A stretch of DNA of 64,000 bases, from positions 1-64,000 of the forward strand of contig JAAAUF010000057.1 in NCBI GenBank assembly GCA_015499985.1, read 5' to 3'. Below, piece after piece: positions 1 through 64,000 of the stretch (position 1 is its first letter; each line of letters starts with the position of its first letter). The notes under the pieces were generated by a model that searched no databases, was not told where the DNA came from, and saw nothing but the letters and a program-made list of their open reading frames with translations. The stretch comes from Haplosporangium gracile (lineage: Eukaryota > Mortierellomycota > Mortierellomycetes > Mortierellales > Mortierellaceae). The translations under genes were made by a program, and so were the position numbers.

Positions 1-1813
<1,813 letters not shown>

Positions 1814-2059
1814 TGCTCACGTCTTCCCTCGCCTCCTCCCTTCTCACTTATGATCGCAGACTTGTTATTTTTTCTAGCTAGTTTACCTTGTACTTAGTAC
1901 GAATATTGAACGATTAAAGTCTTCCGCTGTACATACCGCACACAGTTTTTGATTGTTTTAATTTTAATGGTGGTTGGTGCAGGAACTGATTAAGGTCATG
2001 ATGATTCCACTTTCAACTGCGAGTTGCCTGTGGATGTCTTGTACGTGTGAGTGGGTGCC

Positions 2060-5000
2060 TTACGACATGATGCCAGAACTGTCTGGTGAGACGGGCATTA
2101 AGGTCAGTTGCGAGCACTCGCGGCGAAAGGCATTAGTGTTAGTTGTGAAGCGATCTCTGTTAGCAGTCGACAGGTTCGTTTCGATGCCCTCCATGAGCTA
2201 CAATGATGACATGCGTACAGTACAGATAGATCAATGATGAACTAGTCAGTTGGAGTCAGAAAGCATATCACCGTCATAGAAGAGTTTAACGCAATGCAAT
2301 GATAGTGGCAAAAAGGGAAAGACACGTACCCCATTGACAAGCTTCTGTAGAGGCTCTTGCCGGTCTGGTAACTGGGCTTGGACAAACAAGCTGGTGTACT
2401 CCGCGAAAAATTCTCTGTTCAACAGAATCAGGCCAAGCAAGGGTCGACTCAAAGCCCAGTGGTTATTCCGGTTCTCAAAGACAACGACGCTGAAGAGGAC
2501 AACAAGGAGATAGTTCATGACATCCTTGTTCCTCAAGACGTACTCGACCAACCAGTGCGCCCCTTCCTGTTGCTGTTGCTCTCGAAGTCGCTTCGACAAC
2601 AGACTGCTGGCTCCTCCTGTCAAGTCGACGCTTCCTCTACTTCCGGCAGCGGCATTTGCAGCAGAAGCAGCAGAAGCAGCAGCGCCGTTGATGCTTCCGA
2701 TCGACAAGAGGCGATCTCGTGCAACGTGAACAGGATCCTCGACCTCATAGGCTTCTAACATCTCGTCCGCACTGTTGGCGCTGTCCGATGTACGGGTCTT
2801 GTTCTTGATGAGCCAGTTGAGGACAAAGGAGCAGATCTTGTCAATAGCCGAACAGGCCATCGTCGAGCACGAAGAATCTTGACCCAGCAACGGGACACTC
2901 TCGCCTACCGCCCTGAAAATGTACTCCAGGACTGGTTGCGGCATGCTTGGCATTCCAGTCATGTGGTCCGTCGCGAACACATCAATCACGCTAAAGAACG
3001 ATGCCCCCAGTTTCGGAAACGCCTGTGCAGAGTAAGAGCAGATGACACATCAAAACGAGATGATGCTGGTCAGTTTGATAAAATTAAGCTCTTCTTGTTT
3101 TGCAGTTCATTGCGCTGTTTGACAAAAACTTACAATCATGTCTGCAACCGGGATAGCGAGCACCAATTGGAAAAAGATATCGAGAACACGATCCAGAGCC
3201 CTGTCGCCGTAAAGCTTGAAGACACCAAAGTTGGTGTACTTGCCAGACAACGAAACTGACATGATGTTGAAGTAGAGCATGATCCCCTTGTACCTGCAAA
3301 TACAATAACCTGTGGTTAGGGACAGTTTCATCTGCACTATTGATCGATCGCACTACCAACAATAATGACGAGCTAAGCTTACTTTTCAGACCACCGTGTG
3401 CTCTCATCCGTGATGGGTCGACTCAGAAGATTACTACCATAGGCTGACAGAAGGTGGCTGTTGTAAAAGGAGCAACAAAGGTGAGTAATTGTTCTGTTAT
3501 CACGCGTAAAATACAATGATGACTTGGTGTGACTATAGCCACTTCTTTCACTATGCTCACCTTGTCTCTCGGAAAAGCAAGATACCATTTGGGCTACTGC
3601 TATCAAAGGTAACACGGCTACTCTTGTTGGTGACAAATTCATGCCAGAATCGGAGGATCGCAATTCCAATTTCGTTCTGGGGCCAGATTTCGATCGCCCT
3701 GAGAACAATAGGCGTGTAGGCAGGATAGAACCACTCGTAAAAGAGATTGTACTGTCTCCGGTTGGTGATACTCGTCACGAACCCGCGCAAGTCCTTAAAC
3801 ATTCCCAGAAGAATGAGCTATTCAAACAGGAGGACAAAATGACAAAATTAGTGGCGATAGCTTGTCAGGTTAAACACAGTTTTTACCAACAAAATATTGA
3901 TCATGTCTTCCTACCCGGATGTCTTCCTCGCCAAGATCACCGCCTCCTACGAAAGCGAGCGCAACACGATCCAAGGTTGCCTCCCAAGGCTTAATAAACC
4001 TCCAAAACTCTGCATCGACATTGTCCTCCGCAAACAAGATACGCGCCAACATCGTGTAATAGATGGTCCTGCAACGTGCAACGGCAGTGTCAGAGCTCTT
4101 TCTAGTAGGATCCAAGAACTTGAATTCAGGCACACTGTGATTCTTGAGCAGCGCCTTTGTGGTGTCAAGTTTCCGGATATATTTGACAGAGCTATACCTA
4201 TTAATTGTAACGACGAGAAGTTAGAGCCTATTGAAAAAAGCTTGCCCCTAGTCCCCATCTATATCTATCCTGCTTGATGATAACGACTGTATCACATACC
4301 CTGATGCCAGATTCGTAAATAGTTTGAGAGTCCGAAGCACAAGTAGATCTTCCTGTTTCTTCCAGCTGGGGTCGCCGCTTGAACGAAGGTTGTTCAGAGC
4401 AGAATCCATGATGACATTCAAAACCTGATTTGGTGTGTTGAGACCCCAACGGGAAGAGAGCTGGGTGTACACCTTGACAGCTTTAGACGACTCTTCGCCA
4501 ATATACGTTGCCCGAAACTGCTGGTAGAAATAAATGATGGAGGACTGAATATACAAATGAGCGTCAGGAGAAGCAAAATAGAGTGGGCGCTGTGCCGTCC
4601 AGACCTGAAGCTGATGTATGTATCCGAGGATCTCGCAAGCAAACTCGCCATCCATATGATCCTGTTCAGACGTGCTTTGATACATCTACAACAATAAAGA
4701 AGACAGCTTGGTCAGTTGAGTTTGGTCCGCATATAAATTTCAGTTCCCAGCACAGACCAGGTGGATTAGCTCACTTACAACTCTTGCCCCGATGATGGAA
4801 GACATGAGATACACCAGCCATGTCAGCTTCAGCTCAACGACCAATAAGCTCTCCTTGATGTCTGTCGATCCAGCTGAGGCGGCGCCAACCATAGATGTTG
4901 CTCTCTGAATAAGCTCTCTGTATTTGATCGAAAGGTTATTAAACTCATTCACCAGCAGACGTCCTGATTCCGTGTGCTTTGTCCGCGCAATATTGGCAAA

Positions 5001-6987
5001 CATATCCAGTGAGACCAATAAAGCTTCTTCCGACTCGAGCGGATCTAATGCGCAATAAAATTTACGGACTGTTAGTTGCAATCTTGCAGAGTAATTAATT
5101 AAGCTCGACATTGTTGCAAAAGTTACGCCTGGCTTACCATCTGCCTCTCCGTCCATGACGGCGTGAACACACCCTAGGCAAGACTTAAGATACGCCCCAG
5201 TCAGATTGACGGCGATAGCTTCAATGTGAAGTTCCGTCTCATGCTTTACAGAACTGAGCGATCCCACTGTCTTACTCCAGAATGTCAACAGATAAAGTAC
5301 GCTATTAGGTGACCACTGCGAATACGAAAGTAATGTTAGTCTACATTCTCATGTTCCAAGATTGCAAATGCTGACGTTACGACCATGGCGCCCTTCATAC
5401 CAGCCATGACAAAAATCCCTGAGCTGTGAATTCTCCGACTGCCGAAAGCCATTGCAGGATGTCTTTGTAACTGCAAATCTCTGAAAGTTGATATGTCATC
5501 TTGAAGCGCGAAAGCATCCGACAGAACTCGTGGTAGTTGCCCAAATCCTGCAGCTTATTTTGTCCCGCAGCAGTCGTAAGGGTCAGCATAATCTCCTGCA
5601 TGAACCGATAGATATAAGCGTGTCGCGAATCATCTCCTGAAAAGAGTGAGCGTCTTATCGATGCCGCCTGAGAAAGGCACTCCATGACCAGAACAGAGAC
5701 TGGACTAGCGAATGTCTTCCAGCTCTCCCATAGAATATCGAGATATTCCGACTCTTCAAAGACAGGCCTCCATGTCGTTGGAATCTGAAGACTGCCTAGA
5801 TCTTCCGATGAATCTTCATACGAACTGCCAATAAAATCGAACGCCAGACACGCCTTCATAAGGAGTAACAGGGACTCTTTTAGTTTTTCTGTTTGCGGAT
5901 CTATCAAGTAAGCATTAGAGATCGAGACACTATTAGTCAGGGGAGCACAGTGAATGGCAATGACGGCCACTGCACATCAAGTTTTCAGGTGTACCTGACT
6001 GCTGACTCTGAAGCACGCTCTGAAGCATGCTCAAGGCTGCTTGGAAGATGGGAAGTAGTTGAGCATCTCTGAACCCGACAGCTGCCTTCCTGTGCTTGAC
6101 AACATTCTTGGTTCCTGGGAGATTCATTTCTGTTGCAACGGCCGTCAGAAGCCGAATCCCCAGAATGCGGTGGCCGACTCCTTGCTAACAAAGCAGCAAA
6201 TGGCCAACAAGAAATAGGCTAGATGAGCAATCTTTGCTTGTCATCAGTGTCTGAAGGTGTGAGACAAGAAGCGTGTAGGGTACCTGGAAAAAGACTTGGA
6301 TCTGATCCAACAGCGTGCGAAACCCTTGGTTTTCAATCCATCCGAGCTTGGTAATGATGGCGAAGAGTTGTGCCTGTGACGATATGATAAAAGGCTGCAG
6401 GTCCAGATGTTCGTAGATATATTGAAGAACAAACGTTCCTATCAAAAACACGAACGAAGGAATGTTAATCACAGAGAATTTGGAGATGGTCAGATCAAAT
6501 AAATTGACAAGCAAGATGGATGTAGACTTACGAAGACCGTGCTGTTCAGCGGTTGAGAAGCTGGTAAAATGATCATCGACAAGGGTCTTTAGACGTGATG
6601 TAGCGAACCTATGCATATACCAGGCAGCATAGCAAGCAAATCGTGTCAGTTGACATACCCTCGTATTTTTGGACACATTGCGCCGCCGATCGTGCTTTGA
6701 TAGAGTAACGATGAGAGCACTTACATCAGCGCATAAGGACTGGTAGAGTTTTCGAGAAGGTTTCGACACAGCAGCGCGGATGCGATAGGGGAAGTGATAT
6801 TGCGATTATGACTCTGCACTGAATCCGATCCAGCACCGTTGACGTTACTGCCATTGGTATTGCTGAAGGTTGGAAAGTGATAGTTGAGGAGACTTTCGGC
6901 CTGGATCCGCCCTGAAGGGTTGGGTGGGTTGTAGAGTGTCTCACAGTACTGCTCGAGGGTTTGTAGGTCAAGAGAAGCAGCCATCAT
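2060..6987 (-). CDS. XPO7: Exportin-7 / RanBP16-type nuclear transport receptor, multi-exon
   Basis: A karyopherin-beta receptor that binds RanGTP and carries proteins through the nuclear pore. The start (MMAASLDLQTLEQYCETLY) matches the exportin-7 N-terminus (LAQLE.LCKQLYE). Colinear exon peptides follow along the minus strand: ITKLGW, LAFDFIGSSYEDSSEDL, IPTTWRP, NYHEFCRML, TWLVYLMSSIIGARV, EQFRATYIGE, SSPNGILLFRET, GKYTNFGVFKLYGD, SRPLLGLILLN. The last exon is short: after a donor in VNG|GTACGTG near 2330, an acceptor near 2201 opens LMEGIETNLSTANRDRF...FRREC and ends SSGIMS with a TAA at 2060-2062, like the family C-terminus LMEGIERNL...FRREV...MMS. There are more than ten short introns. 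An Ala-rich/low-complexity insert (about 2630-2720) is not typical. Exon borders were not all fixed by me. The gene is divergent from the gene at 7518. Confidence 0.95.
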
Positions 6988-7517
6988 GACAGACCCTTGG
7001 TGTTTTGTGGAGGATAGTGCGAGTATCTATACAAACAGTACGGGGGTGTGAAGAGTACGAAAGAGGGATGGGTTGAGTCGGGATCAAAGAGGGAATGCGC
7101 AATGAATGACCAGAAGCAGAAAATAAAAGAAAGACGAATTTTGACTTGTCAGTTTAGCTGTTTTTTATGGGTGGGGGAAGCCAAGCTTAAGGAATTTGCC
7201 CGTCACATTTGTAGGCGGCCGGCGCCCAATTCTCTCAACCATAGGGGAGAAAGCTAGGATTAACGCGCACGCGAGCTTGTAAAGAGAAGAGACTGGCAGT
7301 AGAACATAGGGTAGTAGGTGGATGTGTGGATAGAGTATGGATACACACCTTTCCGTTCAGCAACACACGACCACAGACAGTTGGTACGAGGCCCTGTGTT
7401 TGACCCACACCACCACAAAGGCGAAAAAAGTGACTGTCATGGCGAGTGGCCATTTTCTGAAAGCTGTGTCTCTTTTGTCTCCTTCGTCAACTTTTCACAC
7501 CCCACACAAAAAGAAAC
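6988..7517. promoter_or_regulatory. Divergent intergenic region between XPO7 and the 7.5 kb gene
   Basis: About 530 bp separate the two start codons, so this interval should hold both promoters. I see no strong TATA box or shared palindrome. The small open frames here (7048-7257, 7235-7453, 7318-7704) show no protein-like features. Confidence 0.5.
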
Positions 7518-10510
7518 ATGGATCATGACGACGAGGATGCCCAGGCGTGGCAAAACACCTTTGCCCCACCTACCCAGGCCACAGCAACTAACGAGTACGG
7601 GCCATGCGACGACTATTGGTTTGTACGTTCATTCGACCCTTTTATGCTCATTCCCTTCCATCCCAGTTTGTGCTAAAACAATAAGAATATGTTCAGGTCC
7701 CTAACTTTTTGTATCGCTGCTATGGTGATAGATCCCTCCATATACCGACATTAACGTCCTGGAAGAACACCTCGTCAAGATTGGTGGAGACACTGATACC
7801 CGAGCCGTTCACAATAAAGAAAAGGAGGTAACAATAAATAAGGATCATATTCAATTGTCAGAGCTTATTCAAGTATGCATTTCTTGAGAAGAACTTGTTC
7901 AGGTGCTGATGGCACGCTCCCTTATCACGCTTTACTAGAGGATCGATCTTTGGGGCACTCACAAAAACATTCAGGGTGCAAAGGTGGCATTAGATCACAT
8001 GGGAAAGTTCTACCATGGCGTAAGTCTTCCGTCTCAAATGAAGAAATGGCGTGGTAATTATTTCGACCTGCATGTTCCAGCCCCAGAGTACTCACGTCAC
8101 CTTAAAATAGCGCGCCGAGAAGAGACAAAAGGCCACTCGAACGAAGGGATGGGCAAGGCCGGAACGCGAACTCACACCAGCAGAGCAGAAGAAGAAGGAT
8201 CGAGAGATCAAACGGCAGCAAGAGCGCCAGAAGTACTTGGGTGAGCCGACCGAGGAGTTCCCCTTCACACACTGCATCGCTTGGCCCAAGGAAGCACCCA
8301 TCTTCCGACATTTGGGTGGCAAACTGGAAAGACTGGACGCTTTGCGTGTCGAGTATCGGTCATTCATTTGGCTCGATAAGACAATGGTATGATATCCACG
8401 CATCACTCGATAAAGGATTGGATGTGGGTTTAATTTGAACCACGACTTGTTGAGCTGTCCAGTTACAAGACTTATATATGACCACGTTGTCAATAGAATT
8501 TGTACGTCGCTGGCGAGGATGAGGGAACCACTATGGCTGCCATGGGTCGAGTCAAAAACTTTCTCATCAAAGTGGTAAGAAAAGCGCGACAAACAGGTAC
8601 TTGAAAAGACGCGCCTGTCAGCATATGTGTGGAATGGAATGCTTATACTATCGGTCACTTCTTATGACTAATAGCTGAACCGTCCTTCAGAGAATGTTTG
8701 TCATGTGCTCGAAAAGCCGTCAAAACTTGTGCGAATCCACATTGTCCCGAACCCGCCTGTATCATACATATCGCCCAATCAAGGATTTCTTGGCGTGCAG
8801 GGCGGCGGCACGCATGATGAGGCCAAGTTACACTATCTGAAGGCCAAAGAGGTGGGCGACTTTGAGAACGTTCGAGAGGTGGATCTTCGGATGTCGACCA
8901 TTGATTCAGGCAATAGGAACGGCGATGCAGCTCCAGGGTCTAACGAGGAACACGCCGTCATCGCTCCTGGGATGCGCCCCTATTTACGACCAATGCAATA
9001 CTCCGAAAGGTACTCACCATCTACGCTCTTATCGAGCTTTTCTCGTTGCCTTGGCTGTGCGTGTATGGACGAAGTGCTTTAACATAATTATTGCTTTCTC
9101 TTTTCTCTCCAGTATGACGCAGTGCAACATTGACCGGATTCGACAAGAACTCGAGGGTTCGCTCGAGGCAGTTCAGCTGATGGACTACGATATCAACATG
9201 CGCATCCGGTATGTAAGCGCTCCTTTGGCCTCATTGTTGTTTACTGCTCTTGAGTTATGTCTTTAAATTGAATGTATCCTTACGAGTTACTTCGTTACTG
9301 TGTTCAACATTTAGAATCGGTCAAGTCGGTCTGTTGACCTTTCCCAAGCAGTCTGTATGGGAAATTGAGGATTTGGACACTTCTGTGATCCCTGATAATC
9401 GGTTGAAGTCCGAATTCAGTCCATACTTCATCAAGTCCTCGGGAACGTTTGCGGCAGCGGAGAGGAGAATCACTCTACCGGACAACAGGGAGCAGGCCAC
9501 TGAACCGGACGAGGTGTGGTTCCTTCACATCCTGCGAAAAGAGGAAGAGACGCTGGAGACGATCCATGTCACGCTGGAAGTGACCTTCAGATCCGATGGT
9601 AGGGCAGGCCTCTGGAATGGCCTTGTCCAACAGACAAAGACAACTCCCTTGGACATCAGGATCATTTCATCAGAGAGGTAAGCTTTTTTGAGCCAAACTT
9701 TTGTGTAGTATCTATGCGAGATGCAGGAAATCACAGTATGTTGCGGAGTGGCAAGGCTAACAATCTAAAACATTTTGATATCTTTTTTTCAGACGTCTGT
9801 CGTGGGCATGGACCGTTTCGGCTGGAAAGCGGCATTCGGACCAGTCGCTCGAAGCGAAGTTTGTTCGTGGCCTCCGTCTGTCAAAAGAGTAAGTGCCAAC
9901 GTCTGTTGATTTTGACTCTTTTTTTTTTTTTTTCTTCTTCTTGAAATACATTGATTGTACGTCTCGAAAAGGTCGCTGACGTCGCAATTCGCGCTATAGG
10001 AGTGGACGAGACAGCATCCTGCATTTTGCCAATACTGACGATGTTCAGTTGCGGCATGTTCGACGCGAGAAGAAGAAGCTTATTGTGCGCGACCAATGGA
10101 CTATCGAGATGACCAAAGAGTCCTTTTGGACTATGGAGAAGCCTTTCATGCCCTACCAGATTAACCCGTTGAACGAACCTCCAAGTCAAGTGCTCTACTC
10201 ATTGTCGGTAAGTGTCACTTTTTGAAAAGAATGTGGCGCGATATGCGGAACGAATGGCACGAGAATAATCCAATCATGTATGCATACTCATTATCACCTC
10301 ATATCTTTTCTGTGTTGCTCTTGCAAAATATTGAATCATGTGTAGATGTTTCGGGATTCGTGGAAGAGCCGCTTCAGTGAGAACCCATACCTGGGCCTGG
10401 GCCAAGTGCCAACGTGGGAGCCAGAGGACTTTTTCACGGGAGATGAATCTATTGAAAAGACCCTTGAGGCCGTCTCTGAAGTTCGATCGTTGATTGAAGG
10501 ACTCTGTTAG
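7518..10510 (+). CDS. Uncharacterised multi-exon protein (possibly DUF7905-like)
   Basis: I do not recognise this gene with certainty. The start MDHDDEDAQAWQNTF is followed by IPPYTDINVLEEHL (after a GTACGT...TGATAG intron), GAKVALDHMGKFYHG, then a charged helix near 8190 (PAEQKKKDREIKRQQERQK), EFPFTHCIAWPKEAPIFRHLGG, NLYVAGEDEGTTMAAMGRVKNFL, VRIHIVPNPPVSYISP, INMRIRIGQVGLLTFPK, and a C-terminal half ending VRSLIEGLC at the TAG 10508-10510. Splices join in frame at 8023/8110, 8384/8500 and 8573/8675 (approximate). The total is about 620 residues. There is no signal peptide or membrane segment. The alternating strand/helix part from about 8500 to 8760 could be a KH-like nucleic-acid-binding fold, and the RIGQVGLLTFPK region recalls a fungal domain I know as DUF7905; both are inference from memory. 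Convergent with the Crypton. Confidence 0.75.
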
Positions 10511-10729
10511 TCAGTTTTTCTGGGGAAACTCCAGTTTTTTCTTTCTCACCCTTGTTGCACCATTTCCTTACTTTTGTTGAATGCAACTGTCGGATGTGCC
10601 ATAGTAGTCTAGCGGCCGTGTGAAGAACGAACTGAAATGAAGAAATAAAAAAAAGATGGTTTGGTCAGCGTGCTGATTTTCATTGCATTCACTCTCACTG
10701 TTGAACATACCGCACAGCAAATTATTAAT

Positions 10730-13700
10730 TTATTGTATAGAATTTTTTTTAGTAACTTTGACCTTCTCGATAATAGCGTTTAGGGTCATCCTCCCCTTAG
10801 CCTTCTCCACCTCTAAAAGCGCATTCTCCTCCCGTACTGCTAAAGGGATGTTGCTATCAAATGTCAACATAGCTTTTAGAACTTGAAAGACAATATCCTT
10901 TTTGAACTTCCACTGAGCGTCGTATGAGTTCGGCCGAAGGTTAAAGTCCTTGTGGTTTTCGCGATATCGCCATGCGGCATTGGCCGACTTGCCATGCAGT
11001 GCAAAAACGTGGCGTCCTCTGACTCCGTTCAGACTCCAAATGGATGGATTGCCGTTGACACCCCGAAACCACTCGTTCCAGTGGTCCCTGATCTTGCTAT
11101 CTTTCCGAATCATCAAATATGGCTTCCCGGAAACATCTTCGTCGATCTGGTTGTATGTTGCGCCCAATTTCAGCGCTAATTCGTCCATCCGCTGCAATAA
11201 CTGCTCTTGATTGACCGGTGCTGCGATCGAGGTCGCTGATGCTGGTGCCAGTGCTGGTGTTAGTGCTAGTGCTGGTGTTGGTGCTAGTGCTGGTGTTGGT
11301 GCTAGTGCTGGTGTTGGTGCTAGTGCTGGCGTTGGAGGATCAGCATCTTCTTGCTGCAACTGCATCAGTAACTCCAACGTCTCCACCTCGGGCTCTGGCT
11401 GCGACAATTCAGCTTCGGACTCTGACTCCGACAAGTCTATATCGGTCTCCATCATCTCCCTCTGCTGAAACTCCTGTCGCGCTCCTTTCGATCCAGAACG
11501 ACCTCGCCAAATGGATCGAGAGCCAACTGAAGGCGCTGGTGCTTGTGTGCCAGATAAGCGTTCCAACTCATCGTGGTAATATGATAAGAAAACGGAAGGT
11601 GTATCTTGAGCCATTCGATGAACTACGCGGGCGAAAGCCTGGGTTTGCTTAGTCATGGCGTCTGTGAGAAATTCTTTGAAAGTGTCCAACTGTTGTGAAA
11701 CTGTGTTTCCGACCTTGGCCGTGACAATCTTGTCGAGGCGTTGCAGATTACTGTCGAGTGTTTCCTTGACTGCCGTAGTAAATGTCTTCATTTCAATCCT
11801 AGCGCTATGAAAATCGTTCGTCACCTGTTCCCAAAAAAATAGCTGTAAATTATCATCCCTTTTGTTCTTGCTGTGAAATAAAAATCCTCCATCTTTACAT
11901 ACTTCATACCTTGGAGTCGATGTTTCGAAATTCAGCGTGCACAGCGGGCGCGTTGTGGGACAAAAGGTTGGATTGAGGTGGTACAACTCGAGCCATTGCC
12001 TCCGCAAGATTGACTCGGTACTCTCGGAAAAGGTCGTCCTTAAATACTGCATGGTCAAAGATCTCGTGGAGGCCATAGTGCAAGTGATCGTCGGGTTTGG
12101 TGTCCATAAGGACAACCGCATCCTCCAGAAAAATCTTACGAAGATGAGCGAGCAGGCGCAGGAACTTAAGACGGAGAGTTCCATTGATGTCAGTAAGGGT
12201 AGGCATACGATCCTCCGTCGTGACCCTGTTAAAAAACTCGTCTCGATCCTCCATGATGTTTTCCAAGAGCGCCAACCAGTCTGAGTGTCCTCCATAACAT
12301 TGCTCCAGAAAAGGAAAGATTTTTTTCTGGAGCTCGACAGGCGGACGAAGAACACTGCGCTTGACAAACGGAGGCATGCCGTCGTGAGTAGAGCCAGCCA
12401 GGGCATACGCGACTCCCTTGGGAAGAGGATGAAGATAATGGGAAGTGAGGCGTCCTTGGTCCTTTTCCCAGCCTCCGTGATGTTCGATGGCTCTGATGTC
12501 CTGACCAAGAGCGTACGCAAGGTTGGCACCAGAGTGACGGTAATAATGAGTCGGCTTATCGGTTTCGATACCGGCTTGCTGGAAGAGCAACGACATTCCG
12601 CCGAGATGGGCATTATTCGACAGCTTGCTCATCTTGTCCTTACCAGGTACGAGGTAAACCTGCCGCCAACTGTTGTCATCCTCGTTCACGAAATCTGACA
12701 TATAAGACGAGTTCTAAAACACAGACAGTTGATTACAGAAAAATGAGTAAGCAATGATTGCCAGGCTTGGAAGAAAATTGAAAACAAAAATTATTAAATA
12801 AATGCCCAGCTCTTATCTCTTCTTCCTGCCAAAGCTGGAATAAATAGAAGGCAAGAGCGCCAATAGGGCATAGCTCGACATCGGTATTCCTGATTGCAAC
12901 GCCATAGGTTACGTCTCCTGTTTTCAGAGTTTTTCCTTGGGTCATAATAAGGACTATCGCAATGGTGCCAGGGTGGCTGGAGTCCTGCGTCGAGGTTGAG
13001 GGAGCGGTAGAGTTTGAGAATGTATGGAGGTTGACGTGAGGGAGCTGGGCAAACCGAAGATTCTCTCCTCGCATCATCATATGGTGTCCCCAGGATGCCA
13101 TTAGTCGATTCTTCATGCCGGTAATCTTGTGCTTCTTGGAATTCTGCTCGCCGTATCTGTAGGCCCAGCCAGCTCTCATCAGCCGTCGCATCTTCTTGAC
13201 TTCATCTCCGGCAGCCGCGTCAATAGCGGCATACTTCTTGAACTCGATTCTGGGGTCTGTTGCAATGCGATACTTGAATCGATTAATGAGTCCTGCAACG
13301 GCGGGACCAGCACGAGGATGGGCTTCTTCTTTCATTCCGTCGGACTCGCTGGTTTGTTGTTTAGTGTAAAGGTCGACTATAGCACAAATGTAAGCCTCCA
13401 CCGTTTTGATGCTAGGGATGTCGAGATACTCCTCGTACACCACCTTCGCCTTCTTCTTTGTCTTGCCTTCTTCTTCTTCCTGAATAACAGCAACTGGACG
13501 TTTCTTCTTTGCGAAGAAGGAATAATAGCCTTACTCAGGTCACCGCCTCCATCTGAAGAGTGTTCTGCCAAGCCCTCCTTAAGGTAGAGAATGTATCGGG
13601 CGTACTCAACCCTGTCATCTACCTCCTCTTCTTCGACTTTGTTGGCGTTTTTCCTGCGATATCCTTTGCGCTCGCACCACTCCTAACGACAAGTGCAACT

Positions 13701-14599
13701 GTTAGAGCGATACACAAAACAATGTAGTAATTAATGCTGATGAATGAACATACAAGGGATAAGCATAATCAACACACTCTCCAATGGACCTGGTGTCGAG
13801 TGTATGATGCTTTGGTGCCGGCTGAAATCTGCGATTCGCGTGCCATCTTGGCCTCGAGGAGGGCCTCCTTCTCAGTCATCCTCCGCTCAATATCCGCCAG
13901 CTCTTTCTCGGTAAGCTCCATTCTATCTTCGTCAGTTCTTCTGATCGCGGCCAACTTCTGCGCACACATTCCTGCCTTCATCTCGGCCTTTTTAACACGG
14001 ATGTTGAAGCGTTCTGGAGTCTCGTTTGGCAACCGATGCATCTTTTCCCCCAAAATAATCTGAAGGCCGTCCTCAAACTCCTCTGCTGACGATGGGTTTT
14101 ACAAAACCCTGCTACGGCGGTCAAAGGTCCTCTGGGGTCTAGTCGCTCCTGATAGCTGTAGGTGTGCAGCAGGGCTCTCCTCGTCGCCGTCCTCATCACC
14201 GAAGTTGAATTGGAATCCACCATCCTGTATATTAAGACTCCTGAAAACTTCGTCGCTTGTATCCATCCTGTAATATTCGGTGTGTTTCTCTTGCAAAGCA
14301 GCCATGAAAGGGATAGGCATGGGATTAGAGCTTCCCTCGCCTAAACAGGCACAATAATTAAGGAAGGATTGGTTAGCGCATCCATACTCGAAAAGAAAAA
14401 AGAAAAGTGTCAAAGAAGACGCATCTCGCTCTTGCAGTGTACCATTGTCCTTCTCTTTTCCCTTTCTCCTTTTTTTGTTGTTCTCAAGTGTAACAGCATA
14501 GGCGGCGACTTGTTCAGGGGCAGGGGAAGGGCCAGAGTCAGCGGTAAGGGCAGGTTGAGACGATGATGACTCCAAGGGAAGGGAATCAGGAGAAGACAT
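10730..14599 (-). mobile_element. Crypton DNA transposon: tyrosine recombinase with GCR1_C-type DNA-binding domain
   Basis: Cryptons move with a tyrosine recombinase and a C-terminal GCR1-like DNA-binding domain. Reading the minus strand: an N-terminal disordered segment (MSSPDSLPLESS...), an intron (GTACAC...TGTTTAG, about 14440-14345), a charged region, REWCERKGYRR (13670s), EEYLDIPSIKTVEAY (13440), a catalytic-Arg region (HHMMMRGENLR, near 13060), HYYRHSGAN (H-x-x-R, near 12540), EHHGGW and SHYLHP (nucleophile Tyr, near 12440). A coiled segment, a PA-rich repeat and the GCR1_C motif DHWNEWFRGVNGNPSIWSLNG (near 11070) follow. All catalytic residue types are present. Two interruptions need comment: an in-frame TAA near 14099 and a frame change near 13500. 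Each could be removed by a very short GT-AG intron (30 and 41 nt), otherwise they are inactivating. I did not find terminal repeats, as expected for Cryptons. Confidence 0.88.
11241..11335. repeat. 18-bp minisatellite inside the Crypton gene
   Basis: About five copies of an 18-bp unit (GCTGGTGTTGGTGCTAGT and close variants) lie in the coding frame of the transposon. On the minus strand they encode alternating Pro-Ala-Leu repeats (PTPALA). The segment links the recombinase part to the GCR1_C-type domain and is probably a flexible spacer whose length varies by slippage. Confidence 0.9.
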
Positions 14600-15777
14600 T
14601 TGAATGAGAGTTATGGAGGTGCTTGTTGCCCTGTGTATGTATGTGTGTGCAGGGTAAGGCGGTATGAGTTTGAGAGAGAAAATAAGGCTCGCGTACATGA
14701 AAATACAACATGGGAATGATTGACCACCTGAAAGTGACATGATTTAAAAATAATAACAATAATAACAATAATAATAATAATAACTGGCTTGTGGCAGCCA
14801 AGCGTTCATAGCGACTTTGTTTTTTTTCCTTTGATGTCGGCTCTTCCTATCATTCTGGAGCAGAATTTAGTTAAGAATGTCGGGTATGAGTGGCAAAAGA
14901 TAGTTGTCATCGAGTAGGTATTTATTAAAGAGGCCTCGGATCGAGACACACACGCCAAAGCGTTTTATTTCCATCAGCATCATTTTTGGCTGCGACTGTG
15001 AGTTTGTGAATGTTGCCCAGTGGAGCTAAGGTATTAACATTATTGAGAGAAGGATCTAATTTTCTATGCCTACTCTGCCCTCGATTCACTTCCACTCTTC
15101 CGCCGTAATCCCCAGCGCTTAAATAATTTCTTGATCGTCCTCATCCTTCATCAGTAGTCTCCAAAAAAAAAAAAAAAAAAAGCGCATTAGCATAAATACC
15201 GCACTCCCTTTCGACTTGTGGCGCACAATCACTGGCGCATCGTATGATCTTGACCACTCCATGCTTCTTTGTCGTGCTAAATTTTGCTTTCATCCTTTGT
15301 TTCTTTTAATTCATTTCAATAAGGTTAGTCATCTTTTTTACACTTCAACAACACTCTCTTCAATCTCCAAAGGTGCCTTGCTCAGCCCACTAATGCTCTC
15401 CCCTAATACTCGCGTATTCTTCTCCGGCACTCCTTGAACTTTGGACCAGTCTTTAATTCTAATGTCTATAGCTTCGCTTATAAAATGCTGCTAGGGACAA
15501 TACAGCACTGACTATCTGCTCAAACCAAAAAAGAAAGGCGCCTTCTCTCAGTCGCGAACAGGCCTAGCCTAAAAGAAAATCTAGGCCAGAAATATCGCTA
15601 CAGGTCTACTGAGCGAGGTATGAAAAATGGAAATAGTTTATACGCTGAGTCGGAGCGAAAGGGGCATTGATTACAATGAATCATTAAGAAACCTTTGGAA
15701 TATGTCAATGAAAAAGGTCATGTCTCGTAAAAGAAGAAATAATGGCCTTCTTATTCCCATTGCCCATGTTTAGAGAC
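14600..15777. other. Intergenic region with simple repeats
   Basis: This holds an (AAT)n-like microsatellite near 14743-14782, a poly-A run at 15162-15180 and A/T-rich DNA. One minus-strand open segment ending at a TAA at 15338-15340 (about 46 codons, about 15340-15490, ending ...LEIEESVVEV) looks protein-like, but I could find neither a start nor an upstream exon. It is treated as a weak candidate only. Confidence 0.4.
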
Positions 15778-16191
15778 CTAAGCTTTGGCTGCATCCTTGA
15801 TTTCGCGCAACATCATCAGTTTTTTAGCGTCGTCGCTTTCGGAGAGTATGTCTTTTCGACGTGTAGTGACATTATACACTTTCTCATAAAACTCCATGTA
15901 CTCCGGATAAGCCATCTTTCTCAAAGTCATACCCGCTCTTGAGACCAATGGTGCTAGTTGCCTTATATTAGCACCAGCGTTAAAAAGTTTCTCAACGACC
16001 TTGACATCGTCCAGAGATATCTCTCGTGAAGATGTGAACATGTCTACCAAGACAAGCAGGTTCTCATCGCCCTACTTATAATTTGATTAATCAAAATTAA
16101 TGAATTGGACAATCAATCAGGAAAAGCATGCAAAAATAATTAGAGCACTTACAAAGGTCGCGACATCAGAGGGAGTTAATGGTGATGACAT
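15778..16191 (-). CDS. Small conserved-looking protein of unknown function (about 110 residues)
   Basis: I do not recognise the family. Exon 1 starts at the ATG 16191 (MSSPLTPSDVATF) and ends at a GTAAGT donor near 16152. A roughly 75-bp intron ends TAAGTAG, and exon 2 reads GDENLLVLVDMFTSS... to KDAAKA with the TAG at 15778-15780. The protein is mostly helical and charged (DDVKVVEKLFNAGANI; YPEYMEFYEKVYNV), without a signal peptide, membrane segment or zinc motif. The splice joins in frame with canonical signals, which supports a real gene. It could be a subunit of a larger complex, but nothing visible shows which. Confidence 0.65.
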
Positions 16192-17771
16192 TTGAAGAAA
16201 GGCAATGAGACAAAGGATGATGAGGGGATGTTCTGGGCTGATGTGAGAACAGGTCGAATCGTTGAGATATCAAGTTGAAGGGTGGCTTGGAAAATGAAAC
16301 ATCAGGTCGATTACTCTTTTTTAACACCCACATCAAGTCAACATCAGGTATTTGTTGAGAATTGGGTCAAATGTGGGCACAGTGTGTAACAATGCAAGGA
16401 AGTAACCATGCCGAACCACATTCAAAAAAACGCGCCAAATGACTAGCCAATAAAAGTCGAACAGCGACGATGAAAAAATAACCATGATCGATCGCAATCT
16501 TCAGCTGAGCGCCAACGAAAAGTGAACGAAAGAAAGGAGGGTGGCGACGGATATGACCATGTACCTCGTACTCGCTGGGAAAATGTAATTGATATCTCGT
16601 CTCTTGGTATCTAATAACGTACATGGCATTAGCATTGTAGATTTGAATGGGTCAGACAGACAGAAGCGTCGAAATCCATCGCCTAAAGGAATAGGTCCAT
16701 TGCATACAAACACGAATGCGCGTATGTATGTGTTTGTGTGCGTTAGATGGATGGCCTCATTTCTTTTCTTCTTTTCTTTTCCTGACGGCGGGACCTTTCC
16801 TTGTTACCGCCTCAGTTGTGTTATTGTTTTTTGTTTTTTTTTTTGGCCCTCTTCCCATTTTTTCCCAGTCTCCTTCGACCTTTGTACACAATAAGGCGGT
16901 AGGGAGTCAAGTAGAAGGGTAAGAAAAAGAGGAGAAAGTAGTAGTAGGCTGTTCTTTTTCCGTTCTCCTTCCTTCCTTAACTCCTTTTCCCACTCTTCTT
17001 TGTGTTTTGGTTTCCCACTTGACCCATCGAATGATAGAACACGAATAGGAGTCAACAAAAGGAAAATGGTCACATAATCCGACGACGGTGTGGCGAACAA
17101 TGCCTTTGTTTTCTTCCTATCGAAAATGAGACAAGGAAAAAGCATAATTCTCTGTTTATTCCATAGTGCTTTCTCTGCTTGCTCGCCTTATAAATTGTAT
17201 CTGACAGAATACCGTACAAACAACAGGGAAAAGAGAGATGGCAGAGATTGGTCAAGAACAAGGATGAGGGCTCGAGAGTAGGTTGGATGAGGATGTGTAG
17301 GGTGGAGAGGGAAACAGTAAAGCATTTTTTGCTTTTTTATCTCATGTTCCAGAGGCTGGCCAAGCGAACGCCGCGAAGTGACTAAAGGGTCTGGTGAATA
17401 GTGGAGTGGATTGTTGAGTGGCAATCGAGAGTTCTTTTATGAGTTGTATACCAATGGGAGCAGGGTGGAATGAATGAGCATTTGTTTAGTTGTGAAAGCA
17501 TGATAGCAAGTTAGCAACGAACAACAATCAACCTCAACACCTCAACCGCTGCCTGTTACCGCAGGCCGAGTTGAGCCAGACCAGCCTGACCTCGAGTCTT
17601 ATTTCACAAATAGTAGCCCTATTCCCCTCTTCATTTTCATTTTTTCTTCTCTTTTCCTCTTTCTTTTTCACTGTCACCACTCACCCCTCAAGCTCATCTG
17701 CTTACCACTGCTCCCATCACCTTCTCATCACAAACACATCAACCCACACAACCCAATAACACCCATTCATA
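16192..17771. other. Divergent intergenic region, no gene seen
   Basis: About 1.6 kb separates the start codons of two divergent small genes. The DNA is T- and CT-rich close to the HMG gene (17600-17760), which fits a fungal promoter and leader. Short open frames here have only low-complexity translations. Confidence 0.5.
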
Positions 17772-18441
17772 ATGCCCAAGGTCAAGTCGACGCCTGTTCC
17801 CCCCAAGAAGTCAGGTAAACGCCACCACCCACCCCGTCTTGTGTATAGTCAGCGGTTAACCCTAAAAAAGCCAAACGCGCCACTAATTTTCATATTGCAT
17901 TTGGCTCCCACGTTGCCACCCCTCCACCTTACCTCACCTAATAGCCCCTGCCGAGCCTGCCAAGAAGAAGATGTCTGCCTACAACACCTTCATGAAGGAG
18001 GAGCTCCCCAAGTACAAGACCAAGAACCCTGGTGTCGATCACAAGGTAAAGAATAATACGATTTAAAAGGAACTATACTCGACACGCGAACACCTTACCT
18101 CAGCAACAAATAGATATTATTCACAGGAAGAAAAGGGCGTTCTTGAGCATCAGAGCATCTTTCGCAGCTCTAGCTACTATAAAGATGATCACCCTTCAAC
18201 GGAAACAAAGCACAGGGCGCGCCTCTGTTGTTGTTATTCTCACTGGACAGGATTGACAGTGGACGAGAAGGGCACTCAGACCTCTCTCCAGCTGTCTAGA
18301 TAAGAATAACAACTCACACGCTATTCTGCTTCCCGATTTCACCGCCGCCATGAATCTTTTTTTATAATTAAATAGGAGGCTTTCAAGCATGTTGCCAGTC
18401 TCTGGAAGGACTCTCCCCTCAACCCGAAGCGCGGACAGTAG
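17772..18441 (+). CDS. Small YABBY-like HMG-box protein (69 residues)
   Basis: Three exons: 17772-17814, 17945-18045 and 18376-18441, joined by GT-AG introns in phases 1 and 0. The product is 69 residues, with a Lys/Pro/Ala-rich N-terminus (MPKVKSTPVPPKKSAPAEP) and one short helix-turn-helix unit KKMSAYNTFMKEELPKYK followed by HKEAFKHVASLWKDSP. This resembles the C-terminal YABBY/HMG helix pair of plant proteins (SAYNRFIKEE...HREAFSTAAKNW) more than a full 75-residue HMG box. It is probably a nuclear protein that binds DNA in the minor groove. The first 20 residues resemble a histone-like basic tail. There is no second domain, so it may act as an architectural factor or with a partner. The family assignment is by motif; the function is inferred. 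Confidence 0.8.
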
Positions 18442-19905
18442 AATCCTATCAACACGTTGTGGCATATCAACACGTTGTGGCATATCAACGTTTGTTTTGG
18501 GGAACTGAACTCTTTTTATTATCGCCGTTCGGACGATAAGAGGGGTTTTCCACGGCTGAAAGTCGCTTTTCCGCTCGTTTTCTATTTGCTTCTTCCCTCG
18601 CTCCCTTCCTTTTCCCTCCTGCTTCTTCTTTGAACAAAATTCCCCCTCTCAAGTAATATCCTTTTTACTTTATTGATTATTCTTTCCCTCACCCTCCAAA
18701 GCGTGTATAGTTTTCTACTTTTTTCTGTTTGCAAATAAAATCCCCTTGTAATAGCAACATCGAGTCGTTGGAGACGAGAACGAAGAAGGGAAACACATTC
18801 AAAAAAAAAAAAACGCGTGACGCAATGGGATCGCAACTGCATCAGCTGTGACCAAACCTACGAAGTTTGATTGATCAAAGAGGGAGGTGTCCATCTGGCA
18901 CACGATGCTCTTTCGCTCTTTCTCAGCCATGTTGTGGCGTGGCTACGTTGCACGCTTTGTTGATAACTCTTCATGTCTAAATGTGTACAAATCGAATTCC
19001 CCGCCTTTTTCAACCCTTTTTTTGTGCATCCTCAGATTTCATTTTTTGAAGTTCATGCGCGGCATTTTTTTCGTTCCTTTCACCAAGAAAAGAAAGGAAA
19101 ACAAGGTTGGAAGAAGAAAAAAATTCAATAAAATGCATGCTAACTAACATGTCATTGTTGTCTACAAAGAAGGGGCGTGATGATCATTCACCTCGAAAAG
19201 CGGGGATGTTGTGTGTCTACATACGCTTGTGGGTGTGTGAAAAAAAAATATGAATGCGGGGACAACAACTTGGAGGCGAAATAAGAAGGAGACTGCGATG
19301 AAGAATGAAGTGGAAGGAAGCGAATGAGGGGGTTCATTATGTTGCTCCACTATTCTTTTCGCATTACGGATTTTATTTTAATCTGGACGACAAACAATCG
19401 TTGTTGATCCCGGCTCGTGGAGTCGTTTACGGCAGACAGACTTTTACCGAGGGATTTTTTTCAGGTTCGTCATTGAAAGTCGGTTTGCCTGTCAGTCAGC
19501 TAGGCACTGACCGATGGGCGAAAGAAACGTCGGCTAAAAAGGTTTTGTTGTAGTTAGTGTTTGTCGGGGTTGTCCTCGAACAGGGGCTTGGGTGGAGCGT
19601 AGTTTTTGTGCGGCCAACTCTAAGAGGTCCGATCCTTTGTGTCTTGCCTTTGTATCTAACGCCCGCTCCAAAAAGTATAAAAGGCTACTTGTATATTTTT
19701 TTTCTTCTTTCTGTCCTTCTCCCTCTCTTTCTCATTCAGCTCCATTTGTTCATTCCTTTCTCTCATCCTTCGCTCATTCGCAACCGCATTCACTCCAAGA
19801 GGAAAAGTTTGACCTTTTTACTACGCACATACCCCTCATTTCACTGTTTTTATCCCCCCTCAAAACCACCTAATTTACACAAATACTTTGGGAGGAAAAC
19901 TAGTT
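18442..19905. other. Intergenic region, no gene seen
   Basis: The 3' flank of the HMG gene and the upstream region of the transporter. A CT-rich tract (about 19690-19800) and an A/C-rich leader precede the transporter ATG. The open frames here (18582-18842, 18887-19147, 19305-19553) are low in complexity and unsupported. Confidence 0.5.
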
Positions 19906-21881
19906 ATGGATTCAACAACAACAGGGGCAGCGCCTATGGATCAAGGCATCCAAGAACATACTGGCAACGAGAAGACACACTCCCGCTCAACCTCGTCCGG
20001 ATCTACAGTCCACCAGGGAGTACCATCAGCAGGAGTAACAGCAGGACAGCTCGACGCAGAAAAAGTCGCCATCGGATCTTTTAACCAAACGCCCACAGCC
20101 TCCACATCCACTGAAATCGAAGAAGCTCCCAGCACCAACACCAATATGGCACCACCCGATGGTGGATATGGATGGGTGGTCGTCGGAGCCTGTTTTCTGA
20201 ACAACTTTTCGATGTTGGGGATCATGTTCTCGTGGGGCATCTTCCAGCAACTGTACAAGGATGAGGTGTTTCCAGGCCAGACATCTGCAGTGTCTTGGAT
20301 TGGAACGTTAGCCTTTGGATTCATGTATATTGTGGGCGGAGTCTGCTCGCTGTTTGCGGCCAAGATCGGATACCGCAAGATGATCCTCGTGGGTTCAGTC
20401 TTTGTTGCTGGTGGATGTGTTGGTGCCTCCTTTGCCACTCAGGTACAACAAAAAAGCCAATTTGCCTGTCTTCAGTCTCTTCATGCTCCGCCCCGGCCTT
20501 TTTCTCGTTTAGATCTGCGAATTTGGATGACTCCCTTTTTAGGACAGCAAAAGCGTACTTCACTATTCACACCCTGATCCCGACCCACTTTTTTTCTTTA
20601 CCTCCTCCCCCCACCTTTACCCTAGGTCTGGCACCTGTACCTGACCCAAGGTATCCTCTACGGTGTAAGTCACCCCATTTCAAATTATTCAGTGATTGGT
20701 CATGAAAAGCATTTCTGTTATTCTCGACGAAAGCATCACCCCACCACACTCATCACACTAATCGTATCCTACCATCTTACATTCTACTTGCTAGCTGGGA
20801 GCTGCGATGGCAAACCCCTGTATCTTGGCCGCACCCTCCCAATGGTTCGTCGTCCGCCGGGGTATGGCCTCTGGTATCGGCATCTCGGGTTCAGGAGTTG
20901 GAGGCCTTGTCTTCTCAGTCCTGATCGAGAAGCTGAATGAGTCAATCGGCCACCGCTGGTGTCTCCGAGTCCTGGGTATCATTGTTTGGTGCTCGATGGT
21001 TATCTCTGCAATCTTGATTCGTCAATTCTCGCCCAATGGTGCTCAAGCTGTCAATGTCTCGATGAAGGACGTCGAGACTATGAGGAAACCTGCCTTCTTG
21101 CTCCTCCTCTCAGGAGTCTTGCTGACTTCCTTTGGCTATTTCTCTCCACTCAACCTCTTGCCTTGTAAGTTTTGTTTTTGCCAGAATTTATAATTTTTGG
21201 AGGATGAGAATTTTCTTTAGTCCAAGCATGCTTTCTCATGGCTTTGCGCTTAATTTGATCCGCAACCAAGTTAAGTTTTCCATCTCCACTAACCACCTAC
21301 ATCGATGATATTGCCTCCTCATCTCTCTCAATCTTTACAACTCAATAGCCTATGCGGTGGATCACAATCTCACACGAGGCCAAGGAGCAATGCTGAACTC
21401 ATTTTTGAACGGTGCCTCATTCTTTGGTCGATTCGCCGGTGGAATCTTTGGCGATCGATTCGGGCTTGTCAACTTGACCGTATTTTGTGTCGGTGCCAGT
21501 GCATTGACCACCCTTGTGATTTGGATGTTTGCGACCACCCTCCCTGTCCTCCTGGTTTATGTCATTCTCTATGGACTCATGGGCGGTGGATTCATCTCCC
21601 TCTTGGCCCCTGTCCTGGCTGAACAGTTCGGTACGGGTTCACTGACCATCCTGGTTGGGATCACATTTGGAGTCAATGGCCTGGGGTCCTTGCTGGGTAC
21701 ACCTATTGCGACTGCCATATTGGCTAGTCTTGGAGGGGATGTTGTTGATGGAGTTGTGCCCAATTTAAATAAGGGTTACCGGGGTGCTGTGGGGTTCGTT
21801 GGTGGGGTTATGGCGGTTGGTACTTGCGTGCTCTTCTTGCTTAAGCTCAAAATTGGTGGCAAACGTAAGACTGTCGCCTAA
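19906..21881 (+). CDS. MFS transporter of the monocarboxylate (MCT/SLC16-like) family
   Basis: A 12-helix membrane transporter, probably for monocarboxylates or related organic acids; the substrate cannot be read from sequence. Four exons: the first ends at 20442 (FATQ|GTACAA); then VWHLYLTQGILYG; then LGAAMANPCILAAPSQWF...NLLP; then YAVDHNLTRGQGAML...KRKTVA. The MCT signature PPDGGYGWVVV stands at the start of helix 1, after a Ser/Thr-rich cytoplasmic tail of about 80 residues. Other family marks are RRGMASGIGISGSGVGG (helix 4-5 region) and a repeated FFGRFAGGIFGDRFG loop in the second half. The start is the ATG at 19906; an upstream in-frame TTG is unlikely to be used. The last residues (KIGGKRKTVA) are basic and cytosolic. 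Convergent with the cyclin gene. Confidence 0.92.
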
Positions 21882-22251
21882 AATGCATGAGCAGGGGCCT
21901 ATAATCTCTTATTTACATTAACTTTTACTTTTACGATTACCTACTCTTACTTACACACATTCATAATTCATCAATAAATATACCTGTGCATTTTGTTCTC
22001 ATTTGTGTTTTTTTTATTTATTTTATTTTGTTTGGCTATGACTCCGGTTGTTTGGAAACTAAGGGAAGTAGCATCGCTTTTGCGACAGTGGTTGAAGGTG
22101 AGAGGGATACACAAAAGAAAAAAGAAAGGCGGCGGTAGGGAGGAAGTAGTAGGAGTGAGGGTAGGAGTAGTAGGTTAGTGGGGGGACATTAGGGTATAGA
22201 TAATAATGTACAAGTTGAGAAAAGAAAAACGAAAGCACTAAGGAAAAAAAA

Positions 22252-22261
22252 NNNNNNNNNN
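22252..22261. other. Assembly gap (10 N)
   Basis: Ten Ns follow a poly-A run, 9 bp from the stop codon of the cyclin gene. The true length is unknown. The 3' untranslated region of the cyclin gene is affected, but its coding region is not. Confidence 0.99.
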
Positions 22262-22269
22262 CAGGCAAA

Positions 22270-24714
22270 CTACATGTCCACGTTGATGTCTACCCATCGT
22301 GTCCCACAGTCAGACCCCACCGGCCGAATATCATATGTCGTCTGGTGGGTGATGACGGCCGGCTGGGGCTGTTGTGGCAACCCTGAGTAGGCAACATGGT
22401 GTGCAGAGACACTCGATCCTGTCCTTTGGTGGTGGTGAGGTTGCTGCTGATGGTGATGGTTAGGAGCGACGTACTGGGAATGTATTGAAGAGGAGGCCGA
22501 ATGGCTGTGATGGCGACCAGAATGCATCTGGTGAGGTTGCTGCGAGCGGTGTGTCTGCTGCTGCTGCTGCTGTTGCTGTTGTGGTTGTGGTGGCTGCTGC
22601 TGCTGTTGCTGTTGCTGTTGGACATAATGGTGGTTGTGATGGTGGTGTGGCTGTGGCTGAGCTGGTTGCTGTTGTGGCTGTGCCGACTGCTGCTGTTGCT
22701 GAGTCTGTGCGTTATAACCAGCATGGTTATTACTGTTGCTGCTACTGTACCCAGTCTGGCACTCTGCAGAGTTAGTTCCTTGAGTGGTGGTGGTGGTGGC
22801 GGTGGTAGTGGTGGTTGGGAACGTTGTAGGAATAGGCGATGGAGGTTGCCAGAGCATGTTGGAGAGAGTCCAAAGAGGGTTGGAGCACTCTGTAGTGGAG
22901 ATGGGCTGGATCAGGGCACGGCCACCGTTATCGACCCACTCCTTGACCACAATGCTTGCCTGTGACAAACGTGAACGAGCGTACTTCTCGTGCACGGTTT
23001 TGGACACGTTGGTCAAGCTATTGTCGAGGTATTGGATGCATGCAAACACGTTGGGGTCATTAGGCACCTATTATTGGATGTAGAGAGAAAGAGAGAGAGA
23101 TAGAATAATGCGTATTTAGTAACTATTGAATGGGCAGCAAGTCAATCTCAAAAGGGATAATTTTTTTTTTGAAAAAAATAAAAGAATAAAACAACTTACT
23201 ACGATCTGTTTTCGGCAAATGCTGCGTGCAAGAAAGAGGGCACTGGCAGCAACGGTAGAGGATCCGAAGGAAAGGAAGCACCGCTGGAACATGGTAAGCT
23301 CCATCAAGAACTGTGCAACATGCTTCAAGACCTGATCATCTTGTCCCGACATCTCCAAATCCTTCTTCAGAAAGGCCTCTGCGGTGGGGTGTCCTAGACT
23401 GTAATCGAGTGTCTTGAGGATATGGCGCTCCATCGTAATAAAGGCTGCCTCGTCGTAGGTGTTGCTGCATAGTTTGCACAGTTGTGAGACCGAGGGAAGC
23501 TTTTCCTTTGAGTCCTCGTATTTGCTACTGATCCAGAGAGAAGTCATACCGACGAGTTGGTAGTGCTTCTTGTAGACGACGCGTTTGGAGAGGTACCTGT
23601 CCATCATATTCATGGCCAGATAAAGCGTCTCAGGTTGGAGGTTGAAGTGATTGTGGATCTCGATCAAAAAATCGACCAGGAGCGGCCTCAAGTCCCAGGT
23701 GAGTTCGGGTTGAAGGTCCATGTGCTCAGGTACGGCCATTGTCTCCTTCTGTTTTAGAGTCAATTAGCGTCGTCATAATTAGTTGGAAAGGAAAGGGGAG
23801 TTGTGTTGGTTGTAAGGATGGTCATTTTCGTCATATGGCAGACCATCCACAGTAAAAGGGAAAAAACAAAGGACGGGAATGAGAGATAGTGAGAATGTGG
23901 TAGGAGGGGTGACAGGATGAAGGAAAAAGAAAGAAGGCAAGAAAATCGTAAGAGAGAAGAGAAGGACAGAGAGATATGGTCAGAAGGCGTGCATTTTCTG
24001 GTGGTCCCTTGGGCATAAGCATAAAGAATGATTTCCATTGTCTTTTGTTTGTTTGGCATTGGACTTGAACAGGAAGGAGGACAAAAGGGTCATAAAAGGG
24101 GGCGAGACGGACGATGAGGGGGTGCAAGGGGGTGCGAGGGGGAGAGGAAGGGATGGATAGGCATGCTTTATACAAGAAGAGGGGCTTTTACATGTTTAAC
24201 TCAGAAAATAAGAAGTAAAAATAAAAAATAAAAAATAAAAAATACAAGAAAGGTAAAGCCAGATAGTAAATGTATGACATCGGCTGCAGTGCTGGTGGTG
24301 GATTATTGTTGTCGATGGAGAAGAGTTGTTGTAATGGAGATCAAGTCCCTCTTATCTCGGAGCAAGAGAAGGAGAAAGAGAACAGGGATCATACGAATGG
24401 GGATGGGCACACAAAAAACCAGTTGCTCTTTCTTAGTCGTTACATACCTCCATCTGCTTCATGTATTGAAAGATCTCTTCCTTGTATTCCAGCTCCAACA
24501 GGTTGTCGGTCTCGCCTTTGGTCCATCCTACTGTGCTGGTCATGGCATTACTGACGAGAGAGGGAAGCATTGGTAGGGTGCTGGCTGGAGGGTTATTGAG
24601 GGTTGGTCGGGATGATCTGGAGAGGTGGTGTCCCTTTGTGGGCGATGCCATTGGCTTCTTCTTCATGGTCATGGTAAGTCCCTGGTGAGAATCAATCCGA
24701 ATGATACCATTCAT
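22270..24714 (-). CDS. G1/S cyclin (Cln/Puc1-like) with poly-Gln/His tail
   Basis: A regulatory subunit of the cell-cycle kinase Cdc28/Cdk1. Three exons: 24714-24448 (MNGIIRIDSHQG... ELEYKEEIFQYMKQME), 23748-23200 and 23067-22270, all joined in phase 0, giving 537 residues. The cyclin box starts with the cyclin hallmark EYKEEIFQYM, then LRPLLVDFLIEIHNHF, ETLYLAMNMMDRYLSKRVV, HYQLVGMTSLWISSKYED and the Cln-type LDYSLGHPTAEAFL. The second box half (QFLMELTMFQRCFLSFGSS) follows. The C-terminal 200 residues are rich in Gln and His with long runs, probably disordered; Cln proteins usually carry PEST-like tails for degradation. A 10-N gap lies just beyond the stop. Exon 1 precedes a roughly 700-bp intron. 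The upstream region is unusually long (see the gene-poor interval). Confidence 0.92.
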
Positions 24715-27700
24715 GATGTTATATGTGTATTGTGTCTGAGAGAAAAAGGAAGAATGGGGAGAATGGGGAGAGGATGGGTGCTTGTCGAAAGTGGCCGGGT
24801 GTATAGCAAAGGAGGGTCGAAATTGCCTGCTGAAGATATTTGTTGCGAGAAGAGGAGGAGGAGGCGGAGGAAGTGGAGAAGGAGGATGGATGGAGGAAGT
24901 ATGTGAGAGAGAGGGTTAAAGGACGAAATGAAGAAGAGGAAAAAAGACAAAGGTCAAAAAAAGGGTGCAAAAGGAAAAGAAAAGGGAGGAGAAGAAGGAG
25001 GAGGAAGAAGAAGAGATGATGATGCGGAAGGGAAATAATAGGTTCTGAACAGAAACGAAGTCGTGTCAACGAAAGCTGCCTTTCTGGAGTGGAGGAGCTA
25101 TTTTAAAAAAACTAGGGACACAATGAAAAGTCAGGACAGGTCAGAAAGAGAGACAGAAAGGGAGAGAGTGAAGATTAATATCCTTTGTGGGCTATGCGTG
25201 CATGCTATTTGATTGTTATATGATTGTTTGGGTTGAAAGGGTGTTTCTTTTTGAATTGAATAGCAAGTGTAACTGTAAGTTGTAAGTTGTAAGTATTCAT
25301 CCATCCCATCCGAATAACCCAGACGTCAACAGGAACAACAACGACAGCCAACACGCTTGTTTATAAAGTAGCCTCCCAACGTGGATTAAAATGGATTTTT
25401 CAGGAGTCAATGGGATCCGATGGGCATGTGTAGGAAAGGAGACAGACAAGGAGAGAGCCAAAAACAAAGCATATTCAGCACTAAGCAAAGACAGAGAGAT
25501 AGAGAGAGCCAGAGCGAGATATTTTATACACTTACAGGACGATACGAACGAGTGAGTAAGAGATAGAAGGGGGAGAGAGACCAATTGGGGCCAAAAGGAG
25601 GTGTTATAAACACGGACGAGTGCGTCTGTCTGTCTGTAATCATCATCCTTTTTTTCAGAGTACTTGAGAGGAGGATTGGAGGAAATGGGTATAATTGTGT
25701 CGTCGAAATGAATACAATGGGACGATAGGAGCAACACACACACACACACAAAAGCAAGGTAAGGAAGGAAGGGAATGAATAGCCGCCGCCGTCTATTAAA
25801 CCCGCTTTTCTCAACACGTATTCTCTATCTCGCTCTTTCTTTGTCTCTAGGTCAGATCAAGTCTATTGTATTATGTTATGTTATTTCACGGATTCAGTAA
25901 ATTGTTCATCCACCCACCCGGGAGTAATGTTCGCCTTTTTGTTGCGTATTGTTGCTTCTGTTGGTGTTACTGTTTGCCACTACCAATACCACCTAAATAC
26001 TCAACACCACCTATCCTCTTCTGCATGCGAATATTCATTCGAAACAAAGTGGATATTTTGTGCAACACAGGAACGAAAGAAGGGAAAAGGAATGTGGTAC
26101 ATACAGTGGCAGTGGTTGCCCTGAGCGGCGATGGACTACTAGGGTTGGAGGTTACTAGAGGGGCGAAGAAGTGCCGAGGAAATAAGAGCAGGAGAGCCGG
26201 GATTCTGTAGAGTTGACGGGAGTGCGAGATGTTGGCATGTAATTATGAGTTGGGGTTGATCTGCTGCAAGAAAATAATTGGTTGGATGAGGGAAAAGGTG
26301 AATAAATATGGAGATGAAGGAGGACGGAGGGGTTGAATATGCGCCTTGCCGAGCTGTTGGGTGGAAATATTAAGCAGGTTGAAGGTTGAGAGTGAAGAGA
26401 GAAGTGAAGGAGAAGAAAGAAAGAAGGAGGAGAGATAATGTTAAATGATGAATGCGAGTGAAGTTGTCGAAGAAAGAAGAAAAATGAAAGAAGAGAACGA
26501 TGATGAAGGAACAAAAAGAAAAAAAAGTTATTTAAGCGTCTTCGGATAGAAAAAGGGGTCGAACAAGGCATTGTAGTGGATGGATGGCAGGATGAGATCA
26601 CGACGTAAATGGAAAACAAGCATTAACCATCATTGACACTCAGACAGTTCCGTACAGACATATACAAACACACATATCTCACGGGTGGTCAATGTTTTCA
26701 ATTCAATTGAATATAAAAATACAATAAGGTAACAAACAAACCAGCAACAAAGAGTAACACAGCATAACTGTGTGTGGCAAAACGAAGAGACAGCAACAAA
26801 AGTCGGCGATTGGGAACCGTCATTGATACCGCTACGGTCCTCTTTTTTACCTTTCTCCTCTTCTTTGTATCCTGTCCTGTCCTGTCACTTTCTCTCACTT
26901 TCTCTCTCTCTCTTTCTCCCTCTTGCCCTGTGTCATCTTGCTTCCAAGGCAAGAACAAACACATCACGCTCTGCAAGGGCAACATTGCTGTCTGCTTGTC
27001 TAGGCTTCTATTCGTTTTTTGTCTTTTTTTTTGTTGTTCAGTTCAGCCCAAGAGCTCTTTGAAGGTCGAAGATGTGGTTGGACCAGGAACGTAACACGAC
27101 AATCCTTCTTTGGGACAGATTGGAAAAGAAAAGAGCACGAGAAGAGTCACAAAAGATGCGTCTCCAGCATAATCAATGGGCAGATGGATGGCATTCGGAG
27201 AAAGAGAAAGAAAAAAAAGAGGGGTGGGGGAGAGTCCAAGCACAGAGAAGAAAGAGTGCTAGCGAGGCAAGGAAGGACGTGTTTCCGACCATGGGGAGAG
27301 AAGAGAGAAGGCAGAGAGAGGGGGAGAAAGAGAGAGGGAAAGAGGGAGAAAGAGCAAAACAATGGGACAAAGGGGGCGAGAAAAGGAAAACACAAGAAAA
27401 AAAAGAGGTGAAAGGGGGTTCATGTGTGCATAACTGTATTCAATCGATGCGAATGTACATGTGAATGAATAGAGATGGGAAGGAAGCGAGAGAAGGGGAA
27501 AAGGAAAGGGAAAAGGGAAGAAAGGTGCTTTTCCAGCATATCGAGCATATCCAGCATATCCAGCATATCCAGCATATCCAGCATATCCAGCATATATCCA
27601 TCATAATCGAGCATGTCCAAAGACAGACATCTCCTCTTTCCATGTCAGTCGGTGCATAACCAACTCATACCAGTACCACTACCACCATCATCTGATTAGT

Positions 27701-29873
27701 CCCATTGGCCAATTCGCTTGGTTCTTTTTCAATCCCATCCCTCTGTAGCCCTAAATGCAAATACCAACACAACAACAACCCTCATAACCATAGAGCACAT
27801 AAGCATACAAAAAAAGGAGGATGTGTGTTTGTATCAGGTGCGTCGTTGATGACGCGAAGGGAAACGCTGTCAATGCGAACTACTCTCTCACGGGCGGAGC
27901 TATATCCTCCAAGCGCGTGTTGGCCAATCACCACTGCCATTAATCAAAGGCACACGGAGTCTGTGAAAAACCCATCAGTGAGCCAATATGTGGCGTTTTT
28001 TCTCTCTCTTTATGTGATTGTGATAAATATGCTTATCTCACTATATAGCTTCCGCAACCAGCATCGCCTTCTTATGTTCAAGAAAGCTCTCATCGATATG
28101 TAGCAACTGTGTAAGTAGAGAAACAGATCAGAGGCGAGGAGGTGATCGCGATGCCGACCCAACAAACTAGGTCATAAAAAGAAAAATAATACGCGCCTGT
28201 CAACTAGGCTATGACATATACCTTTCTTATTTTGTTCCTGTTTATTGCAAAGGTGATGATTGCAAGCAGTAAAGAAAAACCAGGCAGGGTAAGACAGAAG
28301 GCACAGAGAAGGGACAGGAGAGAATGAGGTGTTGTCCTACAAATAGTTAGAAGAGTCCAGCGCCGGCAGATGATGGAGAAAACCTCGAGAGAGGTAGTGA
28401 CACAGCGCGAGGTGGTTACCAGAAGGAGGAAGGAGGAAGAGAAATGAAAGGGGTGGGAAGAGGGGTGGTAGAGGAAAAGGATGATGAAGAGAAGAAAGAA
28501 GGACGGGAGAAGGGTCAAAAGGGATAGAAAGAAACAGAAATGATTCACATTAGGAAGCGGTAAGCACAGAGGGGACGAAAGAGAAGAAACATAGGCAGGA
28601 TGAACAGCAGGAGAGGGGGTACGCCTGTAGAAGTAAGCAGAGAGCTATAGATGAAAGGAAGTGTATGAGAGAGAGTGAGTGAGGAGAGTAGAGTGGGTGG
28701 CACGGATGATGATATGAGAATTGGAGTTAGAGAGAAGAGCTTTATGTTGTTTGTTGTCGACAGGAATGTCTATTTTGGTGTGCGCAATAAGAGATGTAGG
28801 GAGAAAGAAAGGCGTGTCGGTCGACTGAGTGTCTGTCCTGCCCGAAGGCTCTCTTTCTTTTTTTTTGGTTCTTATCCAGCTCAAGTGTGGCTAGGCGCAA
28901 AACAACAAAGAAGTGACGAAAGAAAAGGGAGATAAAGAACGAGGGAAGGCAAAGGAGAAAAGGAAAAGGGAAGAAAGAGAGAAAGGGATGGGGAAGGAAG
29001 GGTGACCACTAAATGAATGGTGTTGGTGTGAACACAAAAAAATCCGAAATGAACGCACGAAAAAAAAAAACGAGGAGACAGCTGCTCGTCCAGATCCACC
29101 ATAAAAAAATCGACAGATGGAAACACCGAAAGAGAATGAGAAGGATAAGAGCAAGAAAGAGAGAGAGTAAGAGCAGAGTACACTCAGGATCTATCTCTAA
29201 CTGACCGCCATCGTTTAATGCTTTATTGGTTGAATTGCTCCCTATTCAATCATACATCCTTATACTGCTGTTTATATCGTTCCCAATCCTTTTTTGTTCG
29301 TTGCTCCTTTGTGTCCCATTGTGTTCAATTGCTCCTTTGTTGTCTATTTTGTCCACATTGGTTGGCTGCAGTCGTTTGGTTCCCACTGTCCTGGGCAAAG
29401 GGAAAGGGAAAGGGAGAGAGAGAGAAATCACCAGTGAATTGAAAGAGAAGGGACAGTCGGGATGTGTCCACAAGCCACAAGCGGCGGGATGAAAGGACAT
29501 TTTTCCCTCCAGAAACAACGACACGAACAACAGCATTCGTACATCATTCGAGACAGGCTAGTCCAAAGCAATAAAGAACATAGAGAACTAATGTACTCAA
29601 CACAACCTACTGTATAACAGAGACGGTGAGAGCGAGCGCGAGAGAGCGAAGAGAGGTGTATTAGCCTACCTTACATCAACCATGCCGTGTTGATGTGGTT
29701 GTCCTCTCATTTGTAAATCTTTCCCTTTTCGGCTTCCCTTCTCTCTATCCCTTCTTAATCCACACATTTGATACTTTTTCTTGTTACATATTTCTCATGT
29801 CGACGCGTTTTTTGCGACTACCAATGTGGTATCATTGACTATATCTATAGCGCTGCGTTGCTTGCAGTCAAAC
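24715..29873. other. Gene-poor, purine-biased intergenic DNA
   Basis: More than 5 kb upstream of the cyclin gene has no supported gene. The plus strand is rich in A and G (for example 24830-25020, 25420-25600, 26380-26540, 27190-27420, 28400-28520 and 28900-29010), so many open frames on both strands translate to low-complexity Lys/Arg/Glu or Ser/Phe/Leu chains. Such skewed tracts are common in fungal promoters and leaders. The interval also holds a TG/CA run (25735-25750) and the 9-bp repeat listed separately. Confidence 0.6.
27532..27618. repeat. 9-bp tandem repeat (CCAGCATAT)n
   Basis: Seven near-exact copies of CCAGCATAT (27532-27594), with one CG variant, are followed by diverged copies to about 27618. 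Because the unit is a multiple of three, it makes open frames reading MLDMLD on the minus strand and HIQHIQ on the plus strand; I regard these as by-products. Confidence 0.9.
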
Positions 29874-29966
29874 TTATTTAGACTGCATGTCCAGTTCCCT
29901 CCGCTTCTCGTAGAACTCCTCCTGCTTTATGGAGTCATCTTGCATACGGAATTTGTTTGATGCGTC
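29874..29966 (-). CDS. Possible 3' exon of an unidentified small gene
   Basis: A minus-strand segment reads DASNKFRMQDDSIKQEEFYEKRRELDMQ then SK and TAA (29874-29876). Its composition is clearly protein-like, unlike the surrounding DNA, and an AG stands just upstream (TGTACAAG). A second protein-like stretch (YGHNTVERVFVTDMELVQAS, near 30345-30410) ends at a GTAAGT donor, and another donor (TTTTC|GTAAGT) stands near 30556. I could not join these in one frame, so the gene model is open. The charged helical end would suit a small mitochondrial or complex-subunit protein, but this is a guess. Confidence 0.35.
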   Translation of the reverse strand, partial: DASNKFRMQDDSIKQEEFYEKRRELDMQSK

Positions 29967-32212
29967 CTTGTACATATATCAAGCAAAGTCAGTGGTCTCA
30001 CGAGCTTAGCTTATTTGCCTTTTAATGACCTAGTAATCTTGAACTGTATATGAAAGGTGGAATTGTAAAAGGGCCGTAGTCAGTAGTAAGCTTGAGTACT
30101 AGACAGACTGAACACCGTCGCTCGTGGTCATTTCCACCCCATTCCCTCTTTCACTTTCTCCTGGGTAACTAGATGTAGCTACGGATAAGAAAATCAAAAA
30201 TCCTGTACTCCACAAATGACAGTTCAAACCAACAAAGAAAGAAAAAGGAAGAAAAAAAAACATCCTACAAAGTGGAGAAATAAAAAAAAGGCCTATGCTC
30301 AAAAAGTTTTCTGAAAAATCTGAACTACTTTGGATGTAAGTGATTTTACTTACTGGCTCGCCTGGACCAGTTCCATGTCAGTCACGAATACTCTTTCTAC
30401 TGTGTTGTGTCCATACTGGACGTATTATGGTTGCTCTTTATCCTTTGGATTACATGATACAATAAAGGAATAAGCTCTTAGAGGCCCTTATATACCATCA
30501 TGGAAACGATAGACTGGGAAGGTGAGACGTGTAGATTTAAGGAGAAAGGGATACTTACGAAAACAAATTAAATAGATATGCAGCTCAAAACTATGGGTGT
30601 CTGCCAGCTGCATCTGCCTAAAGATTTGAGGAGCCAAATTGTCAAGATGGAAACAAAATTACTTTACCTCTCTGTCGTTTGTCCTCCTTTCTCCTCCCTG
30701 TTCCAGGCGGACAAAGAAACCCAAACGACAGAGCAAGGTAGAAGGAAGGAAGGAGGGGATATGATCATGCCTCCTAACCCTCATTCACTCAACAGACTCA
30801 TTATTGTCCGTAGTTGTTTGTCAGCTATTGCTTCTGCCGTCTTCTTCAACGTGTTGAAGAACAACAAGTTCGTAAATATCATCCCGTTTTTTTTTTGGCT
30901 ACTCTCTCACTAGCAAGCAAAAGTGGGAATAGGAGGGAAGAATGGCGGAAGAATTATGAGTGAGAGGTGGGGGCTATCAAAAATGCACAAAACCAAGTAG
31001 GGTAGAGAAAGTACACACACTTGTTGTATCTTCGTGTTCTACGGCCGTCGATTAGTCTCGATCACAACCAAAAAAAAAAAAAAAAGAAGGGTTGGCAAAC
31101 AGCATCAACAAACAATAGCAAACAAATGCAAGTCAATGCCACATTCCTCAGTAATAATGGACAGGGTAACTTGGGTCAAAGACCCTAGAATACACCGAAA
31201 GCGAGATAGGGTGGCGCAGGCTCGAAAGCTAAGCAGACGTTTTATTGTCAGGCGAGAGAAGTCGATGATTGGATGCTGATCGTAATGTTCATAGTTTGTA
31301 GTTGTAGTTGGTTGGCCAATGCAAACGACAAATACAAATGCGCATGTATGCCCAGGTCTAATAACCATCCACCATTGCGCCTTTAAATAGATTAATGCAC
31401 AAAAGGCGAAAGCAACATCACCAAGAAAAAAGCTGGCAGCTAGCTGATGTCTTATACTCGTTCCTGTCCATCCAAGGAGGTAATGCCCCACTGAATAAAC
31501 GAGATATTTAAACGACTCCGTATTGTTAAGGAGCAGAAAAGTCCCTTAAGAGTATTTTTTTGCTGTTTGTCTCCCAAGGTAAAAAGGAGATTGGCCTGGA
31601 GAAGGAGGGAGGCGGGGGATGAAAAGGGACGGACGAAAAGGACACGCACAAAAAGGACAGACATAACAAGGAGAGTTAGAGAGAGGGAGTGAGCGTGTGG
31701 ATTAAAGATAGCCACGCATTCTTCAAGAAACCCATCTAGCTTAAGGAGAATGAAAGAGAGAGAAAGGTAGGAGGTTAAGGGAGAGAGAGCGAGCGAGAGG
31801 GAAAAAAACGAGTTAAAGACGAACGAACTGGCAATGGCATGTAGGGGGGTCTATGTTATTCTTTGTGCTTGTTTGTTTGTTTGTGCCTGTTTGTGCCTGT
31901 TTGCTCGAGTGTTTTTATCTTCTCAAAGCAAAGAAGCCAGAGCAGAGTTTAGCCTGGCAGCCAGACAACCAGCTACTAGTGGCAAGAGCGATATGGCCAG
32001 TTGGTCGGACAGCGCATCAATCACTTTTACTCGTCTTTTCTGCCTTCGTCTGTTACTTTTCTCTCTTCTCTTCTCTCTCACTTACCCAGTATCTGCCTTG
32101 GATTCCCTGTCCTTCTCTCTCCTCGCTGTTTTTCCGTTCACCAGTCAGTTGCAAGGAGTTTCCCACCCTCTTTTCTCGTCGCTCCCTCCTTCATTTACCT
32201 AAACACCCAATA
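29967..32212. other. Intergenic region, mostly without features
   Basis: Apart from the possible exons near 30.3-30.6 kb mentioned above, I see no gene. A poly-A run lies at 31070-31085. The plus-strand part 31.6-31.8 kb is purine-rich, followed by a CT-rich stretch (32.02-32.2 kb) that should be the leader of the next gene. Open frames such as 31105-31491 (minus) have no recognisable features. Confidence 0.5.
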
Positions 32213-33052
32213 ATGTCGCCACCAAAGAACCACGGACACTATCGCATCACACCACTAGTCGTTGCAAATACTTCAGTACTACCGCTACCTACCACCACAT
32301 CTACAACATTATCGATGAGACAAAAGCATTCAAAGTTGTCCTCGCGTAGCAACCGACCTCGACGTCATAAACCCAGAAGGTCACTTCTGACTCTATCCCT
32401 GCTGCTTGTCCTGACAACTTCCTTCCTCTTCTCCTCCATCGTCGCCGCGACCCCACAACAGCCCCCCGCCCCACAACCAGCCAACGGAAGTAACGGCAGT
32501 ACTCCTACCGATAATCCAGCAGCAGGAGGATCGGAAGGTGGAGATGCCGCAAAGACCGATGCCAACGCCAAACCAACCACCACCTCTTTCTCATCCTCCA
32601 GCAACGGCGGCACTGCTACCATCACCGAAGCTCCTCCTCAACCAACAGTCATCACAACCGTTAGCGTCATCAACGGCACAACAACCACCATGACCATCAC
32701 CGTCACTCTCTCCGCCGGCGCTGGTGCACCCGCTGCTGCTCCCGCAACCACTTTACCAAAAGCCCCGCAATCGATCATTATTATCCAGGACACGCCTTAC
32801 GGAAAGGTCTTGCCGGCGGCAGGACCGGTGAATGACAAAATCGAAAGTCATTTCTGGGATCAGTACGTGCCTCACGACGGAGCTGCCAAATCTTCGGCTA
32901 ACGCGGCTAACGCGGCTTTCATCTCGGCTTTGAAAAAGGACTCGGGATGGACGGGAGGATGGCGACAATTCTTCTTCTCCTTGTTTTCAGTCCACTCTGT
33001 TCTCTGGACCGCCATCTGTGTCGTCTTTGCCTTTGGACTTTTCAATGCCTAG
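32213..33052 (+). CDS. Ser/Thr-rich secretory or membrane-anchored protein
   Basis: No family recognised. The 279-residue product begins MSPPKNHGHYRI. A basic stretch (RPRRHKPRRS) is followed at about residues 62-80 by a hydrophobic segment (LLTLSLLLVLTTSFLFSSIVA) that could be a signal peptide with a long n-region or a type II anchor. If translation starts at the internal Met (MRQKHSKLSS), the n-region is of normal length. The middle is rich in Pro, Ala, Ser and Thr with TTTT runs and N-x-T sites (INGTTTT), typical of a glycosylated wall or surface protein. The end is hydrophobic (VLWTAICVVFAFGLFNA), which could be a membrane anchor or a GPI signal. The open frame extends upstream to 31853, but that part lies in a CT-rich leader. 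Confidence 0.7.
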   Translation: MSPPKNHGHYRITPLVVANTSVLPLPTTTSTTLSMRQKHSKLSSRSNRPRRHKPRRSLLTLSLLLVLTTSFLFSSIVAATPQQPPAPQPANGSNGSTPTDNPAAGGSEGGDAAKTDANAKPTTTSFSSSSNGGTATITEAPPQPTVITTVSVINGTTTTMTITVTLSAGAGAPAAAPATTLPKAPQSIIIIQDTPYGKVLPAAGPVNDKIESHFWDQYVPHDGAAKSSANAANAAFISALKKDSGWTGGWRQFFFSLFSVHSVLWTAICVVFAFGLFNA

Positions 33053-33363
33053 TAGTCCCCTTGATGCAACGTGTTGGATTGTATGCATGTCGGGATGCTG
33101 GTGGCTCACATTTCTTTCAGACAAACACGTATACTCCCTTTCTTCCTCCTGCTCTTGTCTGGTTGCCGCCATTCGTAGAAACGTCGCGATTGTGCTTTCA
33201 TACGTGTGAATACACAGAGTAAAATAGCTAAAGTACAGTTTCTCATCTACAAAGTCAAATACACACACAACATACTTATAGGAACTCGTAACCTTTTTTT
33301 TATTCTTCCCGTGAGCTCTCGAGCGCGCCTTTTGTCAATAACACCAGTCTTTGCTCTGCTGTC

Positions 33364-34459
33364 TTAATCGTTCGAGTGTCCAATGATCTTTGTCAGCTCT
33401 ATTCATAACCATCATATCGAAAGAACAAAGAATAACTTGGTGTTAACGATAGTATTAATATAAAAAAAATCCCGTAAAGCAATACATTTGAAAACAAACC
33501 ACAAGAAAGAGTTTCCCCTTACGTTCAAATTTGATGTTCTCCGTCAAGACGGTAGTCTTGGCTTCATTATCTTTGTTGATGGGGATAGAAACAACACCAT
33601 TGGCCTCGGTCCATCCTTGTGCCTTGACAAAGTCCAAGAATGCTTGACCCTTCAAATGCAAGTATCCCTCCAAGATGGGCGCCTCGATCGACTGAAAGGT
33701 CATTGCCACCGCAATAGCGATGTCTACCACAAGAAGAAATAATTATTACCAGTTAATCACGTATATCCCACAGCCGATCCGATGTAAGACTTCAGCATAC
33801 GCCCAAACAAAATTGTTTTCCCTTACTTTTACGGATGGAATCCTCGAATCCGAGAATTTCAGCAGTCAATTCTTTGTAGATCCCATCGCCACTCTCGTAG
33901 ACGTTCCAAAAGTCCTTGAACCGAGCCTGCTCAATCAGATCGCGGTGTGTGATCAACCGAACGACGGGCTCTTCTGTTACCATCTGCTCGTTCAGCAAGT
34001 ACAGACACAAGTTGAAGTCGGGTTCCGGTAATGTTGTCAGGGCTTTGACAAGGATGTTGTTAACCACTTGGTCGTTGATCAAGTGCGGGTTGAACTGGTA
34101 GCTAGAAATGAATCGACGAATTGAGATAAGCAATAGGGCAACTTTTCTTCGTACAGTATTGTGTCGAAGGACGTCTCGTATTCTTCACTCGAATCCTTTG
34201 GTCAATTTGTATGTCCGCTTTGTCTAGGTCCATTGAGTTCCAGCCAGAAGAAAGTTTAAAAAATATTCAAAGCCTACAGTTTGAGAATGGCAAGGTTGGC
34301 CATGACATCGACCTCCCGATTGGAGCATTGGGTGGCAAGGTACTCCTCGAGGATGGACACATTGTCAGGGTTGTAGCGATCCACGCCGTCGATGAGTGAC
34401 TGGATGACCTCAGGACGATTTGAAGGGGCGTTGGCGACACGCGTCATGTGTTTTTCCAT
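33364..34459 (-). CDS. EIF3K: Translation initiation factor eIF3 subunit k
   Basis: A small non-core subunit of the eIF3 complex, with HEAT-like repeats and a winged-helix part. Four exons on the minus strand: MEKHMTRVAN...GVDRYNPDNVSILEEYL...NLAILK; YQFNPHLINDQVVNNILVKALTTLPEPDFNLCLYLL...ILGFEDSIRK; NIAIAVAMTFQSIEAPILEGYL...KAQGWTEANGVVSIP...TENIKFE; and a short last exon QLTKIIGHSND with the TAA at 33364-33366. Introns are GT-AG and the phases fit. The human protein has the same landmarks (GIDRYNPENL, YQFNP, ALTNLP, GFEDSVRK, final short hydrophobic helix). S. cerevisiae lacks this subunit; filamentous fungi keep it. Confidence 0.95.
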
Positions 34460-34724
34460 GGGAATGGGGGGACAAGGTGCGTAAGTGGAAAAAGCAAACT
34501 GATCTCTTTTTTATTGACGCCAAATCCCCCACAGTTGTGCCGGCGTGCCACGAAGCAAACTGATCTCTGACAACTCTCATTGACGAATAACAAGTCACAT
34601 GACGATGTACAAAAAGCTATAGGGAAATCTCCAAAGAGGGCGCGAATAATCGCGCGTTGTTTCGTGTCATAGCGATCCAAGCAAAAGATTCGCGTTCCTG
34701 TTCAGCTCAACATGACAAGACGCT

Positions 34725-36564
34725 TCAGAGAGTCGTGTAAGTCTTGAAGTTCTTCATCTGGGAATCCGATCGTGGTGCTGCCGGTGGTCCAAGAGGTTCT
34801 CTGGTCTTGAAGCTGTATACACTCCCACTAATAGACACATAAATGAATAAAAACTTTGAAAGTATGTACATTTGCTTTACGCAGCAAACATTCATGCCAT
34901 GACAGAGTCAAAACTTCAAAAAACATACCTTAATCCGCCTGTGGCAGAGGCAGAAGAGCGTTGGGCATGGGGTCTGGGCGCAGGCAGAGCCGAGAGTGGC
35001 GGAAACGGTGGATAGAATGTGGGCGCGTCGACGCCGCCCTCTCCCCTAGAGGCACCATGTCCTCTCTGTGCTCTCTGTCCTCCCCCTCCTCTGAAGCCAT
35101 AGTCTTCTCTAAACGCCCCATTTCCCCTGGAGAAACCCTCTCCTTTCAAGCCATTATTTCCACTCAAGCCAGTCTCTCCTCCAAAGCCAACATCTCCCCT
35201 GAGAGCACCTTCTCCTCTGAAGCCACCCTCGCATCTGGAATAACGATGACTCACCTCCGAGCCAAAGGTTCCAGCTCTTTGGTACTCGCCACCAGACTTC
35301 TGAAAGACAGGCCGAGGTCTTGCCATCCTCGACTCAGCAGCCTTTTGAGGATGATCCAGTGTCGGATTCTGTTGGATCCAGTGGATCCTATCGATACTGT
35401 CCGGAGGCGCTTTGAAACCGCTAAAGGACAACAGGAATTCTCGGCTGTAGGTGATCTCAGATCCGTAGGCTCCTCCTTCTTTTCTTCGAAGTGACATGTC
35501 GAGGGTTTTGTTGTTGTAATTCTGCCGATTGTGATGGTTGTAATCGCTACAATTGCTGCTGTTATTTTTACCATGGTGGTGAGAAGGCCAAGATCCACCG
35601 TTTCCCATGGCTCGTCCATATTCGGTCATTGCACGTTTCTTTTCCTCCGTCAAGACGGTTTCGTGGGGCTCGTTTTGGAGTGACTGCAATCTCTCGAGAG
35701 CGACTTGAGCAGAACGTCCATCATCAGGACCTGGTAACAGATCGGCCGAGGCATATGAATCGAACTTGAAGCGGCCTTGGTGTCTGTTGTCACCGTTCCA
35801 GACCTCGTCCTCTTTGAGCATGGTAGATAATCTACTTGGTTGCTTGTATCCGACAGGAGGATTATGCGTTGGGAAGGTATCAACTGATCGGTCTCTGATT
35901 GTATGAGATGCTGCTGCTGACGGCTCTGGTAAGTGGGTGGGAGTAACTGACTGGCTATCCTTGGTGCGGTGACTGGTTGGTACAGGAGTGTGCCAGATAT
36001 AGTCTGTGGTAAACTCGGCGGCGTTTGTGCAAAGTGGCGGAGACTGAATACTCTTGGTCGTGGCATCGGTGGACGTTGCTGGTGTCGCCGTCGAGGCAGA
36101 TGAAGTTGGGGCCCCTGAGATAGGCTGCTCGACTGCCCCATAACATTGAGCGCCAAGCACTGGCTCTGAGCGAGGCAAGCCGCGCTCTGGACTTTGGCTC
36201 AAGGTGACGTGATTGTGAGTACTCAAAGAAGCTTGCTGATCGTGCGTCGCAGGAGGACAACTCTCTGTTGCCGTTGTTGCTGCTGAATCTGCTGCCGCTG
36301 AGAGTGTTGGTAGAGGACAATCCTCTGGTTTCGGAGAGTCATGAACAAAGTGTTGGAGCTGTGGAGAAGATTGTTGCTGTTGATGCTGCTGCTGCAGTGG
36401 TTGTTGGCCATCAATCTGGTGCGCTGTGGGCAGTTGGACATGGGTGCTTTCAGGAGAAGCGACAAGGACGGTCGCACGAGATGTTGTGGCAGGCTAGGCG
36501 CTGTAAAGGACTCGAGTCCTCTGAGGAGTAGGGAAAAGTCGTTGGTAGTGATGATATTTGACAT
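34725..36564 (-). CDS. Putative eIF4E-binding protein with RG-rich tail
   Basis: A long disordered protein whose best landmark is TYSREFLLSF (near 35430). It fits the eIF4E-binding consensus Y-x4-L-hydrophobic and is nearly the eIF4G version (YDREFLL). It therefore probably binds the cap-binding protein and controls translation, as 4E-T or Eap1 do. Before it are Ser/Thr/Pro-rich and Gln-rich stretches; after it is an RG/GE repeat tail (FRGEGALRGDVGFGGETG) typical of RNA-binding condensate proteins. The main frame is open from about 36450 to 34925. The 3' end uses a donor GTATGT (34925) and acceptor TCTATTAG (about 34829), adding SGSVYSFKTREPLGPP... to the TGA 34725-34727. The N-terminal exon (MSNIITTNDFSLLLRG, ATG 36562-36564) needs a splice to change frame; GTGCGA...CACCAG (62 nt, about 36475-36414) would do so, but is unproved. 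Confidence 0.7.
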
Positions 36565-36851
36565 TATCGAGGAAGGGTAGGGTGGACCATGCGAAAGATG
36601 TTGCCGAAAGCAGAGGAAGAGGCAAATAAAGAGAGGAGGAAACACGTAAAAATGGCGGCAAAAGATTCAAGACAGTCACACGTGTCGCGACTTGTACACA
36701 CGCACGCACGCACGCACGCATACACATTTCCTCCACAACAACAACATTCACGCATCGCCATCAAACTCGAACGAATCAACCATACTCTCACGCAAAAGAG
36801 ATTACCATTACATCGCCTTCACATTTAACAACAATCATCACACAGGACAAC

Positions 36852-38101
36852 ATGTCGATCCACACAGCAGCATTTGAGGGCCAGTTTGGCTTGGTTAAGC
36901 AATTGCTTCAGCAGAATAAGACTGCTCTCATCAGCAAGGACGAGGACGAGAGACAGCCTCTGCACTGGGCTGGTAAGTGGAAGACAATGAAATGTTATTT
37001 GACTCTTGGCATAACGGCGACAGTAATGCATGTTCCTGACATCCACTCGTCGATTCCCTTATTAGTGTCTGGCAAGCGTCTGGATATTGTTGAGTACTTG
37101 ATTCAACAGGGCGCACCTGTAAATGAACTAGACGAGGTGAGTGAGCGAGATGTACGCACCTGCTGTTTTTCGGCAGGTTGATCGGACACCGATTTCTGTT
37201 TTACTGACGACATGTTGTTCATATTCTAGTCTGGGTGGACCCCGCTTCACATTGCAGGTAGGAACAACAAGTTCTCACGACCTCCTGACGCCAGTATCAA
37301 TAGCTCATTCTGAAACAGTTACTCACACTATGCTTCTTTCGATGCTATGTAGCCTCCGTTGGTAACGTCGAAATCACAACTCTTCTCTTGAGCAAGGGTG
37401 CCAATGTCAATGCGAAGACAGAGACTGGTACCACACCGCTGTAAGTACGGCATGACAACCCGGTTTGAATATCGGCTCTGATTGTTGATCATGAACCCAA
37501 CTGCTCGATTGACTTTATGCTGGAATATGTTGTGGTAGGCACTACGCGTCTTCCAAGAACCATTTGGATGTGGCCCGGATCCTCCTTGACAAAGGCGCGG
37601 ATCCCAAGCTGGATGATGACAATAAACAAACACCACTGTATGTACACATACTTTTTTTCAGGTGCTCAAAATGTTTTCCAAATGAGTATTAAGTGTGAAT
37701 ATTAACATGATCTGTAACCGTTACAATTGGCTGAAATAGTCACCGTGCGGCAGTGCGCGGATACACACCCTTGACGAAGCTCTTGATTGAGAAGGGATCC
37801 CGAATCAACACTCCAGACAGCGTGCGCAACACACCCTTGTAAGTAACTTTCTTTTCTCCAGTCTCCTTCCATTAAGCTCACCTTTAAGACGACAAGACCA
37901 TTCCCCATAACATACGCGCTCTTGATACGTGTCGGTTGATATAGGCATCTGGCATGCCAGGACGAGCATGGCGAGACGGCGTTGGCATTGCTAGAGGCAG
38001 GTGCGGATCTTGACAGACAGAACGGCGAGGGCCAGACCCCGTTCGACTACAGCAGCGTGAACCTCAAGGCTTTCCTCAAGCGTCATGGATACGAGGCATA
38101 G
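36852..38101 (+). CDS. NAS6: Gankyrin / Nas6-type proteasome chaperone (ankyrin repeats)
   Basis: An assembly chaperone of the 19S regulatory particle; family members bind the C-domain of the Rpt3 ATPase. Seven exons are joined at GT-AG sites and give 220 residues, close to the 226-228 of human and yeast proteins. The start is MSIHTAAFEGQFGLVKQLL. Ankyrin units follow with the usual PLH(W/I/Y/R/L)A...LL..GA pattern: QPLHWAVSGKRLDIVEYLIQQGAPVN, TPLHIAASVGNVEITTLLL, TPLHYASSKNHLDVARILL, TPLHRAAVRGYTPLTKLLI, TPLHLACQDEHGETALALL and TPFDYSS...LKRHGYEA. The last three ankyrin borders (HYA, HRA, HLA) are split by introns at exactly the same codon position (phase 2, TPL|H), giving consecutive exons that each encode one 33-residue repeat. 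Divergent from the eIF4E-binding protein gene. Confidence 0.92.
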
Positions 38102-39926
38102 ATATTTTCGCTTATCTTGATTTTAATTTCGCCCCTTTTGGAAACCATTTTGCCATCAACAATGCAACCATCCCTACTCCAAAAAGGCGTCCTGTTGGAA
38201 CTGAGGATCGATCAGGGTCCCCTGAACACTGCCCGCAACGAACACCCAAAAATAAACTCTGCCTTTTTGCAAAATCGTTTGTCGCATGTTATATCGGAGA
38301 CATATTCTCGTTGGTCTTATTCCTGCGAACTCCCTTTTTTTTTTCTAGCCTGCAGGGCATATCGTGGGACAAATTTGTTTGTTCATGCCATAAAGCAACA
38401 AAAGACCCGCGGAAAAAAGAAACAAGCATGCATTGAACATGCTATGCGGATCCCCTTTTTTTTCGTCCAAATGCCTTCTCGAACGTAGGACAACAGAAGC
38501 ATTTCACCTTATTGGTACCTTTCGTTCGGAAGACTAGCGTCGATCGAAGTGATAGTTCAGATTCCTTTTCGCCTATCTTTGCTCTAGGTTCTTGTAGTAG
38601 AAAATAGAACTATAGATGATCTGGATAAATATTGGTTCCCTTCTTCTCGCTTCCTTCTCTCTTTTCACACTCCTCTCCCTTCCTTCTCGTTCCTCTACGT
38701 CGATTCTATTTCCATTTATCAAATTGGGCCCAGACAGGACGAGAAGAGACATGAAATGAAGAAATGGATAGAAAAAAGAGAGGGCATGCGCGCGAATATA
38801 TTCTTTTCTTTTCCCGTTTTCCTCCTCTCTCATCGATTTCTCACTCCTGCTTTGCTCCTTTGCCTTTGCTTTTCTGTTTATTTTTATTTCCTTTCAGCTT
38901 TCACCCTTTTCCCAGCCCAAACCACACAAACCCTTAGAGACTAGCAGGGTAGGGATGGAGGTGGACTGGAAGCGGACTGGAAGCGGAGACGAGAGGTGGG
39001 AGGTGGAGGTGGAGGTGGAGTTTGAGAAAGAGGAGGGGATAAAAAGGGATGGGGAAAAAGAAAAGGCAAAGCAAACGATAATTCAGATGCCACGCACTTC
39101 CTTTCTCGTTGTAATTTCCCCTCCCTCAGAGAATGAGGGAAACAAAAAAAAGGGAAACGGACCAATCAGGATTCAAGTCGTCCAGCAACTCCGTTTTTCA
39201 AATAAGAACAAACAAAATGCAATTGTTGAGTGTCCCAGCATGGGAATGGGGATGGGATCAGAGAGGCGATACCTGACAAAGAGGAAAAAGAAGAGAAGGA
39301 GGATTAAGGAGGGTTAAACAGCAAGCAACAATCATTACTCTATATCTTCTTACGTAGCGTTCCTTTTGTGATCTTTGTGACATGGTGAGCAGCCTCGCAC
39401 CTCAAACAAGGGTGCATCCCTTTTCCCTCCCCTCTCTCCGACAAGGATATCAAGTATTTAGACTTCACAATGAATCTTCCTCTTCTCTCTTCTCTCTCTT
39501 CTCTCTCTTCTATCTCTTCTCTCTCTTCTGACTTCGTTCCTTTTCCCTCTTCATATCCCCATTTCGCCCATTTTCCTTCTTCACTCAAGTCTCTCCCACC
39601 CTTGGCACCTTGCTCTTCCTCTTCATCAATCACATTCATAGCCTCTATTCTTCACTCTTTCCCATTTTATCACCTTCCTTCTCTCTTTCCCTCCTTCCAC
39701 TCACTACCGTTTCATTTCTGCTGCATCATTCTTTCACACAACGCACAACAGAATCATCCTTCCCTCCACCTCCTCCATCTCCCTTTTTAATTATCCTCCC
39801 ATTCTCTCTCATCTCCCCAAGCTGCAAGCGATAATCGACTGTTCCACAAACAACAACAAAAAAGCGACCCCCTTCCCCCCACTCAACAACAACAGCAGCA
39901 ACAACAACATCTTAATTCAACGCAAC
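38102..39926. other. Intergenic region, no gene seen
   Basis: 1.8 kb between gankyrin and the Pho80-like cyclin. It holds purine-rich stretches (38.95-39.15 kb) and pyrimidine-rich stretches (39.47-39.8 kb, CT and TCTCT runs), then a CAA-rich leader directly before the next ATG. The open frames are low-complexity. Confidence 0.55.
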
Positions 39927-41883
39927 ATGGCATCATCATATCCCAAGACAGTAGTAGAACCAGCTTCAAACTCTGATCTACCCGAAAAGTGCGCTCCATA
40001 TCCCGAGGCGCTACTATGTAAGGCCTCTCCCTTTCTCGCTCTTTCTCTCTCTTCAATTGCTATTTCCTTTACACTTTTTTCTACTCTTCAGTCGAGTGAC
40101 AGAAAAAGTGATGACACCTATGATGATGATTTTTTCATTCTTTAAACTTCCGGAAGATAAGAAAGGGTGCCTGAAAAATTGACTGCGGGTGTTTGATGAC
40201 AGCAAAAATGGGGAGTCGACCCGGGCGGGTGCAGGATAGGGGAATGGTGTTTTTTAGCCTCTTCGGAGGTTGTTATCTATCATAAATATCCTCCTCATCA
40301 TGCTCGACAAACTATTGTGCATCTGAAGCATCGTCACTTTTCTTCTCGTGTGTAGATTAGCTAATTGCACACAACAACTAAAAAAAAGGACACACGGACA
40401 ACTATTTTCTGTTGGTCTTTTTCAGTCATAGCACGGTTGTTTGTTGGATGATGCGTGAGCGTTTGTACCGTACTGCCTTTGGCCGTTTTTTCTCCTTTTC
40501 TTTTTTTTTATGTTTCGTGGTCTAAGGAAGTCTGACTGGCTGGCAGGTTGGTACTAGACCAAAACACGCGGTATACGCTCGTTCCCCAATGATTATACCC
40601 TTACTGCCTCTTCCCTCCTCCCCCCATTCAACTCTCGTATTGTCAATCCTCAATCTTTTTTTTGTATCATTGCCGCCACCACCATCATCTCCTCCTCCGT
40701 TTTGTTTCTATCTCGGCGCTGCTGGGTCCTCTTGGCAACATTGGACTATTGTTGCAATTGTTTATTGTGTACAAGTGCGTGTGATGTACGGAGGAAGCGG
40801 AGCGATGAGCCAGTTTTTTTTAATTGATCCTCCTTCCTCCTGATTATATTCTTTTCTTTCCCTGCCACTCTTTTTTNNNNNNNNNNTTTTTTTTTCTCTT
40901 TTCGATTGATGTCCGGATATTGTTTTATGATATGTCACCCTCTATCCCTCATGTCCATGACATCCGAGAAAAAAAAGAATAACAAATACAATAATAAGAA
41001 TGAAATGAAAAACAGGGAAAAGGTACAAATAAGACCATGTGGTATTCATTTCGGTGTATTCATTTCGGTGTATTCATTTCATATTTTTTTTTTTTCACTC
41101 TGTACAATTAGCCCTTGCCGCCGGATCGGTCCTTTCCGTCCTCCAATGTCCTCCGAGGGCGCCTACATTCCTCTCAAGCTCACTTTTATTATTATCATCC
41201 TCCGCCAATGACAACGACCACTCATCATCAGCACCCTCAATACTTACAACGAATTCCTCGGAAACGACAAAAGCCCTTATCGATCAACAGCAACAACTCC
41301 ACCACCAGAAATGTCTACAACTCTCCTCATCAGCCGAGGACGCCAACCAACAAGGGCTGATCCACTTTCTGAGAAATATCTGTGTCCAGGCAGCGGTGAC
41401 TGAATTGGCGCTAGTAATTTCTCTCATCTATGTGGATCGACTCAAGAAGGTGTTGAATAGCATGGCCCGAGGCGATCCAGACACGCCCTTCAAGATTATG
41501 TTGTCTGCCTTGCTCGTCGTCAAGAAGGTAATTGCAATGACGGAATTAAAAGAAAGAAAAGTGCTACTTGAGATGTAGATCCTCGTACCTCCTCCATCCC
41601 ATCCATGTGTTCATGGAGTAATAGGAAAAAACGGGGGTGTATGTGTAATTCATCAGGGGGCAGGGTGAATACTCCTAGTTATTGCTTATTAGCCGTTAGT
41701 GAAAAAAAAACGAATGAATGGATGCAAAGAGCGCATTAGATCTGGAAGTGTGATTGGAAAGCCGATCGCTCCAAAAAGTTGCGGGATGGAATTGAATAAC
41801 AAGATGGAAGGACATGGTCGATGGTGGGTGGATCATTTGCTACGCTATTAAATACTACCTTTTGTTTGTTGGCCAGTTGGGGA

Positions 41884-41933
<50 letters not shown>

Positions 41934-42930
41934 GCATGAGCGAGTGAATGAGAGTTGGATGTGGTTTTCATTACCAATGAATATCATTAAAAGTGTTATT
42001 AATTGAGCTCTCAACAACAACACAAACGAGTAAGTCATGGCAAGAAACAGGAGCTGCGGGCTGGCTGGGGCTGGTTGGTATTGGTGCAACACATGGCAAT
42101 TGGCTCACTTGATACTCTTTTTTTTTTTTTTTTGAGAGTGAACAACCGACAACAACAACAAAGTGTACTTTAAAACACTATCCTGAACTCGCTCAGTCAC
42201 ATCTCATGGGTTGTGTGTCTGATGATGGAATTGGATGGGATTGAGGCCGGATATGAAAATGGGAGCATGCAGTTCATAAAACTCAAAACTGAAAAAATGG
42301 AAAAGGGAGACGGGACGAATGGACGAAACGAACGAATTGGACAAGGTGTAAAAATGAGCTGCGGGCGGAGGAAGCCGAGGAGAAGAGGCGGGCTATGCCA
42401 TATATAAGACAAAACTCAATGGCTACCCATTTCAACTCAATGCTATTCATCCCATCCGGCGTAACTGTGACAGCAAGGAGATGGAGTAGGAAATTGAAAT
42501 AAGCCCTTGCTTGAACACCATGTGCATGTATCCATCGATCGGTACAGTGTCAGCTTATCCGGTCATGCCCTGTTTTGTCCTGTCCAGACCCTGTCAATGG
42601 ACTTTCCATTACAATAGATTAACCGTCGCCCATCCATTCACTCTATCAATTGACTAACAACTTCCTCTCTCCTTTCAACCATATCTCAAAAACAAAAAAT
42701 AGTTCTTGGATGAAGACTGCGTAGGTCTGAACCGTCTCTTCTCAAGAATCACCAATGGTCTGTATACCCTCAAAGATATTAACACCATGGAACGCTCTTT
42801 CCTGGGGCTGCTCAAGTACAGCCTTTTCGTCACCGAGGAGGACGTTGCCCAGTTTATTCAGTGCCACCAAAAGGAACTTCAAGGGTTGGATATCCTCAAC
42901 ACCGCGTCAAGACCCGCCGTCGCCGCGTAA
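39927..42930 (+). CDS. Pho80/PCL-like cyclin with two large introns
   Basis: A cyclin-box protein of the Pho80/PCL group, expected to partner a Pho85/Cdk5-type kinase. Three exons: 39927-40017 (MASSYPKTVVEPAS...YPEALL), 41112-41527 and 42703-42930, phases 1 and 0, total 244 residues. The cyclin fold shows as GLIHFLRNICVQAAVTELALVISLIYVDRLKKV, then DTPFKIMLSALLVVKKFLDEDCVGLNRLFSRI and YTLKDINTMERSFLGLLKYSLFVTEEDVAQF. This is the PCL pattern of a FLDD-type motif followed by NxMERxFL. A Ser/Leu-rich, Gln-rich segment precedes the cyclin box. The introns (about 1.09 and 1.18 kb) are far longer than the others here, and the first contains an assembly gap of 10 N. Exon 2 was chosen because the cyclin frame continues across both splices. 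Confidence 0.85.
40877..40886. other. Assembly gap (10 N)
   Basis: Ten Ns sit between two poly-T runs inside intron 1 of the Pho80-like cyclin gene, so the true intron length is uncertain. Confidence 0.99.
41889..41930. repeat. (GA)n microsatellite
   Basis: About 20 perfect GA units stand in the second intron of the Pho80-like cyclin gene. They cause the low-complexity open frames on both strands here. Confidence 0.95.
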
Positions 42931-43753
42931 AAAAAAAAAAAAAAAATGCCTCAATCTCGTTTTCCTTTTTGGCCATCTCCGCGTCTACTCGATCCTAGTA
43001 GCTTTTGCACTCAGGGCGCGCGCCGATAAGCTTTGTTGCGCCCTTGACTATAATCGGTTTCTGAATTTGTCAGGATCCGTATTTCCTCCCGTCTCTTCAT
43101 CCCTCTTTCCCCTTTACATTTCACTTCATACCACCACCATCACCATCACCATTACCACACTCATTTTTGCACTCTACGCTATTTGTAGGCCTTTTTATCA
43201 GCATCAAAAACTCATCAAGCATTGTAACAACACACACACTTGTAATAAAAGACCGGCATTATCACTTTCTTCCCCGCTATCCCGATCTGTTGTGTATGAA
43301 TCTCGATTGCTGCTTGCACATTCGCCGCTCATCGTAAAGAACAGCTACCTCGCATGGTACATATTGCATAAGTGGTTAGCTTTTGTAATAGATCTTAATG
43401 AGATTAGTGGCAACACAAAAAATCAAGGGGCCACAGACCCACATCGCGCGTACAGTGCACACACCACACAACAGTTCCGAACATATCTGCGTTACCAAGT
43501 CCCGAGGTGAAGGGTTGTGAGTAATTGATTTTAATGAGGTGGTAGCTTTCTTTGAAAAATGATCGTCGGCAAAAAAAAAAAATAGGTGGGTCGTCCGTCT
43601 GTTCGGGTTGCTGTAAGGCAAGGAGAGCTGAAGTTGCACCTATTCCATGCTGGTGAGATCCTTCTAAAAAAAGCTGTTGCATATGACGTTGGTTATTTGA
43701 TCTGTCTATCCTGTTCCTGAGAACTGATCCTTTTTGAGTGTATGTCCTGCAAT
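42931..43753. other. Intergenic region, no gene seen
   Basis: A convergent gap between the Pho80-like cyclin and ATP18. A poly-A run follows the cyclin stop directly, and a (CACCAT)-like run lies near 43130-43160. No supported gene. Confidence 0.6.
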
Positions 43754-44383
43754 TTAGTGCTTCTCCTCCTTCTTGCCGGTGACTATTCAGACAACAAATA
43801 AAAAAGGCATTAGAAACCTACTGTCAGAATATCATTGATGCCACATGTCCATAGAACAGATTCCAGTAGAGAAAGGCCAAGGCGACTTACAGTTGGGGTT
43901 GCGAGGATCGCTCTTGAAGGGCTCGCCTAATTGTAGTCAAATGATTAAAAAAAAAAGCATAGATTCGTTAGCTTTTCATGACTTTCCTCATTTGATGGTA
44001 TGTGGTGGCGTTTGATAACGGAATGCTAATAACAGATGAATTTCGTGCACTGAAATGATACTGCTCCATGAACCCTCGATAAAAGTAGTTAACGCCGTCC
44101 TTAAAGCGCTGTATTATGTCGGGTTCCTGAAGATTACAAGGCATCGTCTATGTATATTTTCCCGTGTCGGTTCACTGGTGTGTCGGTTTTTTGTTCATCG
44201 TGTGGCAGTCCTCGGAAGACATCGGGGGAAACTGATCCTTGGAAAATACATCGAAATGACGACGAGGGGAAACGTACTCTTCAAAGCGGCCTCCTGAGCA
44301 GCGTTGATGAGGTAGAAAGTGACGACACCTCCAGCCAGGAAGGGAGCCATGGGGCGAAGGAAGGGAGTAGACCAGGCACGCAT
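43754..44383 (-). CDS. ATP18: ATP synthase subunit j (56 residues)
   Basis: A small membrane subunit of the mitochondrial F1Fo ATP synthase, in the inner membrane near subunit a. Three exons on the minus strand: MRAWSTPFLRPMAPFLAGGVVTFYLINAAQEAALK (ATG 44381-44383), then SEPFKSDPRNPN, then FTGKKEEKH with the TAA at 43754-43756; GT-AG introns, consistent phases. The yeast protein shows the same plan: an R-(F/A)-P/S-TP(I/F)L start, a helix rich in small and aromatic residues (PFFVAGAAVYYG) and the family mark NDPRNP. Here the mark is SDPRNPN. Too short to be found by a simple length cut-off. The gene lies only about 185 bp downstream of the decayed Fanzor gene, so this small gap must hold its promoter. 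Confidence 0.92.
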
Positions 44384-44567
44384 TTTGATGTGTTGCAGAG
44401 AGAGAGGGGAGAGAGTGAGGGATGTGTGTCAGAGAAATGCATCACGATCGTTTAAAGAAGTCAATATAATAGGACAATGAACGCCGTAGTTACGTCACCG
44501 AAGCGCGTAATTGTGGCGCCTCCTATAACCTCAATTCACATAGGATATGGTCGAAAAAAATCTTAAA

Positions 44568-47500
44568 CTAGCCTAGACGAATAGTCTTCTTGACGGGGGG
44601 CGTCTCCTCCTCCAGCGGGCCAGGGGGTGCATGCTTGACCGGAGTTGGGCTAGGCTGGCTTGTAGCTTGAGGCTCATCCATGCTGACGTCCTTGCCCCTG
44701 TCCTTGTTTTGCGCTCATACGAGGGTACCATCCGCATAGACTGGCTGCAGGTGGTGTGGTCACTCTTGATCCAGCAAATGTCCTTGAATAATGTTGCACA
44801 TGTTATGTCCAACTAGTTCGTCTCGGTGCATGAAGCTCTTGCAATGTAGACAATACAGTCGTCGGGTGTTAACTTGACCGACGAAGACCTAACAAACTGG
44901 GCATTTCTTGGAGGTATAAATTCATTTACTCTTACTCCTACGACAATGTATCCCAGAGATCTTGTCTTAGAAAAATATAAAATACAGAAGAGAACGGAAA
45001 CGGAGTGTTGTGTCAGTTACTGGTCATTGATTTTCAAACCACCAATTTGTTGACATAGACCGGCACTGTCCGCTCACCAGTCAGACAAAATATGAGCAAA
45101 AGGCGGTGTGGAGCGAAGAAAGGCCATAATTCGACTTGGACTCTCCGAGGCCGATCCTGATAATGACAAGTTGTCGTCCTGTCTCTTGGCGCCGGCGGAC
45201 CCTCCAACTATTCGCAATAATCGATCGGCAACCAGCCGAAATTTCTGTTCCCTGGCTCGTTGCGCGCTCCAGGCATTTTTCTTGATCGCTGCTTTGTTGT
45301 GGAAATCGTACAAAACAGTCTCCATCTCTTATCTCGCGTTGACATACTTCTTGACACTACCGTCCGGGCCTCGATGTGAGGGGAGATGGCTCTCTATGTC
45401 ACTGATTGACTGGCGCCCTTCCGTAGTCTCCATTCGTCGTCGTTCCAGCCATTTCCTGTGTTGGAGAGTTGGTTGATATACGGCTTTCTGTTTAACGGAC
45501 AGGCTGAAAGACGTTTGTGGCGGGGTCACAGTGCAATCTGATGCTGGCATTGACGCAGGCTGGGTGTTGATAGCGGTGATGGATGGCGTTATGGAGGCGC
45601 CCTTGGTGGCTGCGGCCGGCTCGGAGCTGGTACTGTGGAGCAGATGTCCTTGTCGACACGGCGGACGCGGCAGATTTCTTGGGCGGCAAAAAAGCGCTTG
45701 CGCCAACCAAGAACTCTTTACCCAGGTCAATGGCAAGGATCTTGATCTCGCTAGAAGGGCAGCCCCAAAACCGTGCGACGTCCTCTTTGGTCCTAATGAC
45801 GTTTTGGGTCTCCGTCAAAGGATCGTCAAGGCGGGAGGCTCGATCGTTGTATAGTCATCAAAAGCCATGTGCTGAAGCTCACACTTCAGTGCCGGGTTCC
45901 GCCAAAACAGTTCCACAAGCTCGAACTCCGTCAAAGTAATGAACCTATCCTTCATTGACGACATCGGCTCCAAGTATCGGGATTGTCCGCAAACTCTGTT
46001 CAATTCAAGAAAGTTTTGGATTGCCAACAGGGAAAGTTCGATCGTTCCCGTTGCCTCCGCTGGGAGGACCTCCTTCTTCTTCAAGATTTCAATATATTTT
46101 GTTGAAAGAGACATGAGACAGGGTTTAGAAACTCTATCCCTAAAGCTTTCAAAATATTGCAGAACCTTTTACATCCTCAACAATAGTTGTAGTTGTTATT
46201 ACCTTTTTGCAGAGTTTCAAAGAACCTTTCTTGTAGTGGATTTTGAGTTTCACGTAAAGCTGATGGGCGACAGCTGGGCTATTGTTGATGCTGGATACGC
46301 CAGCTTGGTCGGTGGGCCCGAGACGCCGTACAGGTTGTTCCTATTGAAAAACTCGCGGGCGAGCTCCACATTCGCGGTGGTTCTTCTTATATTCGCTGTT
46401 GCATCAGGTTGTGCCGAGTTCATGATAGCGTTCAAGAGTATCTGCAAAAATGGCTCCTGTTCATTATACTTGCTCTGCGGTCCTTGGTCATGTTCCTGAT
46501 CCTGTCTCTGACCGACGCTCTGTTTCTGGTTTGTCGAGTTGTTGAAAGCGGTAATTTCCTCGACGGTGATATCAGGACAGAGTTTCCTGAGAATCAGCTT
46601 GTCCATTTCGTCGACTTTCCGAGCAGACAGGTTCTCGAGGTACATGCTAATGCCGCGCTGCAAGGTCCTCGCTGCCTTCGAGGCCTGTTCGGCGACTTGT
46701 TGGAAGCCACTTCTGGTGCCTTGTATAAGGATGGATCGACGCTCGGCGGAATGGGTTATGTTTCTTGATATAGCACGCTTGGCGTTTGCCTGGACTGTTC
46801 CGAGAGTGAGAGTCCGTATAGGGCGATTAAAGTCCATGGCTGAGATATGGCCCTGTTTCTTGATCAAGTTTGTTGCTGGCTGGGGGTTGTAGTGTTTCTG
46901 TAATTTGTTAGAGGTAGCGCTAGTGGCCGTGTTATCCTCCGGCGATGGCTCACGCTGTTTCCAGGGCTTAAGCATGTACTTCTTGAACCCCTCAGGTGGC
47001 TCGTGCTCCAGCTTCCTCATCCGCGTCTTGATGGCATATCTGGGACGGTGCTTGTACCGCCGACCGGACTTGTGAGGTAGAGGTCGCTTATTAGGAGGCC
47101 TGTCCACGATACGAAATCGGTTGGGTATATCAACGTTACCCTCAGACGTAGTTGGGACAAATGCACTACTAGAATAAATAATAAAAAAGACACGCACCAT
47201 TAATAAAAAGATTCTTCATACCCTCCTGAACTTCAATCGTAACAAATCTTCATCAATCAGATAACATACGTCTATTGACGTCTGTGGTGCATAACGTCAC
47301 GGATCTGGACCAATCTCCGAAGAAACTCCTGGAGTTGTGCATCGGCATCAAATCCAAGAGGGGCAGCAAGGGGATCCGAGATTGTAAGTTCTCTGCAGCA
47401 GAAAACCTTCAACGCCGGATCAAAACGGTTTGCAGCAGAGAACCGTCAGTTGGACGCGGCCCAACTGTAGGTGGTGTTTAGTCACAACTGCCATCTCATA

Positions 47501-48111
47501 CCCCAGAAACCGCCTTTGTGACACAGGCCGCCAGAGATTGTCTCCACGTTCTCGTAAGCTGTCATGTCGCTATCACCCAACATGACGATATCGCCAGGCT
47601 TGAAATCACGAGCAATGGCGACATCCGCTTCGGACGCAATTTCTGGCAAGTTCCAGCCTTGACCGCGTAGATATTTCGTCAACATCATCCGAGAGTCTTG
47701 ACCAAGGTAGAATGTGTCACGGAGCATTTTCTCTAGTTTTTTGAAGGTAAGCTTGTGTGGACTGTGACCTCCTTCCAGCGATTTTTCCATATCCCGGATA
47801 CAATCCCCCGCTCCTGCCAGCGTGGTGTTATGCTTGTCTTGCCTCAAGGAGTTTGTATGTTGCTTCTCGACAGGAGAAGTTCCATCGAGGTAGAGTACCG
47901 CGGTTTCCTTGTGCAACTCACAGGAGATAAGGTGCCGCTCGACCACTTGAGGAGAGATGGATGGTAGTGGTAGTGGATTTGGGGTAGAATGAGACCAGTA
48001 GGTGCACGCAGAACTTGGAGCCTGGTGTTGGAGGAGTTCTGGGGACTCCTCGTATGAGTAGGGCCTCGTAACTCTTCTCCCTGATGAAGAGCCAGATCCG
48101 AGTACTTCCAT
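44568..48111 (-). pseudogene. Decayed XPG/FEN1-like plus Fanzor/TnpB-like nuclease fusion
   Basis: Part 1 (48111-47482) carries FEN1/XPG-type acidic motifs: YLDG (Asp76), ASEADVA (Glu160, Asp162) and GDSDM (Asp179, Asp181). After a frameshift at ETIS the same protein continues as IWRPVSQRRFLGYEM. Part 2 (47200-46250) has a basic linker (GRRYKHRPRYAIKTRMRK) and helices; 46114-45815 adds TEFELVELFWRNPALK. Part 3 is a TnpB-like nuclease: RuvC-I AIDLGKE (Asp at 45726-45728), VKQKAVYQPT, IESHLPSHRGPDGS, the helical REQKFRLVADRLLRIVGG, RuvC-II IGLGES (Glu 45141-45143), a zinc ribbon CPVC (44892-44903) and CLHC (44841-44852), and RuvC-III HRD (Asp 44820-44822). Lesions: frameshifts near 47540, 45820, 45690, 45165 and 44915; stops near 45326, 45084 and 44889-44891. 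Introns are also present. The upstream N-terminal part of an XPG fold is not seen, so the true start is uncertain. Confidence 0.85.
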
Positions 48112-48537
48112 GTTAGCGAGGAAGAGACTAGAGTGCCTCTTTTTTGTGTATGCGTGTATCGTGTTATGAGAAAGAGAAGTAGGAGAAAAGGGCGTGGGAA
48201 GGTTAAAAATCTTGTAAGTTACACGTCGACCGAAAATATGTCACCGCGTGTGAGGGAGGCCGATCTTATCACCAAATCAAATTGCCTATTCGGTGTTCGT
48301 TCTGAGAATACATCTGCTGAGGAGGGGACTGGTGTGGTGTATGTCAAACGGATACTATAATTATTTCCATGCCAAGTTTCAGCCAATGGTCCTTGACAGA
48401 GTAGAAACACTTACTTCACCGGAGATTATCGGATTGTATGAGCTTGATAATTTTATATTCTTTTTAATCTTCAGGGGAAAGAACTTACTTCATCCCCAGA
48501 CCTACTTCACTTCCACAAGAACAGCCATCAGTTCAAT
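48112..48537. promoter_or_regulatory. Upstream region of the 48.5 kb gene and decayed nuclease gene
   Basis: 426 bp between divergent starts. The open frame at 48293 runs into the next gene without a sensible N-terminus. No terminal inverted repeat is visible at this end of the nuclease pseudogene. Confidence 0.4.
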
Positions 48538-49168
48538 GGCATCGCCAAACGACCAAGAAGCACAACAACAGCTCTTTACAGACACGCTCCTAAAACTACA
48601 GATTCACGCAGCGCTCGCAAAAGAAAATTCCCACCACAACAAGTCGCCCCTCCCACTCCTCGCCCAGTCATGCTCTCTCCTCGACAACCTCCCCACCACA
48701 ACCACAACTACCTCCTGGACACTAGCCCAACGTATCCTGATCGACGCCCTCAAAATCGATGCCTGGATGGCCCTAGTCGATGGCTGTATCCAGGCCAATG
48801 ATCTTATCCAGGCAGAGGCCGCTCTGCAACGCCTTGCTACTCTTCAGGACGCTGCTGCGGGGCTTTTTTCTTGGCGCGCTCAAAAAGCCAATAAGGGCAA
48901 TAACAACCGGAGAAACAAGACAACGATGTCCTCTCATTCATCATCCAATAATACTACTGCTAGTTCTACGTCGTTTCCAGGATCGACAGAAGAACATCGT
49001 CAAGCTGCCGAGGGATTGATTCAAACATGGCGCAAACTTTGTCAAGTCTACACGGATATGAGTAAATTGGATATGGCCAACAATTTTAACAAGCGGATAC
49101 AAAAGATGACTGATCTTCTTCAAGATTCAGTACCCAGTTCTACAATCACAGCCGCTACTAGTCCATAG
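48538..49168 (+). CDS. Hypothetical protein, mostly helical
   Basis: No family recognised. Single exon; the ATG at 48538 (MASPNDQEAQQQLFTDTLLKLQIHAALAKEN) is chosen because the protein-like composition begins there. The 210-residue product has two helical parts, the N-terminal one and WALVDGC...LIQAEAALQRLATLQD (about residues 80-110), a disordered Asn/Ser/Thr/Arg middle, and a C-terminal helix (EEHRQAAEGLIQTWRKLCQVYTDMSKLDMANNFNKRI). No signal peptide or membrane segment. The C-terminal helix pattern recalls subunits of coat or scaffold complexes, but I would not assign a role. The TAG lies 82 bp from the HSE1 stop codon (convergent). Confidence 0.75.
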
Positions 49169-49249
49169 AACGTAATAAAGAAAGCTTTAGAGCAAAAATG
49201 CAATGATAGTTTTTTTATTACGTGCCGCTCAAAAAAAAAAAGACAAAGT

Positions 49250-51642
49250 CTACTGGTACATGGGAACTCCGGCAGCCTGAAGTTGAGGAGCATATCCGTT
49301 GGTTTGCTGTCCATAGGGAATGGGTTGCTGTTGCTGTTGCTGTTGCTGCTGGTTCGAAAAGTCGTTGCCCTGAACAGGCTGCTGCTGATATCCCTGATAG
49401 CTCTGGGCAGAAGGCAATGAGTGTTGCTGTTGGGGCTGGGGCTGCTGCTGGTACTGCTGCTGAGGCTGCTGGCTGTAGTCGACAGGGGCCTGCGACTGTG
49501 GAGGGAGTTGTTGAGCATAAGCCTGATCAAAAGTAGGCTGCGACTGCTGTTGCTGCTGGGGAGGCTGTTGTTGAATCTGGGGTTGAACTGGCTGCTGCTG
49601 GGCCAACTGAGGAGTGTAAGGAGCGTACTGCGAATCCTGTTGGTAGGGAGCTGCCGGTGCCTGACCCTGGATGGGAGTGGGCGCGTACTGTGTCTGGTAA
49701 GGCGCAGTCGAGAAGTTGGGTCCAGGTTGTCCTGCGTGGCCGTACTGGGTAGGAGCGAATGACTGCACAGGCGTGTAGGGTTGCTGAGACTGGTAGTTGC
49801 TGGTGTAGGCCTGCTGACTGTACTTGGCAATCGACTGCTCCATCATCTTTTCATATGTTGTCCGAGCTCGTGTAAGCTTCTCGTTCAAAAGCATCATCTC
49901 GTCCTTCTTCTCGCCGTGCTTCTTGATCAGCTCGACCAACTTGGGCCGGATTCCAAGAACATTGTTGTATGCGTCCTAAATGAGTTCAGTGAGATGTTGA
50001 TGTTAGAAATATTCAACATGGCAATAACAAACGCAATGAGATACCAGAAGGATGTGCTTATTTACCTGGAGGGTATCGTTGTCTGAAAAGTTGTCTCGTC
50101 GAGGATCAACACCTTGAAGCATCTGGATCAGTCCGTCAATGCTCTTGGCCTCCTGCAAAACATGAACTTCATCCTCGCCATCTCCGCCGTTGGCGATGGG
50201 TTCTTCTTCCTTAATCTCTTCAACATAGTTGACAGGGAAAATACCCTGACGTCCAAAAAGCTCGCCCTTCCACCAGTCTTGGTATGATGTTGCCAGGACC
50301 ACAATGATGTCGTCCTTTTGAAATCCAAGTTCTCCATTCTCCGTTGGCTCGAAATCGTAAAGTGCGCGCACCCGTTTGACTGGTGCAGCTTCGGTTTCAG
50401 GATGTTGTGCTGGTCTCGAACTTGATTTCTAGTTACACAGAAACAACGAGTGGTCAGTCCAATGACCCCTACTTGCTTGATTCATTCTAATAACCATCCC
50501 ATCTGAAAGTGTTCAAGTAACTTACTCTTTCAGCAGAATGCTCGCTTGCGGACAATGAAAGTGCAAGCGCCAACTGAAGCTCGTCCTCTTCCTTACGCTT
50601 GTCAGCTTCGCTCTATAGTGATCCAAAGAAATGCCGTCAAATGGTGAGTGTTGCTGCCTGTGCATGTTTCTTGCTCGAGTCAGTCAATTGGCCAGTTGAG
50701 TCATGTGAATGTACTTTGAGCTCCTTCTTGGGCTTTTGAGGTGATGGAAACTTGAACTTTGACTGTGAACGCAACTGCTGATAGGTTTCATCCATAATGC
50801 CGAGGGATGGGTCTGCACGGAACTCGAACGCCCATTGTTGAATGAGCTCCAATATCCTCTGTCGCACGGCAGGGTGGGTGGTCTAGACATAGTCCAAAAA
50901 CAAGAAGCGATGATGAAATCGTGTGAGCTTTGTGGTGTGAATGTATGTTTCTTCACTTCCCCCTCCTGGCAAGTCAATTTTTTTCACTGTCGAGCAACGT
51001 GTACCTTTTCGTTAAGAATCCTAACAAGCAACGCAGTAAACGCGCGAGAGGAAATCTCACGCTGCGCTTTCAGGCCACAGTTCTTGGCGAGAGATTCGCA
51101 AAGCTACGTAATAAGAAAGGCAAATGATTGTAGTGTGAGTAACCAAAGTATGTCTGAAATGCCAAGAATAAAAAAAGGTACTGAAAGCTTGTCTGTTGAT
51201 GGAAGTTCACTTACAGTGAGAGAGTAGAGAATCACATTGGCGTTCTTGTTGGTGAGTCGTTTCTGAATAGCCGCCAGACAGTCCCGTCCCCTATGTTGAT
51301 GCAACGACAGTTGTTTCTTGTTTAGTCAGCCCGGCTTTGCTCTGTCCGCATGGCAGTGTCGATGCCAACTTGCTGCGTCCAGCCCTCGGATTCAGTGACT
51401 TACGAGTTGTCTCCTGCGCGGTTGACCTTTTCGCAGATAGTGAGGATAACGTCCCAGTTCTCTGAAGTCAATGTTTCGCTCGTTGCGGTGGCTATTGTTA
51501 TGAACGAGAGTGTGGAGCTAGTGTGTTAGGTGCTGTGCTGCTGCGGGACGCCTGGGTCAAGAGAAAATGAAAAAAAAAGAGTGGCAAAGAACGAAGAGGA
51601 CATACCGACGATCTCATCAAAGGGGTTTGCGTTTCTGAACAT
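49250..51642 (-). CDS. HSE1: ESCRT-0 subunit Hse1 (STAM homolog): VHS, UIM, SH3, Gln-rich tail
   Basis: Partner of Vps27 in ESCRT-0; binds ubiquitinated cargo on endosomes and directs it to the multivesicular body. Multi-exon. The start is MFRNANPFDEIV (ATG 51640-51642), then the VHS domain: ATSETLTSENWDVILTICEKVNRAGDN, GRDCLAAIQKRLTNKNANVILYSLT, LAKNCG, TTHPAVRQRILELIQQWAFEFR. Next is a ubiquitin-interacting motif EEDELQLALALSLSASE (near 50570) and an SH3 domain (RALYDFEPTENGELGFQKDDII...DWWKGELFGRQGIFPVNYVEEI, near 50370-50210). A helical GAT-like region (VELIKKHGEKKDEMMLLNEKL, about 49939) follows, then a long tail rich in Gln, Pro and Tyr ending VPMYQ. The order VHS-UIM-SH3-GAT is exactly that of Hse1/STAM. 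Confidence 0.95.
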
Positions 51643-52484
51643 ATGAATGTGAGTGGTGTGTGAAGTGTGTTGTAGGTGTGAAGGCAATGAACTGTGGGGT
51701 CGAAGAGGTATGAGAAGCTCGAAAAAAAGGAGAGAAAGGCGCTGAGGGCACAAAGAGGTCAAGAAGTCGACATGCCATGTGACTTGGCGGACAGTCACAA
51801 AGGGATGCCAAGTTGACACTGCGACCAAGAGAAAAAGATGGTTGCTTCTGTCGGATACAATGTCGACTTGGTACAGTACGTTCGTCCTCTTTCTCTTGAT
51901 ATGGCTTGGACCACTTGTTGTGCCATTTGGCACTTACTCAATTGGCGCCCCATCATGTACTTTTCTAGGTATCGAAAATTGACGCGAGCAAGCAGAGAGT
52001 TGGCCCCCTTTTTCTCCCCTTTCTTCGTTCCTTCTTCCTTCTCTCTTGCGGGTGCGTTTTCTCCCTATTCGAGTACATTGCAGCAAGGCAATCTGTCAGC
52101 ATCAAGTACCTTTGTCCCTTCGTCCCTCCGCCCCCTTCTATGTGTGCGTGTTTGTGTGGAAATATATTGTGTCCCTGGTTCCCTTTTTTCCTGTCCCGAC
52201 TGAATTCAATTCTTCGATAGTCAATAATAAATATCCTCGTAGCCTCCACTCCCCCTCCTTGTGTCTCCCTTCTTCCCCACCCTTCTTCCTTCTTATTCCT
52301 TCCTTCCTTCCTTCCTTCCTTCTTCTCCTTCTCCCTCCTTCCTCCGCCCTCCTTCTCTTCTCACCTACCACTATCCTCTTTCCTTCATCTCCACTTCTTC
52401 ATCCCTCTTCAAGTCTCCCGACTCCGACTCCTCTCATCACACACTGCCCAACACTCTTAGTTTCACAGGGACAAAAACTAAAGA
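51643..52484. promoter_or_regulatory. Divergent intergenic region, HSE1 and nuclease
   Basis: 842 bp with starts on both sides. The half nearest the nuclease gene is strongly pyrimidine-rich with a (TTCC)n run at 52301-52320, typical of fungal promoters. No gene seen. Confidence 0.5.
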
Positions 52485-55400
52485 ATGGCAACCACCACCA
52501 CCACCTTCTCCACCTCCACTCAAGAGATGGTCGCACCGCCAGCCACTGCCCCCATCAACATTCAGTCCACCCACTTCGCTTCCGTCAACCCATCTCTTGC
52601 TGAGAGTCCCGGCGACTCTGGCTACGAGTCCTCCTGGCCCTCGCTGTCAGAGGCCGCTGCCTGGTCACCTCCTCCCGGCCAGAAGCGCCTTGCCAGCCTC
52701 AAGTCCGACCAGGACCTCCCCCACTTTGATGGTTTGAGCAGTAGCCCCTTCGACAAGAACACGGCCCTGCTCCTCTCCCAGCCCCTTGTCCCCCGTGCCC
52801 GGTACTGCTCCGACAACAAAAAACGGAATGACAAGGTACAGCTGCAGTATGCTCAGGGACTGGCAAAGACTCAGGAGGCCCACGGACAACAGCAGCAACA
52901 GCAACAATCAACCCGCCAGGGCAAGGGCCAGCGGCGACGGGCCAGAACACAAGCATATCAGGCCAAGCGAATGGCCCAGCTCCAAGCAATGCCTCTCGTT
53001 GATTTGACCTCCCCTGTCATGGAGGAAGATGACCCCCACAACCCTGACTTGGGGTCTATGGAACCCCCGATCCCACTCAGGTTGGTATTCTCTCCTTGAA
53101 CTCCATTTCAGTTCCTATTTTTCCCCGTTTTTTTTGGCCGCTCCTTAGTGCCAACTCCAGGTCTGACCCAAGAACACGCTGTAACGACGCAAAAAACTCT
53201 CTCCCTTTGTTTGTTCATGCTGAGCAGTGTCATACCCCGCGGATGGCTCTATGAAGATGTTTCTTCTTCCCTCGCTGGTAAGCCGGTCAAGCACAAGCAC
53301 GTCCATCTTTTTTAGTGTTGTTGACATGGTTCAATTGTTTTGGTTTGTGGCGTAACTCGCTGACTGCGGGATAACCCTCGAGTCGAGTCGAACAAGAGTG
53401 TCAATCATACCGGAAAATCGTGACTAACTAGCAGAGTGTTGTTGCTTCTTTACTGCTATTCATCTTTTAGATGATATTTTAATCGCTCTGCCCAAGCGAG
53501 AGTGGATCTACGAATCAACAGGCCCCATGTCAATGGATGCGAGTAAGGACAAAAGGATAAACAACCACTCTAGCAAAAAATGTTTGCAGTAATATACATC
53601 CTTAGCTGCAGGCCGTACTAACAATAACTTTTTTCCTGTTCTATTATTTTTTCTCCTTTGCTCCCCCAATCTCCTAGAATCGTTTGTGGTAATGTCGTGG
53701 AACCTCCTTTCGCCTAGACTTTGCCACCCCTTGCGACTGGATGCTGGCTGTGAGCCCGACTTCTTGGAATGGGCCTACCGCAGAGAATCCATTTTGAATC
53801 AAATCGCATTCACGGACGCCGATATTGTCTGTCTACAGGTATGGAACAAAGACGACTCAATCAAGGAGCCATTTGTGGTGTGACCCGTCCAAGGCTCTAA
53901 CGTTGTCAAATGGCAGTTGTCTGACATGAGTTGCGATTTTGTTATTTATGCAATGTTTAGGAGCTCGAGTTGCGGGATTATGAAGAGTATTTTTGCCCAC
54001 ACATGACCCGCCTTGGCTTTAAGTCGATTCATGCTTACAAGATGAACGTGTATGAAATGAGGGATGGCTGTGCCATCTTCTACCGCGATAGGTATGGGGG
54101 GTTCTTTTGTACGCTTGCTACAATCGGATTTTTTCGTACTACGAGATAGAGTCACGACAGGAAACACGTTGCTGGATTCATTCGTCCTATCGCTCCCACA
54201 CTGACCAACCGACCGACCGACGAGCACTATCATGCTTACTCACGCACATACCTCCTTTCTTTATTCCACACAATCCACAAATTCGCCTTTCCTTGATAAT
54301 CCAATTCCTCCTCTCACACGCAACGCCATCATCACCCCTTGTGTGTTTTCCCTTTAACTAGCCGATTCAAGCTTATCAACGAACACGTCTTGCGTTTCAA
54401 CCAAGTGGAGCTTGACGACTACAATGTCAAGCGGGCTTCAATGGCCCGCGACACCGCTATTCGCTTTAACCTTTTCCACAACCTCGCCATTGTCGCGCTC
54501 TTTGAAAACAAGCGCACCAAACATCAAGTCCAGGTCGCAACAACGCATCTTTTGGCAGACCCAGCCTTCCCAGATGCCAAAATGCTGCAGACTGCCATCT
54601 TGACCTCCAAGCTGGAAGAACTCAAAGCAGAAGCCATGGTCAAGCTATCTTCTGGATCGAACTCAGTCAACGGACACCACGGAACAACAGTAACACCACA
54701 AACAACATCGGGCAACAACAACAATAGCAATAGCAGTCAATCCGCACAACACATTCCCACAATCTTGGCGGGGGACTTCAATTCATTGCCCGACAGCTCT
54801 GTGGTCCGATTCCTAAAGTCCGGTCAGGTCGACACTTGTCATTTTGGCGGGAACGACTTTGGGCGCTTCACACGGGCTCACAGCAAATATTTCTACCACC
54901 GACTGGGCTTGGCCGACAGCTACAAGTCTTCGATCTTGCCGTTCACCAATGCCACGCGTCACTTTCAGGGCACGATCGACTACCTGCTGTACGACCCATC
55001 GTCGCTGGGTCTGGTCGGATTCATGGATCATTTTGAGGTGGATGCCGTTTGGACTGCCGCGAACAGTACAAAGTTGTCGGGATCAGAAGCAGGATCGTCA
55101 ATGAGCACGAGTACAGCCAACATGAGTTTTTCGGATGTAGACTCAGAGCTGGAACAGGACTTGGTTTCGTCTCCTTCCTCATCTTCCCTGGACTTGATGT
55201 CCTCCCCATTGTTCTTGGCGCGGGGAAAGCGTGCTGCTAAGAAGGCTCTTAAGAAGAAGAAGAGTCACCAGAGACTTGATTTTTCCAAGCTGTTCAGCTC
55301 GGACACACCTTCGACAGAGGCCTCTACCCCCGCAAAAACGTCTACTACTACCAAGAAGGATGATATAATACCGATGCGCGCTACTTTGCCAAAAGCCCTA

Positions 55401-55511
55401 CCAAGCCAACATTTTCCGTCAGACCATATCCCTCTGGTCGCCCTCTTCCGCGAGCGCGAGTACGTCTCTGCTCCTTCCTCTTGTTCCTCTTCGCAGACCA
55501 GTCGCCAATAA
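52485..55511 (+). CDS. CCR4/Angel-type endonuclease-exonuclease-phosphatase protein
   Basis: An EEP-fold nuclease; relatives (CCR4, Ngl, Angel) remove poly(A) or process RNA 3' ends. Multi-exon, about 700 residues. The first about 190 residues are disordered (Thr-rich start, Gln-rich and basic KRRARTQAYQAKR). The domain begins FVVMSWNLLSPRLCHP, then DADIVCLQELE (catalytic Glu, spliced between 53838 and 53961), NVYEMRDGCAIFYRDSRF, VATTHLLADP, ILAGDFNSLPDSSV (Asp/Asn), IDYLLYD and finally HFPSDHIPLVALF (catalytic His). A loop of about 60 residues (SVNGHHGTTV...SSQ) interrupts the fold before AGDFN. A long Ser/Lys-rich insert (GKRAAKKALKKKKSHQR, near 55220) before the last His motif may hold a nuclear signal. 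There is no leucine-rich repeat, so it is not Ccr4 itself; Ngl/Angel-like fits better. Confidence 0.85.
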
Positions 55512-55984
55512 GAAGGGCGTCTCTATTGTAGGTCATTCCAAGACCTGCTGACGCTGTCGCTTGCCTTACTATTCATTGCTTATCGCCTCCACGATGAAGA
55601 ACGGGTTCGCAACTCTTTTTTTTTTTCTTCTGTACACTAGTCCTTGTAATACCATCAACTTTGCTCGCTTTTTTCTCTCTAATCCAATGGCTATCGGTCA
55701 CCCCTTTCTTAATAAGAGTTTCGGGCCACGTGTTTTTGCAGATTGCAACAAACTCGATTGAATCTTCTGTTATTATTTGTGAGTAGATGTGTGTTGTTGT
55801 TGGGGGTAGGGGGTAGGGGGTTGGTGCTGATTGCTATGGCATTGGAATCCCGGCTAGGATAAACATTCCTGGGAAAAAAATGCAGGAAAAGGAACGGGAG
55901 GGGAAAAAGAGGGGTGTTGGGTTGGAAAGAGAGGTCAATGGGGGGGCGTGAGAGGTTTTTTTGTGCAAGAGGCGTGGCAGCTAT
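55512..55984. other. Convergent 3' regions
   Basis: 473 bp between the stop codons of the EEP nuclease and SEC12. T-rich; nothing to annotate. Confidence 0.6.
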
Positions 55985-58385
55985 TTAAGCAATCAGGTTG
56001 CTCTGGTAGACCTGAACGATTCCGGCAAGGAAGAGGAACAACAATGCCATGATCAACATAACAAAGTTGTTGTCTAAAAAGAAGGAGGACAACGGAGATT
56101 AGTTAGTAACATAAGACTATGGTGAACACGTATTCTCAAGCAACATTCACCGCCGCAAGAGGAGGTGCGTGCTTCTCGTTTGTGTCCACGTCGCATTGTC
56201 ATGTCATGGGTATGTGGGGTGACTTACTCTTGGGGAAGGTTTTTGGCACAGAGACAACGCGGCAAGTACCGTCGACGGATCCACTGACGAGCAAAGACGC
56301 GTCGTTGTTGAATGCCAAGGAGGTGACGGGGAGAGTATGAACATTGGGGACCGTCATCAAAACCTGCAAAGACTTGCTGCTGCAGATCCGAAGGCCCATA
56401 TCTGACGAACTGAACGCAACTAACTTTCCGTCAGGGCTGATAAAAGGGGTATCGTGATTAAATGTCAGATTGCATGTGAGACTTTGCTCTACTCAATCCA
56501 ACGTCTTTCCATCACCAATATATGTCAGCTTTTTAGGCGAGATATGTCCAGATTGCTTACCTGATAGTGCAGGTTGTGATGGGCTTGGGCCCGACTGTCA
56601 GGGTGCGAATACGTGTCCATTTGGTGGCGTCCCACATGCAGACGAATGGCTTTTGGTTCCTCTCTCCATTGACGACGGTGTACAGAATGTTGGAAAAGAC
56701 GCCACGTCCGAAACGGCAAGTCCTAAAGACAAAGGGTTTCTTCTTGTTCAGAACAGGGTTGGTGATCACTTCTAGAACACGACCAGTCTCGACAGAAATG
56801 ATCCAGAGGTTCATTGCCGAGACTGCGGCAATCTATTGCGGCGGTGAGATAAACATGAACGTATCTGGTGAGTTATCCCGTTTGCAAGCGCTTCCCCTTT
56901 GCTTTCGAAGAGCCAATCATTGGTCTCTTCCTGCTGTTATGGAAACACTTACGTGTGCTCCGTCTGCCGAAAAGTCAATATCCAGAATCTCATGTCCTTT
57001 GAACTGGGTGACGGGCATCACAGGGGTGAGCGAGGGGTAATTCAACAATGCGATCTACACATACAAGTTATGAATGAATATACCGGACAGACATGTGAGT
57101 AGTTCGTAAACGACAGCGTGCAGAGTTAATCATCGTATCGCACCATGTCAAGATTTCTTACCACACCGTCGGTTCCTCCAGTAGCCAACACATTTCCGTC
57201 CTTGCTGAAACGTGTTACTTTCTACGAACGAGATATTAAACGCCTCCGTTAGTCATTAAGACATGACAAAACTGGACATAACCTTGCTCCGTAAGAGATT
57301 GTTCACTGTCAAAATCCATAACTAAAATTCATATTCACATCCGTGTGCCGCACCTGGTAGTCGTCCGAGTTCCTGCTCGCCAAAGTTCCCTTGTTGTGAA
57401 CAGCTTCAATCCTACGTATTCGAAAATTCAACATGTAAATAAATGTTAGATTGATTCCAGGCCATTCTGTCATTTGTCTACACTCACGGACAAAACTTGA
57501 GTAAGAGTGTGTTTTGTAATGTAAGTCAGCTACCTCTCCTCGGAGTACTGGAAGATTCTGCAGTTTTCGTTCTCTCCTGCTTCGACCTTGTTGGTAGCGC
57601 TGTTGATTCCAAAGGCCAAAGCTGATTCCTATGTTTGTGATCCGAGTCAAACCATGTGGCCATGTATAGTCAGTCGTTGAACGATTATTCTTTGTCTCAA
57701 TAACATCGAGTCTTTTGATTGAAAACATGAGTGCAAGTGTGCCCAGAAAACAAGGATGAAAATAAATAACACCAGCAACGGTTAAAAATTGCAAAATGCT
57801 CAGAGCAACCACAACTAAACAAAAAATGTTGTTGACACATGTTGGACAAGAGTTGATTCCATTTAGATAATGGGGAGATTTGAGAGCAGGCAGAAGCGCA
57901 AAAAAGAGAGCCAAACATGACAAAAAAAGTTTTCTTTTGAACGTACAGTTGGGTGAACACCGATGGACATGGGGGCATCCTCGTCGCGGCTCAGCTCCTT
58001 CTCAACTACAGGCTTCAGCGTCTTTCCTGCAGTATCGATCTTGTAAATGGCCTATCATTCATAAAACAGAAGAAAAAAGAGTACGTTAGGGTGAATTTCA
58101 TCGTGCACAGACAAAAAGCTTTCCTGTTTGCCAGCAACTAACAGTCAACTGAAGCTCCTGCAATGGTACAAGATGGTGGAGACGTCATTCCGGTCGAAAT
58201 GGCCATGGCGAGAAAATCTTTTTTTTATTTCTATAGGGCATGCTGGAATGTAGGATTTGCCTTACGATTTTGTTTTTGACTCCACTCTTTGATACGCCTC
58301 CTCCGCCAGCGAGAACTACGTCGTCGTCGCGTGTGAAGCCAACACAGAAGATGGGGAAGCCAGTGGTGTATGAAAAGGTGGACAT
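55985..58385 (-). CDS. SEC12: Sec12/PREB: Sar1 guanine-nucleotide exchange factor
   Basis: An ER membrane protein that loads Sar1 with GTP to start COPII coat formation. Multi-exon on the minus strand. The start is MSTFSYTTGFPIFCVGF (ATG 58383-58385), then the glycine-rich loop LAGGGGVSKSGVKNKI, which matches the Sec12 K-loop region that interacts with Sar1. WD40 blades follow: YKIDTAGKTLKPVVEKEL, IEAVHNKGTL, VTRFSKDGNVLATGGTDG, YPSLTPVMPVTQFKGHEILDIDFSADGAH, KPITTCTIR, LVAFSSSDMGLRICSSKSL, LPVTSLAFNNDASLLVSGSVDGTCRVVSV. A C-terminal transmembrane segment (FVMLIMALLFLFLAGIVQVY) ends NLIA at the TAA 55985-55987. It has a propeller plus one TM and no long lumenal domain after the TM, so it looks like PREB rather than the larger yeast Sec12. 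It follows LAMTOR3 in the same direction with about 206 bp between. Confidence 0.93.
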
Positions 58386-58591
58386 AATGGTGAATGTGAA
58401 AGGTAGTTGTGAAGATGCGGATGTCGTTGAAGGAAACAAGGCAAGAGGAGAAATATTTTTTGCGGCAACCGGCGTCTTGATGATTAAGGGGCATAGGTCT
58501 CTGGGCTGAGCACAAGGGACTTGCACTGCTGGTGTTTATTCTCGATAGGCAATCGATCGTCTTGGTTTCATGTTTTGGCGGCAACTCTACT

Positions 58592-59857
58592 CTACAATGC
58601 GCCGCTGTGCCTCTCATGCAAGGCAGTGGCAATGACTTGTGTCACACTCTCCAGTTCACTCCCGAGTTCCAGCAGCAATCCTTAAGTAGGAGGGAGGGTC
58701 AAAACAGCATCCGCCATAGTTAGAAAGCCGGCAAGGAAAGTAAAATGTCCAATGTATCACGCGGATAAAACATCGTGAAAGGTACAAACATCACTGGCAG
58801 CAATATCTACAACTCACCAGTATTGGCATTGCTGTTGGCAACGAATGTGGTAATAAGCGACGAGTGGTTGAACTGGACCAGCTGGTAGGAGCCATAGACA
58901 CTAACAATCGACTTGTTCTTCTTCAGTCCGAGCTTGGAAGCCTAATTAATCGATAGGTATGAGAAGAATGAATACAAGCTTAAGTTATGCGGATTCAAGC
59001 TCATAGTCGACGATTCATTCCTTCAGGTAAAATACAGTGCAATGATTATCAAATGCTTCCTTGAATAAAAAAAATGCTTCGTGGTGTTTACCTGGTCGCT
59101 CGCCAGGGCAAATGTGCATCCCAAGGCAGACTCTGTGAAGGGAGGTGAGCAATTGGGTGCATTGGCTAGACATGAATCAGAACATAAAATTTAGTCCCTC
59201 TGGCAACTGCCCGCTACCTTCGATTGTCACCACAAAATGCTTTCTGGTCAACAGCTCCAGTGGACTATGTAGCAGTTTGCTGCCGTCTCTTTTACCTCTC
59301 AGGAGAACAACGCCGTCGCGGTCTGTCACCACGGCAGACAACAACCCATCCACCCTTATCGAAGAAAGAAAAATGAAAAGGGCACAGACTGTGTCAGTAA
59401 TTTGTTCAACTTTGGTAACAAGAACTTCTATCCTACAAAACCGTCTGGTTGGAACGCTCATTGCGATCATCACTTCGGGGTATGATGTTAAATCTTGTAA
59501 AGTGGATGATGTACTACAACAAGGGGTTCGTTGCTAGACATTCGAACTCACCTCGTCAAAAGCTTCTCAAAGTGAACAACGAGTTCCTGTCAAAAAAAAA
59601 AAAGGTTATTTTGGTTTAACGAGATGTGAAAGAAAAGGCGAAGAAGGGTTGTTAGATGAGAACATGGGAGAGGAGGGAGAAAAAGAGCGTGGATGTGTTG
59701 CTGTGAGTGGTTGTGGTAGGACGAGAGGAAGTCATGACAGTGTTTTTCTGGTAACGGGACGCGGCAAACAAATGCCGTGTTTTTATTCCATCCATCGTTT
59801 CAGAGAAAGCGCTAGAGGCGATTGGTGGTAGGTGTGTATGTCAAGTACCTCAGCCAT
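58592..59857 (-). CDS. LAMTOR3: Ragulator subunit LAMTOR3 (MP1, roadblock/LC7 fold)
   Basis: One half of the roadblock-fold dimer that, in the Ragulator complex, anchors Rag GTPases and TORC1 to the lysosome/vacuole. Exons: MAE (ATG 59855-59857), ELVVHFEKLLTR, VDGLLSAVVTDRDGVVLLR, ANAPNCSPPFTESALGCTFALASDQ, ASKLGLKKNKSIVSVYGSYQLVQFN...FVANSNANTG and LLLELGSELESVTQVIATALHERHSGAL (TAG 58592-58594); all splices are GT-AG and in frame. The total is about 128 residues. The human protein has matching landmarks (SVEGLHAIVVSDRDGVPVI; STFALATDQGSKLGLSKNKSI; QVVQFN; FIASSSANTG; LIVSLEKELAPLFEELR). Most ascomycete yeasts have lost this form. There is no lipid anchor, as expected. Confidence 0.92.
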
Positions 59858-60787
59858 TGTTACGGTTGTTTTGTGTGTGGGTGTAAGTGGGTGAATGAGT
59901 GAGTGGTTGAGTTGTGTCTGGTGGTGAGCGGAGATCTGCTTTTTGTGAGTGGCGATCGAGGAGGAGGCGTTGAGGGGGGACGAGGAACGAGTGGCAGCTG
60001 TGAAGTAGAGAAATATCTATTCAAAAGCAAAAATTAGAGCGTTAGATTCTTGCTAGCTGTACGAGGGCAAGACGCACACACAACTGATGAAATCAAAACT
60101 GATCATTTTCTATATGTTGAATTCTGCACCCCTCCTTCTCCCCTTCTTCCTTCGACTCCCCACTTCCAACCGCCCGGATGAACAACAAACTTCCGAAGCC
60201 GAAGTGGAAAAGAAAGAGCGTAGCGTTGACTATCTGTTTATCAATCTACTATCTACCTCAAAATGACTGAATGTCTCCAGAGAGCCGTGTGAAAGTAATT
60301 CAGCAGAGCATTCAATTGACTTCGCATCGGCATCGGCTGAGGTGAGATCGCCTCACTCTTTCAACTTACCTTTGTCTCCATGGGGCAAGAAAGGATAAAA
60401 TAACGCTGAAGCCTAAATATGACATGATCTGATTCGAGCGGCCAGTCCGTCTATTCGCCAATTCCGTTGTCTCTTATCACCAGTGCAGGCTGCCCTTTTT
60501 GACTTTCTCTACTCCTTTTTCCCCACCTTTTTTTTTTTCCGTTAAGTGCCCAACCTTTTCCTCCCTTCGTTCGCTTTATTCTTCTTCTCTCTCCTCATTC
60601 TTTCTTTTCTCTTCTCTCTTTTCTATTCTCCTCTTTCACTCTTCAATCATAACCATAGCCTCTCCGCCGCCTCTCGTCTCGACTTCCCTCACTCGCCCCG
60701 TGACCTCGGCCTCAGCAACGAATAACTCTTACTGGACAACAATCTCTGACAAATCATCTCACTAGAAAACAGCGAAGCAGGAACGAC
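59858..60787. promoter_or_regulatory. Divergent intergenic region, LAMTOR3 and pantothenate kinase
   Basis: 930 bp with starts on both sides. The half near pantothenate kinase (60500-60680) is a CT-rich promoter or leader. No supported gene. Confidence 0.5.
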
Positions 60788-63150
60788 ATGACCATGAATT
60801 TGATCGGCGCATCCATCTGTGATGAAGAACTCATTGTCCAGGGCGAGGCAAGAGACATTCAGCTCCCAAACACAGAACATGTCTCCCAGATCTCCGTCGA
60901 CGTAAGTGAAAAAAACTTTTGTAGTCTCTACTACGATACTAATACCCAATTAGTCTGCCCGATCGCCTTGCAGATACCCTACTGGTTACTTCCGCATGGA
61001 TCGGCTCTTGTTCACCCACCTGCTTCCCGTGCTGGAAGAACCGTTCTGAATCGGGCTGACGATCCAGTCAGCACAAAGTAATAGTTCGAACCATTGGCTA
61101 ACTTAGTTGCATCCTTTGTTATCTGCACTATGACTGTTGTTATTTTTCTCAGGTCGGCGGATCACTTGCCAAAGTCGTTTACTTTTCTCGTATACCCGGC
61201 ACAAAGGGCGGTCGCCTGAACTTTCGCAAGTTTGAGACGGAAAAGATCGACGAATGCATTGCCTTCATCAGCCGGCTGCTGGAGGAATCAAGGGCGAGCA
61301 GACCCGGACACGAGTTTGTCATCAAGGCCACAGGAGGAGGAGCACACCTGTACTATGAGCAACTTAGGGATACTCTCAAAGTCAATATTCAGCGCGAGGA
61401 CGAGATGGAGTGCTTGATCACAGGTGCGTTTGTGTAAACCGAAGAGTCCAATTGCTTATTCATTGTTATGTGCCCGTTATTGTGTTTCCATTCGCTGTTT
61501 GTGGGTGTCAGGCCGCTTGTAGCTGTTCATATTGTTGAGGTCGACCTAGCCGTTTTTAACCCTGTTGTCTTTTGCATCGTTTAATTCTGGAAGGTCTCAA
61601 CTTTCTGATCACCGAAATCCCCTTCGAGGTCTTCACCTACAGCGAGACTGACCCAATGTGTTTCGAAGAAACCCCTGAGGACCCTTTCCCATACATGGTA
61701 CGTTTTACAAACAAATTACAGTCGACAGGCATTATTTCTTCCTGTCGGGTGATGGCATGCGCAGTTTCGTGCTGGTGTGAACGAACCAATCTCAACAATA
61801 ATTCACGCGCTTCTTAACGCTTTCTTCCTTGTCTTTTATTTTTGAATCGTTAGCTTGTTAACATTGGATCAGGAGTCAGGTACTACCAATACTATAGCCC
61901 TTATCTCAACTGGATTATACGATGAAGACGCCATCTTGGACAGAATCTGTAGAGACTACCTTCTGCTTAGCGTTTCCTTTGAGCACGGATCTGATCGTTG
62001 GTCACCTCTCGTTGTTTTTAATCGCAATTTTAGCATCTTGAAAGTGACAAGCGCCACAACTTTCGAGCGAATCAGCGGAACATCCGTAAGTGATCTTGAC
62101 ATACAAAGACATAATATAAGAATAGTGAAAAAGACAAGATCATGTATTGATCACTTTGTTTTACATTTGGCTTATTATTTGAGCAGTTAGGAGGAGGAAC
62201 TCTTTGGGGACTACTTTCACTGTTGACAGGCGCAAAGACATTTGACGGTATGGCGTTCAACTCTCTACTCTTACAAACACCTTTTCAACTACACACCTAC
62301 ATGGATACATTACTAAATTACTAAGCAAACTTTTTTGCATTAGAAATGTTGGAAGCAAGCCAGGAAGGAGACAACAGGAACGTTGATATGTTGGTCGGAG
62401 ATATCTATGGCAGCGACTACTCCAAAGTAGGACTTAAATCAACTACAATCGCTTCCTCTATGGGCAAGGTCTTCAAGAAGAACGTCGATAAGCGCCAATT
62501 CAAGCCCGAAGACATCTCTAGGTCGCTTCTGTACATGGTTAGGTAAGAAAGAAACACACAACCCTGTCGCATATTAGTCTCTTCGTGATATGTCATGGAC
62601 ATGGTTGGCTGGTTAGCTGGCTGATAAAGAAAACATGCGCATTGAATCTGTTGCTAATAAAACTTTCATCCCTGTCAATTGTTTAGTAACAACATTGGAC
62701 AGATTGCGTACCTGAATGCCAAAGCGCACGGACTGAGCAAAATCTATTTCGGAGGATGCTTCATCCGAGGTAAGGCATTCTTCTGTATCAAGTTGCGCGC
62801 ACCGAAGGCGCATCTTTAAAATAAGGAACCATTATGCTCACCTGCATCCATTTTTTGTGTGCTTTCTTGCGTCGCATTGTATCATAGGTCACCCAATTAC
62901 CATGAACACATTGTCATACGCCATCAACTTTTGGTCCAAGGGGGCAATCAAGGCCCTCTTCCTTCGTCACGAAGGATACCTTGGTGCTGTGGGCGCATTC
63001 ATGAAGCACCGCAGTTCCCGACGCAACTCGCGGTCATTCACCCTCTCTGAGCAATTGGCTCAAAAGCTGGCCGATCCAGATATGGCCGATCTCGAAGTAA
63101 CTCTTGCACAAGATACCTTAGATGTAGTTGCCGATGAAGAGTCTGATTAA
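60788..63150 (+). CDS. CAB1: Pantothenate kinase (type II), multi-exon
   Basis: Makes 4-phosphopantothenate from pantothenate and ATP, the first and usually rate-limiting step of coenzyme A synthesis. Multi-exon. [19 protein letters not shown] (start 60788) leads into the ATP-binding glycine motif [14 protein letters not shown], the conserved LNFRKFET and [15 protein letters not shown], then [28 protein letters not shown], the [19 protein letters not shown] motif near the active site, [78 protein letters not shown]. The C-terminus ([10 protein letters not shown]...VADEESD) is disordered. The length of about 390 residues fits fungal PanK; no mitochondrial signal is evident. The next gene starts only 188 bp downstream of the TAA. 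Confidence 0.95.
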
Positions 63151-63338
63151 ATCTCCCTTTTGTACATTAGTCTCAATGCACGCATTGAACACGACGCTCG
63201 CAATGTTCCTGGGAATGATCACGTGCAAAAGTCATGAACTAAAAAAGGTTGAAATTTGAAGGCGTCTTTTTTCTGCTTCATACTTTTCTCCTTACAATAC
63301 TTACGCTTCAACCCACGCCGAAGTGAATTCCGCATAGA

Positions 63339-64000
63339 ATGAGAAGAGACGTCCGCATCCTTCTCCTCGGTGATGGTACAGTCAACCGGCGCTTCAATCG
63401 GGGCGCATGGACTCAGGACACAGACACACCCTTCAACGTCTGACGACAACTTTTGTTCCGTTCCTTACATTCCCTCCCTCTTTTATATGTTCATGTAGAT
63501 GGTGTCGGAAAAAGCACCCTGATCACCAGCCTCATCAAAGAGTCCTTTGTAGCCAACGTAAGCATGAAATTCAAGGCAGAAACAAAAGGACGGGATGCTA
63601 CAGCGACAATAATAGAATTACTTCAAACTTGCCAAGACTCATGGTGTTGCTGTATTATTTGCATGGTCGTTAATAGGTCCAACATGTTATCCCAGAGGTG
63701 ACAATCCCACCTGAGGTCACTCCAGACAATGTGACTACCCACATTGTGGATACATCAAGTACATACTTTTTATTCATCTTTTTTTTTTTTTTTTTTTTTG
63801 TTTAAGTACGCCTTTGATGCATGGGCAAAACCCCAAAAAATATATGGACCGCTGGCTGACTAACAGACATTGCATTTCTTGATAATCTCATTAGCCAGAG
63901 CAGAGTACAGGGACACATTGGAAACAGAGATCAGGAAGGCCCATGTTATCTGTATCGTGTACGCCATCGACGAGCCAGCAACATTCAATCGACTCAGCGG
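63339..64000 (+). CDS. GEM1: Miro/Gem1 mitochondrial Rho GTPase, 5' part (truncated by window)
   Basis: The N-terminal GTPase of the Miro family, which sits on the outer mitochondrial membrane and controls mitochondrial movement and ER contacts. Exons read MRRDVRILLLGD (start 63339, end 63375), DGVGKSTLITSLIKESFVAN (P-loop GVGKST), VQHVIPEVTIPPEVTPDNVTTHIVDTS and TRAEYRDTLETEIRKAHVICIVYAIDEPATFNRLS, up to the last base. These match the Miro start (KDVRILLVGE..VGKTSLI, EITIPADVTPE, THIVDYS, ANVICIVYAV). The EF-hands, second GTPase and C-terminal anchor must lie beyond the window. A T-run intron (63783-63799) is followed by a normal CATTAG acceptor. Confidence 0.93.

Follow-up and report, generated by a model that had tools for sequence, protein, structure and literature searches.

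A predicted XPG/FEN1-type and Fanzor1-like nuclease fusion on terminal-inverted-repeat elements of Mortierellomycotina that tend to insert at a fixed distance from CRE sites

The closest described relatives of the gene family reported here are the Fanzor1 proteins, among them SpuFz of Spizellomyces punctatus and PpFz of Parasitella parasitica. Bao and Jurka reported that Fanzor1 occurs in MuDR-type elements lacking a transposase (excerpts of PMC3627910), and the Mucorales examples ROr-4, PBl-3 and MCi-4 in the same excerpts are fungal relatives of our elements. The TnpB/Fanzor superfamily pattern given there is D-X(125,275)-[TS][TS]XX-C4 zinc finger-X(5,50)-RD. Excerpts of PMC10711439 add that in Fanzors the glutamate is characteristically displaced, standing six residues ahead of the zinc ribbon, that DPG at RuvC-I is near-exclusive to Fanzors, and that Fanzors were sought with a RuvC-I-to-Glu spacing that we read as 120–160. 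We compare with these systems a gene family of Mortierellomycotina, here XR, in which a single predicted protein joins an XPG/FEN1/EXO1-type domain (~300 aa), a basic linker (~110–130 aa; low-confidence in the structural model and probably flexible) and a Fanzor1-like nuclease (~700 aa). Relative to the FEN1/EXO1/XPG (Rad2) superfamily, XR is divergent, mobile and joined to a Fanzor-like nuclease. What looks new is the joining of the two halves and the target choice of the element: in line with the first-pass annotation, which knew of no such fusion, the full-text literature searched, mostly without subscription papers, yielded no description of one.

The window, a stretch of 64,000 nucleotides of the Haplosporangium gracile (Mortierellaceae) genome, contains one decayed XR copy on the minus strand at 44.5–48.1 kb, with its motifs spread over several frames (Table 1). 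When 16 relatives were compared with the whole 64-kb window by tblastn, matches were confined to 44.66–48.10 kb (best E ~1e-37) and followed the pieces in order, as expected for the single minus-strand gene crossing frames that had first been read there. The XPG acids (EAD/DSD, at about 47560–47635), basic linker, RuvC-I (AIDLGKE, 45714–45734), GLGE string (about 45140–45156), zinc ribbon and HRD (CPVC..CLHC and HRD, 44821–44915) were all recovered where that reading had placed them, and chance is a most unlikely source for them. Its description of the copy as dead also held: we found several frameshifts, at least three in-frame stops and a deletion of ~120–130 residues ahead of RuvC-I, where the query jumps from 453 to 582 while the window moves from 45839 to 45818. 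The window gene is a pseudogene, the relic of a real mobile gene family. The element extends beyond the gene on both sides, with DNA similarity to the C215 copy across 44544–48387, a left-end inner motif ATTGGCTGAAAC near 48375–48390, an approximate left terminus near 48360–48415, and an ATP synthase j chain gene adjoining its right end. Taken singly, eight pieces of the window gave no Pfam match above cut-off, and a tRNA search of the window found none.

Table 1. Features of the decayed XR element and its neighbor in the window
Feature	Position	Strand, frame	Evidence
Whole decayed XR element	44472..48415 (left boundary approximate)	-	C215 DNA similarity and terminal motifs
XPG N-terminal start remnant (IWLFIREKSYEALL resembling LWPFVKKNGYLPKLL)	47981..48097	-, frame -1	tblastn, P0129 6-44
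XPG/FEN1-like block with LYLDG..EK, SEADVAIA, GDSDMTAY	47536..47946	-, frame -2	tblastn, 14/14 A1 proteins (P0124 E 1e-21; P0133 E 7.6e-25)
XPG block continued after frameshift, other frame	47438..47536	-	tblastn
Basic linker and onset of next helical part	46385..47122	-	P0129 355-603, E 6e-33
Middle helical part	45842..46274	-, two frames (46200-46274, 45842-46099)	P0062 and P0129 matches
RuvC-I (AIDLGKEFLVGASAFLP)	45684..45830	-	P0062 582-626, 60% identity
RuvC insertion (SVKQKAVYQP.. to VGGSAGAKR), in-frame stop	45170..45523	-	P0062 667-779, 53% identity, E 1e-37
Canonical RuvC-II region (VIIRIGLGESKSNYGLSSLH)	45084..45194	-	tblastn; relatives have forms like GVGLGQF
Displaced glutamate (VNEF), zinc ribbon (CPVC..CLHC), RuvC-III (MHRDELVGHNM)	44727..44965	-, two frames, stops	P0074 653-666 and 667-730, 67% identity
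Right terminus GCTTCGGTGACGTAACTACGGCGTTCATTGTCC	44472..44504	-	CGGTGACGTANTNNNNGCGYCCATT match with 2 mismatches, one of 53 in the genome
Host ATP synthase j chain (open frame, first part)	44195..44428	-	Pfam PF04911, E 4e-12

Intact relatives were collected through three homologue searches of a 5.8-billion-protein collection, which returned 148 (120 listed), 41 and 8 proteins. The first two were seeded on the RuvC/middle part, so that the frequency of XPG halves without RuvC cannot be inferred from them; the third used the whole alignment. Named organisms among the relatives listed belong to Mortierella-type genera, which we take to be Mortierellomycotina, and the rest are metagenomic or nameless. 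Both halves occur within single predicted proteins, rather than as separate genes, in 14 long proteins (1064–1358 aa) from 12 named taxa, with identical order and identical conserved residues spanning the junction. Three of these (P0124, P0133 and P0138) are flagged partial, and the zinc ribbon is absent from P0133, P0138 and P0145.

The second half aligns to the TnpB/Fanzor superfamily, with the zinc ribbon and RuvC-III in place, and the TnpB/Fanzor order first read from the window was borne out by both domain matches and predicted fold. Specifically, Pfam PF07282 matched three H. gracile exons (48.1, 41.5 and 40.5 bits; cut-off 26.3) and 11 of the 14 long relatives. An AlphaFold model matched SpuFz, PpFz and GtFz (VIA-align on Foldseek's top 604 chains, families named among the best 50 rows), the fold of P0121 residues 419–1113 agreeing with the Fanzor1 proteins SpuFz and PpFz over 480–494 residues, and the predicted protein follows the Fanzor1 architecture REC-WED-RuvC-TNB. 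With Fanzor1, XR shares the D-E-D order, the [TS][TS]xxC and RD motifs, carriage on repeat-bounded elements and the glutamate six residues ahead of the C4 zinc ribbon, which lies in NE[YF]YTSKKCPxC and is so displaced in all 25 proteins with a complete ribbon. A regular expression close to the superfamily pattern fits 22 of these 25, and one cysteine is missing from 2 of 11 zinc ribbons. XR differs from Fanzor1 in its N-terminal XPG/FEN1-like domain, its CRE-linked insertion and its RuvC-I triplet (DLG in 11 of 21 proteins, DGG in 4, DAG in 4, DMG and DPG in 1 each); since RuvC-I is mostly not DPG, we call XR Fanzor1-like and do not file it as Fanzor1. Its RuvC-I-to-Glu distance is also longer, at 170–268 in 21 proteins compared to the 120–160 of the search pattern in the excerpts of PMC10711439, a spacing found in 2 of 25 proteins. 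The identification of GLGE as RuvC-II had to be abandoned: the canonical column holds Q, K, S or D in all 11 aligned relatives covering the position, among which the glutamate of "GLGE" is peculiar to the window copy. The missing canonical glutamate sets XR apart from TnpB, Cas12f, Cas-phi and TranC, whose structural scores to XR are also below those of SpuFz and PpFz. PADLOC Cas12f models hit 11 of the 14 members (the P0121 hit falls on its zinc-ribbon end); we take this as a superfamily signal and rejected a reading as defence.

For the first half, the predicted structure has the XPG/FEN1 catalytic-domain fold, at 14–19% identity in aligned rows, and Pfam XPG_I fell barely below cut-off in three H. 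gracile exons. The FEN1 active site comprises seven acids: D34, D86, E158, E160, D179, D181 and D233. Counterparts of E158, E160 (as D), D181 and D233 are present in 14 of 14 aligned rows, of D86 in 12 of 12, of D179 in 13 of 14 (N in P0143) and of D34 in 10 of the 11 rows with letters there, the exception being P0126 with its misjoined exon. The alignment thus indicates that XR keeps the seven-acid XPG/FEN1 site, and both active sites are conserved. One could suppose instead that XR is an ordinary Fanzor1 with a passenger N-terminus, the XPG part being DNA-binding or dead and in either case non-catalytic: Fanzor N-termini do vary (excerpts of PMC3627910 and PMC10432273), and in P0143 an N replaces the first DSD aspartate. 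However, the active-site acids are otherwise kept at 36–48% overall identity to P0121, and this argues against a dead appendage, which would not need such acids; we therefore rate the passenger reading as unlikely.

XR copies ride on terminal-inverted-repeat elements. A right-terminal motif, CTTCGGTGACGTAATTATGGCGCCCATT[GC]TCC.., was first found beside six divergent XR copies, and its core CGGTGACGTANTNNNNGCGYCCATT has 53 matches in the genome with up to two mismatches (reversed control, 0). At 18 or more of the 53, XR sequence in matching orientation is found inward of the right end (C94, C129, C183, C215, C275, C457, C508, C554, C578, C594, C630, C641, C652, C680, C707, C718, C1022 and C1058; at C508 the XPG part alone), while on reading none was recognised within right ends C482, C705, C1134 and C267. 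Left ends were gathered by sequence pattern. One (C467, L077) reaches the XR start MGLFDWFPFIRRKGYNP within 262 nt, another (C618, L078) has XR sequence ~2.3 kb inward, and the others were classed as XR-type by inner-sequence likeness to XR copies L033 and L037. XR-type left and right ends have closely similar 19-bp cores. At C217, a SWIM-finger transposase relic has 27-bp perfect terminal repeats GGAAACAGGACAATGGGCGCGAGAATT and no evident target duplication; SWIM-finger remnants were found there and beside L028/L040 (Pfam SWIM 18.4 bits, cut-off 19.6). An exact 9-bp target duplication, TATCTTTGG, adjoins the left/right pair L075/L063 (0 of 200 shuffles), and 8/9-bp pairs are at chance level (8 reached in 87 of 200 shuffles). 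No transposase was seen inside the XR copies that were read.

This organization bears on whether XR is itself the transposase, its two nucleases doing the cutting and a MULE enzyme being unnecessary. XR is the sole gene recognised in most readable right ends, and 13 of the 30 right ends fetched are no more than 100 bp from a contig end, the pattern that recent repeats should leave by interrupting the assembly. Yet the one 9-bp duplication and the repeats resembling those of the C217 relic are consistent with in-trans action of a DDE MULE enzyme, and the excerpts of PMC3627910 argue that TnpB/Fanzor proteins are not transposases and place Mucorales Fanzor1 genes on MuDR-type elements without one, so that we give a transposase role for XR little credence. 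The XR elements have in common with those Mucorales elements the terminal inverted repeats and, in the copies read, the lack of an internal transposase, and one XR-type pair resembles them in its 9-bp duplication; an XPG domain and fixed-distance CRE targeting go unmentioned for the latter in the same excerpts. By this comparison, XR elements look like a further step beyond the Mucorales type, in which a Fanzor would have gained a repair-type 5'-nuclease.

RNA-guided DNA cleavage by XR would follow from family resemblance. Rfam gave no match on the window element, and RNAalifold on 28 right ends gave five pairs, none covarying (no two-sided change). In a hairpin search 30–72 nt before TTCG, 22 of 30 right ends had a stem; the expected number was 12.8 (sd 2.6), with a maximum of 21 over 300 shuffles, and the copies are related. 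Sixteen of the 22 stems are of one kind (GTGTGT/ACACAC, GCATGT/ACATGC, GCGTGT/ACACGC or GTATGT/ACATAC) and the other six differ; the window copy's right end has no stem in this search. The right-end hairpin is suggestive only as a guide-RNA sign, and a UUCG hairpin was set aside as weak, its changes being one-sided. The Rfam and RNAalifold null results, together with a RuvC-I unlike the Fanzor DPG, are what speaks for an RNA-independent XR, a structure-specific nuclease pair that lost its guide RNA and serves repair or regulation, a reading that we consider improbable beside a guided nuclease.

The anatomy of XR is strongly supported. Regular-expression counts over the 155 retrieved proteins, many of them partial, found the XPG-I motif in 19, of which 17 have RuvC-I or complete zinc-ribbon motifs as well; of the other two, P0143 has the second half by alignment and P0155 is truncated at a contig end. 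P0126 and P0155 are H. gracile proteins, and in the 37.5-Mb assembly of this species the XPG half occurs at 15 loci. The second half lies downstream on the same strand at nine (C707, C215, C129, C718, C441, C578, C425, C749 and C247), four run off a contig end (C841, C472, C44 and C969) and two resemble deletion derivatives (C360 and C508). PF00867 marks eight loci genome-wide, five of the XR family and three strong ones that are probably housekeeping XPG-family genes. PF07282 marks 35 loci (32 above cut-off), many without an XPG half among the matches seen, a contig end accounting for some. The L028 gene is split into five exons by four GT-AG introns of ~100 nt, and distances in the N- and C-halves are correlated (r 0.57, Mantel p ~0.0008; 12 of the 14 proteins, P0143 and P0147 left out), as expected from a long-standing joining. 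That annotators merged neighboring XPG and Fanzor genes is hardly credible, error-prone as public gene models are (the first exon of P0126 is a misjoined fragment of a neighboring SWIM-finger transposase), given the constant junction across taxa, the L028 introns and the same-strand arrangement in H. gracile, where contig ends and apparent deletions take up the remaining loci. P0126 had also suggested that the XR gene includes a MULE transposase; we rejected this, as the shared MULE piece is oriented differently in L028 and L040 and the L028 open frame has its own ATG exon (MGLKGWFPFLRRKGY.., from L028:2145). Two further origins were tried and rejected: viral contigs scanned with the RuvC-I piece and alignment A1, and a genome-contig collection scanned with A1 for a prokaryotic fusion, yielded no relative, these scans reaching relatives that share short conserved stretches. 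Overall, the first-pass claim of a new nuclease class stands for the joining, which looks new, and is too strong as a class because each half has a known fold.

Next, we consider target choice. At left ends, TGACGTCA, presumably a CRE/ATF site, lies exactly 12 bp outside the repeat, its start taken as G[GA]AACAG. With up to one mismatch, it was found at this offset in 10 of 25 left-class matches (old copies and several chance hits are among the 25), and in none at 37 other offsets; none of 45 right ends had it at any offset. Among the 12 XR-type left ends, which exclude the C217-relic-type L095 (exact CRE) and L096 (two mismatches), nine carry it, six exactly, and even a single flank of this kind arose in 5 of 2000 shuffles. 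Three of these 12 lack it, as do, on their left flanks, the XR copies L033 and L036 and also the C217 relic. In L037 and L029 a CRE with two mismatches stands at the 12-bp spacing (L029 allowing one inserted repeat base), and no clear CRE is left at the window copy's left end. XR elements thus tend to insert with a constant spacing of 12 bp to TGACGTCA, and no Mutator-like insertion preference for TGACGTCA was found in the full-text literature searched. At the right end, just within the element, lies TGACGTAA. Among 10 open frames chosen from 30 right flanks, Pfam matched six, namely SF3B1, PRP8, an RSE1/SF3B3-type propeller (beside the C217 relic), BRR2, ribosomal S13 and ribosomal L1, so that host genes next to right ends include spliceosome, ribosome and, at the window copy, ATP synthase genes.

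Taken together, we regard as the best overall explanation, and as fairly probable, that the window holds a dead copy of an XR fusion carried on terminal-inverted-repeat elements that insert at a set spacing from CRE sites, are moved in trans by a MULE enzyme and gain from guided cutting. We likewise lean towards a fusion that works as a guided nuclease in the service of the element. Movement in trans would come from a MULE-type transposase that shares these ends, and XR may take as its guide an RNA transcribed outwards from the right end of the element into flanking DNA. Like TnpB, the RuvC half of XR would cut the empty target, whether a sister or a homologous site, and the XPG half could trim flaps or resect the 5' end; repair would afterwards restore the element by copying, or copy it into the site that was cut. 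The right-end TGACGTAA might replace the CRE separated from the host gene, and the insertion would therefore be tolerated. The full version, with two-nuclease homing, insertion 12 bp downstream of CREs in essential-gene promoters, a substitute CRE and host dependence on the element end, we put forward tentatively, as possible but doubtful.

For a DNA transposon, a strict CRE register before host genes would be an uncommon way of choosing targets, and XR elements would offer a clean system for the study of promoter-safe integration. Should XR prove RNA-guided, it would represent a Fanzor-type nuclease that comes with a second, natural nuclease for end processing, of which we found no example in the literature searched, and it would bear on the role of TnpB/Fanzor for transposons and on how cuts become copying. 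With a flap/5' nuclease built in, such a programmable nuclease would, if true, also give genome-editing tools a new point of departure.

The site TGACGTCA lies exactly 12 bp from the element's left end, with at most one mismatch, in 9 of the 12 XR-type left ends included in our flank comparison (L072-L082 and L094; H. gracile contigs C61, C93, C165, C277, C467, C618, C798, C811, C1076, C1147 and C248); TGACGTAA is present within the right ends themselves. On the right side, every gene with a Pfam match downstream of an element end was a housekeeping gene (6 of 10 right-flank frames, plus the gene flanking the window copy; see table).

The right-end region also carries a recurring hairpin, found 30-72 nt before TTCGGTGACG in 16/30 copies, with stems that differ among copies (GTGTGT/ACACAC, GCATGT/ACATGC, GCGTGT/ACACGC and GTATGT/ACATAC). 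This hairpin may possibly represent either a guide-RNA scaffold or a DNA palindrome.

Features in right flanks and the short element on contig C217
Feature	Location	Strand	Basis
BRR2, SF3B1, PRP8, RSE1/SF3B3 type, ribosomal S13, ribosomal L1	right flanks L049, L051, L059, L066, L068, L069		Pfam
ATP synthase j, beyond the window copy's right end	window 44195-44428	-	Pfam
Short element (L071)	G000:C217:28950-30450		27-bp perfect terminal repeats, SWIM-finger transposase remnants

In the public model of one H. gracile XR protein (P0126), part of an adjoining SWIM-finger transposase is fused onto XR, and the likely true start of the XR first exon is left out. Separately, a 1.2-kb derivative on contig C508 (L037) bears terminal repeats of left and right type at its ends, the XPG part being the sole XR portion recognised. 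The short element L071 is possibly a relic of the autonomous partner.
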